A stretch of DNA of 43,118 nucleotides from an archaeon (lineage in GTDB: Archaea; Thermoproteota; Nitrososphaeria; Nitrososphaerales; Gagatemarchaeaceae). A program made the position numbers and the translations under genes. Positions 1 to 43,118 of this stretch are shown here, one piece after another (position 1 is the first letter of the stretch; every line of letters begins with the position of its first letter). The DNA is taken from contig JAJYYP010000005.1 of the NCBI GenBank assembly GCA_021800855.1, forward strand, positions 1 to 43,118, read 5' to 3'. The notes beneath the pieces were generated by a model. It did no database searches and was not told the DNA's origin. It worked only from the letters and a program-made list of their open reading frames with translations.

Positions 1-467
1 CTCGGGGCAGGCATTATCTCCACGGTGACGCTCCCTGCCTTCCCCCTGATCCTGTAGGGGACCGAGTGCGGCCTCCCGTCCCGGCACTCCCAGGAGCCGC
101 AGCCGAGCTTGACCGGGATGATGTTCAACAGAGCGGCGGTGGTGGCCTTCTCGATGGCTTCCCTGGTCTGCATAGCCTTCCCCTTGCCCACCCCGAACCA
201 GCCGGCGCCGTTTCCGACGGCTACCACTGCCAGGAAGCGCGTGAGCTCCCCGGCGTCGGTCTGCTTCTGCACCACGCTGACCCCAACTACCTCGTTCCTA
301 AGGTCAGGAAGGAGCTTCTTCACAATCTCTGCTTCGCGGACCCTCTGGCCGCTCTTGAAGATCTCGTCCAGCGAGGTGACCTTCCCCTCGTTCACCAGCG
401 TGCCGAGCTTCGTCCGCGGCACCCAGACCTGCTCCTCTTCCTGGCGGTCGCGTCTCTGGTACGGCAT
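1..467 (-). CDS. rps5: Ribosomal protein uS5, C-terminus off window
   Basis: Small-subunit protein S5, which helps decoding accuracy at the mRNA entry site. The frame is open from an ATG at 467 to the window edge (about 155 codons), so only the C-terminus is missing. It reads MPYQRRDRQ at the start, then the S5 double-stranded-RNA-binding core with FLAVVAVGNGAGWFGVGKGK near residues 78-97 and a following KLGCGSWEC segment typical of archaeal S5. The start overlaps the L18 stop by one base (TAATG), so it is translationally coupled as the last visible gene of the ribosomal run. The identification is secure. Confidence 0.95.
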   Translation of the reverse strand, partial: MPYQRRDRQEEEQVWVPRTKLGTLVNEGKVTSLDEIFKSGQRVREAEIVKKLLPDLRNEVVGVSVVQKQTDAGELTRFLAVVAVGNGAGWFGVGKGKAMQTREAIEKATTAALLNIIPVKLGCGSWECRDGRPHSVPYRIRGKAGSVTVEIMPAP

Positions 468-1051
468 TACTTGCGCCCCCCAGCTATCGTGGCCTTGGCC
501 TTTTCGAACTCCTCCGCGTATTTTTCAGGGTTGAAGCCTGCCTTCAGTAGCGCTGAGAACTCCCGAGCGTAGGCGTCCTTGTCCTCTGAGGCGAGCTTAG
601 CCGCATACTCGGCGATGGGCCCCCCTGAGAGCCTGTCCTGGTCAGGATACGCCTCTTCTCCCACCGGGACCGCCAAACCGGAGTCGACCACCCCTTTGAG
701 GAGCGCGGCGACCCTAGACCCCCTGGTGAACGGCGCCAGCCCGTTATAGACAACGGCCTCCTTCACCCCCGCGGCGACAGCCTTCTTCCCGGCGAGCCTC
801 CCCAGCAGGTAGCAGGCGGGGGTCGACTTCGCGGAGCCGTGCCACCCCAGTTTCGACAGTTCCCTGGAGTGGGAAGACGACAGGACGACGTCCCCCTTGA
901 ACGTGGGCTTCACGAACTGAGCAGTGACGTTCTTGTTTGATATCCTCACGACGAGCAGAGGCTTCTGCGAAGTGATTGCCCGCTTCCTCGCCCTGTAGTC
1001 TGTTACCCCCTGGCGCCTCCGTCGTAGGAGATGCACATGACCTTGCTTCAT
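467..1051 (-). CDS. rpl18: Ribosomal protein uL18
   Basis: Large-subunit protein that binds 5S rRNA, 194 residues, the usual archaeal length. The open frame extends further upstream, but the ATG at 1051 is chosen because MKQGHVHLLRRRRQGVTDY matches the basic start of archaeal L18 and because it overlaps the L19e stop as ATGA. The middle carries KPLLVVRISNKNVTAQ, the L18 beta strands, followed by the characteristic GRLAGKKA segment. Its stop shares a base with the S5 start. Confidence 0.94.
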   Translation of the reverse strand: MKQGHVHLLRRRRQGVTDYRARKRAITSQKPLLVVRISNKNVTAQFVKPTFKGDVVLSSSHSRELSKLGWHGSAKSTPACYLLGRLAGKKAVAAGVKEAVVYNGLAPFTRGSRVAALLKGVVDSGLAVPVGEEAYPDQDRLSGGPIAEYAAKLASEDKDAYAREFSALLKAGFNPEKYAEEFEKAKATIAGGRK

Positions 1052-1482
1052 TTCTTTACCTCCTCCATCAGTTCGAGGAGGTGCTTGACACCCCTCACCT
1101 GGCCCCCCTTCACCTGTTTGTAGAGCCTCTTGTAGGCGTCGTGGCTGATCTCTTTCCTCTCTTTGGCCACCTTGAGGCGCCATCGGAGTGCTCGGACCTT
1201 GGAGACCCACTGGTCCTTCCTCGGGTTTCTGGCTGTGGCGCGCCCCTCTGTAGACCCGGCCCCCCTACCGCGTTTGAGCTTCTTCGACCTTGCCCTGAAC
1301 CTCCCCCTGGAGACCCCTTTCTCCGGAGTGACCTTGATGGCCCCGAAGCCCACCAAGCCGCGGATGGTGCTCCGGGTGATGGCGTCTTGTATCAGGTCGT
1401 TGTAGTCGTCGTCGAAGACGATTCGGTCCACCCCGACACCCAGGACAGAGGCCGCCAGCCTCCGCTTACTCTTTAGATTCAA
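1048..1482 (-). CDS. rpl19e: Ribosomal protein eL19
   Basis: Archaeal/eukaryotic-only large-subunit protein, 144 residues. The N-terminus MNLKSKRRLAASVLGVG and the central GRGRGAGSTEGRATAR-like basic stretch are family hallmarks. The start codon is TTG at 1482, inside the L32e gene (17-base overlap). No later start fits the conserved N-terminus, so the overlap appears genuine. The stop overlaps the L18 ATG by four bases. Confidence 0.94.
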   Translation of the reverse strand: MNLKSKRRLAASVLGVGVDRIVFDDDYNDLIQDAITRSTIRGLVGFGAIKVTPEKGVSRGRFRARSKKLKRGRGAGSTEGRATARNPRKDQWVSKVRALRWRLKVAKERKEISHDAYKRLYKQVKGGQVRGVKHLLELMEEVKK

Positions 1483-1894
1483 TTATCCTCAACCCGGTCG
1501 GATTCACGACCCTAATCCCCAGCTCGGTGGCTCGCTCTATGATAGCGGCCCTCTTCTTCGCCCCTACCGTGCCACCGATCCGTGCCAAGTCACGCCCTGG
1601 CACCAACGGTTCCAGGTCTCCCGGCCTGTGGACGATTACCTCGAAGTGGCCGCTCGGGTGCAACCCCCTGGCTGCAACCGGCCCCCTGTATCCGATTCTG
1701 ACGAGCGGGGGCCACCCCTTGTCCTGGCGCCTCATCTTGCTGTCCACCCCCTTGGGTTTACGCCACTCAGGGTGTATCCTGACATAGCGCCAGCTCTCCT
1801 GCCTAACGAAGGCGGGCCTAGAGTCGGCCACCTCCTTCCTCTTGGCCACCAGGCTCTTCAGCCTGTTCTCCTCAGCCTGCTTCCCCTTGGACAT
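1466..1894 (-). CDS. rpl32e: Ribosomal protein eL32
   Basis: Archaeal/eukaryotic large-subunit protein, 142 residues. The conserved block WRKPKGVDSKMRR and the following PLVRIGYRGP are diagnostic of eL32. ATG start at 1894, five bases after the L6 stop. No anomalies apart from the 17-base overlap with the next gene. Confidence 0.94.
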   Translation of the reverse strand: MSKGKQAEENRLKSLVAKRKEVADSRPAFVRQESWRYVRIHPEWRKPKGVDSKMRRQDKGWPPLVRIGYRGPVAARGLHPSGHFEVIVHRPGDLEPLVPGRDLARIGGTVGAKKRAAIIERATELGIRVVNPTGLRIIESKE

Positions 1895-1899
1895 TGGTT

Positions 1900-2445
1900 T
1901 TACGGCCCCTCCTCCTTATGGTATATGTATACGCCGTCAAGGAAGACCCTCTGGTCCTTCCTTCTGACCTTGGTGGCGAGTTCTATGTTGGCCGCCGTCT
2001 GGCCGACGTCCTCGAGGGAGACCCCCTTCACTATCACGTCGTCCCCCTCGACGGAGACCTTGGAGCTTCCCACGATCTGAGACACCCTGGGCGACCGTTC
2101 CCCCATGAAGTTCTCGACCAGCACCTGGTCCCCTTTCACCTTCACTGAGATAGGGAAGTGCGCATAGACCACCTTCAGCCTGTAAGTGAAGCCTTTGGTG
2201 ACGCCTGCGACCATGTTGTTCACTATGCTCACCACCGTGTTGACTATCACGTTGTCCTTCTTCTTCGTGGAGAAGGGGGAGAGGAGCACCCTGTTCCCCT
2301 GGACGGCGAGGTTGATGTTGACCTTGTCGAAGTGCTTCTTCGCCTCGCCGAGCTTCCCCTTGACAGAGAGAGTCCTCCCGTCGAGCCTTACCATCACCCC
2401 GTCTGGGATGGCGACCGGGGTCTCCTGGACAGCCTCAGTAGACAA
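1900..2445 (-). CDS. rpl6: Ribosomal protein uL6
   Basis: Large-subunit protein near the factor-binding site, 181 residues with two L6 domains. VTKGFTYRLKVVYAHFP near residue 90 is the typical domain junction. The start is a TTG at 2445 that overlaps the S8 stop, preceded by a GGTAGGA ribosome-binding-like stretch. The next in-frame Met (residue 18) would remove conserved sequence, so TTG is preferred. Confidence 0.93.
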   Translation of the reverse strand: MSTEAVQETPVAIPDGVMVRLDGRTLSVKGKLGEAKKHFDKVNINLAVQGNRVLLSPFSTKKKDNVIVNTVVSIVNNMVAGVTKGFTYRLKVVYAHFPISVKVKGDQVLVENFMGERSPRVSQIVGSSKVSVEGDDVIVKGVSLEDVGQTAANIELATKVRRKDQRVFLDGVYIYHKEEGP

Positions 2446-2827
2446 ATCCTACCAGCCTCCCGCCTATCTTCTTCTCTTGGGCTTCGACGTGCGACATCAC
2501 TCCCTGCGAAGTAGAGACGATGAGGGTCCCCACACCGACCGCCGGGAGATATCGGTGCTCCCAGTCCACGAGCTTCAGCGACCTGACCGGGAACCGCGGG
2601 GATATGACTCCGCACCTGTTGATCCGTCCTAGCAGCTGAACCCTCAGCTTCCCGCCCACCCCGTCGTCGATGAACTCGAACTCCCCGACGTACCTGCGCT
2701 TCTGCAGGACACGGAGGACTTCGCTGGCTAGGCCCGATGCAGGTATCACCATGCATTCCTTCTTGTTCCTCATCTCCGCGTTCTGCAGGCTGGCGAAGAG
2801 GTTTGCTAGGATGTTGGTCGCTGGCAT
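2435..2827 (-). CDS. rps8: Ribosomal protein uS8
   Basis: 16S rRNA-binding small-subunit protein. A GTG at 2836 would add three residues, but the ATG at 2827 gives MPATNILANLFASL, the usual archaeal N-terminus, and 130 residues. The C-terminal half holds VGTLIVSTSQGVMSHVEA, the S8 signature. The stop lies inside the L6 start region (11-base overlap). Confidence 0.94.
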   Translation of the reverse strand: MPATNILANLFASLQNAEMRNKKECMVIPASGLASEVLRVLQKRRYVGEFEFIDDGVGGKLRVQLLGRINRCGVISPRFPVRSLKLVDWEHRYLPAVGVGTLIVSTSQGVMSHVEAQEKKIGGRLVGFVY

Positions 2828-2836
2828 TTGTCCCAC

Positions 2837-2998
2837 CTAATCGTACTTCCTGAAGCCCAGCTTCTCGGCGACCTCCCTGAAGCACTGCCTGCACAAGATG
2901 AGGTCGTATGACCTGATGACCGCACCATACTGGCCGCACCTCTTGCAGTAATGAGTCGACTTGCCGTACTTCCTCACCTTAGGATGTCTTTCTTTCAT
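2837..2998 (-). CDS. rps14: Ribosomal protein uS14, zinc type
   Basis: A 53-residue protein running [13 protein letters not shown] to a terminal RKYD. It has four cysteines in the zinc-ribbon pattern C18-x2-C21 and C36-x2-C39, with the typical [10 protein letters not shown] motif. The short length is normal for archaeal zinc-type S14. It overlaps the L5 stop by four bases and is followed by S8 after ten bases. It binds the head of the small subunit near the 16S 3' domain. Confidence 0.94.
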
Positions 2999-3522
2999 TG
3001 GACCGTCACCCCGAATCTGTCCTTGAAGTACTGCATCGCCTCGTCTCTGGTGACTCGGTGGGACCTTCCCACCCTGGATGTCCGGCGGTTACGCCGCGAG
3101 ACCACATACCCCGGCCTCTCGAGGAGGATTGAGACGTTCATCCCGAGTATCCCAATCGCGGGGTCGTATCTGATGCCAGGTATCTCGATGTGCTCACGAA
3201 TCCCGAAGGAGACCGAGCCTTGAGGGTCGAACGACGACTCTGCCAGCTTCTTCTCTCTGGCGGTGAGCAGCTTCTCGATGAGCGCGGCCGTACCGCCCCC
3301 CCTCACCGTGACCACCACCCCGATGGGCTCCCCTTTGTGGATCCCGAAGTCCCTCACCGACTTCTTGGCACGGGTCTGCGCGGGGGTCTGGCCGGTCACC
3401 TGTTCCAGGACCTTCTTCCCCCTTTCTATCGCTTCTCCCGACTTCCCAAGGCCTATGTTCACAACGACCTTGCCCACCTTGATCTCCCGCATCGGGTGTG
3501 CCTGGACCATGGACTGGCTCAT
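2995..3522 (-). CDS. rpl5: Ribosomal protein uL5
   Basis: 5S rRNA-binding large-subunit protein, 175 residues. [20 protein letters not shown] and [20 protein letters not shown] are the conserved L5 blocks. ATG start at 3522 overlapping the S4e stop as ATGA. A second ATG ten residues in would also give an acceptable L5, so the extreme N-terminus is slightly uncertain. Confidence 0.94.
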
Positions 3523-4247
3523 GACGCGCCTACCCCCACCGTGATTATCGGGGAGGAGGCCCCTACTGGAAAGACGAGGCGGGAGGGTACCTCTGCTTCG
3601 CCGCTCGGTAGAGCTATCCTCACCATCTTCTCGCGCGAGACGGTTCCCTCTTTCACTTCAGCTATCTTCCCGATCTGTCCAGCCCTGTCCCCTCCCAGGA
3701 CGAGGCCCAGCGACCCCTTCGCCAGCTTGACGTTACCAAGCACCTTCTGTGAGGGGACCTCGAGCAGCACGGCGTCCCCTGGAGCGAGGTTCAGTGCGTC
3801 GTCCAGGACCGACCTCCCGTCGTGCAGGCCATACTGGATGTGCCCGCCCTTGATCTTCGTCTTTGTGTTGATGCTGCATAGTTTCTTCGATGCCTCGCTG
3901 GAAGGAACCTTGGCAAGCCTCAAGCCCTTGCGACTTGGAACGAGCCGATAGTCAGCACCCTCTGCGGGGACACTGACCACGTTGAAGAGCCCGACAGGGA
4001 AACGCGGGGTGTGCCTCTCAATCCCGTCGACCAATACCTTCCCGTTCTTGACCATGTACTTCAACTCGCGGGACAGGCCCGCCAGGGAAGCAAGGTCGCG
4101 TATGACGACGCCGAGCGGGTAAGACGATGAGATTGAATGAGGTCCAGGGGCAGGCTTGAACACGAACCTGTTTGACTTGCGTGAAATGTCCCACGTGCGC
4201 GGGGCCGCCAGGCGCTTCATCTTGTTCCTTCCCCCCTTCTTACCCAC
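3519..4247 (-). CDS. rps4e: Ribosomal protein eS4
   Basis: Archaeal/eukaryotic small-subunit protein, 242 residues, with the S4 RNA-binding domain near residues 44-95 (KNGKVLVDG) and a C-terminal KOW-like segment (GGDRAGQIGKIAEV). A GTG start at 4247 gives MGKKGGRNKMKRLAAP, matching the family start; its first base is the last base of the L24 stop. An ATG nine codons in is a less likely alternative. Confidence 0.93.
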   Translation of the reverse strand: MGKKGGRNKMKRLAAPRTWDISRKSNRFVFKPAPGPHSISSSYPLGVVIRDLASLAGLSRELKYMVKNGKVLVDGIERHTPRFPVGLFNVVSVPAEGADYRLVPSRKGLRLAKVPSSEASKKLCSINTKTKIKGGHIQYGLHDGRSVLDDALNLAPGDAVLLEVPSQKVLGNVKLAKGSLGLVLGGDRAGQIGKIAEVKEGTVSREKMVRIALPSGEAEVPSRLVFPVGASSPIITVGVGAS

Positions 4248-4537
4248 TACGCCGGCACCTCCAGTCTCCGCTTCCTCAACTTATCCTCTAGGACGAGGGC
4301 TGTGACGACTACGTTAGAGGAGCGTATGGGGACAGGGGCGTTCCCCCCCTTGAGTTTCTCGTGGGTGACCCCCTCCACGTTCACCACGCCGGCGAAAGAA
4401 TCGACCTTGGTGATCTTCCCTTCGATTCCCTTGAACTCCCCCCTGACAATCCTCACCGAGTCGCCCACCCTCGGCCTTACGCTTCGCTTGCCGTGCTTCC
4501 CCCTGAGCTCCTCCGACAACCTAGACCCGAATTTCAT
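4247..4537 (-). CDS. rpl24: Ribosomal protein uL24
   Basis: Assembly-initiating large-subunit protein with a KOW domain (VGDSVRIVRGEFKGIEGKI). The ATG at 4537 is preferred over a GTG at 4546 because AGGTGG sits about five bases before it, giving 96 residues. The stop overlaps the S4e start by one base. The C-terminus is shorter than in many archaeal L24 proteins but the core is complete. Confidence 0.92.
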   Translation of the reverse strand: MKFGSRLSEELRGKHGKRSVRPRVGDSVRIVRGEFKGIEGKITKVDSFAGVVNVEGVTHEKLKGGNAPVPIRSSNVVVTALVLEDKLRKRRLEVPA

Positions 4538-4546
4538 CCATACCAC

Positions 4547-4981
4547 CTATACGATTATCGACGCGAGGTTCGCGATTCTCGGCCACTTTTCTGCGGCCTC
4601 GCTGGCTACCGGCCCCTTGATGTCTGTCCCCTTCAGGTCCCCTTCAGGTGTGATGATTACTGCGGCGTTGTCCTCGAAGACCACCCTCTGCCCGCTCACC
4701 CTCCTTACTGGGTACTTCTGCCTCACTATCACTGCGCCAAACACGGTCTTCTTCAGCTCTGGAGGGCCCTTCTTAACCACGCATACAACAGAGTCACCCA
4801 CAGATGCGGCTGGGACCCTGCTCAGCCTCCCCTTGGCCTTCGTCACCTGGACCACGCGCAGCGTCTTGGCGCCGGTGTTGTCAGCGCAGGTGATGACGGC
4901 GTACAGAGGTATCGACCTCGTGATGTAGTTCTTGAACTCCTCGACCCCTTTTGCCGAGACTGCACGGGACTTCGTTGACAT
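4547..4981 (-). CDS. rpl14: Ribosomal protein uL14
   Basis: Large-subunit protein at the subunit interface, 144 residues. The open frame runs further upstream, but the ATG at 4981 forms a TAATG junction with the S17 stop. The conserved core ITCADNTGAKTLRVVQV begins near residue 30, and VGDSVVCVVKKG follows. A somewhat extended N-terminus before that core is usual for archaea. Confidence 0.93.
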   Translation of the reverse strand: MSTKSRAVSAKGVEEFKNYITRSIPLYAVITCADNTGAKTLRVVQVTKAKGRLSRVPAASVGDSVVCVVKKGPPELKKTVFGAVIVRQKYPVRRVSGQRVVFEDNAAVIITPEGDLKGTDIKGPVASEAAEKWPRIANLASIIV

Positions 4982-5307
4982 TAGGCGCTCCTCCTCGATT
5001 CTACCACTACGAATGAGATTGTCTTGGACAGCGGCCTGCACTCGCCGAGGGTCACCTCGTCACCGTCCCTGACTTCGATGCACGGTGGGACGTGGGCGCT
5101 GACGCGGCTCCTCCGCCTCTCGCCCCGGTTGAACTTCGGGACCATGTGGAGGTACTCCATTTCGACCACCACGAAGCTCTTCCCGGCGGTGGAGACTGCC
5201 TTCCCCGATAGAATCCTCCCCCGAACCTTGACGTGCCCGTGGAAAGGACAGCGATCGTCCTGGCACTTCTTCCTGGGGGCAGTCACGTCGAGACCCGCAG
5301 AACTCAT
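4981..5307 (-). CDS. rps17: Ribosomal protein uS17
   Basis: Primary 16S-binding protein, 108 residues, with the OB-fold segment GRILSGKAVSTAGKSFVVV and the conserved MVPKFNRGERRRSRVSAH. The N-terminus holds CQDDRCPFHG, the short Cys pair seen in archaeal/eukaryotic S17/S11. ATG start at 5307 overlaps the Rpp29 stop as ATGA. Confidence 0.94.
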   Translation of the reverse strand: MSSAGLDVTAPRKKCQDDRCPFHGHVKVRGRILSGKAVSTAGKSFVVVEMEYLHMVPKFNRGERRRSRVSAHVPPCIEVRDGDEVTLGECRPLSKTISFVVVESRRSA

Positions 5308-5537
5308 CGCCGCGTCCTCCCGAGCCTGTCCTGGAGCCTCCCGGCGATTTCGGCGCCGGTCACTCTCTTGCCTGACCCCGTGATGAAAGCCGCCCCAATT
5401 TTCTCGATGGTGACGGAGCGTTTGCCTGAGTCGATGATCAGCGTGTTGGCGGTCTCTAGGAGCACCCTCCCGGTCATACCGACCTTGGTGGGGTCGGGTG
5501 AGTCGAGCACGGTCAAAACGCCCCCTATCAGGTTCAC
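5304..5537 (-). CDS. rnp1: RNase P protein component 1 (Rpp29)
   Basis: Protein subunit of archaeal RNase P, which trims tRNA 5' ends. The 77 residues start at the conserved core (LIGGVLTVLDSPDPTKVGMTGRV), followed by ETANTLIID and a GKRVTGAEI segment. Location between S17 and L29 is the standard archaeal place for this gene. It is short: most homologues have 15-40 more N-terminal residues. The start is a GTG at 5537 whose G-T-G-A overlaps the L29 stop, so the length seems real. Confidence 0.88.
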   Translation of the reverse strand: MNLIGGVLTVLDSPDPTKVGMTGRVLLETANTLIIDSGKRSVTIEKIGAAFITGSGKRVTGAEIAGRLQDRLGRTRR

Positions 5538-5740
5538 TCGCTTGCCCCCTTCTCGTGCATCACCGTAATCACCCTTGCGATGTCCTTCTTGATCCGTCTG
5601 ATGTTGCCTACGTCCTTCTTCACTATTCCACGCTGGGCCTCGCCTGACAGCTTGGAGAGCTCCGACCTGAGGTCGAAGAGCGTCTGCCGAAGCTTGTCAG
5701 TTCCCTGGTTCCGTAGTTCCTTCGGCTTGAGTTGTGGCAT
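5534..5740 (-). CDS. rpl29: Ribosomal protein uL29
   Basis: Two-helix large-subunit protein near the exit tunnel, 68 residues: MPQLKPKELRNQGTDKLRQ, then LRSELSKLSGE and NIRRIKKDIARVITVM, the family pattern. The ATG at 5740 lies 44 bases inside the S3 gene in another frame. The start fits the family and there is no later Met in the conserved part, so the long overlap is probably genuine. Confidence 0.92.
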   Translation of the reverse strand: MPQLKPKELRNQGTDKLRQTLFDLRSELSKLSGEAQRGIVKKDVGNIRRIKKDIARVITVMHEKGASE

Positions 5741-6380
5741 CTTCTTTGTTCCCTTCCTTGTTCTCTTCTTTGATGTCTTCCTTTAACTGGAAGTCAGGAG
5801 GAAGCGCGTCCCGAAGCGCTATCTTCACCTTGATTCCATAGAGGCCGAGCTTCATCAGGACGTCGGTGGTGGCCTGGTCCACCGATCTGTCGGCCGTGTC
5901 GCCGCTCTTGGGGACCACCCCCGCCCTGTACTTCTCTCCGTGCGATCTGTCGCTGCGGAGTTTCCCTGCGACTGAAATCTCGACGCCGGCCGCGCCGGCG
6001 CTCATTATGTTGTTGACGGTCCACTGGGCAGCCCTGCGGAACGCTGTCCCACGGGAAACGATCTGAGCAATCCTGGCCGCCATAATCCTGGCGTTGAGCT
6101 CTGGGCTCTCCACCTCGGTCACGGCGATCTGGGCGTTAGGGAGAGCGAAGCGAGCGGCCACCTTGTCTGTCAGGTCCTTGATCCCTGTCCCCCTCCTGCC
6201 GATCGCGAGGCCGGGCCTTGCCACGTAGACCTTGAGCGTCGTCCCCACGGGGGACTTTTGTACCTCTAAACCTCCGTACCCCGCATCGCGAAGCTCCTTC
6301 TCGAAGAACTCATCCAAGTCAGCGTACGACATGCTCGACGTCAGAATCGACTTCACCGTGGTACGCTGCTGGACGGACAT
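5697..6380 (-). CDS. rps3: Ribosomal protein uS3
   Basis: mRNA-entry-tunnel protein, 227 residues. The KH domain with VYVARPGLAIGRRGTGIKDL lies near residues 51-70, and the C-terminal S3 domain (VEISVAGKLRSDRSHGEKYRAG) follows. The last ~30 residues are a low-complexity Glu/Lys/Asn/Thr tail, part of which is encoded by the stretch shared with the L29 start. ATG at 6380, two bases after the L22 stop. Confidence 0.95.
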   Translation of the reverse strand: MSVQQRTTVKSILTSSMSYADLDEFFEKELRDAGYGGLEVQKSPVGTTLKVYVARPGLAIGRRGTGIKDLTDKVAARFALPNAQIAVTEVESPELNARIMAARIAQIVSRGTAFRRAAQWTVNNIMSAGAAGVEISVAGKLRSDRSHGEKYRAGVVPKSGDTADRSVDQATTDVLMKLGLYGIKVKIALRDALPPDFQLKEDIKEENKEGNKEDATTQAEGTTEPGN

Positions 6381-6382
6381 CG

Positions 6383-6844
6383 CTATACTTCCTTGCCTAC
6401 GACTTCGATGTGCACGAGTTGATGGAAATTAGGGGAGCTCCTGCCGAAGGCCCGCGGGTAGTAGTCCTTCACTGTCCTGCCTGCGTAGCCGGCGGCGTGG
6501 ATTATCTTCACCCTCTCGGGGTCTAAGCCTTTGAACTCGGTGTTCCCTTGCAGGTTGTGGAGGACGTTCAGGTACGCCTTGGCGGTTCTGACCGGGTAGG
6601 ACCCAGTCGGGAAGCCTTGGAGCTCGCTCCTGTGGCCCACCTTCAGCTTGTGGCGCCTGAAGGCCACGGGCATCTTCTTGCTCTCGACCTGTTCGAGCAG
6701 GTCGATGGCCCTGCTCAGCGACATCCCTTTGATAGTTACGGCGACTTCACGGGCAGCTTTGGGCGAGATGTTGACCTCCCTCCCGCTAGCCCGGACGTGT
6801 ACCGCTGGGTCGAAACCCTGGAAACTGTAACCATGGTGAGGCAC
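6383..6844 (-). CDS. rpl22: Ribosomal protein uL22
   Basis: Exit-tunnel protein, 153 residues from the chosen start. The frame is open to 6946, but a GTG at 6844 gives MPHHGYSFQGFDP, the usual archaeal L22 beginning, with GAGGG five bases before it and a TATA box 40 bases upstream. The conserved middle is INISPKAAREVAVTIKGMS-like and the C-terminus carries GRTVKDYYPRAFGR. It is the promoter-proximal gene of the ribosomal run. L3, L4, L23, L2 and S19, which precede L22 in many archaea, are not upstream here. Confidence 0.94.
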   Translation of the reverse strand: MPHHGYSFQGFDPAVHVRASGREVNISPKAAREVAVTIKGMSLSRAIDLLEQVESKKMPVAFRRHKLKVGHRSELQGFPTGSYPVRTAKAYLNVLHNLQGNTEFKGLDPERVKIIHAAGYAGRTVKDYYPRAFGRSSPNFHQLVHIEVVGKEV

Positions 6845-6882
6845 TTTATCCCTCTCGTAGACCCGGCCGATTGTTGATGCGG

Positions 6883-6889
6883 TTATAAA
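6883..6889 (-). promoter_or_regulatory. TATA box of the L22-S5 ribosomal operon
   Basis: On the minus strand CTTTATAACC places TTTATAA at 6889-6883, about 42 bases before the L22 GTG. Transcription would begin near 6860, giving a leader of about 15 bases that includes the GAGGG element. The match to archaeal box A is good. Confidence 0.7.
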
Positions 6890-7029
6890 GATGTCCATAA
6901 ATGAAACGCCATCCAGAAAGAAAACAGGCGTTTGCCTCCCTGCCATCCCCGTTTGCAGTGTCTCCGCCTCCGAGCCCTCCCATGAGGTAGGGAGGGACGG
7001 TCACAAGTGAAGGGCCAACTGCGCCTGCG

Positions 7030-7060
7030 TGACTTCGAGCCAAGTCAGGTCCGTTTGACC
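7030..7060 (-). terminator. Two adjacent hairpins after sdhB
   Basis: TGACTT-cgagcc-AAGTCA (7030-7047) is a perfect 6-bp inverted repeat, immediately followed by GGTC-cgttt-GACC (7048-7060). They lie 30-60 bases past the sdhB stop and before the ribosomal promoter. A role in 3'-end formation or processing of the sdh transcript is an inference; no clear T-run follows. Confidence 0.35.
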
Positions 7061-7091
7061 GCGCCGCGGAATTGAGCCCGAAGGCCTCTCC

Positions 7092-7889
7092 CTATCGCGT
7101 TTCATCGGCTTTGGCCCTCCCCCTGAGTCGCCTGTAGACCCAGAGGATAGGGTCGTAGTGCCTGTCGACAACCCTCTCCTTCTCTGGTATTATCGCGTCA
7201 TCTGTGATCACGATATGCTCGGGGCAAATCTCTTGGCAGCACTTCGTTATGTTGCAGAACCCGAGCCCCCCTGCATCCTTCATGAACTTCGACCTGTTCA
7301 AGCCGTCCATAGGGTGCATGTCTAGGGAAGCTGCCTTCACGACCCATCTGGGACCGATGTAGTCTGCTTCGTGCTCCCTCACCACGTGACAGACATCCAT
7401 ACACAGGAAGCACTCGATGCACCGCCTGAACTCCCTCGACCTGTCCACGTCCGCCTGGTAGAATGTGAATGTGTCCCCCGCGTTGGCCTTGGGGGTGAAT
7501 GGGGGTATCATTGCAGCGACCTTCCAGTTGGCGGTGACGTCCGTGACCAAATCCCTCAAGTGAGGGAATGCCTGCATGGGCTCGATTGTGATGTCGCCGT
7601 CTATGGAGTCCACCCTGGTCTTGCACATCAGCTGTGGCCTGCCGTTTATCTCGGCCGAGCAGGAGCCGCACCTCCCCGCCTTGCAGTTCCACCTGACCGC
7701 AAGAGAAGGGTCGAGATGGGACTGTATGTAGTGCACTGCGTTCAGGACCACCATCCCATCCTCCCGGGGGACCTCGAAGGTGTCGTACCGCGGAGGAGCG
7801 GTGCCGCTACCAGCCCCCCTCTGAATCCTCAGCCTGACGACCTTCTTCTCCTTCGATTCCTCGCCTGTCACTCCCAACGTTTCAGTCAT
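7092..7889 (-). CDS. sdhB: Succinate dehydrogenase iron-sulfur subunit, Sdh1-like
   Basis: Passes electrons from the flavoprotein SdhA to quinone. The 265-residue protein has an N-terminal 2Fe-2S domain (RWNCKAGRCGSCSAEING, then LMC) and a C-terminal ferredoxin domain with CIECFLCMDVC and CNITKCCQEICPEH, together able to hold the three usual clusters. From memory, the stretches RWNCKAG.CGSCSAE, EFRRCIECFLC and GFCNITKCC are closer to actinobacterial Sdh1 (type F) than to the classical archaeal enzyme. ATG at 7889 overlaps the sdhA stop by eight bases, indicating coupled translation. Fumarate reductase activity cannot be excluded from sequence. Confidence 0.93.
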   Translation of the reverse strand: MTETLGVTGEESKEKKVVRLRIQRGAGSGTAPPRYDTFEVPREDGMVVLNAVHYIQSHLDPSLAVRWNCKAGRCGSCSAEINGRPQLMCKTRVDSIDGDITIEPMQAFPHLRDLVTDVTANWKVAAMIPPFTPKANAGDTFTFYQADVDRSREFRRCIECFLCMDVCHVVREHEADYIGPRWVVKAASLDMHPMDGLNRSKFMKDAGGLGFCNITKCCQEICPEHIVITDDAIIPEKERVVDRHYDPILWVYRRLRGRAKADETR

Positions 7890-9693
7890 CCTCCTTAATC
7901 AGGTTCTGGAGCTCCGGTGGAGGTGCGGGGACCGGCACCATCCGACGGACCATCTTCCCATTCTCCTGGACTGTGATTATGTTCACCAGCCACTTCGGGT
8001 CCTTGGCAGGGAAATCCGACCTCGTATGCGCGCCGCGGCTCTCCTTCCTCTCCAGAGCGGACCGAATCATCGCCTCGCAGACCGTCAGCATGTCCAAAAC
8101 CTGGAGGGAATCTGTCCAAGACTGATTGTATGCGCGCCCCCCCACCGCCTTCAATCCTTTCGCCTCTTCCCGGAGCCTCTCCAGCTCGGCCAGGCCTGCC
8201 TCGAGGTCCTCCGCCTTCCTTACTATCCCTACGTGCATCCACATGTTTGACGCAATCTCCTCCTTCATGTGGAAGGGGTTAGCACCCCCGACTGAAGAAA
8301 ATGGCGACAACACCCTGGATATCTCGTCCTCTATCTCTCCCCCGTCGACCGATGGGAGGTCGATCGCAGCCGCTCTCTCCGCGGCGGCGGCCCCAGCCCT
8401 CTTCCCGAAGACGAGTATGTCAGAGAGTGAGTTCCCACCCAGCCTGTTTGCTCCATGGAGTCCGCTAGCCACCTCACCTGCGGCGAACAGCATCTTAACG
8501 CTGGTCTCAGCTGTCTCCGGGTCGACCCTGACGCCGCCCATCTGGTAGTGGACGGTCGGTGCCACCTCCATCTTGTCCTTTGTGATGTCTATGTCAGCGA
8601 AAGCCAGGAACTGGTCATACATGCTGGGGAGCTTCTTCTTGATGTAGTCCGCTCCCCTGTGGGAGATGTCGAGGTAGACCCCCCCTCCCTTGCTCCCCCT
8701 CCCTGCCATGATCTCCGCATAGATCGACCTCGCCACCACGTCCCTTGCGGAGAGCTCCATCCTCTTTGGGTCGTACTTGGACATGAACCTCTCCCCATTA
8801 GAGTTGGTCAGAATCCCTCCCTCCCCCCTGACCGCCTCGGTGACGAGCATCCCACGCACACCCGGCGGATAGATCATGCCCGTAGGATGGAACTGGATCA
8901 TCTCCATGTCCATCAGCTCCGCCCCCGCCCTGTAAGCCATCCCTATACCGTCGCCCGTGCTCTCATACGAGTTGGACGTCACCTGGTAGACCCTCCCCGA
9001 CCCCCCCGTGGCGAGTATGACGGCCTTCGCCCTGAAGAGGAGGAGCCTCCCCGTCTTTATGTCGATCCCGAATGCCCCTGCAGCCCTCCCCGTCTTGGAT
9101 TCCCTGAATACGCAAGTTGTCATGACCTCGTCCATGAAAGGCACCCCCCTCGCTATGAGCTGGTCCTGGAGAGTGCGTATGAGCTCGAGTCCCGTCCGGT
9201 CCCCTATGTTGCAGAGGCGCCTGTAGGTGTGGGCGCCGAATGCTCGCTGGCTTATCTTCCCTTCGGGGGTTCGGTCGAAGACCGCCCCGTACCTCTCGAG
9301 CTCGTAGACCCTCTCAATCGCCTCTTTGGCGAATATCTCGGCCATCCTCCAGTTGGAGAGGTGCTGCCCTTCGACGATGGTGTCGGAAAAGTGGACCTCC
9401 CAAGAGTCCTTGGGGTCGACGTTTCCCAGTGCCGCGGCTATCCCTCCTTCAGCCATTACCGTGTGAGCCTTACCGAGGAGTGACTTGCAGACTACGAGGG
9501 TCTTCGCGCCCCTGTCGTGCGACTCTATGGCCGCCCGAAGTCCCGCCCCTCCAGCTCCGAGCACGAGGACATCGCAGACCTTTTCGTCGTAGCTCCGGTC
9601 GCTGATATCGACGCCGTCCTTAATGTGTCTAGGAGCCCACAAATCGGTTACGCCACGTGGCCTTGGGCCCTCCGTTGGCGATAATAAGTTCAC
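7882..9693 (-). CDS. sdhA: Succinate dehydrogenase flavoprotein subunit, Sdh1-like
   Basis: Oxidises succinate to fumarate with FAD. The 603 residues show the FAD-binding GAGGAG (46-51), the flavin-attachment region KAHTVMAEGGIAAALGN with His77 for covalent FAD, HPTG near residue 270, the catalytic-Arg loop VRGEGGILTN, and a C-terminal capping helical domain. The phrases NWRMAEIFAKEA, YGAVFDRTPEGKISQR and GDRTGLELIRTLQ recall actinobacterial Sdh1. The start shown is a GTG at 9693; an A/T-rich TTATTATC box at 9680-9687 raises the possibility of a second, internal promoter with a TTG start at 9642 (residue 18). Confidence 0.94.
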   Translation of the reverse strand: MNLLSPTEGPRPRGVTDLWAPRHIKDGVDISDRSYDEKVCDVLVLGAGGAGLRAAIESHDRGAKTLVVCKSLLGKAHTVMAEGGIAAALGNVDPKDSWEVHFSDTIVEGQHLSNWRMAEIFAKEAIERVYELERYGAVFDRTPEGKISQRAFGAHTYRRLCNIGDRTGLELIRTLQDQLIARGVPFMDEVMTTCVFRESKTGRAAGAFGIDIKTGRLLLFRAKAVILATGGSGRVYQVTSNSYESTGDGIGMAYRAGAELMDMEMIQFHPTGMIYPPGVRGMLVTEAVRGEGGILTNSNGERFMSKYDPKRMELSARDVVARSIYAEIMAGRGSKGGGVYLDISHRGADYIKKKLPSMYDQFLAFADIDITKDKMEVAPTVHYQMGGVRVDPETAETSVKMLFAAGEVASGLHGANRLGGNSLSDILVFGKRAGAAAAERAAAIDLPSVDGGEIEDEISRVLSPFSSVGGANPFHMKEEIASNMWMHVGIVRKAEDLEAGLAELERLREEAKGLKAVGGRAYNQSWTDSLQVLDMLTVCEAMIRSALERKESRGAHTRSDFPAKDPKWLVNIITVQENGKMVRRMVPVPAPPPELQNLIKEDD

Positions 9694-9802
9694 TCCCTTA
9701 GCAGCTGCCGCACCGCTCCGGACGCAATAGCCTGATAGCAGCCTGCTTCCGGCACGAGATAGCGGGGCCTCCGCGCCTGGATCCCCAACGGAGGCGTTCG
9801 AT

Positions 9803-9973
9803 TCAGCTGATGGCCACTGAGAGCACCATTAAGAGGAAGCCGACACCAACCAACGCTCCAGTCGCCGAAGCGCCTGCGTTTCCGAGGTGTGCCGCGAGGC
9901 TGCCGAAGAGTGTCACCGCGAGCCCGACGACGAAGACTGGGTACCGCGCTCTCTTCGGCATCCAATGGTGCAT
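9803..9973 (-). CDS. Small two-helix membrane protein in sdh operon
   Basis: A 56-residue protein starting at ATG 9973, two bases after the sdhC-like stop. After a short basic start (MHHWMPKRAR) it has two hydrophobic stretches, about residues 11-27 and 37-55, joined by a small Gly/Ala/Asn loop, so it should be a helical hairpin in the membrane. It sits between the anchor gene and sdhA, suggesting a small extra subunit or assembly factor of the SDH complex. I recognise no family, and the function is inferred only from position. Confidence 0.55.
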   Translation of the reverse strand: MHHWMPKRARYPVFVVGLAVTLFGSLAAHLGNAGASATGALVGVGFLLMVLSVAIS

Positions 9974-9975
9974 TT

Positions 9976-10680
9976 CTACAGCTTCACCAGGGTGAAGTCG
10001 AGCGGAAGACCTGCGGCCAAGCCGCGGATGTAGAGATCGGCGAAGAAGATTGTGAGCAAGCTCACCCATGCGAGCGCCTCGTGGTATCTGTTGAGCCAGC
10101 TCTGCCTCTCATAGAAGGCCTTCCTCGCCCCACCTGCGGCTACGCAACTGTAGCAGTCGATGTTCCCCCCCGTAAGGTGCCTGAAAGCGTGGCACGAGCC
10201 TGTCCACGCTGTGAGCAGGAGCGCGTTCGCGAGGAGGACTAGGCTCCCCACCCTCAGCTCGAAGGTGCCGCTGAAGACAAGCGAGTGGTAGAAGTCGTAG
10301 TAGAAGAAGGGCAGAATGGCGATGCCTGCGTAGAGAAAGTACCTGTGGAGATTTTCGAACTGGAACAGGCCGTTCTTCTCTCCTGTGTAATGCCTCTTAC
10401 CAGAATCCCCTCGGTCAGCGTTAGAGCAGCCCAACGGATGTTTGAAGAGGTGGCGGTGGTAGTCCTTCCTGTAGGCATAGCACGTGAGCCTGAAGAGCCC
10501 AGGGAGAGGCACAATCAGGATGGTAGGGCTGTAGAACGGGTCGATGTACCCGGCGTACTCGGCCACAGGGAAGGAGACGAGCGCCCAGAAGCCCACCACC
10601 AGGAGGCCGACGAACGACCAGAATCTCCAGTTGGGCTCGAAAAGCTCGTATGGGAAGAGCGTCTTCCAATTTACCGCCAA
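9976..10680 (-). CDS. sdhC: Predicted SDH membrane anchor, Sdh1/type F-like
   Basis: A 234-residue integral membrane protein with about five hydrophobic segments (roughly 20-40, 53-67, 112-130, 143-163, 199-220). Conserved-looking features are CYAYRKDYHRHLF (67-79), FENLHRYFLYAG (108-119) and SCHAFRHLTGG (162-172), all His-rich positions that could bind quinone or haem. From memory, actinobacterial Sdh1 anchors share the CYAYRKDYYR and NLHRY motifs; this and the adjacent Sdh1-like A/B subunits support the call. The start is a TTG at 10680 with TTTTACG at 10715-10721 as candidate promoter. The next upstream in-frame stop lies 21 bases away. Confidence 0.7.
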   Translation of the reverse strand: MAVNWKTLFPYELFEPNWRFWSFVGLLVVGFWALVSFPVAEYAGYIDPFYSPTILIVPLPGLFRLTCYAYRKDYHRHLFKHPLGCSNADRGDSGKRHYTGEKNGLFQFENLHRYFLYAGIAILPFFYYDFYHSLVFSGTFELRVGSLVLLANALLLTAWTGSCHAFRHLTGGNIDCYSCVAAGGARKAFYERQSWLNRYHEALAWVSLLTIFFADLYIRGLAAGLPLDFTLVKL

Positions 10681-10781
10681 CGGCAGTCTCCAGCACCCAG
10701 GTCATGTTTGAGTGCGTAAAAGTCCTTCCCCGAACGGCCCTCTGCACCCGACGCCCGTCCTGACGACTTCGAAGCGCCAAG

Positions 10782-11201
10782 CTATCGCAAACCTGGCTCT
10801 TCAGGGTCGTCGTAGTGCGCTCCAAGATATCCGTACGCCCCTGTCTTCAGCACCTTCATCCCCAGGAGCGCGCACTTGACCCGTGATGGGCCGAGGTCAG
10901 GGTTCCCGAGCATCTTGAAGACATCCTCCTTCGCCAGCGAACGGACCCACTCGAGTGGCTTCCCCTTTGCCAGCTCTGTCAGCATAGAGGCCGCCGCCTG
11001 GCTGATGGCGCACCCCTTCCCCGTGAATTTGACGTCCTCTATCTTCATCCCATCTCCTAGCTTGACCTGCATCTCGATCTCGTCCCCGCAGAGCGGGTTT
11101 GTGTCACGAGACGCGATGTCGAACCGCTCCAGCTTGCCGAAGTTCCTCGGGTGCCTGTAGTAGTCGAGGATGATCTCTCGGTAGATGTCAGCGCTGCTCA
11201 T
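10782..11201 (-). CDS. sufU: SufU/IscU-like Fe-S scaffold or sulfur acceptor
   Basis: Accepts sulfur from the cysteine desulfurase. The 139 residues carry the three cysteines of the family, C38 (NPLCGD), C64 (GKGCAISQAAASM) and C110 (RVKCALLGMKVLK), plus D40, the usual zinc/sulfur ligands of SufU. The insertion between the second and third Cys resembles SufU rather than IscU. Its ATG overlaps the SufS stop by four bases, so the pair is translated together. A 100-base gap with a candidate promoter separates it from the sdh genes. Confidence 0.92.
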   Translation of the reverse strand: MSSADIYREIILDYYRHPRNFGKLERFDIASRDTNPLCGDEIEMQVKLGDGMKIEDVKFTGKGCAISQAAASMLTELAKGKPLEWVRSLAKEDVFKMLGNPDLGPSRVKCALLGMKVLKTGAYGYLGAHYDDPEEPGLR

Positions 11202-12436
11202 ACCTTGAACAGGCCTCCGGCCTTTACAATCCCCGCCTTCAGCGCGTCTACGTCGTCTTGGGCGTTGTAGATGTAGAAGCTCGCCCGGCTGGTGGCCGGC
11301 ACGTCGAGCCAGCGCATCAGCGGCTGGGCGCAGTGGTGTCCGGACCTAATGGCTATCCCCTCCTCGTCGAGGATGGTCGCAAGGTCGTGCGGGTGGACGT
11401 CGGCGTAGTTGAAGGAGATCACCCCTGCCCTAGAGCGGGTTTCGGTTGGCCCGTAAATCTTGAGCCCCCTGACCGAAGCTAGCTCTTTGAAGGCGTAGTC
11501 GAGGAGCCTGAGTTCGTGGTCTCTGACCCTCTCCATCCCTATGGCCTCGAGGTAGTCGACGGCAGCTCCGAGGCCTATTGCGTCGGCGATGTTCACGGTC
11601 CCGGCTTCGAACTTGTACGGCACGTCGTTCCAGGTCGAGTGGTCGTCGAAGACATCCCTTATCATCTCGCCGCCTGTCTGGAATGGGTCCATCTCTTCCA
11701 GGATCCCCTTCCTGGCTACCAGCGCCCCTATCCCAGTAGGGCCTAGCATCTTGTGCCCTGAGAAGGCGTAGAAGTCTGGCCCTATCGCTCCCACGTCAAC
11801 AGGCATGTGCGGGACAGACTGGGCGCCGTCGATTAGCGTGGTGGCGCCTGCCTTCCTCGCCATTGAACAGAGCTTTGCCACGTCGTTCACTGTCCCCAGG
11901 ACGTTGGAACAGTGGGTGAGGGCGACGAGTCGGGGAGCCTCGCGGAGCAAAGATTCGAAGCCCGCCAGGTCGAGCGTCCCATCGGGGTCGAGTCCGACGT
12001 ACTTCAGTGACGCGCCGTTGCGCCTCGCGAGCTGCTGCCAGGGGACTATGTTGCTGTGATGCTCCATCTTTGTGGCGACCATCACGTCCCCCTTCTTCAC
12101 TTTCTTCTCCCCCCAGGCCGACCCTACGAGGTTGATAGCTTCGGTCGTCCCTCTGACGAACACTAGGTCGCGGGGCTTGGCCCCGACGAACTCTGCGGTC
12201 TTCTTCCTGGAGTCCTCGTAGGCGGCGGTAGCCTCTTCGCCTAAGGTGTGCACGGACCGGTGGACGTTCGAGTTGTAGGTGCTGTAGAATCTTACGAGAG
12301 CGTCAATCACCGCCTGCGGCTTCTGGGTGGTGGCTGCGTTGTCCAGGTAGACCAGCCTCTTCCCGTGGACCTTCCTGGTGAGGATGGGGAAGTCCGCCCG
12401 CATCCTTTCGACATTGATGGCCTCTGACTCGAGCAT
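11198..12436 (-). CDS. sufS: Cysteine desulfurase SufS
   Basis: PLP enzyme that takes sulfur from cysteine for Fe-S cluster building. From the ATG at 12436 it has 412 residues, the normal length; the frame is open further upstream but without family sequence. Visible landmarks: VYLDNAATTQKP (29-40), H126 of EHHSN, D203 of LIDGAQS, the PLP lysine K229 in SGHKMLGPTG, and the catalytic C369 in RSGHHCAQP, a loop typical of type II (SufS) enzymes. CTTTTAAG at 12476-12483 is a likely own promoter about 43 bases upstream, and AGGG precedes the start. Confidence 0.95.
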   Translation of the reverse strand: MLESEAINVERMRADFPILTRKVHGKRLVYLDNAATTQKPQAVIDALVRFYSTYNSNVHRSVHTLGEEATAAYEDSRKKTAEFVGAKPRDLVFVRGTTEAINLVGSAWGEKKVKKGDVMVATKMEHHSNIVPWQQLARRNGASLKYVGLDPDGTLDLAGFESLLREAPRLVALTHCSNVLGTVNDVAKLCSMARKAGATTLIDGAQSVPHMPVDVGAIGPDFYAFSGHKMLGPTGIGALVARKGILEEMDPFQTGGEMIRDVFDDHSTWNDVPYKFEAGTVNIADAIGLGAAVDYLEAIGMERVRDHELRLLDYAFKELASVRGLKIYGPTETRSRAGVISFNYADVHPHDLATILDEEGIAIRSGHHCAQPLMRWLDVPATSRASFYIYNAQDDVDALKAGIVKAGGLFKV

Positions 12437-12489
12437 CCCTATATGGACTCCAGCAGGTCGAAGCACTCTCTCCTGCTTAAAAGAACTCC

Positions 12490-12798
12490 CTAAACTTCGA
12501 CGTAGACGGTCCCAGCGTCGACCCTGGTCTTGTAGTGCTTGAGGGGGTCCGTCGCCGGGGGGGTAACAACGTCCCCAGTCTTGAGGTCGAACTGTGACAG
12601 GTGCAGAGGGCACACCACTCTCCCGTCGAGGACGAAGCCTTGGCCGAGGTCCGCCTCCTCATGGGTGCAAGTACCTGCCACTGCGAAGACTTCCCCCCCT
12701 ATCTTGGACAGTAGCACGTGCTCCCCGTCGATGTCCACCGCGGAGATAGAACCTTCGGCGAGGTCAGCGGCCTTCATGGCAGGTCGGAAACTCCCCAA
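12490..12798 (-). CDS. Rieske-type ferredoxin in suf cluster
   Basis: Small soluble Rieske 2Fe-2S protein, 102 residues. The cluster ligands are in GTCTHEEADLG (C-x-H) and CPLHLSQFDLKTG (C-x2-H), with no signal peptide or membrane helix, so it is a cytoplasmic ferredoxin like those of oxygenase systems. The start is a TTG at 12798 directly after the SufD stop; an ATG seven codons in (12777) is an alternative. In several bacterial suf operons a Rieske protein of this kind sits between SufD and SufS, possibly as electron donor during cluster assembly; that role is inferred. Confidence 0.9.
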   Translation of the reverse strand: MGSFRPAMKAADLAEGSISAVDIDGEHVLLSKIGGEVFAVAGTCTHEEADLGQGFVLDGRVVCPLHLSQFDLKTGDVVTPPATDPLKHYKTRVDAGTVYVEV

Positions 12799-12803
12799 TG
12801 GAC

Positions 12804-14216
12804 CTACCTGTACTTGTAATGACGCTCGAAGATGTCTTCAGACTCCTTAACCTCAGGGGTGAGCTCCCCCGTGGCCGCGAGGAGGGTCTCCCTGTCTACC
12901 AGGCGGCGCTTCTCTCCCTCCCACTTCCCCTCGATCATGAACCTTGCCCCTTCTCTGGTCTGTTCGATGGGGACCCTGGAGAGGACAGGTTCGAAGAAGC
13001 CTAGCACCACCATTCTCTTCGCCTCGTCCGGGGGGAGGCCGCGCGCCGTGAGGTAGAAGAGCTGCTCTTCGTCGACCTGGACCACGGAGGCTGAATGGGT
13101 CGCCTTGACCTCGTTGTTGTCTATCTCTAGGCTGGGGATCCCGTCTGACTTCGCAGTCCTCTCGAGTATCATGACGTGGTCGGCCAGATAGGACCTAGAG
13201 TTCTTGGCCTCCTTCACTATCTTGATCATCCCCTTGAATATTGACTGCGACTTCCCCTTTAGGACGCCCCTAGCCTGGGTCGAGCCAGTCGAATCAGGGG
13301 AGTTGTGGACGAGGTTGGTCTCGTAGTCGTAACGCTGCTCCCCGTCGGTGAAGAAGATCTCGAACCCTTCAGCGAATGAGCCCCGCCCGTTCAGGTAGAA
13401 GTTGGTCCTCGACCGCGAGACAGACGCCCCGAGGGACAGTGAGCTCATAGTAGCCCTGGCGTCGTTGGACACTCCGAGCCCCCTGTTCGACAGGTGGGTG
13501 GTCTGGTCGTCAAGGAGCTGAATGGACGAGAAATCTATGTGCGAGTTCGGCCGAGCGAGGATCTCCGTCGTCGACGCCACTAAAGCGGGGGACGGGACGC
13601 CTTTGGAGTACTGCTCTTCTAGGTACACGAGCCTCGCCTCCTCCTCGGCGACGATGAAGTTCTGCTCTATCACCGGCGTGCGCGGCGAGTCGAGCAGCAG
13701 CATCTTGCGGAGCGGCTTGTCGAGGACTACCCCTCTCGGCACCCTGACGAAAGTGCCGCAGTTGAAGAAGGCGTTGACGAAGGCGGCATACTTGTCGGTC
13801 TCCGACTTCACCAGCCTCCCCCTGACCAACTCCCTGACCGCCTCCTCGTCCTGCCCGAGGGCGTCGTGGAGGGACGTCAACTCCACCCCCTTGGACGACA
13901 GGTCTCTGCTGAGCTCTGCATGGACCTGGGTCTCGTTCCCTTGGAGCAGGATGTCCGATTCGTTCCCAGTGAGATAACCTGTGAAGAAGCTCCGGAAGTC
14001 GATTTCGCTGCGGCCCGCCGCCGCCTTGAACCTGTCCAGGGCGATGTCGAACGTCTTGGCATATTTCGTGTAGAGCGGGTTCTTCTCCGGAGGGAGGGCC
14101 ACGAACTGCCCGAAGGCTTCGAGCCTGGCGTCGGTCAGCCACGATGGTTCGCCTAACGAAGCCGAAATCGACCCCACGAGGCCCTCGTCGAAGGAGGTTA
14201 GTGACGCCTGAGGCAT
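12804..14216 (-). CDS. sufD: Fe-S assembly protein SufD
   Basis: Partner of SufB in the SufBC2D scaffold. 470 residues with the SufB/SufD beta-helix core: KSQSIFKGMIKIVKEAKNS-type motif in the middle, then SLEIDNNEVKATHSASV and DEEQLFYLTARGL near the C-terminus, with the conserved His of ATHSA. The N-terminal domain (YTKYAKTFDIALDRF and following) marks it as SufD rather than a second SufB. It starts 21 bases after the SufB stop and is followed within six bases by the Rieske gene. Confidence 0.93.
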   Translation of the reverse strand: MPQASLTSFDEGLVGSISASLGEPSWLTDARLEAFGQFVALPPEKNPLYTKYAKTFDIALDRFKAAAGRSEIDFRSFFTGYLTGNESDILLQGNETQVHAELSRDLSSKGVELTSLHDALGQDEEAVRELVRGRLVKSETDKYAAFVNAFFNCGTFVRVPRGVVLDKPLRKMLLLDSPRTPVIEQNFIVAEEEARLVYLEEQYSKGVPSPALVASTTEILARPNSHIDFSSIQLLDDQTTHLSNRGLGVSNDARATMSSLSLGASVSRSRTNFYLNGRGSFAEGFEIFFTDGEQRYDYETNLVHNSPDSTGSTQARGVLKGKSQSIFKGMIKIVKEAKNSRSYLADHVMILERTAKSDGIPSLEIDNNEVKATHSASVVQVDEEQLFYLTARGLPPDEAKRMVVLGFFEPVLSRVPIEQTREGARFMIEGKWEGEKRRLVDRETLLAATGELTPEVKESEDIFERHYKYR

Positions 14217-14237
14217 TCCACGCGACCCCGCCTGGCC

Positions 14238-15647
14238 TTAGCCGACTGCGTTCGTCATTTCGAGCGACATGAGGCGGTTGAACTCCACCGCGTAGGTCAT
14301 GGGGAGCTCCTTCGCGAAAGGCTCCATGAACCCGTTGACGACCATGCTCAGTGCGTCCCCCTCCGATATCCCCCGTGCCATCAGATAGAACAGCTGCTCT
14401 TCTCCCACCTTGCCCACGCTCGCCTCGTGGGTCACCGTGGCGTCGTCCTCCTGTATCTCCATGTATGGGTAGGTGGCGGTGGTGCTGATCGGGTCCAAGA
14501 GGAGGGCGTCGCAGCGGACCGTCGACTTCACGTTCTTGGCCCCCTTGGCTATGTGTAGGAGGCCCCTGTAAGCGGTGTGGCCACCCCCCTTGGAGACCGA
14601 GCGGGAGATTATCTTGGACGTGGTGTCTTTCGCCAGGTGAATCGCCTTGGCGCCGGTGTCTTGGACTTGGCCCGGGCCTGCGTAGGCTACCGAGATGATG
14701 TCCGCCTTCGCCCTCGGTCCGAGCAGGTAGACAGATGGGTACTTCCTGGTGAGCTTGGCGCCCCCGTTGAAGTCCACCCAAGAGACCGTGGCGTCTTCGT
14801 GAGCGTGAGCCCTCTTCGTGACGAGGTTGAGGACGTCCCTGGACCAGTTCTGCAGCGTGGTGTATTTCACCAGCGAGCCCTTCCTGGCGATTATCTCGAC
14901 GATGGCCGAGTGCAGGGACTGCGACGAATACACGGGCGCTGAGCAACCCTCGATGTACCCTATCTCGCTATGAGGCTCCGCGACTATGAGGGTCCTCTCG
15001 AACTGCCCCATGTTCCTTTCGTTTATCCTGAAGTATGCCTGCAGCGGCATGTTCACCTTCACCCCTTCGGGGACGTAGACGAAAGAACCTGCGCTCCAGA
15101 CGGCGGTCTGGAGCGCGGCGATGTAGTTATCTTGGTATGGGACCACAGTCCCGAAGTACTTTCTCATGATATCCGGGTATTCCTTCAGAGCTGTGACGGT
15201 GTCAGTGAAGACGACTCCCTGTTTCGCCAGCTCCCCTTGGATGCTGTGGTAGACCGACTCGCTTTCGTAGATCGCGCCAACCCCGGAGAGGAACTTCTTC
15301 TCTGCGTCGGTGATCCCAAGCTTGTCGTAGGTCCGCTTGATGTACTCAGGGAGCTGGTCCCAGGACTCGGCGGCCTTCTTCGTGGGGTTCGCGTAGTAAT
15401 AGAAGTCCTGGTAGTCAATCTCCTTCAGCTCAGGGGCCCATGAAGGAGGTTCCCGCTCCAGGAAGTGCTTCAGAGCCTTCATCCTGATCTGCTCCATCCA
15501 GGCGGGCTCGTCGTGCAGCCTCACGATTTCCTGAACTACCCGCTCGCTCAGGCCCTTGGTCCCCCTTACCACGTATTCGTCTACTGGGTCGCTGAACCCG
15601 TACTTCTGCTTGTAATCGTCGGTGACTATATCTGTCTTAGAAGCCAA
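14238..15647 (-). CDS. sufB: Fe-S assembly scaffold SufB
   Basis: Scaffold on which the nascent Fe-S cluster forms with SufC and SufD. 469 residues: the N-terminal GLSERVVQEIVRLHDEPAWM is the usual SufB start region, the centre has YIEGCSAPVYSSQSLHSA, and the C-terminal half has SVSKGGGHTAYRGLL, TVRCDALLLD with the conserved Cys, and ATVTHEASVGKVGEEQ. A TTG start at 15647 with AGAGG eight bases before it. It lies 36 bases after SufC, and that gap contains a TATA-like box and a palindromic element, so it may also be transcribed alone. Confidence 0.95.
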   Translation of the reverse strand: MASKTDIVTDDYKQKYGFSDPVDEYVVRGTKGLSERVVQEIVRLHDEPAWMEQIRMKALKHFLEREPPSWAPELKEIDYQDFYYYANPTKKAAESWDQLPEYIKRTYDKLGITDAEKKFLSGVGAIYESESVYHSIQGELAKQGVVFTDTVTALKEYPDIMRKYFGTVVPYQDNYIAALQTAVWSAGSFVYVPEGVKVNMPLQAYFRINERNMGQFERTLIVAEPHSEIGYIEGCSAPVYSSQSLHSAIVEIIARKGSLVKYTTLQNWSRDVLNLVTKRAHAHEDATVSWVDFNGGAKLTRKYPSVYLLGPRAKADIISVAYAGPGQVQDTGAKAIHLAKDTTSKIISRSVSKGGGHTAYRGLLHIAKGAKNVKSTVRCDALLLDPISTTATYPYMEIQEDDATVTHEASVGKVGEEQLFYLMARGISEGDALSMVVNGFMEPFAKELPMTYAVEFNRLMSLEMTNAVG

Positions 15648-15662
15648 ATCAAGAACCTCTGT

Positions 15663-15691
15663 ATAACATACGTTATTTTCTCCCTATAAGG
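15663..15691 (-). promoter_or_regulatory. Internal sufB promoter with palindromic operator
   Basis: CCTTATAG at 15691-15684 resembles box A and overlaps the end of sufC. Nine bases downstream is the element ATAAC-4-GTTAT (15663-15676), which would cover about -13 to +1 of a transcript for sufB. The plus-strand element is the exact reverse complement of the plus-strand copy at 16508-16521. Occupation here would block polymerase, suggesting repression; this is inference. Confidence 0.55.
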
Positions 15692-16469
15692 TTTGCCCGA
15701 CCTGTGGGGGCGCCTGCTCCTCTTCCCTGTAGCCCCTTATCCATGTGTACCCCTTCTCCTCAAGGAGCCTCGACAGCTCCTCGCCGCCGGACTCGATTAT
15801 CCGACCTTCGAACATCACGTGGACGAACTGCGGTTTCACATATTTCAGTATCCTCTGATAGTGGGTTATGAGGAGAGAACCCGTCTGGGGGCCCGACACC
15901 TTGTTGATCCCTTCCGCCACGACCCTGAGAGCGTCTATGTCCAGCCCTGAGTCTGTCTCGTCCAGAACTGCGAACTTCGGCTGCATGAGCGCCATCTGAA
16001 GGATTTCAGCCTTCTTCTTCTCCCCGCCAGAGAAGCCTTCATTCAGATAGCGGTTCAAGAAGGATTCGTCCATGTTCAGGAGCTTCAACTTTTCAGCCAC
16101 GACTTCCTTGAACTCGAATATGGTCGGGGGCTCCGAGCCTGCTGGGCGGGAGTTGTTGTAGGCGGCTCGAAGGAAGGAGAACATGCTCACTCCCTGGACG
16201 CTCACCGGGTATTGGAACGCGAGGAAGAGGCCCTTCTTCACCCTCTTGTCTGGGGGGAGGCCTACCACACTCTCCCCGTCTATCAATATCTCACCTGAGG
16301 TCACCTGGTACTTAGGGTGCCCCATGACGGTGTAGGCGAGGGTGCTCTTACCTGAGCCGTTAGGGCCCATCAGAGCGTGGGTCTCCCCTTGGCTGACGGA
16401 GAGGTTGACCCCCTTTAGGATCTCCTTGCCTTCTACTGAAGCGTGGAGCTCCTTTATCTCTAACTTCAT
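15684..16469 (-). CDS. sufC: Fe-S assembly ATPase SufC
   Basis: ABC-type ATPase that drives the SufBCD scaffold. 261 residues: Walker A GPNGSGKS (35-42), Q-loop FLAFQYP (82-88), signature FSGGE (146-150), Walker B AVLDE (167-171), and the H-loop His203 in LLITHYQR. SufC-specific wording such as EGFSGGEKKKAEILQ and DETDSGLDIDAL makes it unambiguous. There is no membrane domain, as expected. ATG at 16469 lies 31 bases from a TATA box, implying a leaderless or near-leaderless mRNA, and it heads the suf cluster. Confidence 0.96.
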   Translation of the reverse strand: MKLEIKELHASVEGKEILKGVNLSVSQGETHALMGPNGSGKSTLAYTVMGHPKYQVTSGEILIDGESVVGLPPDKRVKKGLFLAFQYPVSVQGVSMFSFLRAAYNNSRPAGSEPPTIFEFKEVVAEKLKLLNMDESFLNRYLNEGFSGGEKKKAEILQMALMQPKFAVLDETDSGLDIDALRVVAEGINKVSGPQTGSLLITHYQRILKYVKPQFVHVMFEGRIIESGGEELSRLLEEKGYTWIRGYREEEQAPPQVGQTL

Positions 16470-16494
16470 AAGTTGGATCGCCGAACTCCGGTTC

Positions 16495-16521
16495 GTATTT
16501 AAGCATTATAACGTATGTTAT
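16495..16521 (-). promoter_or_regulatory. sufC promoter with upstream palindromic operator
   Basis: On the minus strand GCTTAAATAC (16504-16495) is a good box A about 30 bases before the sufC ATG. Just upstream, 16508-16521 holds ATAACGTATGTTAT (plus strand), arms ATAAC and GTTAT around four bases. The same element in the opposite orientation recurs at 15663-15676. Binding here would touch the TFB recognition region, so either activation or repression is possible. Confidence 0.6.
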
Positions 16522-16531
16522 TGGATTCTGG

Positions 16532-17017
16532 TTACCAGACAGCGCTGACCTTCTTTGCCACGGCTTCAAGGAACTCCTTGTCGACGGACGAGAACGCGTC
16601 CAGTTGGTCGCTGTCCACGTCAATCTCCCCCACAACCCGTCCATCGCGCAAGATCGGGACCACGATCTCCGCCTTCGTCGAAAGAAAGCATTGGAGATAC
16701 CTCGGGTCCTTCCCCACATCGGAGACTATCTCCGTCTTCCCGGCCTTCGCGGCGAAGCCGCACACGCCCTTCCCTATCGGGATGCGGGTGTGCTCCGTCG
16801 GTGAAGGCCCGGCCCAGGCCTCCAGGACCAGGTCATTCCCTTCCACGGCGTATATCCCTGCCCAAGAGTAGGTGGGGATAGAGGCGTTCAGGAACTTCGC
16901 GACGGCGTCCCTCGCGGCCCTCCCATTGGAACCCCCTAGCGCTGAGTCGAGGTCGACCAGGATTTCTTTTGCCTGCTCCCTACTGAGCCTTCCCATCGTT
17001 GACTTCAACCTCCTCAT
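16532..17017 (-). CDS. msrC: GAF protein, free methionine-(R)-sulfoxide reductase-like
   Basis: 161-residue single GAF domain. The segment IGKGVCGFAAKAGKTEIVSDV (C86), PRYLQC (C110), AEIVVPI (E117) and GEIDVDS (D133, D135) matches the fRMsr family, which reduces free methionine-R-sulfoxide using two of these cysteines. Two of the cysteines typical of the enzyme are present, so activity is plausible, though some related GAF proteins are only sensors. ATG at 17017 with AGGAG six bases before it. It follows aquaporin by 31 bases and precedes the suf promoter, giving a redox-stress neighbourhood. Confidence 0.82.
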   Translation of the reverse strand: MRRLKSTMGRLSREQAKEILVDLDSALGGSNGRAARDAVAKFLNASIPTYSWAGIYAVEGNDLVLEAWAGPSPTEHTRIPIGKGVCGFAAKAGKTEIVSDVGKDPRYLQCFLSTKAEIVVPILRDGRVVGEIDVDSDQLDAFSSVDKEFLEAVAKKVSAVW

Positions 17018-17048
17018 TGTTCTCCTGATTTATCTGTTAACGACCTTT

Positions 17049-17744
17049 TCAGGCCCTGCTCTCTATCAGGAACCTGTAGACTAGCCCGGCGGCGATCCCT
17101 CCGACCACAGGGCCGACGAGATAGATGTACCAGTAGCCAGGATAGAACCCTGACGCGATCATGGGGCCGAAGGCCCTCGCAGGATTCATCGCCGCGCCAG
17201 TAAGGTTCCCAGCGACTAGGACGTCAGCCACCACTGCGAGCCCTATGCCCAGCCCGCCTATCCGCGGGGCCCTTGGGTCGACCGCCGTCCCGTAGACAGC
17301 GAAGACGAGGACGAACGTCAGTAGCCCTTCGACCGCCATCCCTTGAGCGGCTGTCAGGGCGCCGCTGAGGGTCGGCGAACCCCACTTCACGCTGTCCCCG
17401 AGCGCCGACGGGAAGGACGCCTCCAGCGCCAGCCCGGCTGCTGTCGCCCCAACCAGCTCCGCGACTATGTACGGCACTACATCTCTGGACTTCAGCTTCC
17501 TCCCCGCCCAAAGACCCAATGTGACCGCCGGGTTCAGGGCCCCGCCTGAGACGGCCATAGTGGCCGAGATCGCCACCCCGAGCCCGAGCCCGTTCGCAAG
17601 GGCAGCGACGAGTACTGCAGCGGCCGAATTAGGGCCGACCAGGCTTGCGGTGCCGACGGCAGACCCAGCGCCGACGAGGACGAAGACGAAGGTCCCCACA
17701 GCCTCGGCCGCGAGCTTCTTCGAGAGGGTCGGGGAGGCGGACAA
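17049..17744 (-). CDS. aqp: Aquaporin / glycerol facilitator (MIP family)
   Basis: Membrane channel for water or small neutral solutes. From the TTG at 17744 it has 231 residues with six hydrophobic helices and the two half-helices carrying NPA: GGALNPAVT in the first half and GAAMNPARAFGP in the second. The first half ends LGLW and the second is followed by Arg (NPAR), the selectivity-filter arginine. The longer open frame to 17882 would overlap the thermosome start and lacks family sequence. Its promoter box TTCTTAAG at 17782-17775 suits the TTG start. Whether water or glycerol passes is not decided here. Confidence 0.92.
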   Translation of the reverse strand: MSASPTLSKKLAAEAVGTFVFVLVGAGSAVGTASLVGPNSAAAVLVAALANGLGLGVAISATMAVSGGALNPAVTLGLWAGRKLKSRDVVPYIVAELVGATAAGLALEASFPSALGDSVKWGSPTLSGALTAAQGMAVEGLLTFVLVFAVYGTAVDPRAPRIGGLGIGLAVVADVLVAGNLTGAAMNPARAFGPMIASGFYPGYWYIYLVGPVVGGIAAGLVYRFLIESRA

Positions 17745-17774
17745 AACGTTCGGCGGCGTCCTCGACTGGCCGCA

Positions 17775-17782
17775 CTTAAGAA
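17775..17782 (-). promoter_or_regulatory. Aquaporin promoter, box A-like
   Basis: The minus strand reads TTCTTAAG about 35 bases before the TTG at 17744, so transcription would begin near 17753 with a leader of about ten bases. The match to box A is moderate. It supports the shorter aquaporin start. Confidence 0.45.
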
Positions 17783-17825
17783 TTCCCTCTGTCGCAAGGG
17801 TCAGCTTCCCCGACCCGAGACAACT

Positions 17826-17851
17826 CTTATAAACCGTCGGTTGTATACCGA
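17826..17851 (+). promoter_or_regulatory. Thermosome promoter with dyad
   Basis: CTTATAAA at 17826-17833 is a strong box A 27 bases before the thermosome ATG, implying leaderless mRNA. Between it and the start lies TCGGT-tgtat-ACCGA (17837-17851), a perfect 5-bp inverted repeat in the position where an archaeal heat-shock repressor would block initiation. The regulator is unknown. Confidence 0.6.
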
Positions 17852-17856
17852 ACATT

Positions 17857-19506
17857 ATGTCAGCGACTGGACAGCCTGTCATAATTCTGAAGGAAGGTTC
17901 CGGTGAGTCTAGGGGGAGGGAGGCTCAGAGGAACAACGTCACCGCAGCGAAGCTCATCGCCGAAGTTGTCAGGACTTCGCTGGGGCCGCGTGGCATGGAC
18001 AAGATGCTCGTCGATTCCATGGGAGACGTCACCATCACCAACGACGGCGCGACGATGCTGAAGGAGCTCGACGTCCAGCATCCGGCAGCCAAGATGATGG
18101 TTGAGATAAGCAAGGCCACCGATAACGAAGTCGGCGACGGGACGACCTCAGCGGTGGTGGTGGCAGGGGCGCTGCTCGAGAAGGCAGAGGAGCTGATCAA
18201 CAAGGACGTCCACCCTGTGGTGGTCGTGGACGGGTATGGCCGAGCAGCAGAGAAGGCCCAGGAGATCCTCGAGACGATAGCGGAGAAGGTCAACCCCGAG
18301 AGCAGGGCAGACCTGCTGAAGATAGCAAACACCAGCATGATGACGAAGCTGGTGAGTGAAGACTCTCCGCACCTGGCCGGGATAGTGGTCGACGCGGTGC
18401 TCCAGGTAGCGGAGAAGCGCGGAGACGGGTTTAAGGTCGACATAGACAACGTCAAGGTCGAGAAGAAGCCTGGCGGAGCCCTCACAGACACAGAGATGAT
18501 CAAGGGGCTGGTGCTGGACAAAGAAGTAGTCCACTCAGGGATGCCGAAGCGCGTAGTAGAGGCGAAAATCGCTCTGGTCAACTCGGCCCTGGAGATCGAG
18601 AAGACAGAGTTCTCAGCTGAGATAAGGATCAACGACCCCCAGCAGATGCAGCAGTTCATGGACGAGGAGACGAGCATACTGAAGGGGATGGTCGAGAAGG
18701 TCCAGGATGCCGGTGCGACCGTCCTGATCTGCCAGAAGGGGATCGACGACCTCGCGCAGCACTTCCTCGCGAAGGCAGGGATCCTGACGGTGAGGCGGGT
18801 TAAGGAGAGCGACATGACCAAGCTGGCGAAGGCGACCGGCGCCAGGATCGTCACCAACCTCGACGACCTCAGCTCGAAGGACCTCGGATATGCGAAGCTG
18901 GTGGAAGAGAGGAAGCTCGAAGAAGACAAGTGGGTGTTCCTAGAGGGGGCCAAGAACCCGAAGGCTGTGAGCATCCTCGTGAGGGGAGGGACGCAGCGGG
19001 TGGTGGACGAAGCCGAGAGGGCTCTGCACGATGCGCTGATGGTGACCAAGGACGTGGTCGAGCTTCCAGCTGTCGTTGCCGGCGGTGGCGCCCCCGAAGA
19101 GGAGGTCTCGATACAGTTGCGCAACTGGGCGCAGAAGCTCTCTGGGAGGGAGCAGCTCGCCGCCCTGAAGTTCGCCGACGCCATGGAGAGCATCCCCTTG
19201 ACGCTCGCTGAGAACGCGGGGATGGACCCAATAGACACGCAGGTCGACCTGAGGGCGAAGCACGGCAAAGAAGGGAAGTGGTATGGAGTCGACGCTCTCA
19301 ACGGGAAGGTTGCTGACATGTACTCGAAGTCGGTGTGGGAGCCCCTCGCGGTGAAGCTCCAGATACTCAGAGCGGCGACCGAGGCAGCGTCTATGATCCT
19401 CCGGATCGACGACGTGATAGCGGCGAGCAAGATGAAGGCCCCTCCTACCCCACCAGGAGGCGGAGGGGGAGGGATGGGGGGCATGGGCGGCATGCCGCCC
19501 ATGTAG
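17857..19506 (+). CDS. thsA: Thermosome subunit (group II chaperonin)
   Basis: ATP-driven protein-folding chamber subunit, 549 residues. Landmarks: TSLGPRGMDKMLVD (40-53), TNDGAT (61-66), the catalytic GDGTT (93-97), apical-domain region about 200-370, and the second equatorial half with AVVAGGGAPEEE. The C-terminus ends in a Gly/Met-rich tail (GGMGGMGGMPPM), usual for group II chaperonins and pointing into the cavity. ATG at 17857 is leaderless by promoter position. A 525-codon frame on the opposite strand is a codon-bias shadow. Whether other thermosome subunits exist elsewhere cannot be seen. Confidence 0.96.
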   Translation: MSATGQPVIILKEGSGESRGREAQRNNVTAAKLIAEVVRTSLGPRGMDKMLVDSMGDVTITNDGATMLKELDVQHPAAKMMVEISKATDNEVGDGTTSAVVVAGALLEKAEELINKDVHPVVVVDGYGRAAEKAQEILETIAEKVNPESRADLLKIANTSMMTKLVSEDSPHLAGIVVDAVLQVAEKRGDGFKVDIDNVKVEKKPGGALTDTEMIKGLVLDKEVVHSGMPKRVVEAKIALVNSALEIEKTEFSAEIRINDPQQMQQFMDEETSILKGMVEKVQDAGATVLICQKGIDDLAQHFLAKAGILTVRRVKESDMTKLAKATGARIVTNLDDLSSKDLGYAKLVEERKLEEDKWVFLEGAKNPKAVSILVRGGTQRVVDEAERALHDALMVTKDVVELPAVVAGGGAPEEEVSIQLRNWAQKLSGREQLAALKFADAMESIPLTLAENAGMDPIDTQVDLRAKHGKEGKWYGVDALNGKVADMYSKSVWEPLAVKLQILRAATEAASMILRIDDVIAASKMKAPPTPPGGGGGGMGGMGGMPPM

Positions 19507-19515
19507 GCTAGATAC

Positions 19516-20457
19516 TCAGACTAGCTTCACGTCCGGGAAGGCCCCGCCAGCCCTTGCCGATTCATACAGTGCGCTTGCCACGGCGACGTCTTCGATGGCC
19601 GCCCCTCCTGACTTGAACATGGTGCGCCCCTCGGGGTGTCGTCTGCCTGCTATCACATCAGCCAGTTCTACGGCGGAGTCCCAAGAGAACAATCCGGCTT
19701 CTACCGCTCTTATCAACTCCCCGTACTCTAACTTGGCCTGGGGGAGGTCGTCGACCGCAACAGTCTGGAACCACGCGACCGCGTCGGTCGTGATTTCGGC
19801 ATGGGTCGGAACGTTGGCGCCGCAGATGTTAGCGTGAGACACGCTCCCGAGCATGCCACCCTCTAGGAAGGGCAGGGTGGACGAGGTGATCGTGGTGACG
19901 ACCTGGGCGCCCCTGACGGTCTGCTCAGGAGAGCTGAACGCCTTTGCGGTGAAACCTTTCTCTTCCAGCGCCCTGGCGAAGGCGCCTCTGTTCTTTTCGG
20001 TGGGGCTCCAAACCCGCACTTCCTCCACCGACAAGACGGAGCGGAGGGCGAGCATCTGCGCCAACGCCTGCTTCCCTGAACCTAAGATCGCGACAGACCC
20101 AGAGGCGTCCCTGTAGAGATGCTTCGTAGCCACGGCGGAAGTTGCCCCGGTCCTGAACCTGCCGAGCATGTCCGCCCCCATCACAGCCAGCGGCGTAGAG
20201 TCGGTTGCGTCGAAGAGGAGGACCACGAATTTCGTGCCGGCGTTGGAGGAGAGGTAGGCTTTCAACCCGGCGCGTCCGAGATACGACATGTTGGCGTGCA
20301 TCACGCTCAGCGTGGACGATGCCCCCCTAGTCCTAGTCCGCATGAAGTTCTCCGCTCTTCCCTCCCCCTTCCTCCTGAACGCCTCTTCCACGACACCCAC
20401 CACCTCGTCCATTTCGAGGAGGCCCTCGACGTCCGACTCCGACAGGATTAGCGTCAA
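19516..20457 (-). CDS. Ornithine cyclodeaminase / alanine dehydrogenase family
   Basis: NAD(P)-dependent enzyme of the OCD/mu-crystallin family, 313 residues. Conserved features: the ALGADMLGRFRTGATSAVA-like substrate segment (here VMGADMLGRFRTGAT), the dinucleotide-binding VAILGSGKQALAQML, and NICGANVPTHAEI near the C-terminal half. Family members act on ornithine, alanine, proline-like imines or serve in siderophore synthesis, so the substrate is open. TTG start at 20457 overlaps the preceding 83-residue gene by four bases. It converges on the thermosome with only nine bases between stops. Confidence 0.87.
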   Translation of the reverse strand: MTLILSESDVEGLLEMDEVVGVVEEAFRRKGEGRAENFMRTRTRGASSTLSVMHANMSYLGRAGLKAYLSSNAGTKFVVLLFDATDSTPLAVMGADMLGRFRTGATSAVATKHLYRDASGSVAILGSGKQALAQMLALRSVLSVEEVRVWSPTEKNRGAFARALEEKGFTAKAFSSPEQTVRGAQVVTTITSSTLPFLEGGMLGSVSHANICGANVPTHAEITTDAVAWFQTVAVDDLPQAKLEYGELIRAVEAGLFSWDSAVELADVIAGRRHPEGRTMFKSGGAAIEDVAVASALYESARAGGAFPDVKLV

Positions 20458-20705
20458 GCCCGCTGCGCTTCTTCTCTGTGGTCCTCCGCCTCGGGCATCC
20501 CCCAGCGGCCCACACGCGGGACGTCCTTCGTCCTGAACAGCGCCATCCCCTGTTGATATCGCTGGAGTTCCACTTCCAGAAACTTGATGTCGGACGCCAC
20601 TGATGCAGACTCCTTGTAGGTCCCCTCCTTCCCAGTCAGCTCTGCCAGCTTGGCCCTCTTCTCTTCCAGCAGCCTTGAGAGCAGCTGTTCATATTCCGTG
20701 GTCAA
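20454..20705 (-). CDS. Small coiled-coil protein, unknown
   Basis: 83 residues, highly charged and mostly helical; residues 1-55 have heptad-like spacing (YEQLLSRLLEEKRAKLAEL and LEVELQRYQQGMALF), so a coiled coil is likely. No family recognised. TTG start at 20705, 33 bases from a TATAG box shared with the divergent DUF371 gene. The stop overlaps the OCD-family start (TTGA), so the two are co-translated. Function unknown. Confidence 0.65.
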   Translation of the reverse strand: MTTEYEQLLSRLLEEKRAKLAELTGKEGTYKESASVASDIKFLEVELQRYQQGMALFRTKDVPRVGRWGMPEAEDHREEAQRA

Positions 20706-20730
20706 GGAACGCCGGGGACGGCGGAGCCTC

Positions 20731-20743
20731 GAAACTATAAAGA
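20731..20743. promoter_or_regulatory. Shared TATA between divergent genes
   Basis: The stretch around 20735-20742 reads CTATAAAG on plus and CTTTATAG on minus. It is about 30 bases before the DUF371 ATG (20768) and 33 before the coiled-coil TTG (20705), and no other TATA-like box lies in the 62-base gap. A single box may serve both directions. Confidence 0.5.
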
Positions 20744-20767
20744 CGTTGTCGATGGGCTGGAGCTACG

Positions 20768-21232
20768 ATGCTAGCTCCCCCCAAAGAGGTTTCATCGGCG
20801 AGAGAAGGCGGACCAATCAGGGACAAAGTGAGCTTCCGAGGCCACCCGATGGTGAGGTCCACCCATGCTACCACCATGGAGGTTACCACCGAGGGGCATC
20901 TGACGGAGAAGGGGGACTGCATCATAGGCGTCGAGGCTGACAGAGGGTGCTCTGGGATCAGCGAGGCTGTGAGAGAAGGGCTGCAGAGGTCAGGGGCCAA
21001 GGTCACCATCAAGATCAGAATCGGGGGGCGCACCTTCCAGGCCACGGCGCGCGGAGACGCCAGGCTCGAGCTGTCCCATCCTCATGACATCGTAATCAGG
21101 AAGAGCGGGTTCGTCAGCGACAGGACGCTGGCGGTGGGGGCGAGCGCGGCAGCGAAGGACATACCAAGGGACATGGTCAGGCTGCTGAGGAGCCCTGCGA
21201 CCACAGGGACGCTCGAGATAGAGGTGGAGTGA
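20768..21232 (+). CDS. DUF371 conserved archaeal protein
   Basis: 154 residues with the DUF371 pattern: VSFRGHPMVRSTHATTMEVTTE then LTEKGDCIIGVEADRG, and a C-terminal SDRTLAVGASAAAKDIPRDMV. This family is widespread in archaea and of unknown function. The first ~18 residues are not family-like, so the true start might be later, but ATG 20768 sits 30 bases from the TATA box. It overlaps the next gene by four bases (GTGA), indicating co-translation with the mevalonate-pathway decarboxylase. Confidence 0.82.
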   Translation: MLAPPKEVSSAREGGPIRDKVSFRGHPMVRSTHATTMEVTTEGHLTEKGDCIIGVEADRGCSGISEAVREGLQRSGAKVTIKIRIGGRTFQATARGDARLELSHPHDIVIRKSGFVSDRTLAVGASAAAKDIPRDMVRLLRSPATTGTLEIEVE

Positions 21233-22179
21233 CTTTGGCAAAGTTCAGGGCAGAAGCGTACACCATGCAGGCGCTGGTGAAGTACCACGGCCTCAAGGAC
21301 TGGCAGCTGAGGCTCCCCTACCACGACAGCATCTCCGTCAACACGACCTGCATGAAGACGGAGGCGTCTATCACAGACACAGAGAGGGGGGGCGTCTTCA
21401 TAGAAGGAAGGCAGAATGACTCCGCCAACGCCAGGTTACAGGGGGTCGTGTCCAGCATGGACCACTCCAAGAGGGTCGTCGACTTCAGGATAGACAGCCG
21501 GAACGTCCCGACAGGGAAAGCGAAGGGGATAGGCTACTCGTCATCGGCTGGCGCTGCGCTGACCCTCCTCGCTCATAAGCTCCTGGCCGGGACCACCCCC
21601 GACCTACCCCGGCTCTCCAGGAAGGCTAGGCTGTTCGCAGCGTCTGCCTCTAGGTCTCTGGTCGGCGGCTTTTCGAGGCTGTACGCAGGGAAAGATGACG
21701 AAAGCACCTACGCCGAGAGATTTGCCGACGCCAAGGCGATGGACCTGCGCATGGTGGTCGTCCCCCTTCCGTCGAGGGTACGGACAGAAGACGCGCACAG
21801 GGAGGTCGTCACCTCCCCCTTCTTCCAGGCGAGGGTGGAATCAGCCCAAAGACGGTGCGACGAGATGGAGAAGGCGATCCGCGGGAACGACCTCGACGCT
21901 CTCGGCAAGCTGGCAGAGAGGGACACCCTCGAACTCCACAGTCTGACCATGACCGGGGACAGCGGCCTGGTCATAATGACAGAGGACTCCATCAGGATAA
22001 TACGGAAGGTGAGAGACATGCGTGGGGACGGGATAAGGGCATACTACTCAATGCAGACCGGGCCATCGGTATTCATCAACACCGACGAGAAGCACCAAGA
22101 CAAGGTCCTGAGAGCCATCGAGAAGCTCGGTTACAGAGCATACCTTTCAGGGGTCGGTGGAGAGGCGAGGATCCTGTGA
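21229..22179 (+). CDS. mvaD: GHMP-family mevalonate-pathway decarboxylase (PMD/MVD-like)
   Basis: Isoprenoid-precursor enzyme, 316 residues. VKYHGLKDWQLRLPYHDSIS (17-36) aligns with the start of diphosphomevalonate decarboxylases, IGYSSSAGAALTLL (101-114) is the phosphate-binding loop, and SASRSLVGGFSRLYAG (139-154) the second substrate loop. From memory KYHG..D..LRLPYHDSIS is closer to the haloarchaeal phosphomevalonate decarboxylase than to the eukaryotic enzyme. At 273-280 the sequence is YSMQTGPS where the classical enzyme has FDAGPN, so the catalytic Asp position appears to be Gln276 or Thr277. The exact reaction (decarboxylase or 3-kinase type) is therefore uncertain. GTG start coupled to DUF371. 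Confidence 0.82.
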   Translation: MTLAKFRAEAYTMQALVKYHGLKDWQLRLPYHDSISVNTTCMKTEASITDTERGGVFIEGRQNDSANARLQGVVSSMDHSKRVVDFRIDSRNVPTGKAKGIGYSSSAGAALTLLAHKLLAGTTPDLPRLSRKARLFAASASRSLVGGFSRLYAGKDDESTYAERFADAKAMDLRMVVVPLPSRVRTEDAHREVVTSPFFQARVESAQRRCDEMEKAIRGNDLDALGKLAERDTLELHSLTMTGDSGLVIMTEDSIRIIRKVRDMRGDGIRAYYSMQTGPSVFINTDEKHQDKVLRAIEKLGYRAYLSGVGGEARIL

Positions 22180-22388
22180 GCGAGACGGTAAGCGTACGCG
22201 ACTACCTACGGCAGCTTGAAGGGACCAAGGCCGGGAAGAACGAACAGGTGAAAGAGGGGCTGGAAACGTTCATCGCCCTATGGGAGAAGGCAATCGAAAA
22301 CGGGGTAGTCAGCGATACCGACAGCGTGGATGCTGCGCTGGCGAAGCTCGAGAAGGCGGGGGGGCTGTATCGCGCAGCGGGGGCCTAG
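22176..22388 (+). CDS. Small helical protein coupled to mvaD, unknown
   Basis: 70 residues from a GTG at 22176 that overlaps the mvaD stop (GTGA). Sequence starts MSETVSVRDYLRQLEG and is mostly helical with an acidic centre; no Cys, no membrane segment. The start in frame and the continuing codon pattern to the stop support translation. It converges with the SDR gene, overlapping by four bases. No family recognised. Confidence 0.6.
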   Translation: MSETVSVRDYLRQLEGTKAGKNEQVKEGLETFIALWEKAIENGVVSDTDSVDAALAKLEKAGGLYRAAGA

Positions 22389-23158
22389 CGAGGCGCTTCA
22401 CCCCCGTCGAGGGACACTACCTGCCCCGTGATGTAGCTGGATTCGTCGCTTGCCAGGAAGAGCGCGAGGCTGGCGGCCTCCGACGGTCTTCCGAACCTCC
22501 CCAGGGGGATGGCGCTTAGGTAGGAGCGCTTCTGTTCTTCCCCCAGCCAGCCCACCCAGGAAGTCTCAATTGACCCGAACGCCATACAGTTCACCCTGAT
22601 CTTCGGTGCGAGCATCTTCGCCAGCATCCTGGTCATGGAGACGACCGCCCCCTTGGCCGAAGCGTAGATCAGACCGTCGGTGTCGCCCACGAGGGCCGGT
22701 ATCGATGCGACATTGACTATCGAAGAACCTCGTTTCATTAGCCGGGCTGCGCCCTTTACGCAGAGGAAGGTGCCGAAGGTGTCGACGGCGAAGACCCGCT
22801 TCCACATTTCTAGGGTGGTATCTTCCAGTCTGAGGCTCCACAGCTTCGGGTCTGCCAAACCCGCAGTGTTGACCAGGATGTCCAGGCCCCCCACCTTCCC
22901 TTCAACTTCATCGAACATCGCATCCACGCTCGAGCTGTCCGAGACGTCGGCGTGGACAACGAAAGCCTTCCCCCCCGAGCTCTTGATGGACCGGAGGACG
23001 GGCTCCCCATGAGGGGAGCCCCCACGGTGGTTAATCGCTACCGTCGCCCCTTCTTTCGCAAAGAGCCTTGCCACCTCCGCGCCTATCCCCTTGGAGGAGC
23101 CGGTGACGAGGGCCCTCTTCCCCTCCAGCCTCAAGTGGTCCGACGGGCCGGCGCCCAT
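22385..23158 (-). CDS. Short-chain dehydrogenase/reductase (SDR)
   Basis: NAD(P)-dependent oxidoreductase, 257 residues, classical SDR. TGSSKGIGAEVA (19-30) binds the cofactor, LVNTAGLADP marks the NAG-like motif, and NVASIPALVGDTDGLIYASAKG provides the catalytic Ser, Tyr and Lys. The C-terminus SSYITGQVVSLDGGEAPR is the normal FabG-like ending. The basic-residue pattern (INHRGG) would favour NADPH. Substrate unknown. Starts 17 bases after the HEAT-repeat gene, probably one transcript. Confidence 0.9.
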   Translation of the reverse strand: MGAGPSDHLRLEGKRALVTGSSKGIGAEVARLFAKEGATVAINHRGGSPHGEPVLRSIKSSGGKAFVVHADVSDSSSVDAMFDEVEGKVGGLDILVNTAGLADPKLWSLRLEDTTLEMWKRVFAVDTFGTFLCVKGAARLMKRGSSIVNVASIPALVGDTDGLIYASAKGAVVSMTRMLAKMLAPKIRVNCMAFGSIETSWVGWLGEEQKRSYLSAIPLGRFGRPSEAASLALFLASDESSYITGQVVSLDGGEAPR

Positions 23159-23175
23159 GACTTAAGGGTTGGAGG

Positions 23176-23688
23176 CTAGGGTCTGGGGGCCCGGTCCCTG
23201 GCTGTCTCCCCCGAAGAGGAGTATTGCTTCAGAAATCTTATGTTGAACAGGGACGCCTTCGCCGAGTTCCTGACCATCTCGTCGGGGTCGGACTCTGCCT
23301 TCATGAGGACGGCCTCCGACTCAGGGCTTCCAACCGAACCTAGTGCGGCCGCTGATTCATGCCTGACTATCGGGTCCTTGTCTTCGACTACCGCCTTCGC
23401 CAGCGCCCTATTACCTTCTGAGAGCCCTATCTGTCCAAGCGAAAATGCAGCCTCGTGGCGGACCAAGGGGTCAGGGTCGTGTAACAGGACGTCCGATAGC
23501 GCAGGGACAGACCTTTCCTTTCCCACCTCTGCGAGGATGCAGACGGCATGGACTCGCAGGACTAGGCTCGGCTCGTTCTTGAGGACCTCGATGAAGTACG
23601 ACTCATCCTTGCGCGCCCAAGCCTCTTCCATCCCTTTCATGACGGTCATGGCGCGGGCCTCGTCGTCTATTACCGTGCTTGTGTACAA
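23176..23688 (-). CDS. HEAT-repeat protein
   Basis: 170 residues made mostly of short HEAT (PBS-lyase-like) repeats: NEPSLVLRVHAVCILAEVG, DPDPLVRHEAAFSLGQIG, DKDPIVRHESAAALGSVG and DPDEMVRNSAKASL are four successive units of about 30 residues. Such proteins act as binding scaffolds; no catalytic residues. TTG start at 23688, 28 bases from TTTATAG (23718-23712), fits a leaderless mRNA; an ATG at 23649 is an alternative. Partner unknown. Confidence 0.82.
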   Translation of the reverse strand: MYTSTVIDDEARAMTVMKGMEEAWARKDESYFIEVLKNEPSLVLRVHAVCILAEVGKERSVPALSDVLLHDPDPLVRHEAAFSLGQIGLSEGNRALAKAVVEDKDPIVRHESAAALGSVGSPESEAVLMKAESDPDEMVRNSAKASLFNIRFLKQYSSSGETARDRAPRP

Positions 23689-23740
23689 CAGAGGGAGTCG
23701 ACCTGGTTCGGCCTATAAACAAAGCGAAACCGTGCTGAGT

Positions 23741-24757
23741 TCAGGGGCTCAGGAGGACCTTCCCCTGCACCTCGCGGGATTCGACTATCTCGTGGGCCTC
23801 CCTCGCGGAGCTGAGCGGGAGGTTCCTGTACACAGCGGGCTTCAGCCTTCCTGAGACAGCAAGCTCCATGACCGCTCTCAGGTCTTCCCTAGACTGGCCG
23901 TAGACCCCCATCAGCTTCAGCTCGTCCTGATACACTCTGCGGACGTCGACTTCGGATTTCGCCCCCGAAGTGAGACCGAGAGAGACCATCCGCCCTCCCT
24001 TCGCGAGGCAGTCGAGGCTGGTGGACCACGTATCCCCCCCAACGTGGTCGAAGACCACCGAAACGCCGAGCCCGGCGGTGAGGGCGCGGACCTTCTCTGC
24101 AAGGTCGACAGACTTGACGACCACGGAGTCTGCCCCCAGAGACTTCACGAATCCGCTCTTCCTTTCATCACCTACCACTGCGATTACGGTCGCTCCGAGG
24201 TGCTTGGCGACCTGGACCGCAGCGTGGCCAAGGCCACCAGCGGCCCCCCAGACGAGGACGGTATCCCCCCTGCTGACCCCTGCCTTCCCCACGAGGCCGT
24301 TCCAAGCAGTCCCGAAGTTTACAGGAAGGCACGCAGCGGTCTCAGGGTCGAGGTCACCCATGGGGATGAGATTGGCAGCCGGAACCTTGACGAGCTCTGC
24401 GTACCCTCCGTCCGTCGCGACCCCGACGAATCCCCTCGATAGGCAAAGGTTCAGCCTGCCCTGGCGGCAATAGACGCACGACCCGTCGGAGAGTACCGGA
24501 TAGACCAAGACCCTGTCCCCAGGCATGGTCCCCTTGACCCCCGGCCCTGAAGATACTACCTCGCCTGAGATGTCTGTCCCTGGGATGTGCGGCAGAGACG
24601 TCTTGTATCTTCCGCTCCTTGCCCATACGTCGATCCGGTTGACGCCACAGAGGGACACGCGCAGGACGACCTCTGAAGGACCCGCTTCGGGGTCACGGAC
24701 TTCCTTGTAGGAGAGGACCTCCGGCCCTCCAGGTGTTTCGAACTGCGCTGCTTTCAT
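23741..24757 (-). CDS. Zinc-type alcohol dehydrogenase / quinone reductase family
   Basis: MDR-family oxidoreductase, 338 residues. N-terminal GroES-like domain with CGVNRIDVWARSG and HIPGTDISGEV, structural-zinc lobe GSCVYCRQGRLNLC (three Cys; the usual first Cys is replaced), then the Rossmann domain VLVWGAAGGLGHAAVQVAKHLGA. The usual catalytic-zinc His in GHE is replaced by GTD, as in quinone-oxidoreductase-like members, so a zinc-free NADPH-dependent reductase is possible. Follows the symporter by 32 bases and may be co-transcribed. Confidence 0.87.
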   Translation of the reverse strand: MKAAQFETPGGPEVLSYKEVRDPEAGPSEVVLRVSLCGVNRIDVWARSGRYKTSLPHIPGTDISGEVVSSGPGVKGTMPGDRVLVYPVLSDGSCVYCRQGRLNLCLSRGFVGVATDGGYAELVKVPAANLIPMGDLDPETAACLPVNFGTAWNGLVGKAGVSRGDTVLVWGAAGGLGHAAVQVAKHLGATVIAVVGDERKSGFVKSLGADSVVVKSVDLAEKVRALTAGLGVSVVFDHVGGDTWSTSLDCLAKGGRMVSLGLTSGAKSEVDVRRVYQDELKLMGVYGQSREDLRAVMELAVSGRLKPAVYRNLPLSSAREAHEIVESREVQGKVLLSP

Positions 24758-24789
24758 TCTTCGACCGTCTGGAAGGGCGGCTACTTACA

Positions 24790-26277
24790 TTAAGCGCCCT
24801 GCGTCGCGACGGCCCTGGGCCTTGATGCAAGTGTCGCGACAAGGACTATGGCCAGGTTGAAGGCCAACGCCGTCGCTCCCACGTAGAAGGCCCCGAAAGG
24901 CGGGGTGTTGAAGAAAGAGGTTGACCACGTGCCGAACTTGTTTGCATCCGCCATCAAGTAGACTCCGAGAAGCTCGCTAACCACCAGTCCGACGATGAGC
25001 CCGTACTTGTTCAACCTGTTCGTGATAAGGCCGCCGAATATTGAGGGGAGGGTCTGGACCACGAGGATCGTCCCGAAGAGCTGCAGTTGGACGGCGTACG
25101 TCGAATTGACCACGAAGACGAACGCCAGTGCGATGAACTTGAAGGCAACGGACGCCCACTTTGCTATCTGTGTCTCACCTGTCGGAGACAGGTTGGGCTT
25201 GAAGACCTTGACTATGTTCCTAGTGAGCAAGTTCGCCTGGGAGATGGCCATGATCGCTGCCGGGACGAGGCCACCGATGAAGATCCCCAGGAAGGCTATC
25301 CCTGCAGCCCAAGGCGGTAAAACACTCTGTATTATGGATGGGACGACGAGGAGGCCGCTCCCACCGTTCGCTTTCACGAAGTGGAGCGCCGCAGTGTTTC
25401 CATAGATGACTACACCGTACAACGCGAGCAACCCGAGCCCAATACCATAGATCGGAAGGAGAGCGGAACTCTTCCTCACCTTTTCTGCGTCCTGCGCGCT
25501 GAGGACCCCGTTCATCGCATGCGGATACAGGTAAAGCGCCAGCGCGCTCACGATGAAGATGCTCCAGTAGGCGTTCTCCAGTGCTGGAGCCAAGGTGGAA
25601 TACACAGGCTTAGCGGTGAAGCCGGCAGAGAAGCCCCCGCCGATAGCCACCGCCGCAATCACCGCGATGACCCCCCCGAATATCAGAATGTCCTTCAGGA
25701 CCGCCGTTAGGGTGGCTCCTCTGAGCCCGCTCGTGTACGTGAAAGCTGCGAGGACTACGAATGCGATGATGAGCGATATCTCAGAGTCCGTCGTCACATT
25801 TGAAACGCCGGCTAGCATCGTGGTCAGGACGGCCTGCATCCCCACTATCTGTAACGCGATGTAGGGGAGCTCGGCGACTATCCCCACAATGGCGATCAGT
25901 ATGGCCAGAGTCGTGCTGTTGAACGTCCCTTTCGCGAAGTCGGCCCCGGTGATGTACCCTTTTTCGCGTGTGATGCGCCAGAACTTCGGCATGAACAGGA
26001 TGGCTATCCCGAACGTCAGAGCGACATAGGGGACAGCGAAATTGTAAATGGCTCCCTTCGCGTAGACCCCGGACGGAATCGCGATGAAAGTGTACGCCGT
26101 GTAGAGGTCAGCGCCTACGAGGAACCAGACCAGATACGTCCCCATCCTCCTCCCCGCGAGCGCCCACTCGCTGAGGTTGTTCATGTCGCCCCGCCTCCAG
26201 CGCGACCCAAAGAACCCGAGGGCGACGAAGACGACAAAGAGCGCGAGGAAGGCGACTACGCCGTCTATAGCCATCAT
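24790..26277 (-). CDS. Sodium:solute symporter (SSS family)
   Basis: Inner-membrane transporter of about 13 helices, 495 residues. N-terminal FFGSRWRRGDMNNLSEWALAGRRMG followed by TAYTFIAIPSGVYAKG is the SSS start; ALALYLYPHAMNGVLSA sits in the central region typical of the family. Substrates of this branch include organic acids such as pantothenate, acetate or proline; which one is unknown. Preceded by a DUF3311 gene one base away, the pairing commonly seen for this SSS branch. ATG at 26277 or three bases later. Confidence 0.92.
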   Translation of the reverse strand: MMAIDGVVAFLALFVVFVALGFFGSRWRRGDMNNLSEWALAGRRMGTYLVWFLVGADLYTAYTFIAIPSGVYAKGAIYNFAVPYVALTFGIAILFMPKFWRITREKGYITGADFAKGTFNSTTLAILIAIVGIVAELPYIALQIVGMQAVLTTMLAGVSNVTTDSEISLIIAFVVLAAFTYTSGLRGATLTAVLKDILIFGGVIAVIAAVAIGGGFSAGFTAKPVYSTLAPALENAYWSIFIVSALALYLYPHAMNGVLSAQDAEKVRKSSALLPIYGIGLGLLALYGVVIYGNTAALHFVKANGGSGLLVVPSIIQSVLPPWAAGIAFLGIFIGGLVPAAIMAISQANLLTRNIVKVFKPNLSPTGETQIAKWASVAFKFIALAFVFVVNSTYAVQLQLFGTILVVQTLPSIFGGLITNRLNKYGLIVGLVVSELLGVYLMADANKFGTWSTSFFNTPPFGAFYVGATALAFNLAIVLVATLASRPRAVATQGA

Positions 26278-26278
26278 G

Positions 26279-26479
26279 TCAGCCTTTCCTCCCTAGCAAC
26301 AAAGCGGCGATGAAGAAGAGGACTGCGCTGATGGCAAGCCAGACGGTCTGATACCACCAAAAGAATGGGACTCCCCCCCACATCGGGTTCACAACATTGT
26401 ACGATGGGATGGCGAAGTACACAAAGAACGGAATCGCGATCAGTATGCCAGCCAGGGCATCTTTCGACTTCACGCGCAC
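26279..26479 (-). CDS. DUF3311 small membrane protein, symporter partner
   Basis: 66 residues with two hydrophobic helices (about 9-26 and 43-62) and the motif NPMWGGVPFFWWYQTVWL, typical of DUF3311, a small protein usually encoded right before an SSS transporter. GTG start at 26479; CTTATATC (26506-26499) lies 24 bases upstream, so the mRNA is probably leaderless. It is the first gene of the transporter unit. The function is presumed to be a small symporter subunit. Confidence 0.88.
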   Translation of the reverse strand: MRVKSKDALAGILIAIPFFVYFAIPSYNVVNPMWGGVPFFWWYQTVWLAISAVLFFIAALLLGRKG

Positions 26480-27054
26480 AGACTCTACACAAAGACTGGA
26501 TATAAGATTGAGCGAACGCCGAGTCTAATGGGAGAGAGTTGGACAACTGTCGAATCAGAAGCCTCAGGCAAGGCTTCAAGCGTGGGGGTCTGCCGGGGGA
26601 AACCTTTAGTCAGGGATGGGGCGTTGTCCTTCAAGTCCATCATCTCGCGATAATACCCCCGTAGTCCTCTTTGTGAAGTGATGGCGGTAGAGGGAGACTT
26701 TTGTTTCGAGGCGCAAGAGGTACTCGTGGACCCTCTGAGCCGCATCCTCCCTCTTTGCCATGGCTTCCGCCACCAGGCCCTATCCCGACTCTACGTCCTT
26801 CGAGGCGAAGATGACTATAAGGGAGGTCATGGCGTGGTCGTCGACGGCGTCCTCGCCCCTGCTGCCCGACTTCAGGCCGGCCAGCCTCCCTAGGAACGAG
26901 TTCGGGCCGCCGCCTGTAGCGACGATTACGGAGCCACATTCTAGCTCGACCGTATGCCCGGTGGGGACTGGGATCCTCCTCCCCGCGCAAGCGTCCGCGA
27001 CAGAGGAGACCCAGCCAGGCCTGGTCCGATCGACGTGGATTCAGAAGAGATTTG
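26480..27054. other. Stretch without a confident gene; coding-like minus frames
   Basis: 575 bases between DUF3311 and the tRNA. The minus strand has an open frame from about 27033 to a TAG at 26780-26782 with GC-rich third positions and ordinary-looking protein (for example SVIVATGGGPNSFLGRLAG), but no ATG, GTG or TTG before its middle. Seven bases past its stop, a GTG at 26773 or ATG at 26761 opens a 51-55 residue frame ending at 26606 (MAKREDAAQRVHEYLLRLE and on). Either a degraded gene or two small genes with an unusual start. The remaining 26480-26605 shows nothing I can name. Confidence 0.35.
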
Positions 27055-27184
27055 CGGGCCTGGTGGGATTCGAATTCGCGGGCGTGCTTGCGCCTCCCAC
27101 GGCATGCTGGTGACTCCCACAAGCTAGCTAAGAGCCAGCCGCTTTCAGGTCGCTTTCGCACTAACCTGGCTGAGCCACAGGCCC
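27055..27184 (-). tRNA. trnK-CUU: tRNA-Lys(CUU) with three introns
   Basis: Acceptor strands GGGCCTG (27184-27178) and CAGGCCC (27062-27056) pair, with G27055 as discriminator and no encoded CCA. Anticodon stem GCTGG pairs perfectly with CCAGC only after removing 27128-27112 (17 bases, position 37/38); the loop is CTCTTAA with anticodon CTT at 27132-27130. T stem GTGGG pairs with CCCAC and loop TTCGAAT only after removing 27095-27075 (21 bases, position 53/54). The D arm needs 27161-27145 (17 bases, +/-1) removed, near position 22. Each junction can be drawn as a bulge-helix-bulge: CTCT/GGAG, CGTG/CGCG and AGGT/ACCT central helices with 3-base bulges. The mature RNA is 75 bases. Confidence 0.9.
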
Positions 27185-27210
27185 ACGAAACCAGCGCGCC
27201 ATTCCTCTGA

Positions 27211-27220
27211 ATTAAAAGCA
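27211..27220 (-). promoter_or_regulatory. tRNA-Lys promoter, box A
   Basis: TGCTTTTAAT on the minus strand lies about 30 bases before the tRNA 5' end, the normal distance for an archaeal tRNA promoter that starts a few bases upstream of the mature end. Confidence 0.6.
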
Positions 27221-27349
27221 TTCGTGCGGGGGACGTCGTTGGACCCCTCGGCCTCCATCGCTCGAGCCGGAGCGGCTGCAGGGACAGCCCTTGGAGAGAC
27301 AACTAAGTACCTTCAGGCTTCAAATACCTCCAACGAGAGCGAAGCGTCG

Positions 27350-28390
27350 TTGGGACGACTGAGCTTCGTGGGCCTCGGTCTCGGCGCGAAGGGGATGACC
27401 ATAGAGGGCGCGGAAGAGGTAGCGGGCTCTGATATCGTGTATCTAGAGTACTACACTACCCCGCACGAGCCGGAGCTCCTGAGGGAGCTGCAGTCAGCGA
27501 CGACCAGGAATTTCACAGTGGTCGATAGGCAGTTCGTGGAAGATGGAAGCAGGATCCTCGCGGACGCGAAGGAGAAGAAGGTGGCTCTGGCCGTCCTTGG
27601 CGACCCGATGGTTGCCACCACCCATAACGAGCTTAGGGCACGGGCAATCAGGATGGGGATTGAGACGCGCGTCGTGCACTCGGCGACAATAGCTTCCGCG
27701 GCCGCCAGCGAATGTGGACTTCACTTGTACAAGTTCGCGAGGACTGTCACCGTGACGAGGGAGTCCGTGAGAAAGCTTACGCAGGTATACCATATCCTCC
27801 ACTCTAACCTCCTCGAAGGTGCCCACACCCTGCTGTTGCTCGAGTACGACGTCCAGAGGGGGGAGGGGGTGACACCGGCGGACGCCATGGCAGGGCTGCT
27901 GCTGGCCGAGGCGAACTTCAAGCACGGGGTTGTCTCTCAGGAGACTTTCGCCATAGTCGTCTCCAGGCTCGGCCGCGGAGGGAGCGGGTCGGCTGCCGGG
28001 ACGCTCGGCGAGCTCTCCAAACGTGACTTCGGGGAGCCCCCGCACAGCGTCATCGTCCCGGGCCGGCTGCACTTCTCTGAGGTGGAGGCGGTGGCGGCGA
28101 TATTCGCACTAGAGGAGAGAGCAGTCAGGAGCAACTCGGAAGGAGTGCTCAGGACAGCTCAGACGCTGGTCCCGAAGTACGTGGCCAAGACAAAGAAAGC
28201 GCTCGAGAGCCTGCAGAAGAGTCTGGGAGGCCAGTATGAACACGTCGTGGAGAACGCGGAGCTTTACCTGAGGGACGCAGAGAACTTTTTGGCGAACGGA
28301 CAGGATGAGATGGCCATGCTGAGCGTCGGGTACGCCGAAGGTCTTTTGGACTCGCTTGCGTTCGCCGGCGTGGCAAAGATAGACTGGTGA
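27350..28390 (+). CDS. dphB: Diphthine synthase fused to a DUF357 domain
   Basis: Methyltransferase of diphthamide synthesis on elongation factor 2, about 346 residues from a TTG at 27350. The start LSFVGLGLGAKGMTIEGAEEV and VYLEYYTT, then LAVLGDPMVATTHNELRARA, are DphB (SAM tetrapyrrole-methylase fold); SVIVPGRLHFSEVEAVAAIF ends the catalytic part near residue 255. The last ~85 residues (AELYLRDAENFLANGQDEMA and GYAEGLLDSLAFAG) match the helical DUF357 domain of archaea. The frame is open upstream to 27224, but TTCAAATA at 27319-27326 fits the TTG start. The next gene follows after three bases. Confidence 0.88.
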   Translation: MGRLSFVGLGLGAKGMTIEGAEEVAGSDIVYLEYYTTPHEPELLRELQSATTRNFTVVDRQFVEDGSRILADAKEKKVALAVLGDPMVATTHNELRARAIRMGIETRVVHSATIASAAASECGLHLYKFARTVTVTRESVRKLTQVYHILHSNLLEGAHTLLLLEYDVQRGEGVTPADAMAGLLLAEANFKHGVVSQETFAIVVSRLGRGGSGSAAGTLGELSKRDFGEPPHSVIVPGRLHFSEVEAVAAIFALEERAVRSNSEGVLRTAQTLVPKYVAKTKKALESLQKSLGGQYEHVVENAELYLRDAENFLANGQDEMAMLSVGYAEGLLDSLAFAGVAKIDW

Positions 28391-28393
28391 CAG

Positions 28394-28993
28394 ATGAAAA
28401 GCAAGAAGATCCTTGCGGCGATATTTTCAATCAGGGTAGCCGGGAGGAGGGCGGGGACCAAGGAACTCGCTGAGAGGCTCGGGCTGAGCCAAAAGGAAGC
28501 GAGAACCGAGCTCAGGAACCTGTCGCGGCTCGGGCTGGCGAGGCTAGGGAACAAGGGAGCTGAGCTGACGCCTCAGGGCAGGAAGGCAATCAAGGTAGTC
28601 TTCATTGGAGGGGGTTTCGAGGTGATCCACTACGGGCATCTCTACACCATAGAGAAGGCCAAGAGCTTAGGAGACGTGCTCGTTGTCTCTGTAGCCCGGG
28701 ACAGCACGATCAGGAAGAGGAAGAATCGTGAGCCTCTCGTAGGAGAGAAGGATAGGTCGAAGCTCCTCTCAGCCCTCAGGTACGTCGACGCCGCCATTCT
28801 GGGCGTCGAAGGGGACATCTACATCACGCTCGAGAGGGTGGACCCAGACGTGGTCGCCCTGGGTTACGACCAGTATCACATGGAGGACGAGATAATGGCA
28901 GAATCAGCCCGGAGGGGGATGAAGCTCAGGGTGGTGCGCCTCGATACGCCCTACCCAGGCATCAAGACGAGCCGTCTACTGCGTGACTTCTAG
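28394..28993 (+). CDS. ribL: Winged-helix plus nucleotidyltransferase, FAD-synthase (RibL) type
   Basis: 199 residues in two parts. Residues 1-65 form a winged helix (TKELAERLGLSQKEARTELRNLSRLGLARLG). From residue 67 comes a cytidylyltransferase-type fold: VFIGGGFEVIHYGHLYTIEKAK with the HxGH motif at 79-82, RDSTIRKRKNREP, and the closing KTSR at 191-194, the counterpart of ISSTR. Archaeal RibL makes FAD from FMN and ATP with this fold; glycerol-3-phosphate cytidylyltransferase is the alternative. The DNA-binding-like N-terminus is an addition to the usual ~150-residue RibL. ATG at 28394, three bases after dphB. Confidence 0.78.
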   Translation: MKSKKILAAIFSIRVAGRRAGTKELAERLGLSQKEARTELRNLSRLGLARLGNKGAELTPQGRKAIKVVFIGGGFEVIHYGHLYTIEKAKSLGDVLVVSVARDSTIRKRKNREPLVGEKDRSKLLSALRYVDAAILGVEGDIYITLERVDPDVVALGYDQYHMEDEIMAESARRGMKLRVVRLDTPYPGIKTSRLLRDF

Positions 28994-29697
28994 GCCGAAC
29001 GCCCGAGCTTCTTCTCCAGCTGGGCCATGGCGTCGCTGACAGAACTGCGCCCTATCTCCTCTGCGAGCAGGCCTCTGGTGTCCTCGACGAGCATGCGAGC
29101 CACGTCAATCTTTCTCCTGGCACCGTTCACCACGTGGTCGTAGACTGCGAGCGGCGAGCAGGCCGCGTATAGGTCCTCCATGACCTCGAAGTACTTCTTG
29201 GCTCCCCCGAGGTCCCTCCCTAAAATCGAATCTAGCACCAGCCTCTTCAGCTCCCCCACCACGTCCAGGAGGCCGAGGAGGTATGCCTCGGGGGAGGAGT
29301 CGATGCTCTCCATCGAAGGTATCGGCTTCCCCTTCGCCAGCGAGACCACGACAGAGGCCTCGACCACCTCGGTCTCAGGGGAGACGACGTACCTCGATAA
29401 GGAGCCGTCCATCCCCTGTTTGAGCTCCTTCAGCAGAGACTTGGCCTTGGAAAGCTCCCTTTCAGCGTCCTTGGTCTTCCCCAAGTGGACGGATATGATC
29501 GCCCTTGAGGAGGCCGTGATGACATCCCTGCTCCCTTTGATGACCCTGTCACGACGCTCGAGCTGTTCAGAGAATCGCGCCTCCATCGCCTTCAGGGAAC
29601 GTCTGACCGCATCCAAGCTCGGCAGGGGTGGGAACAGTCGCGTCTTAAGTCTGCCATGCCCATGGGCCTCCACAGTTTTAGCGCCCCCGGCCGACAT
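28990..29697 (-). CDS. Translin-family protein
   Basis: 235-residue all-helical protein. The conserved part is in the C-terminal half: EASVVVSLAKGKPIPS, AYLLGLLDVVGELKRLVLDSI, KYFEVMEDLYAACSPLAVYD and ARRKIDVARMLVEDTRGLLAEEI, matching archaeal translin homologues, which bind RNA or single-stranded DNA. ATG at 29697 with an A/T-rich element 27 bases upstream. It converges with the nucleotidyltransferase, overlapping by four bases. Function in archaea is not established. Confidence 0.85.
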   Translation of the reverse strand: MSAGGAKTVEAHGHGRLKTRLFPPLPSLDAVRRSLKAMEARFSEQLERRDRVIKGSRDVITASSRAIISVHLGKTKDAERELSKAKSLLKELKQGMDGSLSRYVVSPETEVVEASVVVSLAKGKPIPSMESIDSSPEAYLLGLLDVVGELKRLVLDSILGRDLGGAKKYFEVMEDLYAACSPLAVYDHVVNGARRKIDVARMLVEDTRGLLAEEIGRSSVSDAMAQLEKKLGRSA

Positions 29698-29747
29698 AGC
29701 CGCTCCCGCCGGGGTTGGTTTTTATCTGCCGCCGAGCTTGTGACGCC

Positions 29748-29880
29748 GTTGCGACAGCCGGTAGGTTCGACCAGAGCGGGATCGAACGTGTGTACCTTGG
29801 CCCACGGATGGGACGGGCACCGCGCCGGGGGCCCAAGGCCAGTGCCGCCTCCACGTTCGGCCCGATTTCCCCAAATACCA
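29748..29880 (+). ncRNA. Candidate structured RNA, unassigned
   Basis: Intergenic stretch between divergent genes with strong nested pairing on either strand. Outer stem CGGG (29777-29780)/CCCG (29861-29864), then CGAACGTG (29783-29790)/CACGTTCG (29852-29859), eight perfect pairs; inner stem CCTTGG (29795-29800)/CCAAGG (29833-29838) extended by CCC/GGG. A small hairpin GGTTCGACC precedes at 29764-29772. TTTTTATC at 29719-29726 could be a box A for a plus-strand transcript starting near 29748. It is not a tRNA, 5S or recognisable RNase P or SRP RNA. The ends are guesses. Confidence 0.4.
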
Positions 29881-29954
29881 GTCAACTCGAACCCGTGGTT
29901 CGAAAGCAGGACTTATGCACTCGACGGAGCTGGCTCCACCTGAATAGCAACTAC

Positions 29955-30245
29955 GTGAAAGGCAGATCTCGCGAGTACCAGGCGATGACGAAGCTGAAGG
30001 AGGAGGGCTGGATGGTATCCAGGAGCGCCGCTTCCCACGGGGCCGTCGACGTCTTCGCAGCCAAGGACGGCAAGGTCCTGCTGGTTCAGGTCAAGAGCGG
30101 GAGGGCGAGGGCGACCAAGGAGGAACTCGGAGAGCTTGCGGAGTGGGGGAGGAACGCGAACGGGGACGCCGAGGTGTGGCATTACAAGGGGAGAGGCGAG
30201 TTGGTCAGGAGGAGGGTGTACGCGGCCAGGGGAGGGGTGTCCTGA
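29955..30245 (+). CDS. PD-(D/E)XK nuclease, Hjc-like
   Basis: 96 residues from a GTG at 29955: MKGRSREYQAMTKLKEEGWMVSRSAASHGAVDVFAAKDGKV-type sequence followed by LLVQVKSG. The Glu of REYQ, the Asp of AVDVFA and the Q-V-K of LLVQVKSG are the catalytic set of archaeal Holliday-junction resolvase-like nucleases. True Hjc is about 130 residues; this one is shorter at the C-terminus, so another nuclease role is possible. The open frame continues upstream to 29715 without family sequence. Confidence 0.78.
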   Translation: MKGRSREYQAMTKLKEEGWMVSRSAASHGAVDVFAAKDGKVLLVQVKSGRARATKEELGELAEWGRNANGDAEVWHYKGRGELVRRRVYAARGGVS

Positions 30246-30403
30246 AGCCGAAGTGCTACTTCTGCGACACCGAGCTCGAGGTGGCGCTGCACACATTCAA
30301 AGTCGGACCGAAGGATGAGCCCGTCTGCGAAGAGTGTTATGTGAAGACGGTCAACAGGATGCAGGCGAAGGCAGCGGAAGGCGAGCGACGGGACTCAAGC
30401 TGA
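30242..30403 (+). CDS. Small zinc-binding protein, unknown
   Basis: About 53 residues with CYFC near the start and CEEC at about 28-31, a four-Cys zinc site. The frame has no ATG/GTG/TTG near the conserved part; a CTG at 30242 overlaps the nuclease stop (CTGA) and is preceded by GGAGGGG seven bases before, so CTG initiation is my best guess. The stop overlaps the convergent gene by nine bases. No family recognised. Confidence 0.55.
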   Translation: MKPKCYFCDTELEVALHTFKVGPKDEPVCEECYVKTVNRMQAKAAEGERRDSS

Positions 30404-30754
30404 AGCGCATTCCCGCCTGAGCTCGTGGACCAGGACGGAACACTCGGCGATACGTTCTTCGTCGTCGCTCTCCCGATAGCAGTGCAGGGCCCTCTCATAC
30501 TCGAACAGGGCGCTGATTGCCCTGACCGTCGGCGATGCGCTCGGCTCTGAGAGGATCAGACGCCCCGCCGCCATGTACCAGCCGCCCGCGTCCGCATACT
30601 GCTCGAGCTGGAGGAAACAGGCGGCGATGGACTCGCAGGCCTCGACTTTGTGCGGGGAGGATGGGAACTTCTCGAACTGCTCCCTCAGTTGATAGACAGC
30701 AGCGTTTCCGCTTCTCATCTTGCCTGCCCCGAAGCCCTCAGTGAAGTCGCGCAA
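30395..30754 (-). CDS. TPR-like helical protein, unknown
   Basis: 119 residues, all helix in prediction by eye, with a TPR-like rhythm: KVEACESIAACFLQLEQYADAGGWYMAAG and ALFEYERALHCYRES. No catalytic motif. TTG start at 30754; an ATG at 30718 is an alternative. Function unknown, probably a protein-binding adaptor. Confidence 0.6.
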   Translation of the reverse strand: MRDFTEGFGAGKMRSGNAAVYQLREQFEKFPSSPHKVEACESIAACFLQLEQYADAGGWYMAAGRLILSEPSASPTVRAISALFEYERALHCYRESDDEERIAECSVLVHELRRECASA

Positions 30755-30833
30755 CAGTCGGGCGTGGGCAGGCGTCCCTATGTGCAGGATGCTCTAGTTT
30801 TGTTGAGCCTGGAATCAAAAGAGAAGGTGCATC

Positions 30834-31322
30834 TTAGCTGCTGTCCATTACGGCCTGGGTAGCCTCTCGGAGCCTCCGCCTTGCGAGGCCCTCGTTGAAA
30901 CGCTTCTTCTCTATGCTGGTCACCGGGTTGAGCGGCGGTATTGGGGTAGGCTTGCCCTTCTCATCCAGCGCCACATAGGTCAGGTAGCAGGACCCGGTGT
31001 GCGTCCCCTTGCGGGTGGACGGGTCCACGGCCTCGAGCCTCACTCCGATCTCCATCGAAGTGGTACCGACATAGTTCACCGCCGCCTTGAGTATCAGCAG
31101 GTCACCGACATAGACGGGGGCGTAGAAGTTCATCCGGTCGATGGAAGCCGTGACAACGTTCTTGCCTGCATGGCGCCAAGCGACGATGGCCGCTATCTCG
31201 TCCATGTATCTCATGATCGCCCCACCGAATACGTTTCCCAGCACGTTGGCGTCGGTCGGCATCATGAGCCTGGCGGTGGTCATTTCGGACTCCGACGGCG
31301 TCTTTGCCTTCAACTTCGCCAA
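30834..31322 (-). CDS. Acyl-CoA thioesterase, hotdog fold
   Basis: Hydrolyses acyl-CoA to free acid and CoA. 162 residues with TTARLMMPTDANVLGNVFGGAIMRYMDE, the typical start of YciA/ACOT thioesterases including the catalytic Asp region, then VTASIDRMNFYAPVYVGDLL. TTG start at 31322 is 29 bases from GTTTATCA (31354-31347), implying a leaderless mRNA. Stands alone between convergent and head-to-tail neighbours. Confidence 0.9.
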   Translation of the reverse strand: MAKLKAKTPSESEMTTARLMMPTDANVLGNVFGGAIMRYMDEIAAIVAWRHAGKNVVTASIDRMNFYAPVYVGDLLILKAAVNYVGTTSMEIGVRLEAVDPSTRKGTHTGSCYLTYVALDEKGKPTPIPPLNPVTSIEKKRFNEGLARRRLREATQAVMDSS

Positions 31323-31384
31323 CTAGGGGCGAACTCCGGCTGAAGTTGATAAACGTAGGGGCAGAAAACCAGGTTCAGAGTTGC

Positions 31385-32416
31385 TCAACCGAACCACTTC
31401 TCCAGGGTCTCAGTCTTGGACGAGTCGATGCTCGAAGACTCCACCCGTCCTATGGCGGCGTCCACTCTGTCCTTGGAGAAGGAGTGCTCCCCGACCAGAA
31501 ATGACACAACCCTTTGCTTGTCGAGAGGCTTCCACTCGGGGCGCACCCCCTTGATCGAGGGGGCATCGAGGTAGAGCTTCCTGATCTCCTGATAGTTGAC
31601 CCCTTGCAGGGGGGCTGCGAGCTCCTTGATTTCCTCGAGCCTGCCATACTTCTTGAGGTACTTGAGAGCCGTGGCCGGTCCCACCCCCGCGAACCCGTCA
31701 GGATTGAAGTCGGTCCCGAGCAGGATCGCGAAGTCGACCAGCTGCTCTCTGGACAGCCCCGTGGCGGCCATCGCGGCCTTGAGGGTTATCCGCTCCGGGA
31801 CCACGTTGATCACGATCCCCTTGCTCGGGAGCCTTCTTTTGCCCGATATTGTGACGTTGCGCACAAGGACGGGCGCGCCGAACACGATGGAGTCGTGGTC
31901 CTGGGACGCCACTGCGTTCACTGTCCCCTCGATCGCCATGACCGACGCCTGGGCCTCTCCTTCTGATGGGGCATCCACCCAAGGTATCCCCATCGCGTCC
32001 AGGAGCTCCTTCGCGTCGGCGACCATCTCTCTCCGGAGGACAGTCGAGGCCTCCGCATACTTCCTCGCCTCGGTCAGCTCGCCGGCTTGGAGGGCGCGGA
32101 GGTACTGGTCCTTGGCTTCCCTCCGCTGTTCAGAGCGTCTCCGGATCTCCTCCATCTTGAGGTCAGGGGGGCGGCCGTCGAACACATAGACAAGCTTCAT
32201 GCCAAGCTCCAGCAGGTTGACGTTCCTGTAGAATAGGCCTGAGATGTGGGAGGTGACGCGTCCCTGCTTGTCCTTGAGGTGGCCGCCGTCCATCCCACGG
32301 ATGATCGCAAGGAACTGGTAGAGGGTGTTGTACCCGTCGACGGCGAGCTTCCACCCGGCGATGTCCTCTAGCTGAATCTTCTCTCTTGGGATGGCGTCAC
32401 CGAAGTCTACACCCAT
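31385..32416 (-). CDS. fen: Flap endonuclease FEN-1
   Basis: Removes 5' flaps during Okazaki-fragment maturation and repair. 343 residues from ATG 32416, chosen because the family needs MGV/MG at the start and the box CGATAAATC lies 29 bases upstream. Landmarks: LAVDGYNTLYQF (metal Asp), VYVFDGRPPDLK, APSEGEAQASVM, VASQDHDSIVFG, and the helix-hairpin-helix LLGTDFNPDGFAGVGPATALKYLK. The C-terminus ends TETLEKWFG, a PCNA-interacting box. Six more residues are in frame before it. Confidence 0.95.
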   Translation of the reverse strand: MGVDFGDAIPREKIQLEDIAGWKLAVDGYNTLYQFLAIIRGMDGGHLKDKQGRVTSHISGLFYRNVNLLELGMKLVYVFDGRPPDLKMEEIRRRSEQRREAKDQYLRALQAGELTEARKYAEASTVLRREMVADAKELLDAMGIPWVDAPSEGEAQASVMAIEGTVNAVASQDHDSIVFGAPVLVRNVTISGKRRLPSKGIVINVVPERITLKAAMAATGLSREQLVDFAILLGTDFNPDGFAGVGPATALKYLKKYGRLEEIKELAAPLQGVNYQEIRKLYLDAPSIKGVRPEWKPLDKQRVVSFLVGEHSFSKDRVDAAIGRVESSSIDSSKTETLEKWFG

Positions 32417-32455
32417 GGGTTGATGAACCCACACCAGCCCGATTTATCGGTTCGG

Positions 32456-32704
32456 TTACTCTCTTATCCGTGGCATGCGCAGATCTTCAGCGGGCTTGTC
32501 CTGAAACTCCACCCTCCGTTTGTCCTTGGAAACCCACCTTATGCTGATCAGGCCCAGAATCTCAAGCTGCATCAGCGTCTTGTCAAGCTCGTCCGGAGAG
32601 CACCTGCTGCCGTTCTTGTTCAGAGCATCCAGGATGTCTTCATCCGTAGTGCTCTTCTTCTCCTTGATCCATTCGTATGCTGTGTATCTGAGAGGGAATC
32701 TCAT
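32456..32704 (-). CDS. Small winged-helix-like protein
   Basis: 82 residues: YTAYEWIKEKKSTTDEDILDALNKNGSRCSPDELDKTLMQLEILGLISIRWVSKDKR-like sequence with the helix-turn-helix-wing layout of small archaeal regulators. ATG at 32704; CTTTTATACC (32763-32754) would give a leader of about 28 bases with GGTGAT before the start. It lies 39 bases before FEN-1 on the same strand, so read-through is possible. Target unknown. Confidence 0.7.
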   Translation of the reverse strand: MRFPLRYTAYEWIKEKKSTTDEDILDALNKNGSRCSPDELDKTLMQLEILGLISIRWVSKDKRRVEFQDKPAEDLRMPRIRE

Positions 32705-32788
32705 ATGTACATCACCGTGCGGGAAAACGGCTGAGGCAGGGGTGGCCCCGAGGTATAAAAGGTATCAGACGACGCAGCTCTGTGACTG

Positions 32789-33076
32789 CTACTGCGGCGG
32801 GAGCTTGCTGGACATCCTGCTTACCCCGGTGACTTCGCACTGGCTGACAAGGGGGGACTTGGACACGGCCTCCTCGATTCTATCGACCGCGCCTTCCTCC
32901 TCGGGGACGACCAGATCGAGAATCACGGCCGAGAGGCCGAAAGCGATTGGCTCCACCTTTTGCGCCCTAATCTGGGCTGCCGCCGGGAGCAGCCCGGCCA
33001 CCGAGTCCACCAGTTTCTGATGGTCAGTAGTCGTATCAGGGGGGAGGAGTTTGAGCCTGATGACATAAGAGCCCAA
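32789..33076 (-). CDS. ef1b: Elongation factor 1-beta
   Basis: Nucleotide exchange factor for EF-1 alpha. 95 residues from TTG 33076: MGSYVIRLKLLPPDTTTDH, then VEPIAFGLSAVILDLVVPEEEGAVDRIEEAV, the whole archaeal aEF-1beta fold of about 90 residues. AGGGAAG lies about six bases before the TTG, within the end of the zinc-ribbon gene. The frame is open upstream to 33172 but not family-like. Confidence 0.93.
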   Translation of the reverse strand: MGSYVIRLKLLPPDTTTDHQKLVDSVAGLLPAAAQIRAQKVEPIAFGLSAVILDLVVPEEEGAVDRIEEAVSKSPLVSQCEVTGVSRMSSKLPPQ

Positions 33077-33086
33077 GGCGTCTTCC

Positions 33087-33269
33087 CTATGGCCCTTCGA
33101 AGCCGCAGTTAAGGCACTTGTACCGCCTTGAGAACTTCCTGCACTTCTCAGACCTCCAGATGACGGTCTCATGGCAGTTCGGGCAGCTGAAGTGGACCGC
33201 CCTCTCGGCGGGCTTTATGGGCCTGTTACACGAATTGCATAGAGGGAGGGTCACGACGCCCTGCGACAT
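33087..33269 (-). CDS. Zinc-ribbon protein upstream of EF-1 beta
   Basis: 60 residues from ATG 33269 with four CxxC-type pairs: CNSC, CPNC, EKC and CLNC, and the ending NCGFEGP. This small archaeal zinc-finger family (Zn-ribbon RNA-binding type) regularly sits directly before EF-1 beta. TATA box CTATATCT (33304-33297) is about 31 bases upstream. Likely RNA- or ribosome-binding, by family. Confidence 0.87.
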   Translation of the reverse strand: MSQGVVTLPLCNSCNRPIKPAERAVHFSCPNCHETVIWRSEKCRKFSRRYKCLNCGFEGP

Positions 33270-33325
33270 TTCTAAAGAACCCCTTCTGGCCCGACAGATA
33301 TAGGTTGCTGCGCGGTGGCCCGGCT

Positions 33326-34474
33326 TCACCGCTCTAACAGAAGAGAACGCACCTCTGCGGAAGCCACCAACCCCGCAATCTTCAGGAGCCCAGGCATCCC
33401 CAGGGCGCCCAGGAGGGCTGTTGCGTGGAAGTCGAAGTCCGTCTGGGACAGCTTCTGTGTCATCTTAGAGGCGGCAAGCACAGAGAAGACACCATCCAGA
33501 TCCTGGTTCGACAGCTTCTCGAATGCCCCCCTCAGCCTCAGCATGGCCTTCATCTCTTTCACGAATTCCCCTTCCCACTCTTTCTGGTAACCAGCCAACA
33601 AGGATGGCCGACCCTCGTGTATACTGGAGGAAACCCACCTGGCAGCTGTCGCAGCCCCGGCGAGGGATGTCAATATCCCACCCGCGGTGGTGGGTTTGAC
33701 CTGCCCGGCTGACTCGCCTACGTATATCCGCCTCCCTCTGACGAAGCTCTGAGCAGGTCCGCCGATGTATATCGGCGCAGCCACCCTCCTGAGGACCGTC
33801 GTACTGCGTCCCTCGAGGAACCCATCCAGAGCCTTGAAGGGGCTCACCCCCCGTCCAGCTGCGCCGACCTTGGCCTTGTGCTCCCCGAAAGGGATAACCC
33901 ATGCGAAGAACCCCGGATACTTCCCGGCATCCAGGAAGACCTCGACCACGTGCTCCCTTATCCAATCCCCCTCGACTTCGTACTTCGCCGCTGGCAGGAT
34001 GCCATGTTTCGGGCTAGAAGCGGGCCCTGTGGCGTCGACGAGGAACTTCGCCTTGACTTCTTCGTCCCCGGCATTCACAGTGACTGAGTCGCCTGTCTCA
34101 GTCGCTTCTCCCGCCCTACGCCCCGTCATGACAGACGCCCCCGCAGCCTCCGCGGCGGCCGAGACCTGCTTGTCGTAGGCGCTCCTGTCGAGCACGACGA
34201 CTTCCAGCCCCTCGGCGTCGACTGTGAAGGTCTTCCCCGACGGCGAGTGCAAGACTGCTGAGTCGACCCGGTCCTGAATCACCCCCGCTCCAGGTGGGTA
34301 ACCGTACTTCCTGAGGCCTCTCAGGCTCACCAGGCCGTCGCACTTCTCTGGCTCGCCCACCTCGGGGTGCTCCTCAGCCACCAGGACGTTGAGCCCCAGC
34401 TTCGCAGCCTCTGAAGCAAAGGTGAGGCCCGCGATGCTCCCGCCGGCCACAAAGACGTCGTAGGTTCGGGACAA
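33326..34474 (-). CDS. Geranylgeranyl reductase family flavoprotein
   Basis: FAD enzyme that saturates isoprenoid chains of archaeal lipids, 382 residues. [21 protein letters not shown] (8-28) binds [14 protein letters not shown] near residue 40 holds the family cysteine, [16 protein letters not shown] is the substrate-cavity motif, and [15 protein letters not shown] the second FAD motif. TTG start at 34474, about 25 bases from GATTAAGC, suggests leaderless mRNA. Which of several family members (lipid or menaquinone saturation) is not resolved. Confidence 0.88.
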
Positions 34475-34534
34475 GGGCCAGGACTCTGCAAAGGCTTAAT
34501 CGGACTTGTAATAACCGTTGGCAAACCAGCAGGC

Positions 34535-34882
34535 ATGAAACAGGCCATCGTCGTCCGGACTGACCTCGGGATGGGGAAAGGGAAGGTCGCCGCCCAGGCC
34601 GCACATGCGTCGCTCTCCGCCGCCGAGGCGGCGCAGCAGAAGAGGCCTGGATGGTACGGGGGGTGGAAAGAAGGGGGTCAGGCCAAGATCGTCTTGAAGG
34701 TAGACTCTGAAGAGGCCCTGAGAGAGCTCTTCCGGAAGGCGAAGAGCGCTGGACTCCCCGCCGCGCTGGTGGAAGACAGGGGGCTCACCCAGGTGGAGCC
34801 TGGGACGACCACCTGCCTGGCGGTAGGCCCCGCCCCGGAAGAAGAAGTCGACGCGATCACAGGGAAGCTCAAGCTCCTTTGA
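34535..34882 (+). CDS. pth2: Peptidyl-tRNA hydrolase, Pth2 type
   Basis: Releases tRNA from stalled peptidyl-tRNA. 115 residues: [28 protein letters not shown] is the Pth2 catalytic start, [24 protein letters not shown] the second block. Complete, normal length. The stop overlaps the TruD start (TGATG), so the two tRNA enzymes are co-translated. Confidence 0.96.
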
Positions 34883-36123
34883 TGCAGCCCGCAGAAGCCG
34901 AAAGGGAGGCGGGGATCCTGTGCTATGCGACTGCCGGTCCCAGCTGTGCGGGGAGGGTCAAGAGCGCCCCTGGTGACTTTCACGTCGAGGAGGTGATCGA
35001 CACATCCAAGATGACGGCCGAGTGGGCGGATGGAAGGTATCCACTCTACAGGGTGCAGAAGGAGTCCATTGACACCATGCACATGGCCTCAGAGCTCGGC
35101 GCCGCCTTGAAGAGCAGGGTGAGCTACGCAGGGATGAAGGACAGCAGAGCCGTCGCGGTCCAGTACGCCACCCCCACCAGCCTGAGGTCTGCGCGCCCGG
35201 CGCTGGTGAACGGAGGCAGGTTCACGGCGACACTCGTCGGGTTCCTCCCTCGGCCCCTTTCGCGCTCTTCTGTCTTGGCGAACAAGTTCGAGGTCACTGT
35301 CAGAGGGTGCTGCCCTGAGGTCGGAGTAAGAATCTCAGAAGCCTTCGAGCTCGCCGCTGCGGGGAAGGTCCCGAACTACTTCGGGCTACAGAGGTTCGGG
35401 GCGCCAGGCCGTGGGACGCACGAAGTGGGGAGGGCCCTGGTCAAAGGGAAGTTCGAGCAGGCGGTAGGCCTCCTGCTGGCTGTGAGCCCCGAGGCCAGGG
35501 AAGCAGCCGCGGCGGGGAGATACAGGGAGTTGTTGGACATTCTCCCCCAGGGGAACGACGTGGAAAGGAGAGTGGCCAGGGCGCTAATGACGAAGCCGGG
35601 GGAGTGGGTCAGGGCGCTGAGGGCGATACCGCTCAGGCTCAGGCGCCTATACGTCCAAGCGTATCAGTCGTTCATCTTCAACAGGACCCTCAGCTCGGCG
35701 CTCGAGAGAGGAGAGGATATCTCGAAGTACGCCGCGGGGGACAACTGGGGGGAACGTGGCCCCGGAGGGCTGACGGTCTACGGCGTGAGGGGGGTGAAGG
35801 AGGCGCCGACAGAGGGGGCGGTCCCTTTGGTCCAGCTGGTGGGCTACGCGTACAGGGACTACGGCTCCAGGTTCGATTTGTGTGTCCGTGACACCCTCGC
35901 GTCGGAGGGTGTCGAGCCCCGTTCGTTCTACGTCAAAGAGATGCAAGAAGTGTCATCAGAGGGCGGATTCAGACGCCCCCATCTGGCCATGAACGACGGA
36001 GCATCCGTCGTCCAGGGTGACGCCGCAATTCTCCGTTTTACCCTCGCCAGAGGGCAATACGCCACCATTTTGCTCCGTGAAGTCCTGAAACCCAACGACC
36101 CCATTACCTCGGGATTGGCATGA
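34882..36123 (+). CDS. truD: tRNA pseudouridine synthase TruD
   Basis: Makes pseudouridine 13 in tRNA. 413 residues from ATG 34882. SAPGDFHVEEVID near the start, the catalytic Asp in YAGMKDSRAVAVQ, PNYFGLQRFGAPGRGTHEVG and the C-terminal YVQAYQSFIFN and GYAY motifs are all typical of TruD. The TGATG junction with Pth2 fixes the start. Normal archaeal length. Confidence 0.95.
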   Translation: MQPAEAEREAGILCYATAGPSCAGRVKSAPGDFHVEEVIDTSKMTAEWADGRYPLYRVQKESIDTMHMASELGAALKSRVSYAGMKDSRAVAVQYATPTSLRSARPALVNGGRFTATLVGFLPRPLSRSSVLANKFEVTVRGCCPEVGVRISEAFELAAAGKVPNYFGLQRFGAPGRGTHEVGRALVKGKFEQAVGLLLAVSPEAREAAAAGRYRELLDILPQGNDVERRVARALMTKPGEWVRALRAIPLRLRRLYVQAYQSFIFNRTLSSALERGEDISKYAAGDNWGERGPGGLTVYGVRGVKEAPTEGAVPLVQLVGYAYRDYGSRFDLCVRDTLASEGVEPRSFYVKEMQEVSSEGGFRRPHLAMNDGASVVQGDAAILRFTLARGQYATILLREVLKPNDPITSGLA

Positions 36124-36169
36124 CCCACGAATGCTTATACATAGAGCCCGGAGGCCAGGGCCGAGTCCC

Positions 36170-37165
36170 ATGTCCGGCGACGTCTACGATATCACGATTG
36201 TAGGCGCAGGGCCGAGCGGCCTGTTCGCGACGTTCTACGCTGGGCTCAGACAGATGAAGACGAAGGTGATCGACGCCCTGGAGGAGCCCGGAGGGCAGGT
36301 CGCGGTGCTCTATCCTGAGAAGTACATCTTCGACGTCCCTGGGTACTCCAAGATACTGGCGAAGGACCTGGTCAAGCGCCTGGTCGAGCAGGCGTTCCAA
36401 TATGGGGCTACCGTGGTCCTCGGCGAGAGGGTGACATCGCTCCGCAGGGACGGCGGCGTCTTCGAGCTCGAGACCAACAATGGGACCAAGCATTATTCGA
36501 AGGCTGTTCTCATAGCCGCAGGAGTGGGGGCTTTCTCGCCGAACAAGCTGGAAGCTCGCGGTGCGGCGGACTACGAAGGGAAAGGGGTGTACTATTTCGT
36601 CAAAGACAAGAGCGCCTTCCGAGACAAGAGACTGCTCATCGTGGGTGGGGGGGATTCGGCTGTTGACTGGGCCCTGAACATGAAGGACACGGCGAAGAAG
36701 ATTACGCTGGTGCACAGGAGGGACGTGTTCAGGGCGCACGAGGGGAGCGTCGCAGAGCTGATGAAGTCGGACGTAGACCTCAAACTGTTCCATGAGGTCA
36801 GCCAGGTGAAGGGCGACGGGTCTAATGTGACCCAGGCGGTCGTGTTCGACAACAGGTCGAAGGCAGAGACGGTGCTGGACGTCGACGCCATACTCGTCAA
36901 CATCGGGTTCAGGGCTGACCTCGGTCCGATAAAGGACTGGGGGCTACAGATCGATGGCAGGGAGATCAGGACCAACGGGAAGATGGAGACCAACATCCCA
37001 GGGGTCTACGTGGCCGGAGACGTCGCCGGCCCCCAGGACGGGATAAAGCTGAACCTTATTGCCACGGGCTACGCGCAGGCAGCAGTGGCCGTGAACGTCG
37101 CCAAGGCCTTTGTCGATCCAGGCTCCAAGGTATTCCCCGGTCACAGCAGCGAGATGAGAAGGTAG
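36170..37165 (+). CDS. Thioredoxin reductase-like ferredoxin-NADP reductase
   Basis: 331-residue flavoprotein. ITIVGAGPSGLFATFYAGLRQ binds FAD, RLLIVGGGDSAVDWALNM binds NADPH, and GVYVAGDVAGPQDGIKLNLIATGYAQAA closes the FAD domain. There is no CxxC active-site disulfide where thioredoxin reductase has one, so it belongs with the YumC-type ferredoxin/flavodoxin-NADP reductases. ATG 36170 chosen since GCTTATACA (36133-36141) is about 33 bases before it. Could supply electrons to the Rieske ferredoxin; this is inference. Confidence 0.88.
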   Translation: MSGDVYDITIVGAGPSGLFATFYAGLRQMKTKVIDALEEPGGQVAVLYPEKYIFDVPGYSKILAKDLVKRLVEQAFQYGATVVLGERVTSLRRDGGVFELETNNGTKHYSKAVLIAAGVGAFSPNKLEARGAADYEGKGVYYFVKDKSAFRDKRLLIVGGGDSAVDWALNMKDTAKKITLVHRRDVFRAHEGSVAELMKSDVDLKLFHEVSQVKGDGSNVTQAVVFDNRSKAETVLDVDAILVNIGFRADLGPIKDWGLQIDGREIRTNGKMETNIPGVYVAGDVAGPQDGIKLNLIATGYAQAAVAVNVAKAFVDPGSKVFPGHSSEMRR

Positions 37166-37167
37166 GT

Positions 37168-37629
37168 TCAGACAGTTACCCCGAGCGCCCGTCTGTAATC
37201 GTAGTCCCTCCTAATCGCAGGATTCAGCGGGTCCACGAGGATGCACTCGTACCACGCGTGCATTCCGTCCTCCCAGACGGGATAGGAACCGAGGACCTTC
37301 ATGTTGGGGTGCCTTTCCTGGGCCCTCCTCTCTGCGACCTGCTTGGAGGACACGGCAGATTTTATCTTTACCACCCCCATGTGTTTCGGCCTCCTCCCAG
37401 ACGTAGGCCGCTGCTTCCGCATCCCCCCGCGAGAAACGCGCATCCTGACCACTATGACCCCCTCCTTCGCCTTGTAGCCCAGCGCCCTGGCCCTGTCCAG
37501 CCTCCAGGGGCGGTCCACCCTGACAGCGGCGGGCTGCTTCCTGAGCTCGACTGCCCTTGTCTTCATGTCCCCTCCCTTTTCGTGGAAGATCTGCTGCCAG
37601 GTCTTGGAAATCTGGCTGTACATGGGCAT
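37168..37629 (-). CDS. rpl15e: Ribosomal protein eL15
   Basis: Archaeal/eukaryotic large-subunit protein, 153 residues. MYSQISKTWQQ at the start, RALGYKAKEGVIVVRMRVSRGG, GRRPKHMGVVK, and GSYPVWEDGMHAWYECILVDP are all eL15 signatures. CTTTATTT lies 30 bases before the ATG at 37629, so it has its own promoter. It converges with the flavoprotein gene, two bases between stops. Confidence 0.96.
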   Translation of the reverse strand: MPMYSQISKTWQQIFHEKGGDMKTRAVELRKQPAAVRVDRPWRLDRARALGYKAKEGVIVVRMRVSRGGMRKQRPTSGRRPKHMGVVKIKSAVSSKQVAERRAQERHPNMKVLGSYPVWEDGMHAWYECILVDPLNPAIRRDYDYRRALGVTV

Positions 37630-37675
37630 TCGAACGCCTCGTTCTCAGTCGCCAAATAAAGGTTCCCGGGGCATC

Positions 37676-38587
37676 TCATGGAGCTTTGAAGAAGGCCCTG
37701 ACCTTCTCCCCGACTACCTCGATGGCGTTCGCCTGAGCCTCCTCGGTCTGCCCCCCGATATGGGGGGTGAGGATTACATTCGGAGCTGAGAGGATCGTCC
37801 CCGACGGAGGCTCCTTCTCGAAGACATCCAAGGCTGCTCCGCCGATGGTCCCCGCCCTCAGAGCCGAGGCCAGGGCGTCTTCATCCACCACCCCCCCTCT
37901 CGACATGTTGACCAGCACCGAACTCTCCTTCATGGTGGCGATGCGCGGGGCATCAACCATGTGCACGGTGTCGGGTGCCAAGGGGACGTGGAGAGTTATG
38001 TAATCAGAGGACGAGAAGATTTCGTCGAGGGGCACCATCCTCGCGCCCAGAGGCCCCGTTACGTCCTGAGGGACTGGGACGACATCGTAAGCCAATATGG
38101 TCATCCCCAGAGCCCTCCCTATCTCGGCTATGCGCCGCCCGATCCTCCCGAACCCTACCACCCCTAGGACCTTCCCCTTCAGTTCTCTGCCGACAAGGAC
38201 GTTCTTCTCCCACTTGCCTGACCTGGTCCCCGTGTCCGCTTGGACCAGCTTCCTACTTAAGGCGAGCATCACCAAGACCACCTGCTCGGCTACTGCCTCC
38301 ACCAACGATTCGGGGCTGTTCACCACGGCCACGCCTCTCTCCTTGGCGAACCCCACGTCAACGTTGTCCAGACCAGTCCCCGGACGGGCGACGAGCTTGA
38401 GGCGGTTCGCCCTCTCTAGGACCTCGCGATCGACCTTCGTCCTGCTTCTCACGACAAGCACCTCGTAGTTGCCCGCGACCGAGAGCAGCTCCTCTCTGCT
38501 CAGGGTCGGCCTGTAGTCCACCTCGAAGGACGGCCCAAGCGAGAGCCGCGTGATATCTACCTGATCGCAGACTAGCACCTTGACCAT
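37676..38587 (-). CDS. serA: D-2-hydroxyacid / phosphoglycerate dehydrogenase-like
   Basis: NAD-dependent dehydrogenase, 303 residues without the C-terminal ACT domain of many SerA proteins. GVVGFGRIGRRIAEIGRALG binds NAD; catalytic Arg in NMSRGGVVDE, Glu in FEKEPP and His in TPHIGG are present. RPGTGLDNVDVG and NSPESLVEAVAEQ suggest 3-phosphoglycerate dehydrogenase, first step of serine synthesis, but other 2-hydroxyacids are possible. ATG at 38587 lies 16 bases inside the end of the preceding flavoprotein gene. Confidence 0.88.
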   Translation of the reverse strand: MVKVLVCDQVDITRLSLGPSFEVDYRPTLSREELLSVAGNYEVLVVRSRTKVDREVLERANRLKLVARPGTGLDNVDVGFAKERGVAVVNSPESLVEAVAEQVVLVMLALSRKLVQADTGTRSGKWEKNVLVGRELKGKVLGVVGFGRIGRRIAEIGRALGMTILAYDVVPVPQDVTGPLGARMVPLDEIFSSSDYITLHVPLAPDTVHMVDAPRIATMKESSVLVNMSRGGVVDEDALASALRAGTIGGAALDVFEKEPPSGTILSAPNVILTPHIGGQTEEAQANAIEVVGEKVRAFFKAP

Positions 38588-39804
38588 GACTTAAGCCCCA
38601 GCCTGGCGGTGTCTGACACCACAGATATATCACTTGAACCAGGGTGCCCGTAAGCCAAGGACCTCAGCGTAGCTGTCCCTGAAGCTGAGGAGCCGAGGCT
38701 CAATGATGTGAAGTCGGCTGGCTCGATCACCTCAGCGCCGATCACCCTCCCGGTACCGCGCTCATAGACCAGGCTGCAAGCCGAAGAGCCACTCCATCGC
38801 CGCCCTACCTCCCGGACGTCCATGCCCAACGACTCGCACGTCAGCGCGTCTGGGCCAACCCTGGACCATCTCAACCCAAAGACAGACAGAGACCAGGTTC
38901 GGAGCAAGCCGACGCTTATGTCTCCGCCTGCGGAGTTCGCGCCCGCAGCCCTCCCAGACAACCTTGGCTCATCGACCAACGTAGCCCCGGGCGGGAGCGA
39001 CCGATCAAGCTCAGCGCATCCACCAGCCGCGAAGACCCTAGGCACCTTCGCCCTCAGGTACCTGTCGACCAGGACCCCACCGCTGCGGCCGGGGGACGCG
39101 GCAAGGCGGATGGGGACGGGGACCCGCCGAGGGATGAAAGCGAGCGCGTCGCATGGGAGCACGTCCCCTCCTGCTATCACAGCCTCCACGCGGGCGAGGC
39201 CGACGACCCTGCCGACCCATCCTGGACGGAGGCCTATCCCTTTCGCGCGGGCCGCGTCAGAGACGACGTCAAACACCGGCGGGCTTGGTCTCCCTCGCTG
39301 CCAAGACGACACCATCAAGGAAGGCCTCGCCCCTCTGGCAGAGAGCCGTTCGGCGACTTGCAGCCCTCTGGCCCCTTCGCCGCAGATAAGTATCCGGTCA
39401 GCTGATGCGCTGGCCGAGCCGAATTCTTCGTACCGAGCAGCTGAGTCCAACACAAACGAACCGAGTTTGCGGATTCCTTGGGCTGTGGGCGGCTCGAAGC
39501 GGGAGCCAGCTGCTATGACCACGGAGTCGGCGCGGAAGTGCGACCCGTTGGAAGCGACCACCTCCCCTTCGCGGACCGCTACTACCTCGGTCCCAAGAAT
39601 CGAGGCAGATGGAGGCTCCTGGTCGAGAGTGCTGGAGACAGTGCGGCTCTGGCCTTCGAGGCCCACCAGGTCTGGCCATGACGCCCATGGCGGCTCAGGT
39701 TCGTCTAAGCGGTCGATCACCGTTGCGTCAGCTCCTTGTCTGGCGCACTCCTCAACCGCGGCCGTCCCTGCGGTGCCGCTCCCCACTACCAGGATCCTGG
39801 GCAC
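38572..39804 (-). CDS. FAD-dependent pyridine nucleotide oxidoreductase, divergent
   Basis: 410 residues from a GTG at 39804. ILVVGSGTAGTAAVEECARQGA binds FAD, DRILICGEGARGLQVAERLSARGA should bind NAD(P), RVFAAGGCAEL closes the FAD domain, and a C-terminal dimerisation-like domain follows. The redox CxxxxC of dihydrolipoamide dehydrogenases is absent and Cys is rare, so it is not a disulfide reductase; closer to NADH oxidase or CoA-disulfide-type relatives without their cysteine. The open frame extends to 39918 but the palindromic TATA box at 39827-39834 fixes the start. Substrate unknown. Confidence 0.75.
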   Translation of the reverse strand: MPRILVVGSGTAGTAAVEECARQGADATVIDRLDEPEPPWASWPDLVGLEGQSRTVSSTLDQEPPSASILGTEVVAVREGEVVASNGSHFRADSVVIAAGSRFEPPTAQGIRKLGSFVLDSAARYEEFGSASASADRILICGEGARGLQVAERLSARGARPSLMVSSWQRGRPSPPVFDVVSDAARAKGIGLRPGWVGRVVGLARVEAVIAGGDVLPCDALAFIPRRVPVPIRLAASPGRSGGVLVDRYLRAKVPRVFAAGGCAELDRSLPPGATLVDEPRLSGRAAGANSAGGDISVGLLRTWSLSVFGLRWSRVGPDALTCESLGMDVREVGRRWSGSSACSLVYERGTGRVIGAEVIEPADFTSLSLGSSASGTATLRSLAYGHPGSSDISVVSDTARLGLKSWSRC

Positions 39805-39826
39805 GAGGCCGACCGTCCCCTGAGAC

Positions 39827-39834
39827 GTTATAAC
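39827..39834. promoter_or_regulatory. Palindromic TATA box serving two divergent genes
   Basis: GTTATAAC is its own reverse complement. Its centre lies 26.5 bases from both the GTG at 39804 (minus) and the ATG at 39857 (plus), exactly the box-A distance for leaderless transcripts in each direction. No second box exists in the 52-base gap. Confidence 0.7.
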
Positions 39835-39856
39835 CGGCAGATCTGTCGGAGGGGGC

Positions 39857-41062
39857 ATGTTAGTGGGGGTCGTCGGCAAACCTAATGTCGGCAAATCGAC
39901 CTTCTTCGCAGCTGCCACCCTGAAGGACGTGCAGATAGCGGACTATCCGTTCACCACGGTCAAGCCAAACATGGGGGTGGCGAACATCGTCACTCAGTGC
40001 GTATGCAAGGAGATGGGGGTGATAGACAACCCCAGGGGTTCGAGCTGCGTAGGGGGGAGGAGGCTGGTCCCCGTGAAGGTGATCGACGTCGCTGGCCTCG
40101 TGGAGGGCGCATCCACTGGGAAGGGGCTTGGGAACCAGTTCCTCGACGACCTGAGGCAGGCGGACGCTCTGATCCAGGTTGTCGACGCTTCAGGCTCCAC
40201 CGACCTCGAGGGGAGGAAGGTACCCCCAGGGACCCATGACCCCGCGGAGGACGTCGAGATGGTCGAACACGAGTTCGACTTGTGGATGTACGGCATCCTG
40301 AAGAGGGACTGGGAGAAAGCCGCTCGCTCCCTGGAGCAGACCGGGCGGAAGGTGACGAACCACCTCGCTGAACGGCTTTCCGGCCTGTCTGTGACCCTTG
40401 CGGACGTCGAGGCCGTCGTTCTTCGTCTGCGCCTCCGCGCAGAGAAACCGAGCGGGTGGACGGACGACGAGCTGATGCAGTTCGTCGTGGAGACTAGGAA
40501 GCTGACCAAGCCATCTCTGATCGCGGCGAACAAGGCGGACCTTCCGACGTCGTACCAGAACATCGAGAGGCTCAGGGGGACGGGGAGGCAGGTCGTCCCC
40601 TGCGCTTCCGAGGCGGAGCTCATGCTGCGTCGGGCCGCTGAGCGGGGCCTCGTCGCGTACACCCCTGGGGACAATGAGTTTACAATCCCTGACCCCGGGA
40701 AGCTCTCCGGAGCCCAGTCAGCAGCACTGAGGATGGTGGAAGAGAAGGTGATGGATGTCTACGGCGGGACGGGGGTCCAGAAGGCGATTAACGAGGCCTT
40801 CTTCGGGCTCCTGAAGTCTATAGTGGTCTTCCCGGTGGAGGACGAAACGAAGCTCACCGACAAAGATGGACGGGTGCTCCCTGACGCCTTCGTGATGAGA
40901 GGCGGGTCCACAGCGCTGGACCTGGCTCGGACGGTGCACAGTGACCTGGCTGAGGGCTTCCTATATGCGATAGACGCTAGGACGGGGAAGAGGCTGGCTG
41001 GAGACTACCAGCTGCAGAACAGGGATATCTTGAAGGTTGTATCAAGCAGCAAGAGGAGCTAG
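39857..41062 (+). CDS. YchF/Ygr210-type GTPase (Obg family)
   Basis: 401 residues. G1 VGKPNVGKS, switch region DYPFTTVKPNMGVA, G3 VIDVAGLVEGAS, NKAD as G4 in AANKADLP, and a C-terminal TGS domain (TKLTDKDGRVLPDAFVMRGG and on). The NKxD motif and the Ygr210-like inserts place it in the archaeal/eukaryotic Ygr210 branch, thought to act with ribosomes. ATG 39857 is leaderless by the shared TATA box. It converges with S3Ae, overlapping by 21 bases. Confidence 0.93.
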   Translation: MLVGVVGKPNVGKSTFFAAATLKDVQIADYPFTTVKPNMGVANIVTQCVCKEMGVIDNPRGSSCVGGRRLVPVKVIDVAGLVEGASTGKGLGNQFLDDLRQADALIQVVDASGSTDLEGRKVPPGTHDPAEDVEMVEHEFDLWMYGILKRDWEKAARSLEQTGRKVTNHLAERLSGLSVTLADVEAVVLRLRLRAEKPSGWTDDELMQFVVETRKLTKPSLIAANKADLPTSYQNIERLRGTGRQVVPCASEAELMLRRAAERGLVAYTPGDNEFTIPDPGKLSGAQSAALRMVEEKVMDVYGGTGVQKAINEAFFGLLKSIVVFPVEDETKLTDKDGRVLPDAFVMRGGSTALDLARTVHSDLAEGFLYAIDARTGKRLAGDYQLQNRDILKVVSSSKRS

Positions 41063-41665
41063 CTGCTCGACCTTCCGTGGTTCCGGCTTAGCGATAAGCT
41101 TGCTCTTCCTCACCCCTACGTGCCTCAGGTGGGTGACCTTCTTGGCCTCGTTGTAGACGTCCGACGCTACTTTCTGAAGCACCAGCTCTTGGACGAACCC
41201 TTCGTAATTCATGCCTGCTGCCTTCTCGCCTATCACTTTGTCCATGATCAGCCTTAGGTCGCGCTTCTTCGAGGTATTCATCTTGCCCTGGGAGAGCGCC
41301 GTGCAGTAGACCCTGACGACGTATCCGTCCTTGGTGGCGTAGTCTTTGATGAAGTCGGACATGGAAGAGCCTCTGCGTATCAGGCTCCTGAGGAACTCCC
41401 TCGAATATTCGTGCCCCTTGAACACGGTGTACGCTGTCTCGCCTTCGACTCTGTCTATCTGGAAGAAGAGCTTGAAGGCGTAATGCTGAGGGTCCTGCTT
41501 CAGTATGTCGTAGAGGGTGGTCTCTATGACCCTGCCGGCGGGCTTATCGACGTCTGTGAGAGGGACGCGCGCTATCGGGGCGTTCCCGAATGAGGGGGAC
41601 GCTGTCACTGTTACCCAGGACTTCAGCTTCCATTTGTCCCTGACCTTCGCCACCTTCTTAGGCAA
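41042..41665 (-). CDS. rps3ae: Ribosomal protein eS1 (S3Ae)
   Basis: Archaeal/eukaryotic small-subunit protein, 207 residues. WKLKSWVTVTASPSFGNAPIARV, GRVIETTLYDIL and VVRVYCTALSQGKMNTSKKRDLR are family blocks. TTG start at 41665 lies 29 bases from ATTATAAGC (41698-41690). Its last 21 bases overlap the end of the GTPase gene on the other strand, so neither mRNA end is free of the other. Confidence 0.94.
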   Translation of the reverse strand: MPKKVAKVRDKWKLKSWVTVTASPSFGNAPIARVPLTDVDKPAGRVIETTLYDILKQDPQHYAFKLFFQIDRVEGETAYTVFKGHEYSREFLRSLIRRGSSMSDFIKDYATKDGYVVRVYCTALSQGKMNTSKKRDLRLIMDKVIGEKAAGMNYEGFVQELVLQKVASDVYNEAKKVTHLRHVGVRKSKLIAKPEPRKVEQLAPLAA

Positions 41666-41699
41666 ACTAAAGCGCCCCTTTCGAATCTCGCTTATAATG

Positions 41700-42980
41700 T
41701 CAGCGTCGCTGGAGGCGGTCGACCCCCCCCATGTAGGGGACGAGGGGCTCCGGGATTGTCACAGTGCCATCCTTCTGCTGGAAGTTCTCGACGATGGCCA
41801 CCAGGGCCCTGGTGGTGACGGCTGTGGAGTTCAGGGTATGGACCAACCTGGTCCCCTCGCTCTGCTTGTCCCGGAACCTTATCTTGAGCCGCCTAGACTG
41901 GTAGTCGGTGCAGTTGCTGCACGACACCATCTCTCTGAACCTCCCTTGGACGGGCATCCAAGCTTCGAGGTCGTACTTCTTCGCGGCCACAGTCCCCATG
42001 TCCCCGGTGCAGACGTTTACAACCCGATAGCGGAGCCCCAGACCTTTGAATATACCTTCGGCGTTCGCTATCAGTTGCTCATGGAGGGCCCAGCTGTCCT
42101 CCGGGCGGGCAAAGGCTACCTGCTCGACCTTGTAGAACTGATGGGTCCTGAAGATCCCCTTTGTGTCCTTTCCGTGGGCGCCAGCCTCGACTCTGAAGCA
42201 GGGTGAGAAGCCGCAGTACTTCAACGGGAGCTCCCTCCCGGAGAGTATCTCGTCGGAGTGCATGGCCACCAGGGGGTGCTCCGAAGTCGCTATCATGTAC
42301 AGGTCCTCCCCCTCCACCTTGTAGATGACAGGCCCGAAGTCGTTCATGTCTGTCACCCCGCCGTATGGCTGCCGCCTCATCATGAACGGAGGCTCCACCG
42401 GGATGAACCCTTTTGCCGAAACTGCGTCGATGGCATACCTCATGATGGCGTGTTCGAGCTTCACCGCGTCTCCCTTGAGGATGAAGAACCTGGAACCAGA
42501 GATCTTGGCAGCCCGCTCCATGTCAACCATCCCCAGGTTGGCGAGGACTTCGACGTGGTCCTTGGGCTCGAACTCAAACTTCCGCTCCGTCCCCCAAGTC
42601 CGGACGGTCACGTTCTCTGTGTCGTCCTTCCCTACCGGCACGCTCTCGTGAAGGATGTTCGGGAATGACATCAGGATGCCCTCCAAGGCCCGCTGCTCTT
42701 CGTCCTGGGCTTTCGCGAGACCGTCGAGGCGCTTCGATAGCTCAGCGACATTCGACTGCGCGGCCTCTATGGGCTGCTTCTTTCGGGCCAGGTCGGCGAT
42801 GACCCTGTTGGCCTCGTTGAGCTCGTGGCGCAGGGCTTCCGCACGGGTCTTTGCGGTCCTCCACTCGGAGTCCGCCTTGATGGCGTCGTCCACGAGGTGC
42901 AGCCTGTCGAGCATCCCTCTCTTCCTGAGATCGGCCCTGATCACCTCCGGATCCTCCCTCAGCAGCTTTACGTCTAGCAT
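41700..42980 (-). CDS. serS: Seryl-tRNA synthetase
   Basis: Charges tRNA-Ser. 426 residues: N-terminal coiled-coil arm (about 25-110, LLREDPEVIRADLRKRG at the start), then the class II core with TSEHPLVAMHSDEIL, motif 2 FRVEAGAHGKDTKGIFRTHQF, and motif 3 THR-like LVHTLNSTAVTTRALVAIVENFQ. This is the common bacterial-type SerS, not the rare methanogen form. CTTTTATC (43013-43006) sits 30 bases before ATG 42980. It overlaps the end of the upstream gene's transcript. Confidence 0.95.
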   Translation of the reverse strand: MLDVKLLREDPEVIRADLRKRGMLDRLHLVDDAIKADSEWRTAKTRAEALRHELNEANRVIADLARKKQPIEAAQSNVAELSKRLDGLAKAQDEEQRALEGILMSFPNILHESVPVGKDDTENVTVRTWGTERKFEFEPKDHVEVLANLGMVDMERAAKISGSRFFILKGDAVKLEHAIMRYAIDAVSAKGFIPVEPPFMMRRQPYGGVTDMNDFGPVIYKVEGEDLYMIATSEHPLVAMHSDEILSGRELPLKYCGFSPCFRVEAGAHGKDTKGIFRTHQFYKVEQVAFARPEDSWALHEQLIANAEGIFKGLGLRYRVVNVCTGDMGTVAAKKYDLEAWMPVQGRFREMVSCSNCTDYQSRRLKIRFRDKQSEGTRLVHTLNSTAVTTRALVAIVENFQQKDGTVTIPEPLVPYMGGVDRLQRR

Positions 42981-42989
42981 CGGATTGCC

Positions 42990-43118
42990 TCAACCCCGCT
43001 TCGGTTGCGATAAAAGCCATACCTCCTGGAATAGCGTCGCGTCTCTCAGGACTGCCAAGGCGGTCGATAGAGAGCTGGAGGCGGAGTCGGATTCGACGGC
43101 GAAAGCCAGATGTTCCCC
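42990..43118 (-). CDS. C-terminal fragment, possibly KEOPS Pcc1
   Basis: Open frame entering from the window edge and ending at TGA 42992-42990: 42 residues such as EHLAFAVESDSASSSLSTALAV, then LRDATLFQEVW. The length, the alternating charged/hydrophobic pattern and the closing helix resemble the small KEOPS subunit Pcc1, but the piece is too short for certainty. It ends nine bases before the serS start, and the serS promoter box lies inside it. Confidence 0.45.
   Translation of the reverse strand, partial: GEHLAFAVESDSASSSLSTALAVLRDATLFQEVWLLSQPKRG

Follow-up and report, generated by a model that had tools for sequence, protein, structure and literature searches.

The window examined here, a 43,118-nucleotide stretch of genomic DNA from an archaeon of the Gagatemarchaeaceae, very likely carries a genuine tRNA-Lys(CUU) gene interrupted by three bulge-helix-bulge (BHB) introns. 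The structure of the gene, the intron boundaries (set by comparison), the conserved pairing of the cloverleaf and of the BHB motifs, the promoter box, and the gene set for a two-subunit splicing endonuclease (EndA) are shown below; there are no RNA data, and splicing and charging are inferred. The original prediction had placed at positions 27055–27184 a tRNA-Lys(CUU) with introns of 17, 17 and 21 nt, at about position 22, at 37/38 and at 53/54. The coordinates held exactly, with the gene lying on the minus strand, and the introns were upheld by their presence and absence in orthologues and by the parse. The features are as follows, with the supporting evidence in brackets.

27055–27184, minus strand: triple-intron tRNA-Lys(CUU) gene, 130 nt long and 75 nt when mature (orthologues, unbiased parse, spliced fold)
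27161–27184, minus strand: exon 1, tRNA positions 1–22 (orthologue alignment, parse)
27144–27160, minus strand: intron 1, 17 nt, at 22/23, TGCGAAAGCGACCTGAA (missing at the joint in orthologues; MFE fold)
27129–27143, minus strand: exon 2, tRNA positions 23–37, including the anticodon (orthologue alignment, parse)
27130–27132, minus strand: anticodon CUU (parse, spliced fold)
27112–27128, minus strand: intron 2, 17 nt, at the canonical 37/38, GCTAGCTTGTGGGAGTC (missing at the joint in orthologues; helix invariant)
27096–27111, minus strand: exon 3, tRNA positions 38–53 (orthologue alignment, parse)
27075–27095, minus strand: intron 3, 21 nt, at 53/54, AGGCGCAAGCACGCCCGCGAA (missing at the joint in orthologues; stem covariation)
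27055–27074, minus strand: exon 4, tRNA positions 54–73, with discriminator G (orthologue alignment, parse)
27210–27217, minus strand: TATA-like box TTTTAATT, 26–33 nt upstream of the tRNA (orthologue comparison)
27224–28390, plus strand: dphB (diphthine synthase), divergent neighbour and synteny marker (homologous part from ~27350)

Read on the minus strand from its 5' end at 27184 to the discriminator G73 at 27055, with the introns in brackets, the gene is GGGCCTGTGGCTCAGCCAGGTTAG (tgcgaaagcgacctgaa) AGCGGCTGGCTCTTA (gctagcttgtgggagtc) ACCAGCATGCCGTGGG (aggcgcaagcacgcccgcgaa) TTCGAATCCCACCAGGCCCG. A custom parser allowing up to three introns, with three-intron placements restricted to a list of likely positions, gave exactly this solution its top score. 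Once spliced in silico, the 75-mer forms a complete tRNA-Lys(CUU) cloverleaf in ARAGORN with all stem pairs intact; the predicted 75-base mature tRNA with a CUU anticodon therefore held for the computed sequence, in the absence of RNA reads. Left unspliced, the gene is detected as a tRNA neither by ARAGORN nor by Rfam, the latter with a threshold as loose as E ≤ 10. Common tools fail to see such tRNAs, and genomes of this family will therefore appear to have no tRNA-Lys(CUU). A T/A-rich TATA-like box is found at the equivalent position in all nine orthologues compared.

No further, uninterrupted copy of tRNA-Lys(CUU), which would have counted against the prediction, was found in the window genome (90.9% complete), by a search that falls short of a full tRNA census. 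Most of 14 extra T-arm-like sites from this genome gave no parse. More intron-bearing tRNA genes missed by Rfam were seen on its contigs C102 and C108 (L157, L158, L160), namely a probable Trp with a 57-nt intron, a Met with two introns and a Glu whose D arm holds a 36-nt insert; tRNA introns are abundant in this genome overall.

Orthologues were gathered from 46 genomes of Gagatemarchaeaceae (Thaumarchaeota Group I.1c) and by a scan with the neighbouring dphB protein, and most of the tRNA-Lys(CUU) genes found adjoin dphB. Among these records, SubAcS15-57 and SubAcS15-15 belong to the Gagatemarchaeaceae, formerly Thaumarchaeota Group I.1c, of acid soils (PMC10640624), and SubAcS15-57 is of the same genus as the window genome. 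Each intron is missing exactly at the predicted joint in some orthologues: intron 1 in L033–L038, L053, L055 and L066 (GGTTAGAGCGG), intron 2 in L031, L032, L044, L052 and L084 (CTCTTAACCAGC), and intron 3 in L046 and L048 (GTGGGTTCGAATCC). The three inserts are therefore not a product of chance. In L051 and L056 the gene is intron-free and scores 68.8 bits as a tRNA, against 38.6–44.2 bits for two-intron genes.

By my own count, at least 16 genomes of the family have three introns in this gene, in three combinations of positions 15/16, 22–25, 37/38 and 53/54; G009 and G010 have a single intron, and G001 has none. The exons are nearly invariant across nine aligned triple-intron orthologues. 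These counts, together with multiple noncanonical introns already known in Thaumarchaeota (PMC8450103) and Asgard archaea (PMC11291895), make too narrow the claim, part of the original prediction, that triple-intron tRNAs are known mainly from Thermoproteales. Intron states change 3–6 times over 20 loci, and L031 and L038, which are sisters in a dphB tree with support 99/97, have fully complementary intron sets, with a 5' endonuclease present in L031.

Some loci are irregular. The intron-free gene is apparently present in three copies (L051:2–76, L056:48–122 and 3343–3417), two of them on one short contig, where assembly duplication is possible. G002 has two tRNA-Lys(CUU) genes 1.3 kb apart with differing intron sets (L084:1481–1588 and 2830–2935), the second of which has lost its 5' acceptor strand. 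The G003 gene (L173:2140–2251) has an intron near 42/43, a position absent from the other orthologues. Half genes in G037 (contig C40) and G042 were considered as a split tRNA, and this was rejected, both being contig ends.

The folds of the three introns differ. In the minimum free energy fold of intron 1, a 6-bp central helix (CAGGUU/GACCUG) lies between 3-nt bulges (AGU/AAA), with a 2-bp GC stem closed by a GAAA loop. It is thus a relaxed BHB that departs from the strict 4-bp form, as shown by the fold, with its cleavage inferred; (alpha-beta)2 EndA is known to accept relaxed BHB motifs as substrates (PMC6379350). In G041 intron 1 is 15 nt long, and its bases permit a strict 4-bp helix. Intron 2 is of the hBH type: the exon-side helix is the anticodon stem, the central helix is 4 bp (CUCU/GGAG) with 3-nt bulges, and the inner stem is absent. 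Taken alone, it folds more stably as a different hairpin (−12.2 versus −7.7 kcal/mol), and all four pairs of its helix are invariant across 17 sequences. In intron 3 the 4-bp helix pairs exon positions 48–51 (CGUG) with intron CGCG (CACG in most relatives), between 3-nt bulges; the inner stem is 4–5 bp (GGCG/CGCC) and the exon-side helix is absent. The expectation of 3-base bulges and a 4-bp central helix in every intron therefore held in part, for introns 2 and 3, the helix being 6 bp in intron 1.

Across the 17 orthologues with introns 2 and 3, BHB helix cells are paired in 98% of cases, and pairing drops to 33–50% when the partners are shifted by 1–3 columns. Two-sided changes were counted in six BHB cells; shuffles gave 1.1, and none of 500 reached six. 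In the inner stem of intron 3, three of the five pairs show two-sided changes in the same orthologues. Other placements of intron 1 were tried and rejected. At 25/26 or 26/27 it would also be 17 nt long, through a GAAAGCG repeat, with a U:U mismatch in the D stem and no BHB, and relatives reading GGTTAG|AGCG contradict these sites. Cutting two bases earlier, which allows a 4-bp helix, would lengthen the D arm by two bases.

The prediction had also implied a broad-specificity splicing endonuclease, heteromeric or with an extended loop. A search for EndA paralogues supported this, as the window genome encodes two: an alpha protein on contig C16 and a beta-like protein on contig C34. The former matches the A. 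pernix alpha chain 3p1z_B (E = 6.3e-44) and keeps the Tyr/His/Lys triad. Its crenarchaea-specific loop (CSL), GYYGKPLGIPKPKDFEF, aligns to K44-P45-R46 of A. pernix, with a Lys followed by Pro-Lys; these three residues matter for cleavage and broad specificity in the A. pernix enzyme (PMC6379350, PMC12397907). The C34 protein has no catalytic His. A heteromeric, extended-loop EndA of broad specificity is supported by the two paralogues and the CSL lysine, while the (alpha-beta)2 assembly and the cleavage of relaxed BHB motifs are inferred. A pair of EndA genes is commonly seen in the family's better genomes, G001 with its uninterrupted tRNA-Lys among them. The likeness to crenarchaeal (alpha-beta)2 enzymes such as Aeropyrum pernix 3p1z lies in an alpha subunit with the Y/H/K triad, the K44-equivalent CSL lysine, a Pro and a basic residue, and in a separate non-catalytic partner (PMC6379350, PMC12397907). 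The difference is that here the beta-like partner is short (181 aa) and closest, among solved structures, to the 1a79 endonuclease, and that the lineage is thaumarchaeal.

In 13 relatives, the window genome not being among them, a free-standing LAGLIDADG open reading frame (ORF) adjoins the interrupted tRNA-Lys(CUU), ten on its 5' side and three on its 3' side. The loci, including those at other tRNA genes, are as follows.

L031:4239–4862 (minus strand), L168:1501–2112 (minus strand), and L169, L170, L171, L172, L173, L174 and L176: LAGLIDADG ORF directly 5' of tRNA-Lys(CUU)
L178:1393–2157 (plus strand) and L183:1228–2010 (minus strand): second, related LAGLIDADG ORF directly 3' of the triple-intron tRNA-Lys (G032, G035)
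L200:1303–1395 (minus strand), L182:2096–2215 (plus strand) and L192:1298–1390 (minus strand): intron-bearing tRNA-Thr, tRNA-Ser and tRNA-Phe loci, each with a free-standing LAGLIDADG ORF alongside

The 5'-side type matches PF14528 (LAGLIDADG_3; E = 2.6e-7). A search of the 46 genomes gave ten strong matches, every one directly 5' of tRNA-Lys(CUU), and each of these ten tRNAs has an intron at 22–25, most also at 15/16. The ORF stop codon lies 26–42 nt from the tRNA in eight of nine cases measured; the ORF of G012 is frame-shifted, with its first stop at 194 nt. Around the tRNA of G016 and G012 a LAGLIDADG frame is accompanied by fragments of a second tRNA-Lys and by a complete tRNA-Lys with other introns. 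In G012 the displaced 5' half, upstream of the ORF, is clear and has no 15/16 intron; in G011 a displaced 5' half is faint. Older, broken tRNA-Lys halves were also seen flanking an endonuclease/tRNA cassette on one or both sides (L164:1–1201 and L162:1–551; SubAcS15-15, A_CRE_07).

Beyond the 3' ORF of G032 and G035 stands a duplicate T arm and acceptor without the 53/54 intron. These 3'-side inserts are ~0.7 kb long and contain the LAGLIDADG ORF only, with no integrase, and in G032 a repeat of ~20–25 bp is common to both tRNA 3' ends. In G040 the second type of ORF persists only as a pseudogene, next to a tRNA carrying introns 2 and 3, and in G034 a small endonuclease remnant lies 3' of a tRNA without intron 3. 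A displaced piece without the intron that the enzyme-linked copy carries is clear in three cases only (G032, G035 and G012). The endonuclease is missing from most genomes with intron 3; a search of the window genome gave no match to it, and positions 24000–30000 of the window hold neither an endonuclease remnant nor a displaced 3' tRNA end. No solved structure is related by sequence to the endonuclease.

Other free-standing relatives in the family adjoin, by hand folding, tRNA-Thr(CGU) (intron near 25), tRNA-Ser (near 32/33) and tRNA-Phe(GAA) (24/25). In another family of the class, five LAGLIDADG cases lie within ~0.5 kb of a tRNA. As a control, none of 29 EndA loci has a tRNA within 700 nt. 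Exceptions are L195, L197 and L216, without a nearby tRNA, and L221, which is unsettled; matches within frames longer than ~500 aa are probably inteins. One LAGLIDADG ORF (L196) was seen within the 23S rRNA gene of G002.

A mechanism can be proposed from these observations. The pre-tRNA would be cut at 22/23, 37/38 and 53/54 by a broad-specificity (alpha-beta)2 EndA, and the usual archaeal ligase would join the exons into a 75-nt tRNA reading AAG. It is about as likely as not, as an inference, that at least the 53/54 intron, and probably those of the D arm, spread through this locus together with LAGLIDADG homing endonucleases; the homing activity is inferred, as there is no cleavage assay. 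The displaced ends indicate, from three clear cases, that a cassette made of an intron-bearing tRNA half and an endonuclease entered a gene without that intron. The LAGLIDADG enzyme would recognise and cut the uninterrupted tRNA gene, and repair would copy in the neighbouring cassette, whose tRNA half has a short intron breaking the recognition site. With the intron excised from the RNA, the element would be both harmless and immune. Should the two tRNA 3' ends later recombine, the enzyme would be lost and only the intron would stay behind, which is the state of the window. In G032 recombination at the 3'-end repeat would drop the enzyme and so give the window's structure, an inference, as the window itself has no remnant.

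A bolder reading, on which I would not commit either way, is that short tRNA introns are the immunity part of split homing elements, in which a free-standing LAGLIDADG enzyme cuts the uninterrupted gene. Repair would place a BHB intron so that it spans the cut site exactly, and would shift the old half aside; once tRNA halves had recombined and the enzyme was gone, multi-intron tRNA genes like that of the window would remain. Against homing stand the absence of an endonuclease from most intron-3 genomes and from the window genome, and the G034 remnant beside a tRNA without intron 3.

Three other explanations were considered. That the locus is a decayed tRNA pseudogene with three degenerative inserts is very unlikely. 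Standard tRNA finders do reject it, and real relics of the tRNA-Lys gene exist in some relatives; against this, no stem pair of the mature form is broken, the inserts keep their BHB pairing with compensatory changes, the exons of the nine triple-intron orthologues barely vary, the promoter box is retained, and the search of the genome, short of a full tRNA census, gave no replacement gene. The remaining two concern only where the introns came from. Integrase elements of the SSV or pNOB8 type might have used the tRNA as an attachment site and brought the introns in, as the duplicated tRNA 3' or 5' ends flanking the inserts resemble att sites, and a precedent has been proposed for the Caldiarchaeum tRNA-Thr (PMC3293823). 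This is unlikely: the enzymes match LAGLIDADG_3, and the short 3' inserts of G032 and G035 lack an integrase.

A stronger rival is that these are ordinary, vertically inherited introns subject to random gain and loss, the nearby endonucleases being unrelated passengers that prefer tRNA ends. It is compatible with a real triple-intron tRNA, and is favoured by the many intron-3 genomes without an endonuclease and by the wide occurrence in archaea of short introns at 37/38 and elsewhere (PMC8450103). However, it must contend with displaced tRNA halves that lack the intron on the far side of the enzyme, with the complementary intron sets of the sisters L031 and L038, one of which has the enzyme, with 3–6 changes of intron state among only 20 loci, and with endonucleases that sit specifically at tRNA genes. 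I consider it somewhat less likely than not.

The origin of archaeal tRNA introns at odd positions, and of triple sets, is an old open question. Close relatives offer here the same gene with 0, 1, 2 and 3 introns, along with displaced halves that record the state before insertion. A named enzyme family could drive intron gain, and a mechanism with the intron as immunity becomes directly testable.

Among known systems, the tRNA genes with several introns in Thermoproteales (Pyrobaculum) and in other archaea (PMC8450103, citing Sugahara 2008) are alike in having up to three short BHB introns, canonical and noncanonical, in one gene. Unlike those of Thermoproteales, the genes described here belong to acid-soil Thaumarchaeota (Group I.1c), and the set in one gene varies from 0 to 3 introns over at least five positions within one family. 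At the tRNA-Thr(GGU) locus of Caldiarchaeum subterraneum, gain of a 24/25 intron was accompanied by an insert and by displacement of a 5' half, for which an integrase-type element was proposed (Sugahara 2012, PMC3293823). As here, a mobile insert separates a displaced 5' half poor in introns from a tRNA that has a further D-arm intron, and an ORF stands directly 5' of that tRNA. The Caldiarchaeum ORF was termed a recombinase and tied to pNOB8 plasmids, whereas here the ORFs encode LAGLIDADG homing endonucleases, inserts lie both 5' and 3' of the tRNA, and the tRNA-Lys target is common to several species. Phages offer examples of free-standing endonucleases directed at intron insertion sites, a process called collaborative homing (Zeng, Bonocora and Shub 2009; PMC3984707), and there too a free-standing endonuclease adjoins a gene whose ORF-less intron may interrupt its target. 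In a search of the open-access literature, no paper was found linking collaborative homing with tRNA intron gain of the Caldiarchaeum type. The present case differs from that of phages in that the introns are BHB tRNA introns of 14–22 nt, excised by a protein enzyme and not of group I, in an archaeal tRNA rather than a phage protein gene, with cleavage inferred. The window gene alone adds to the known triple-intron kind; the endonucleases and displaced halves of its relatives add a testable mechanism, inferred from sequence alone.
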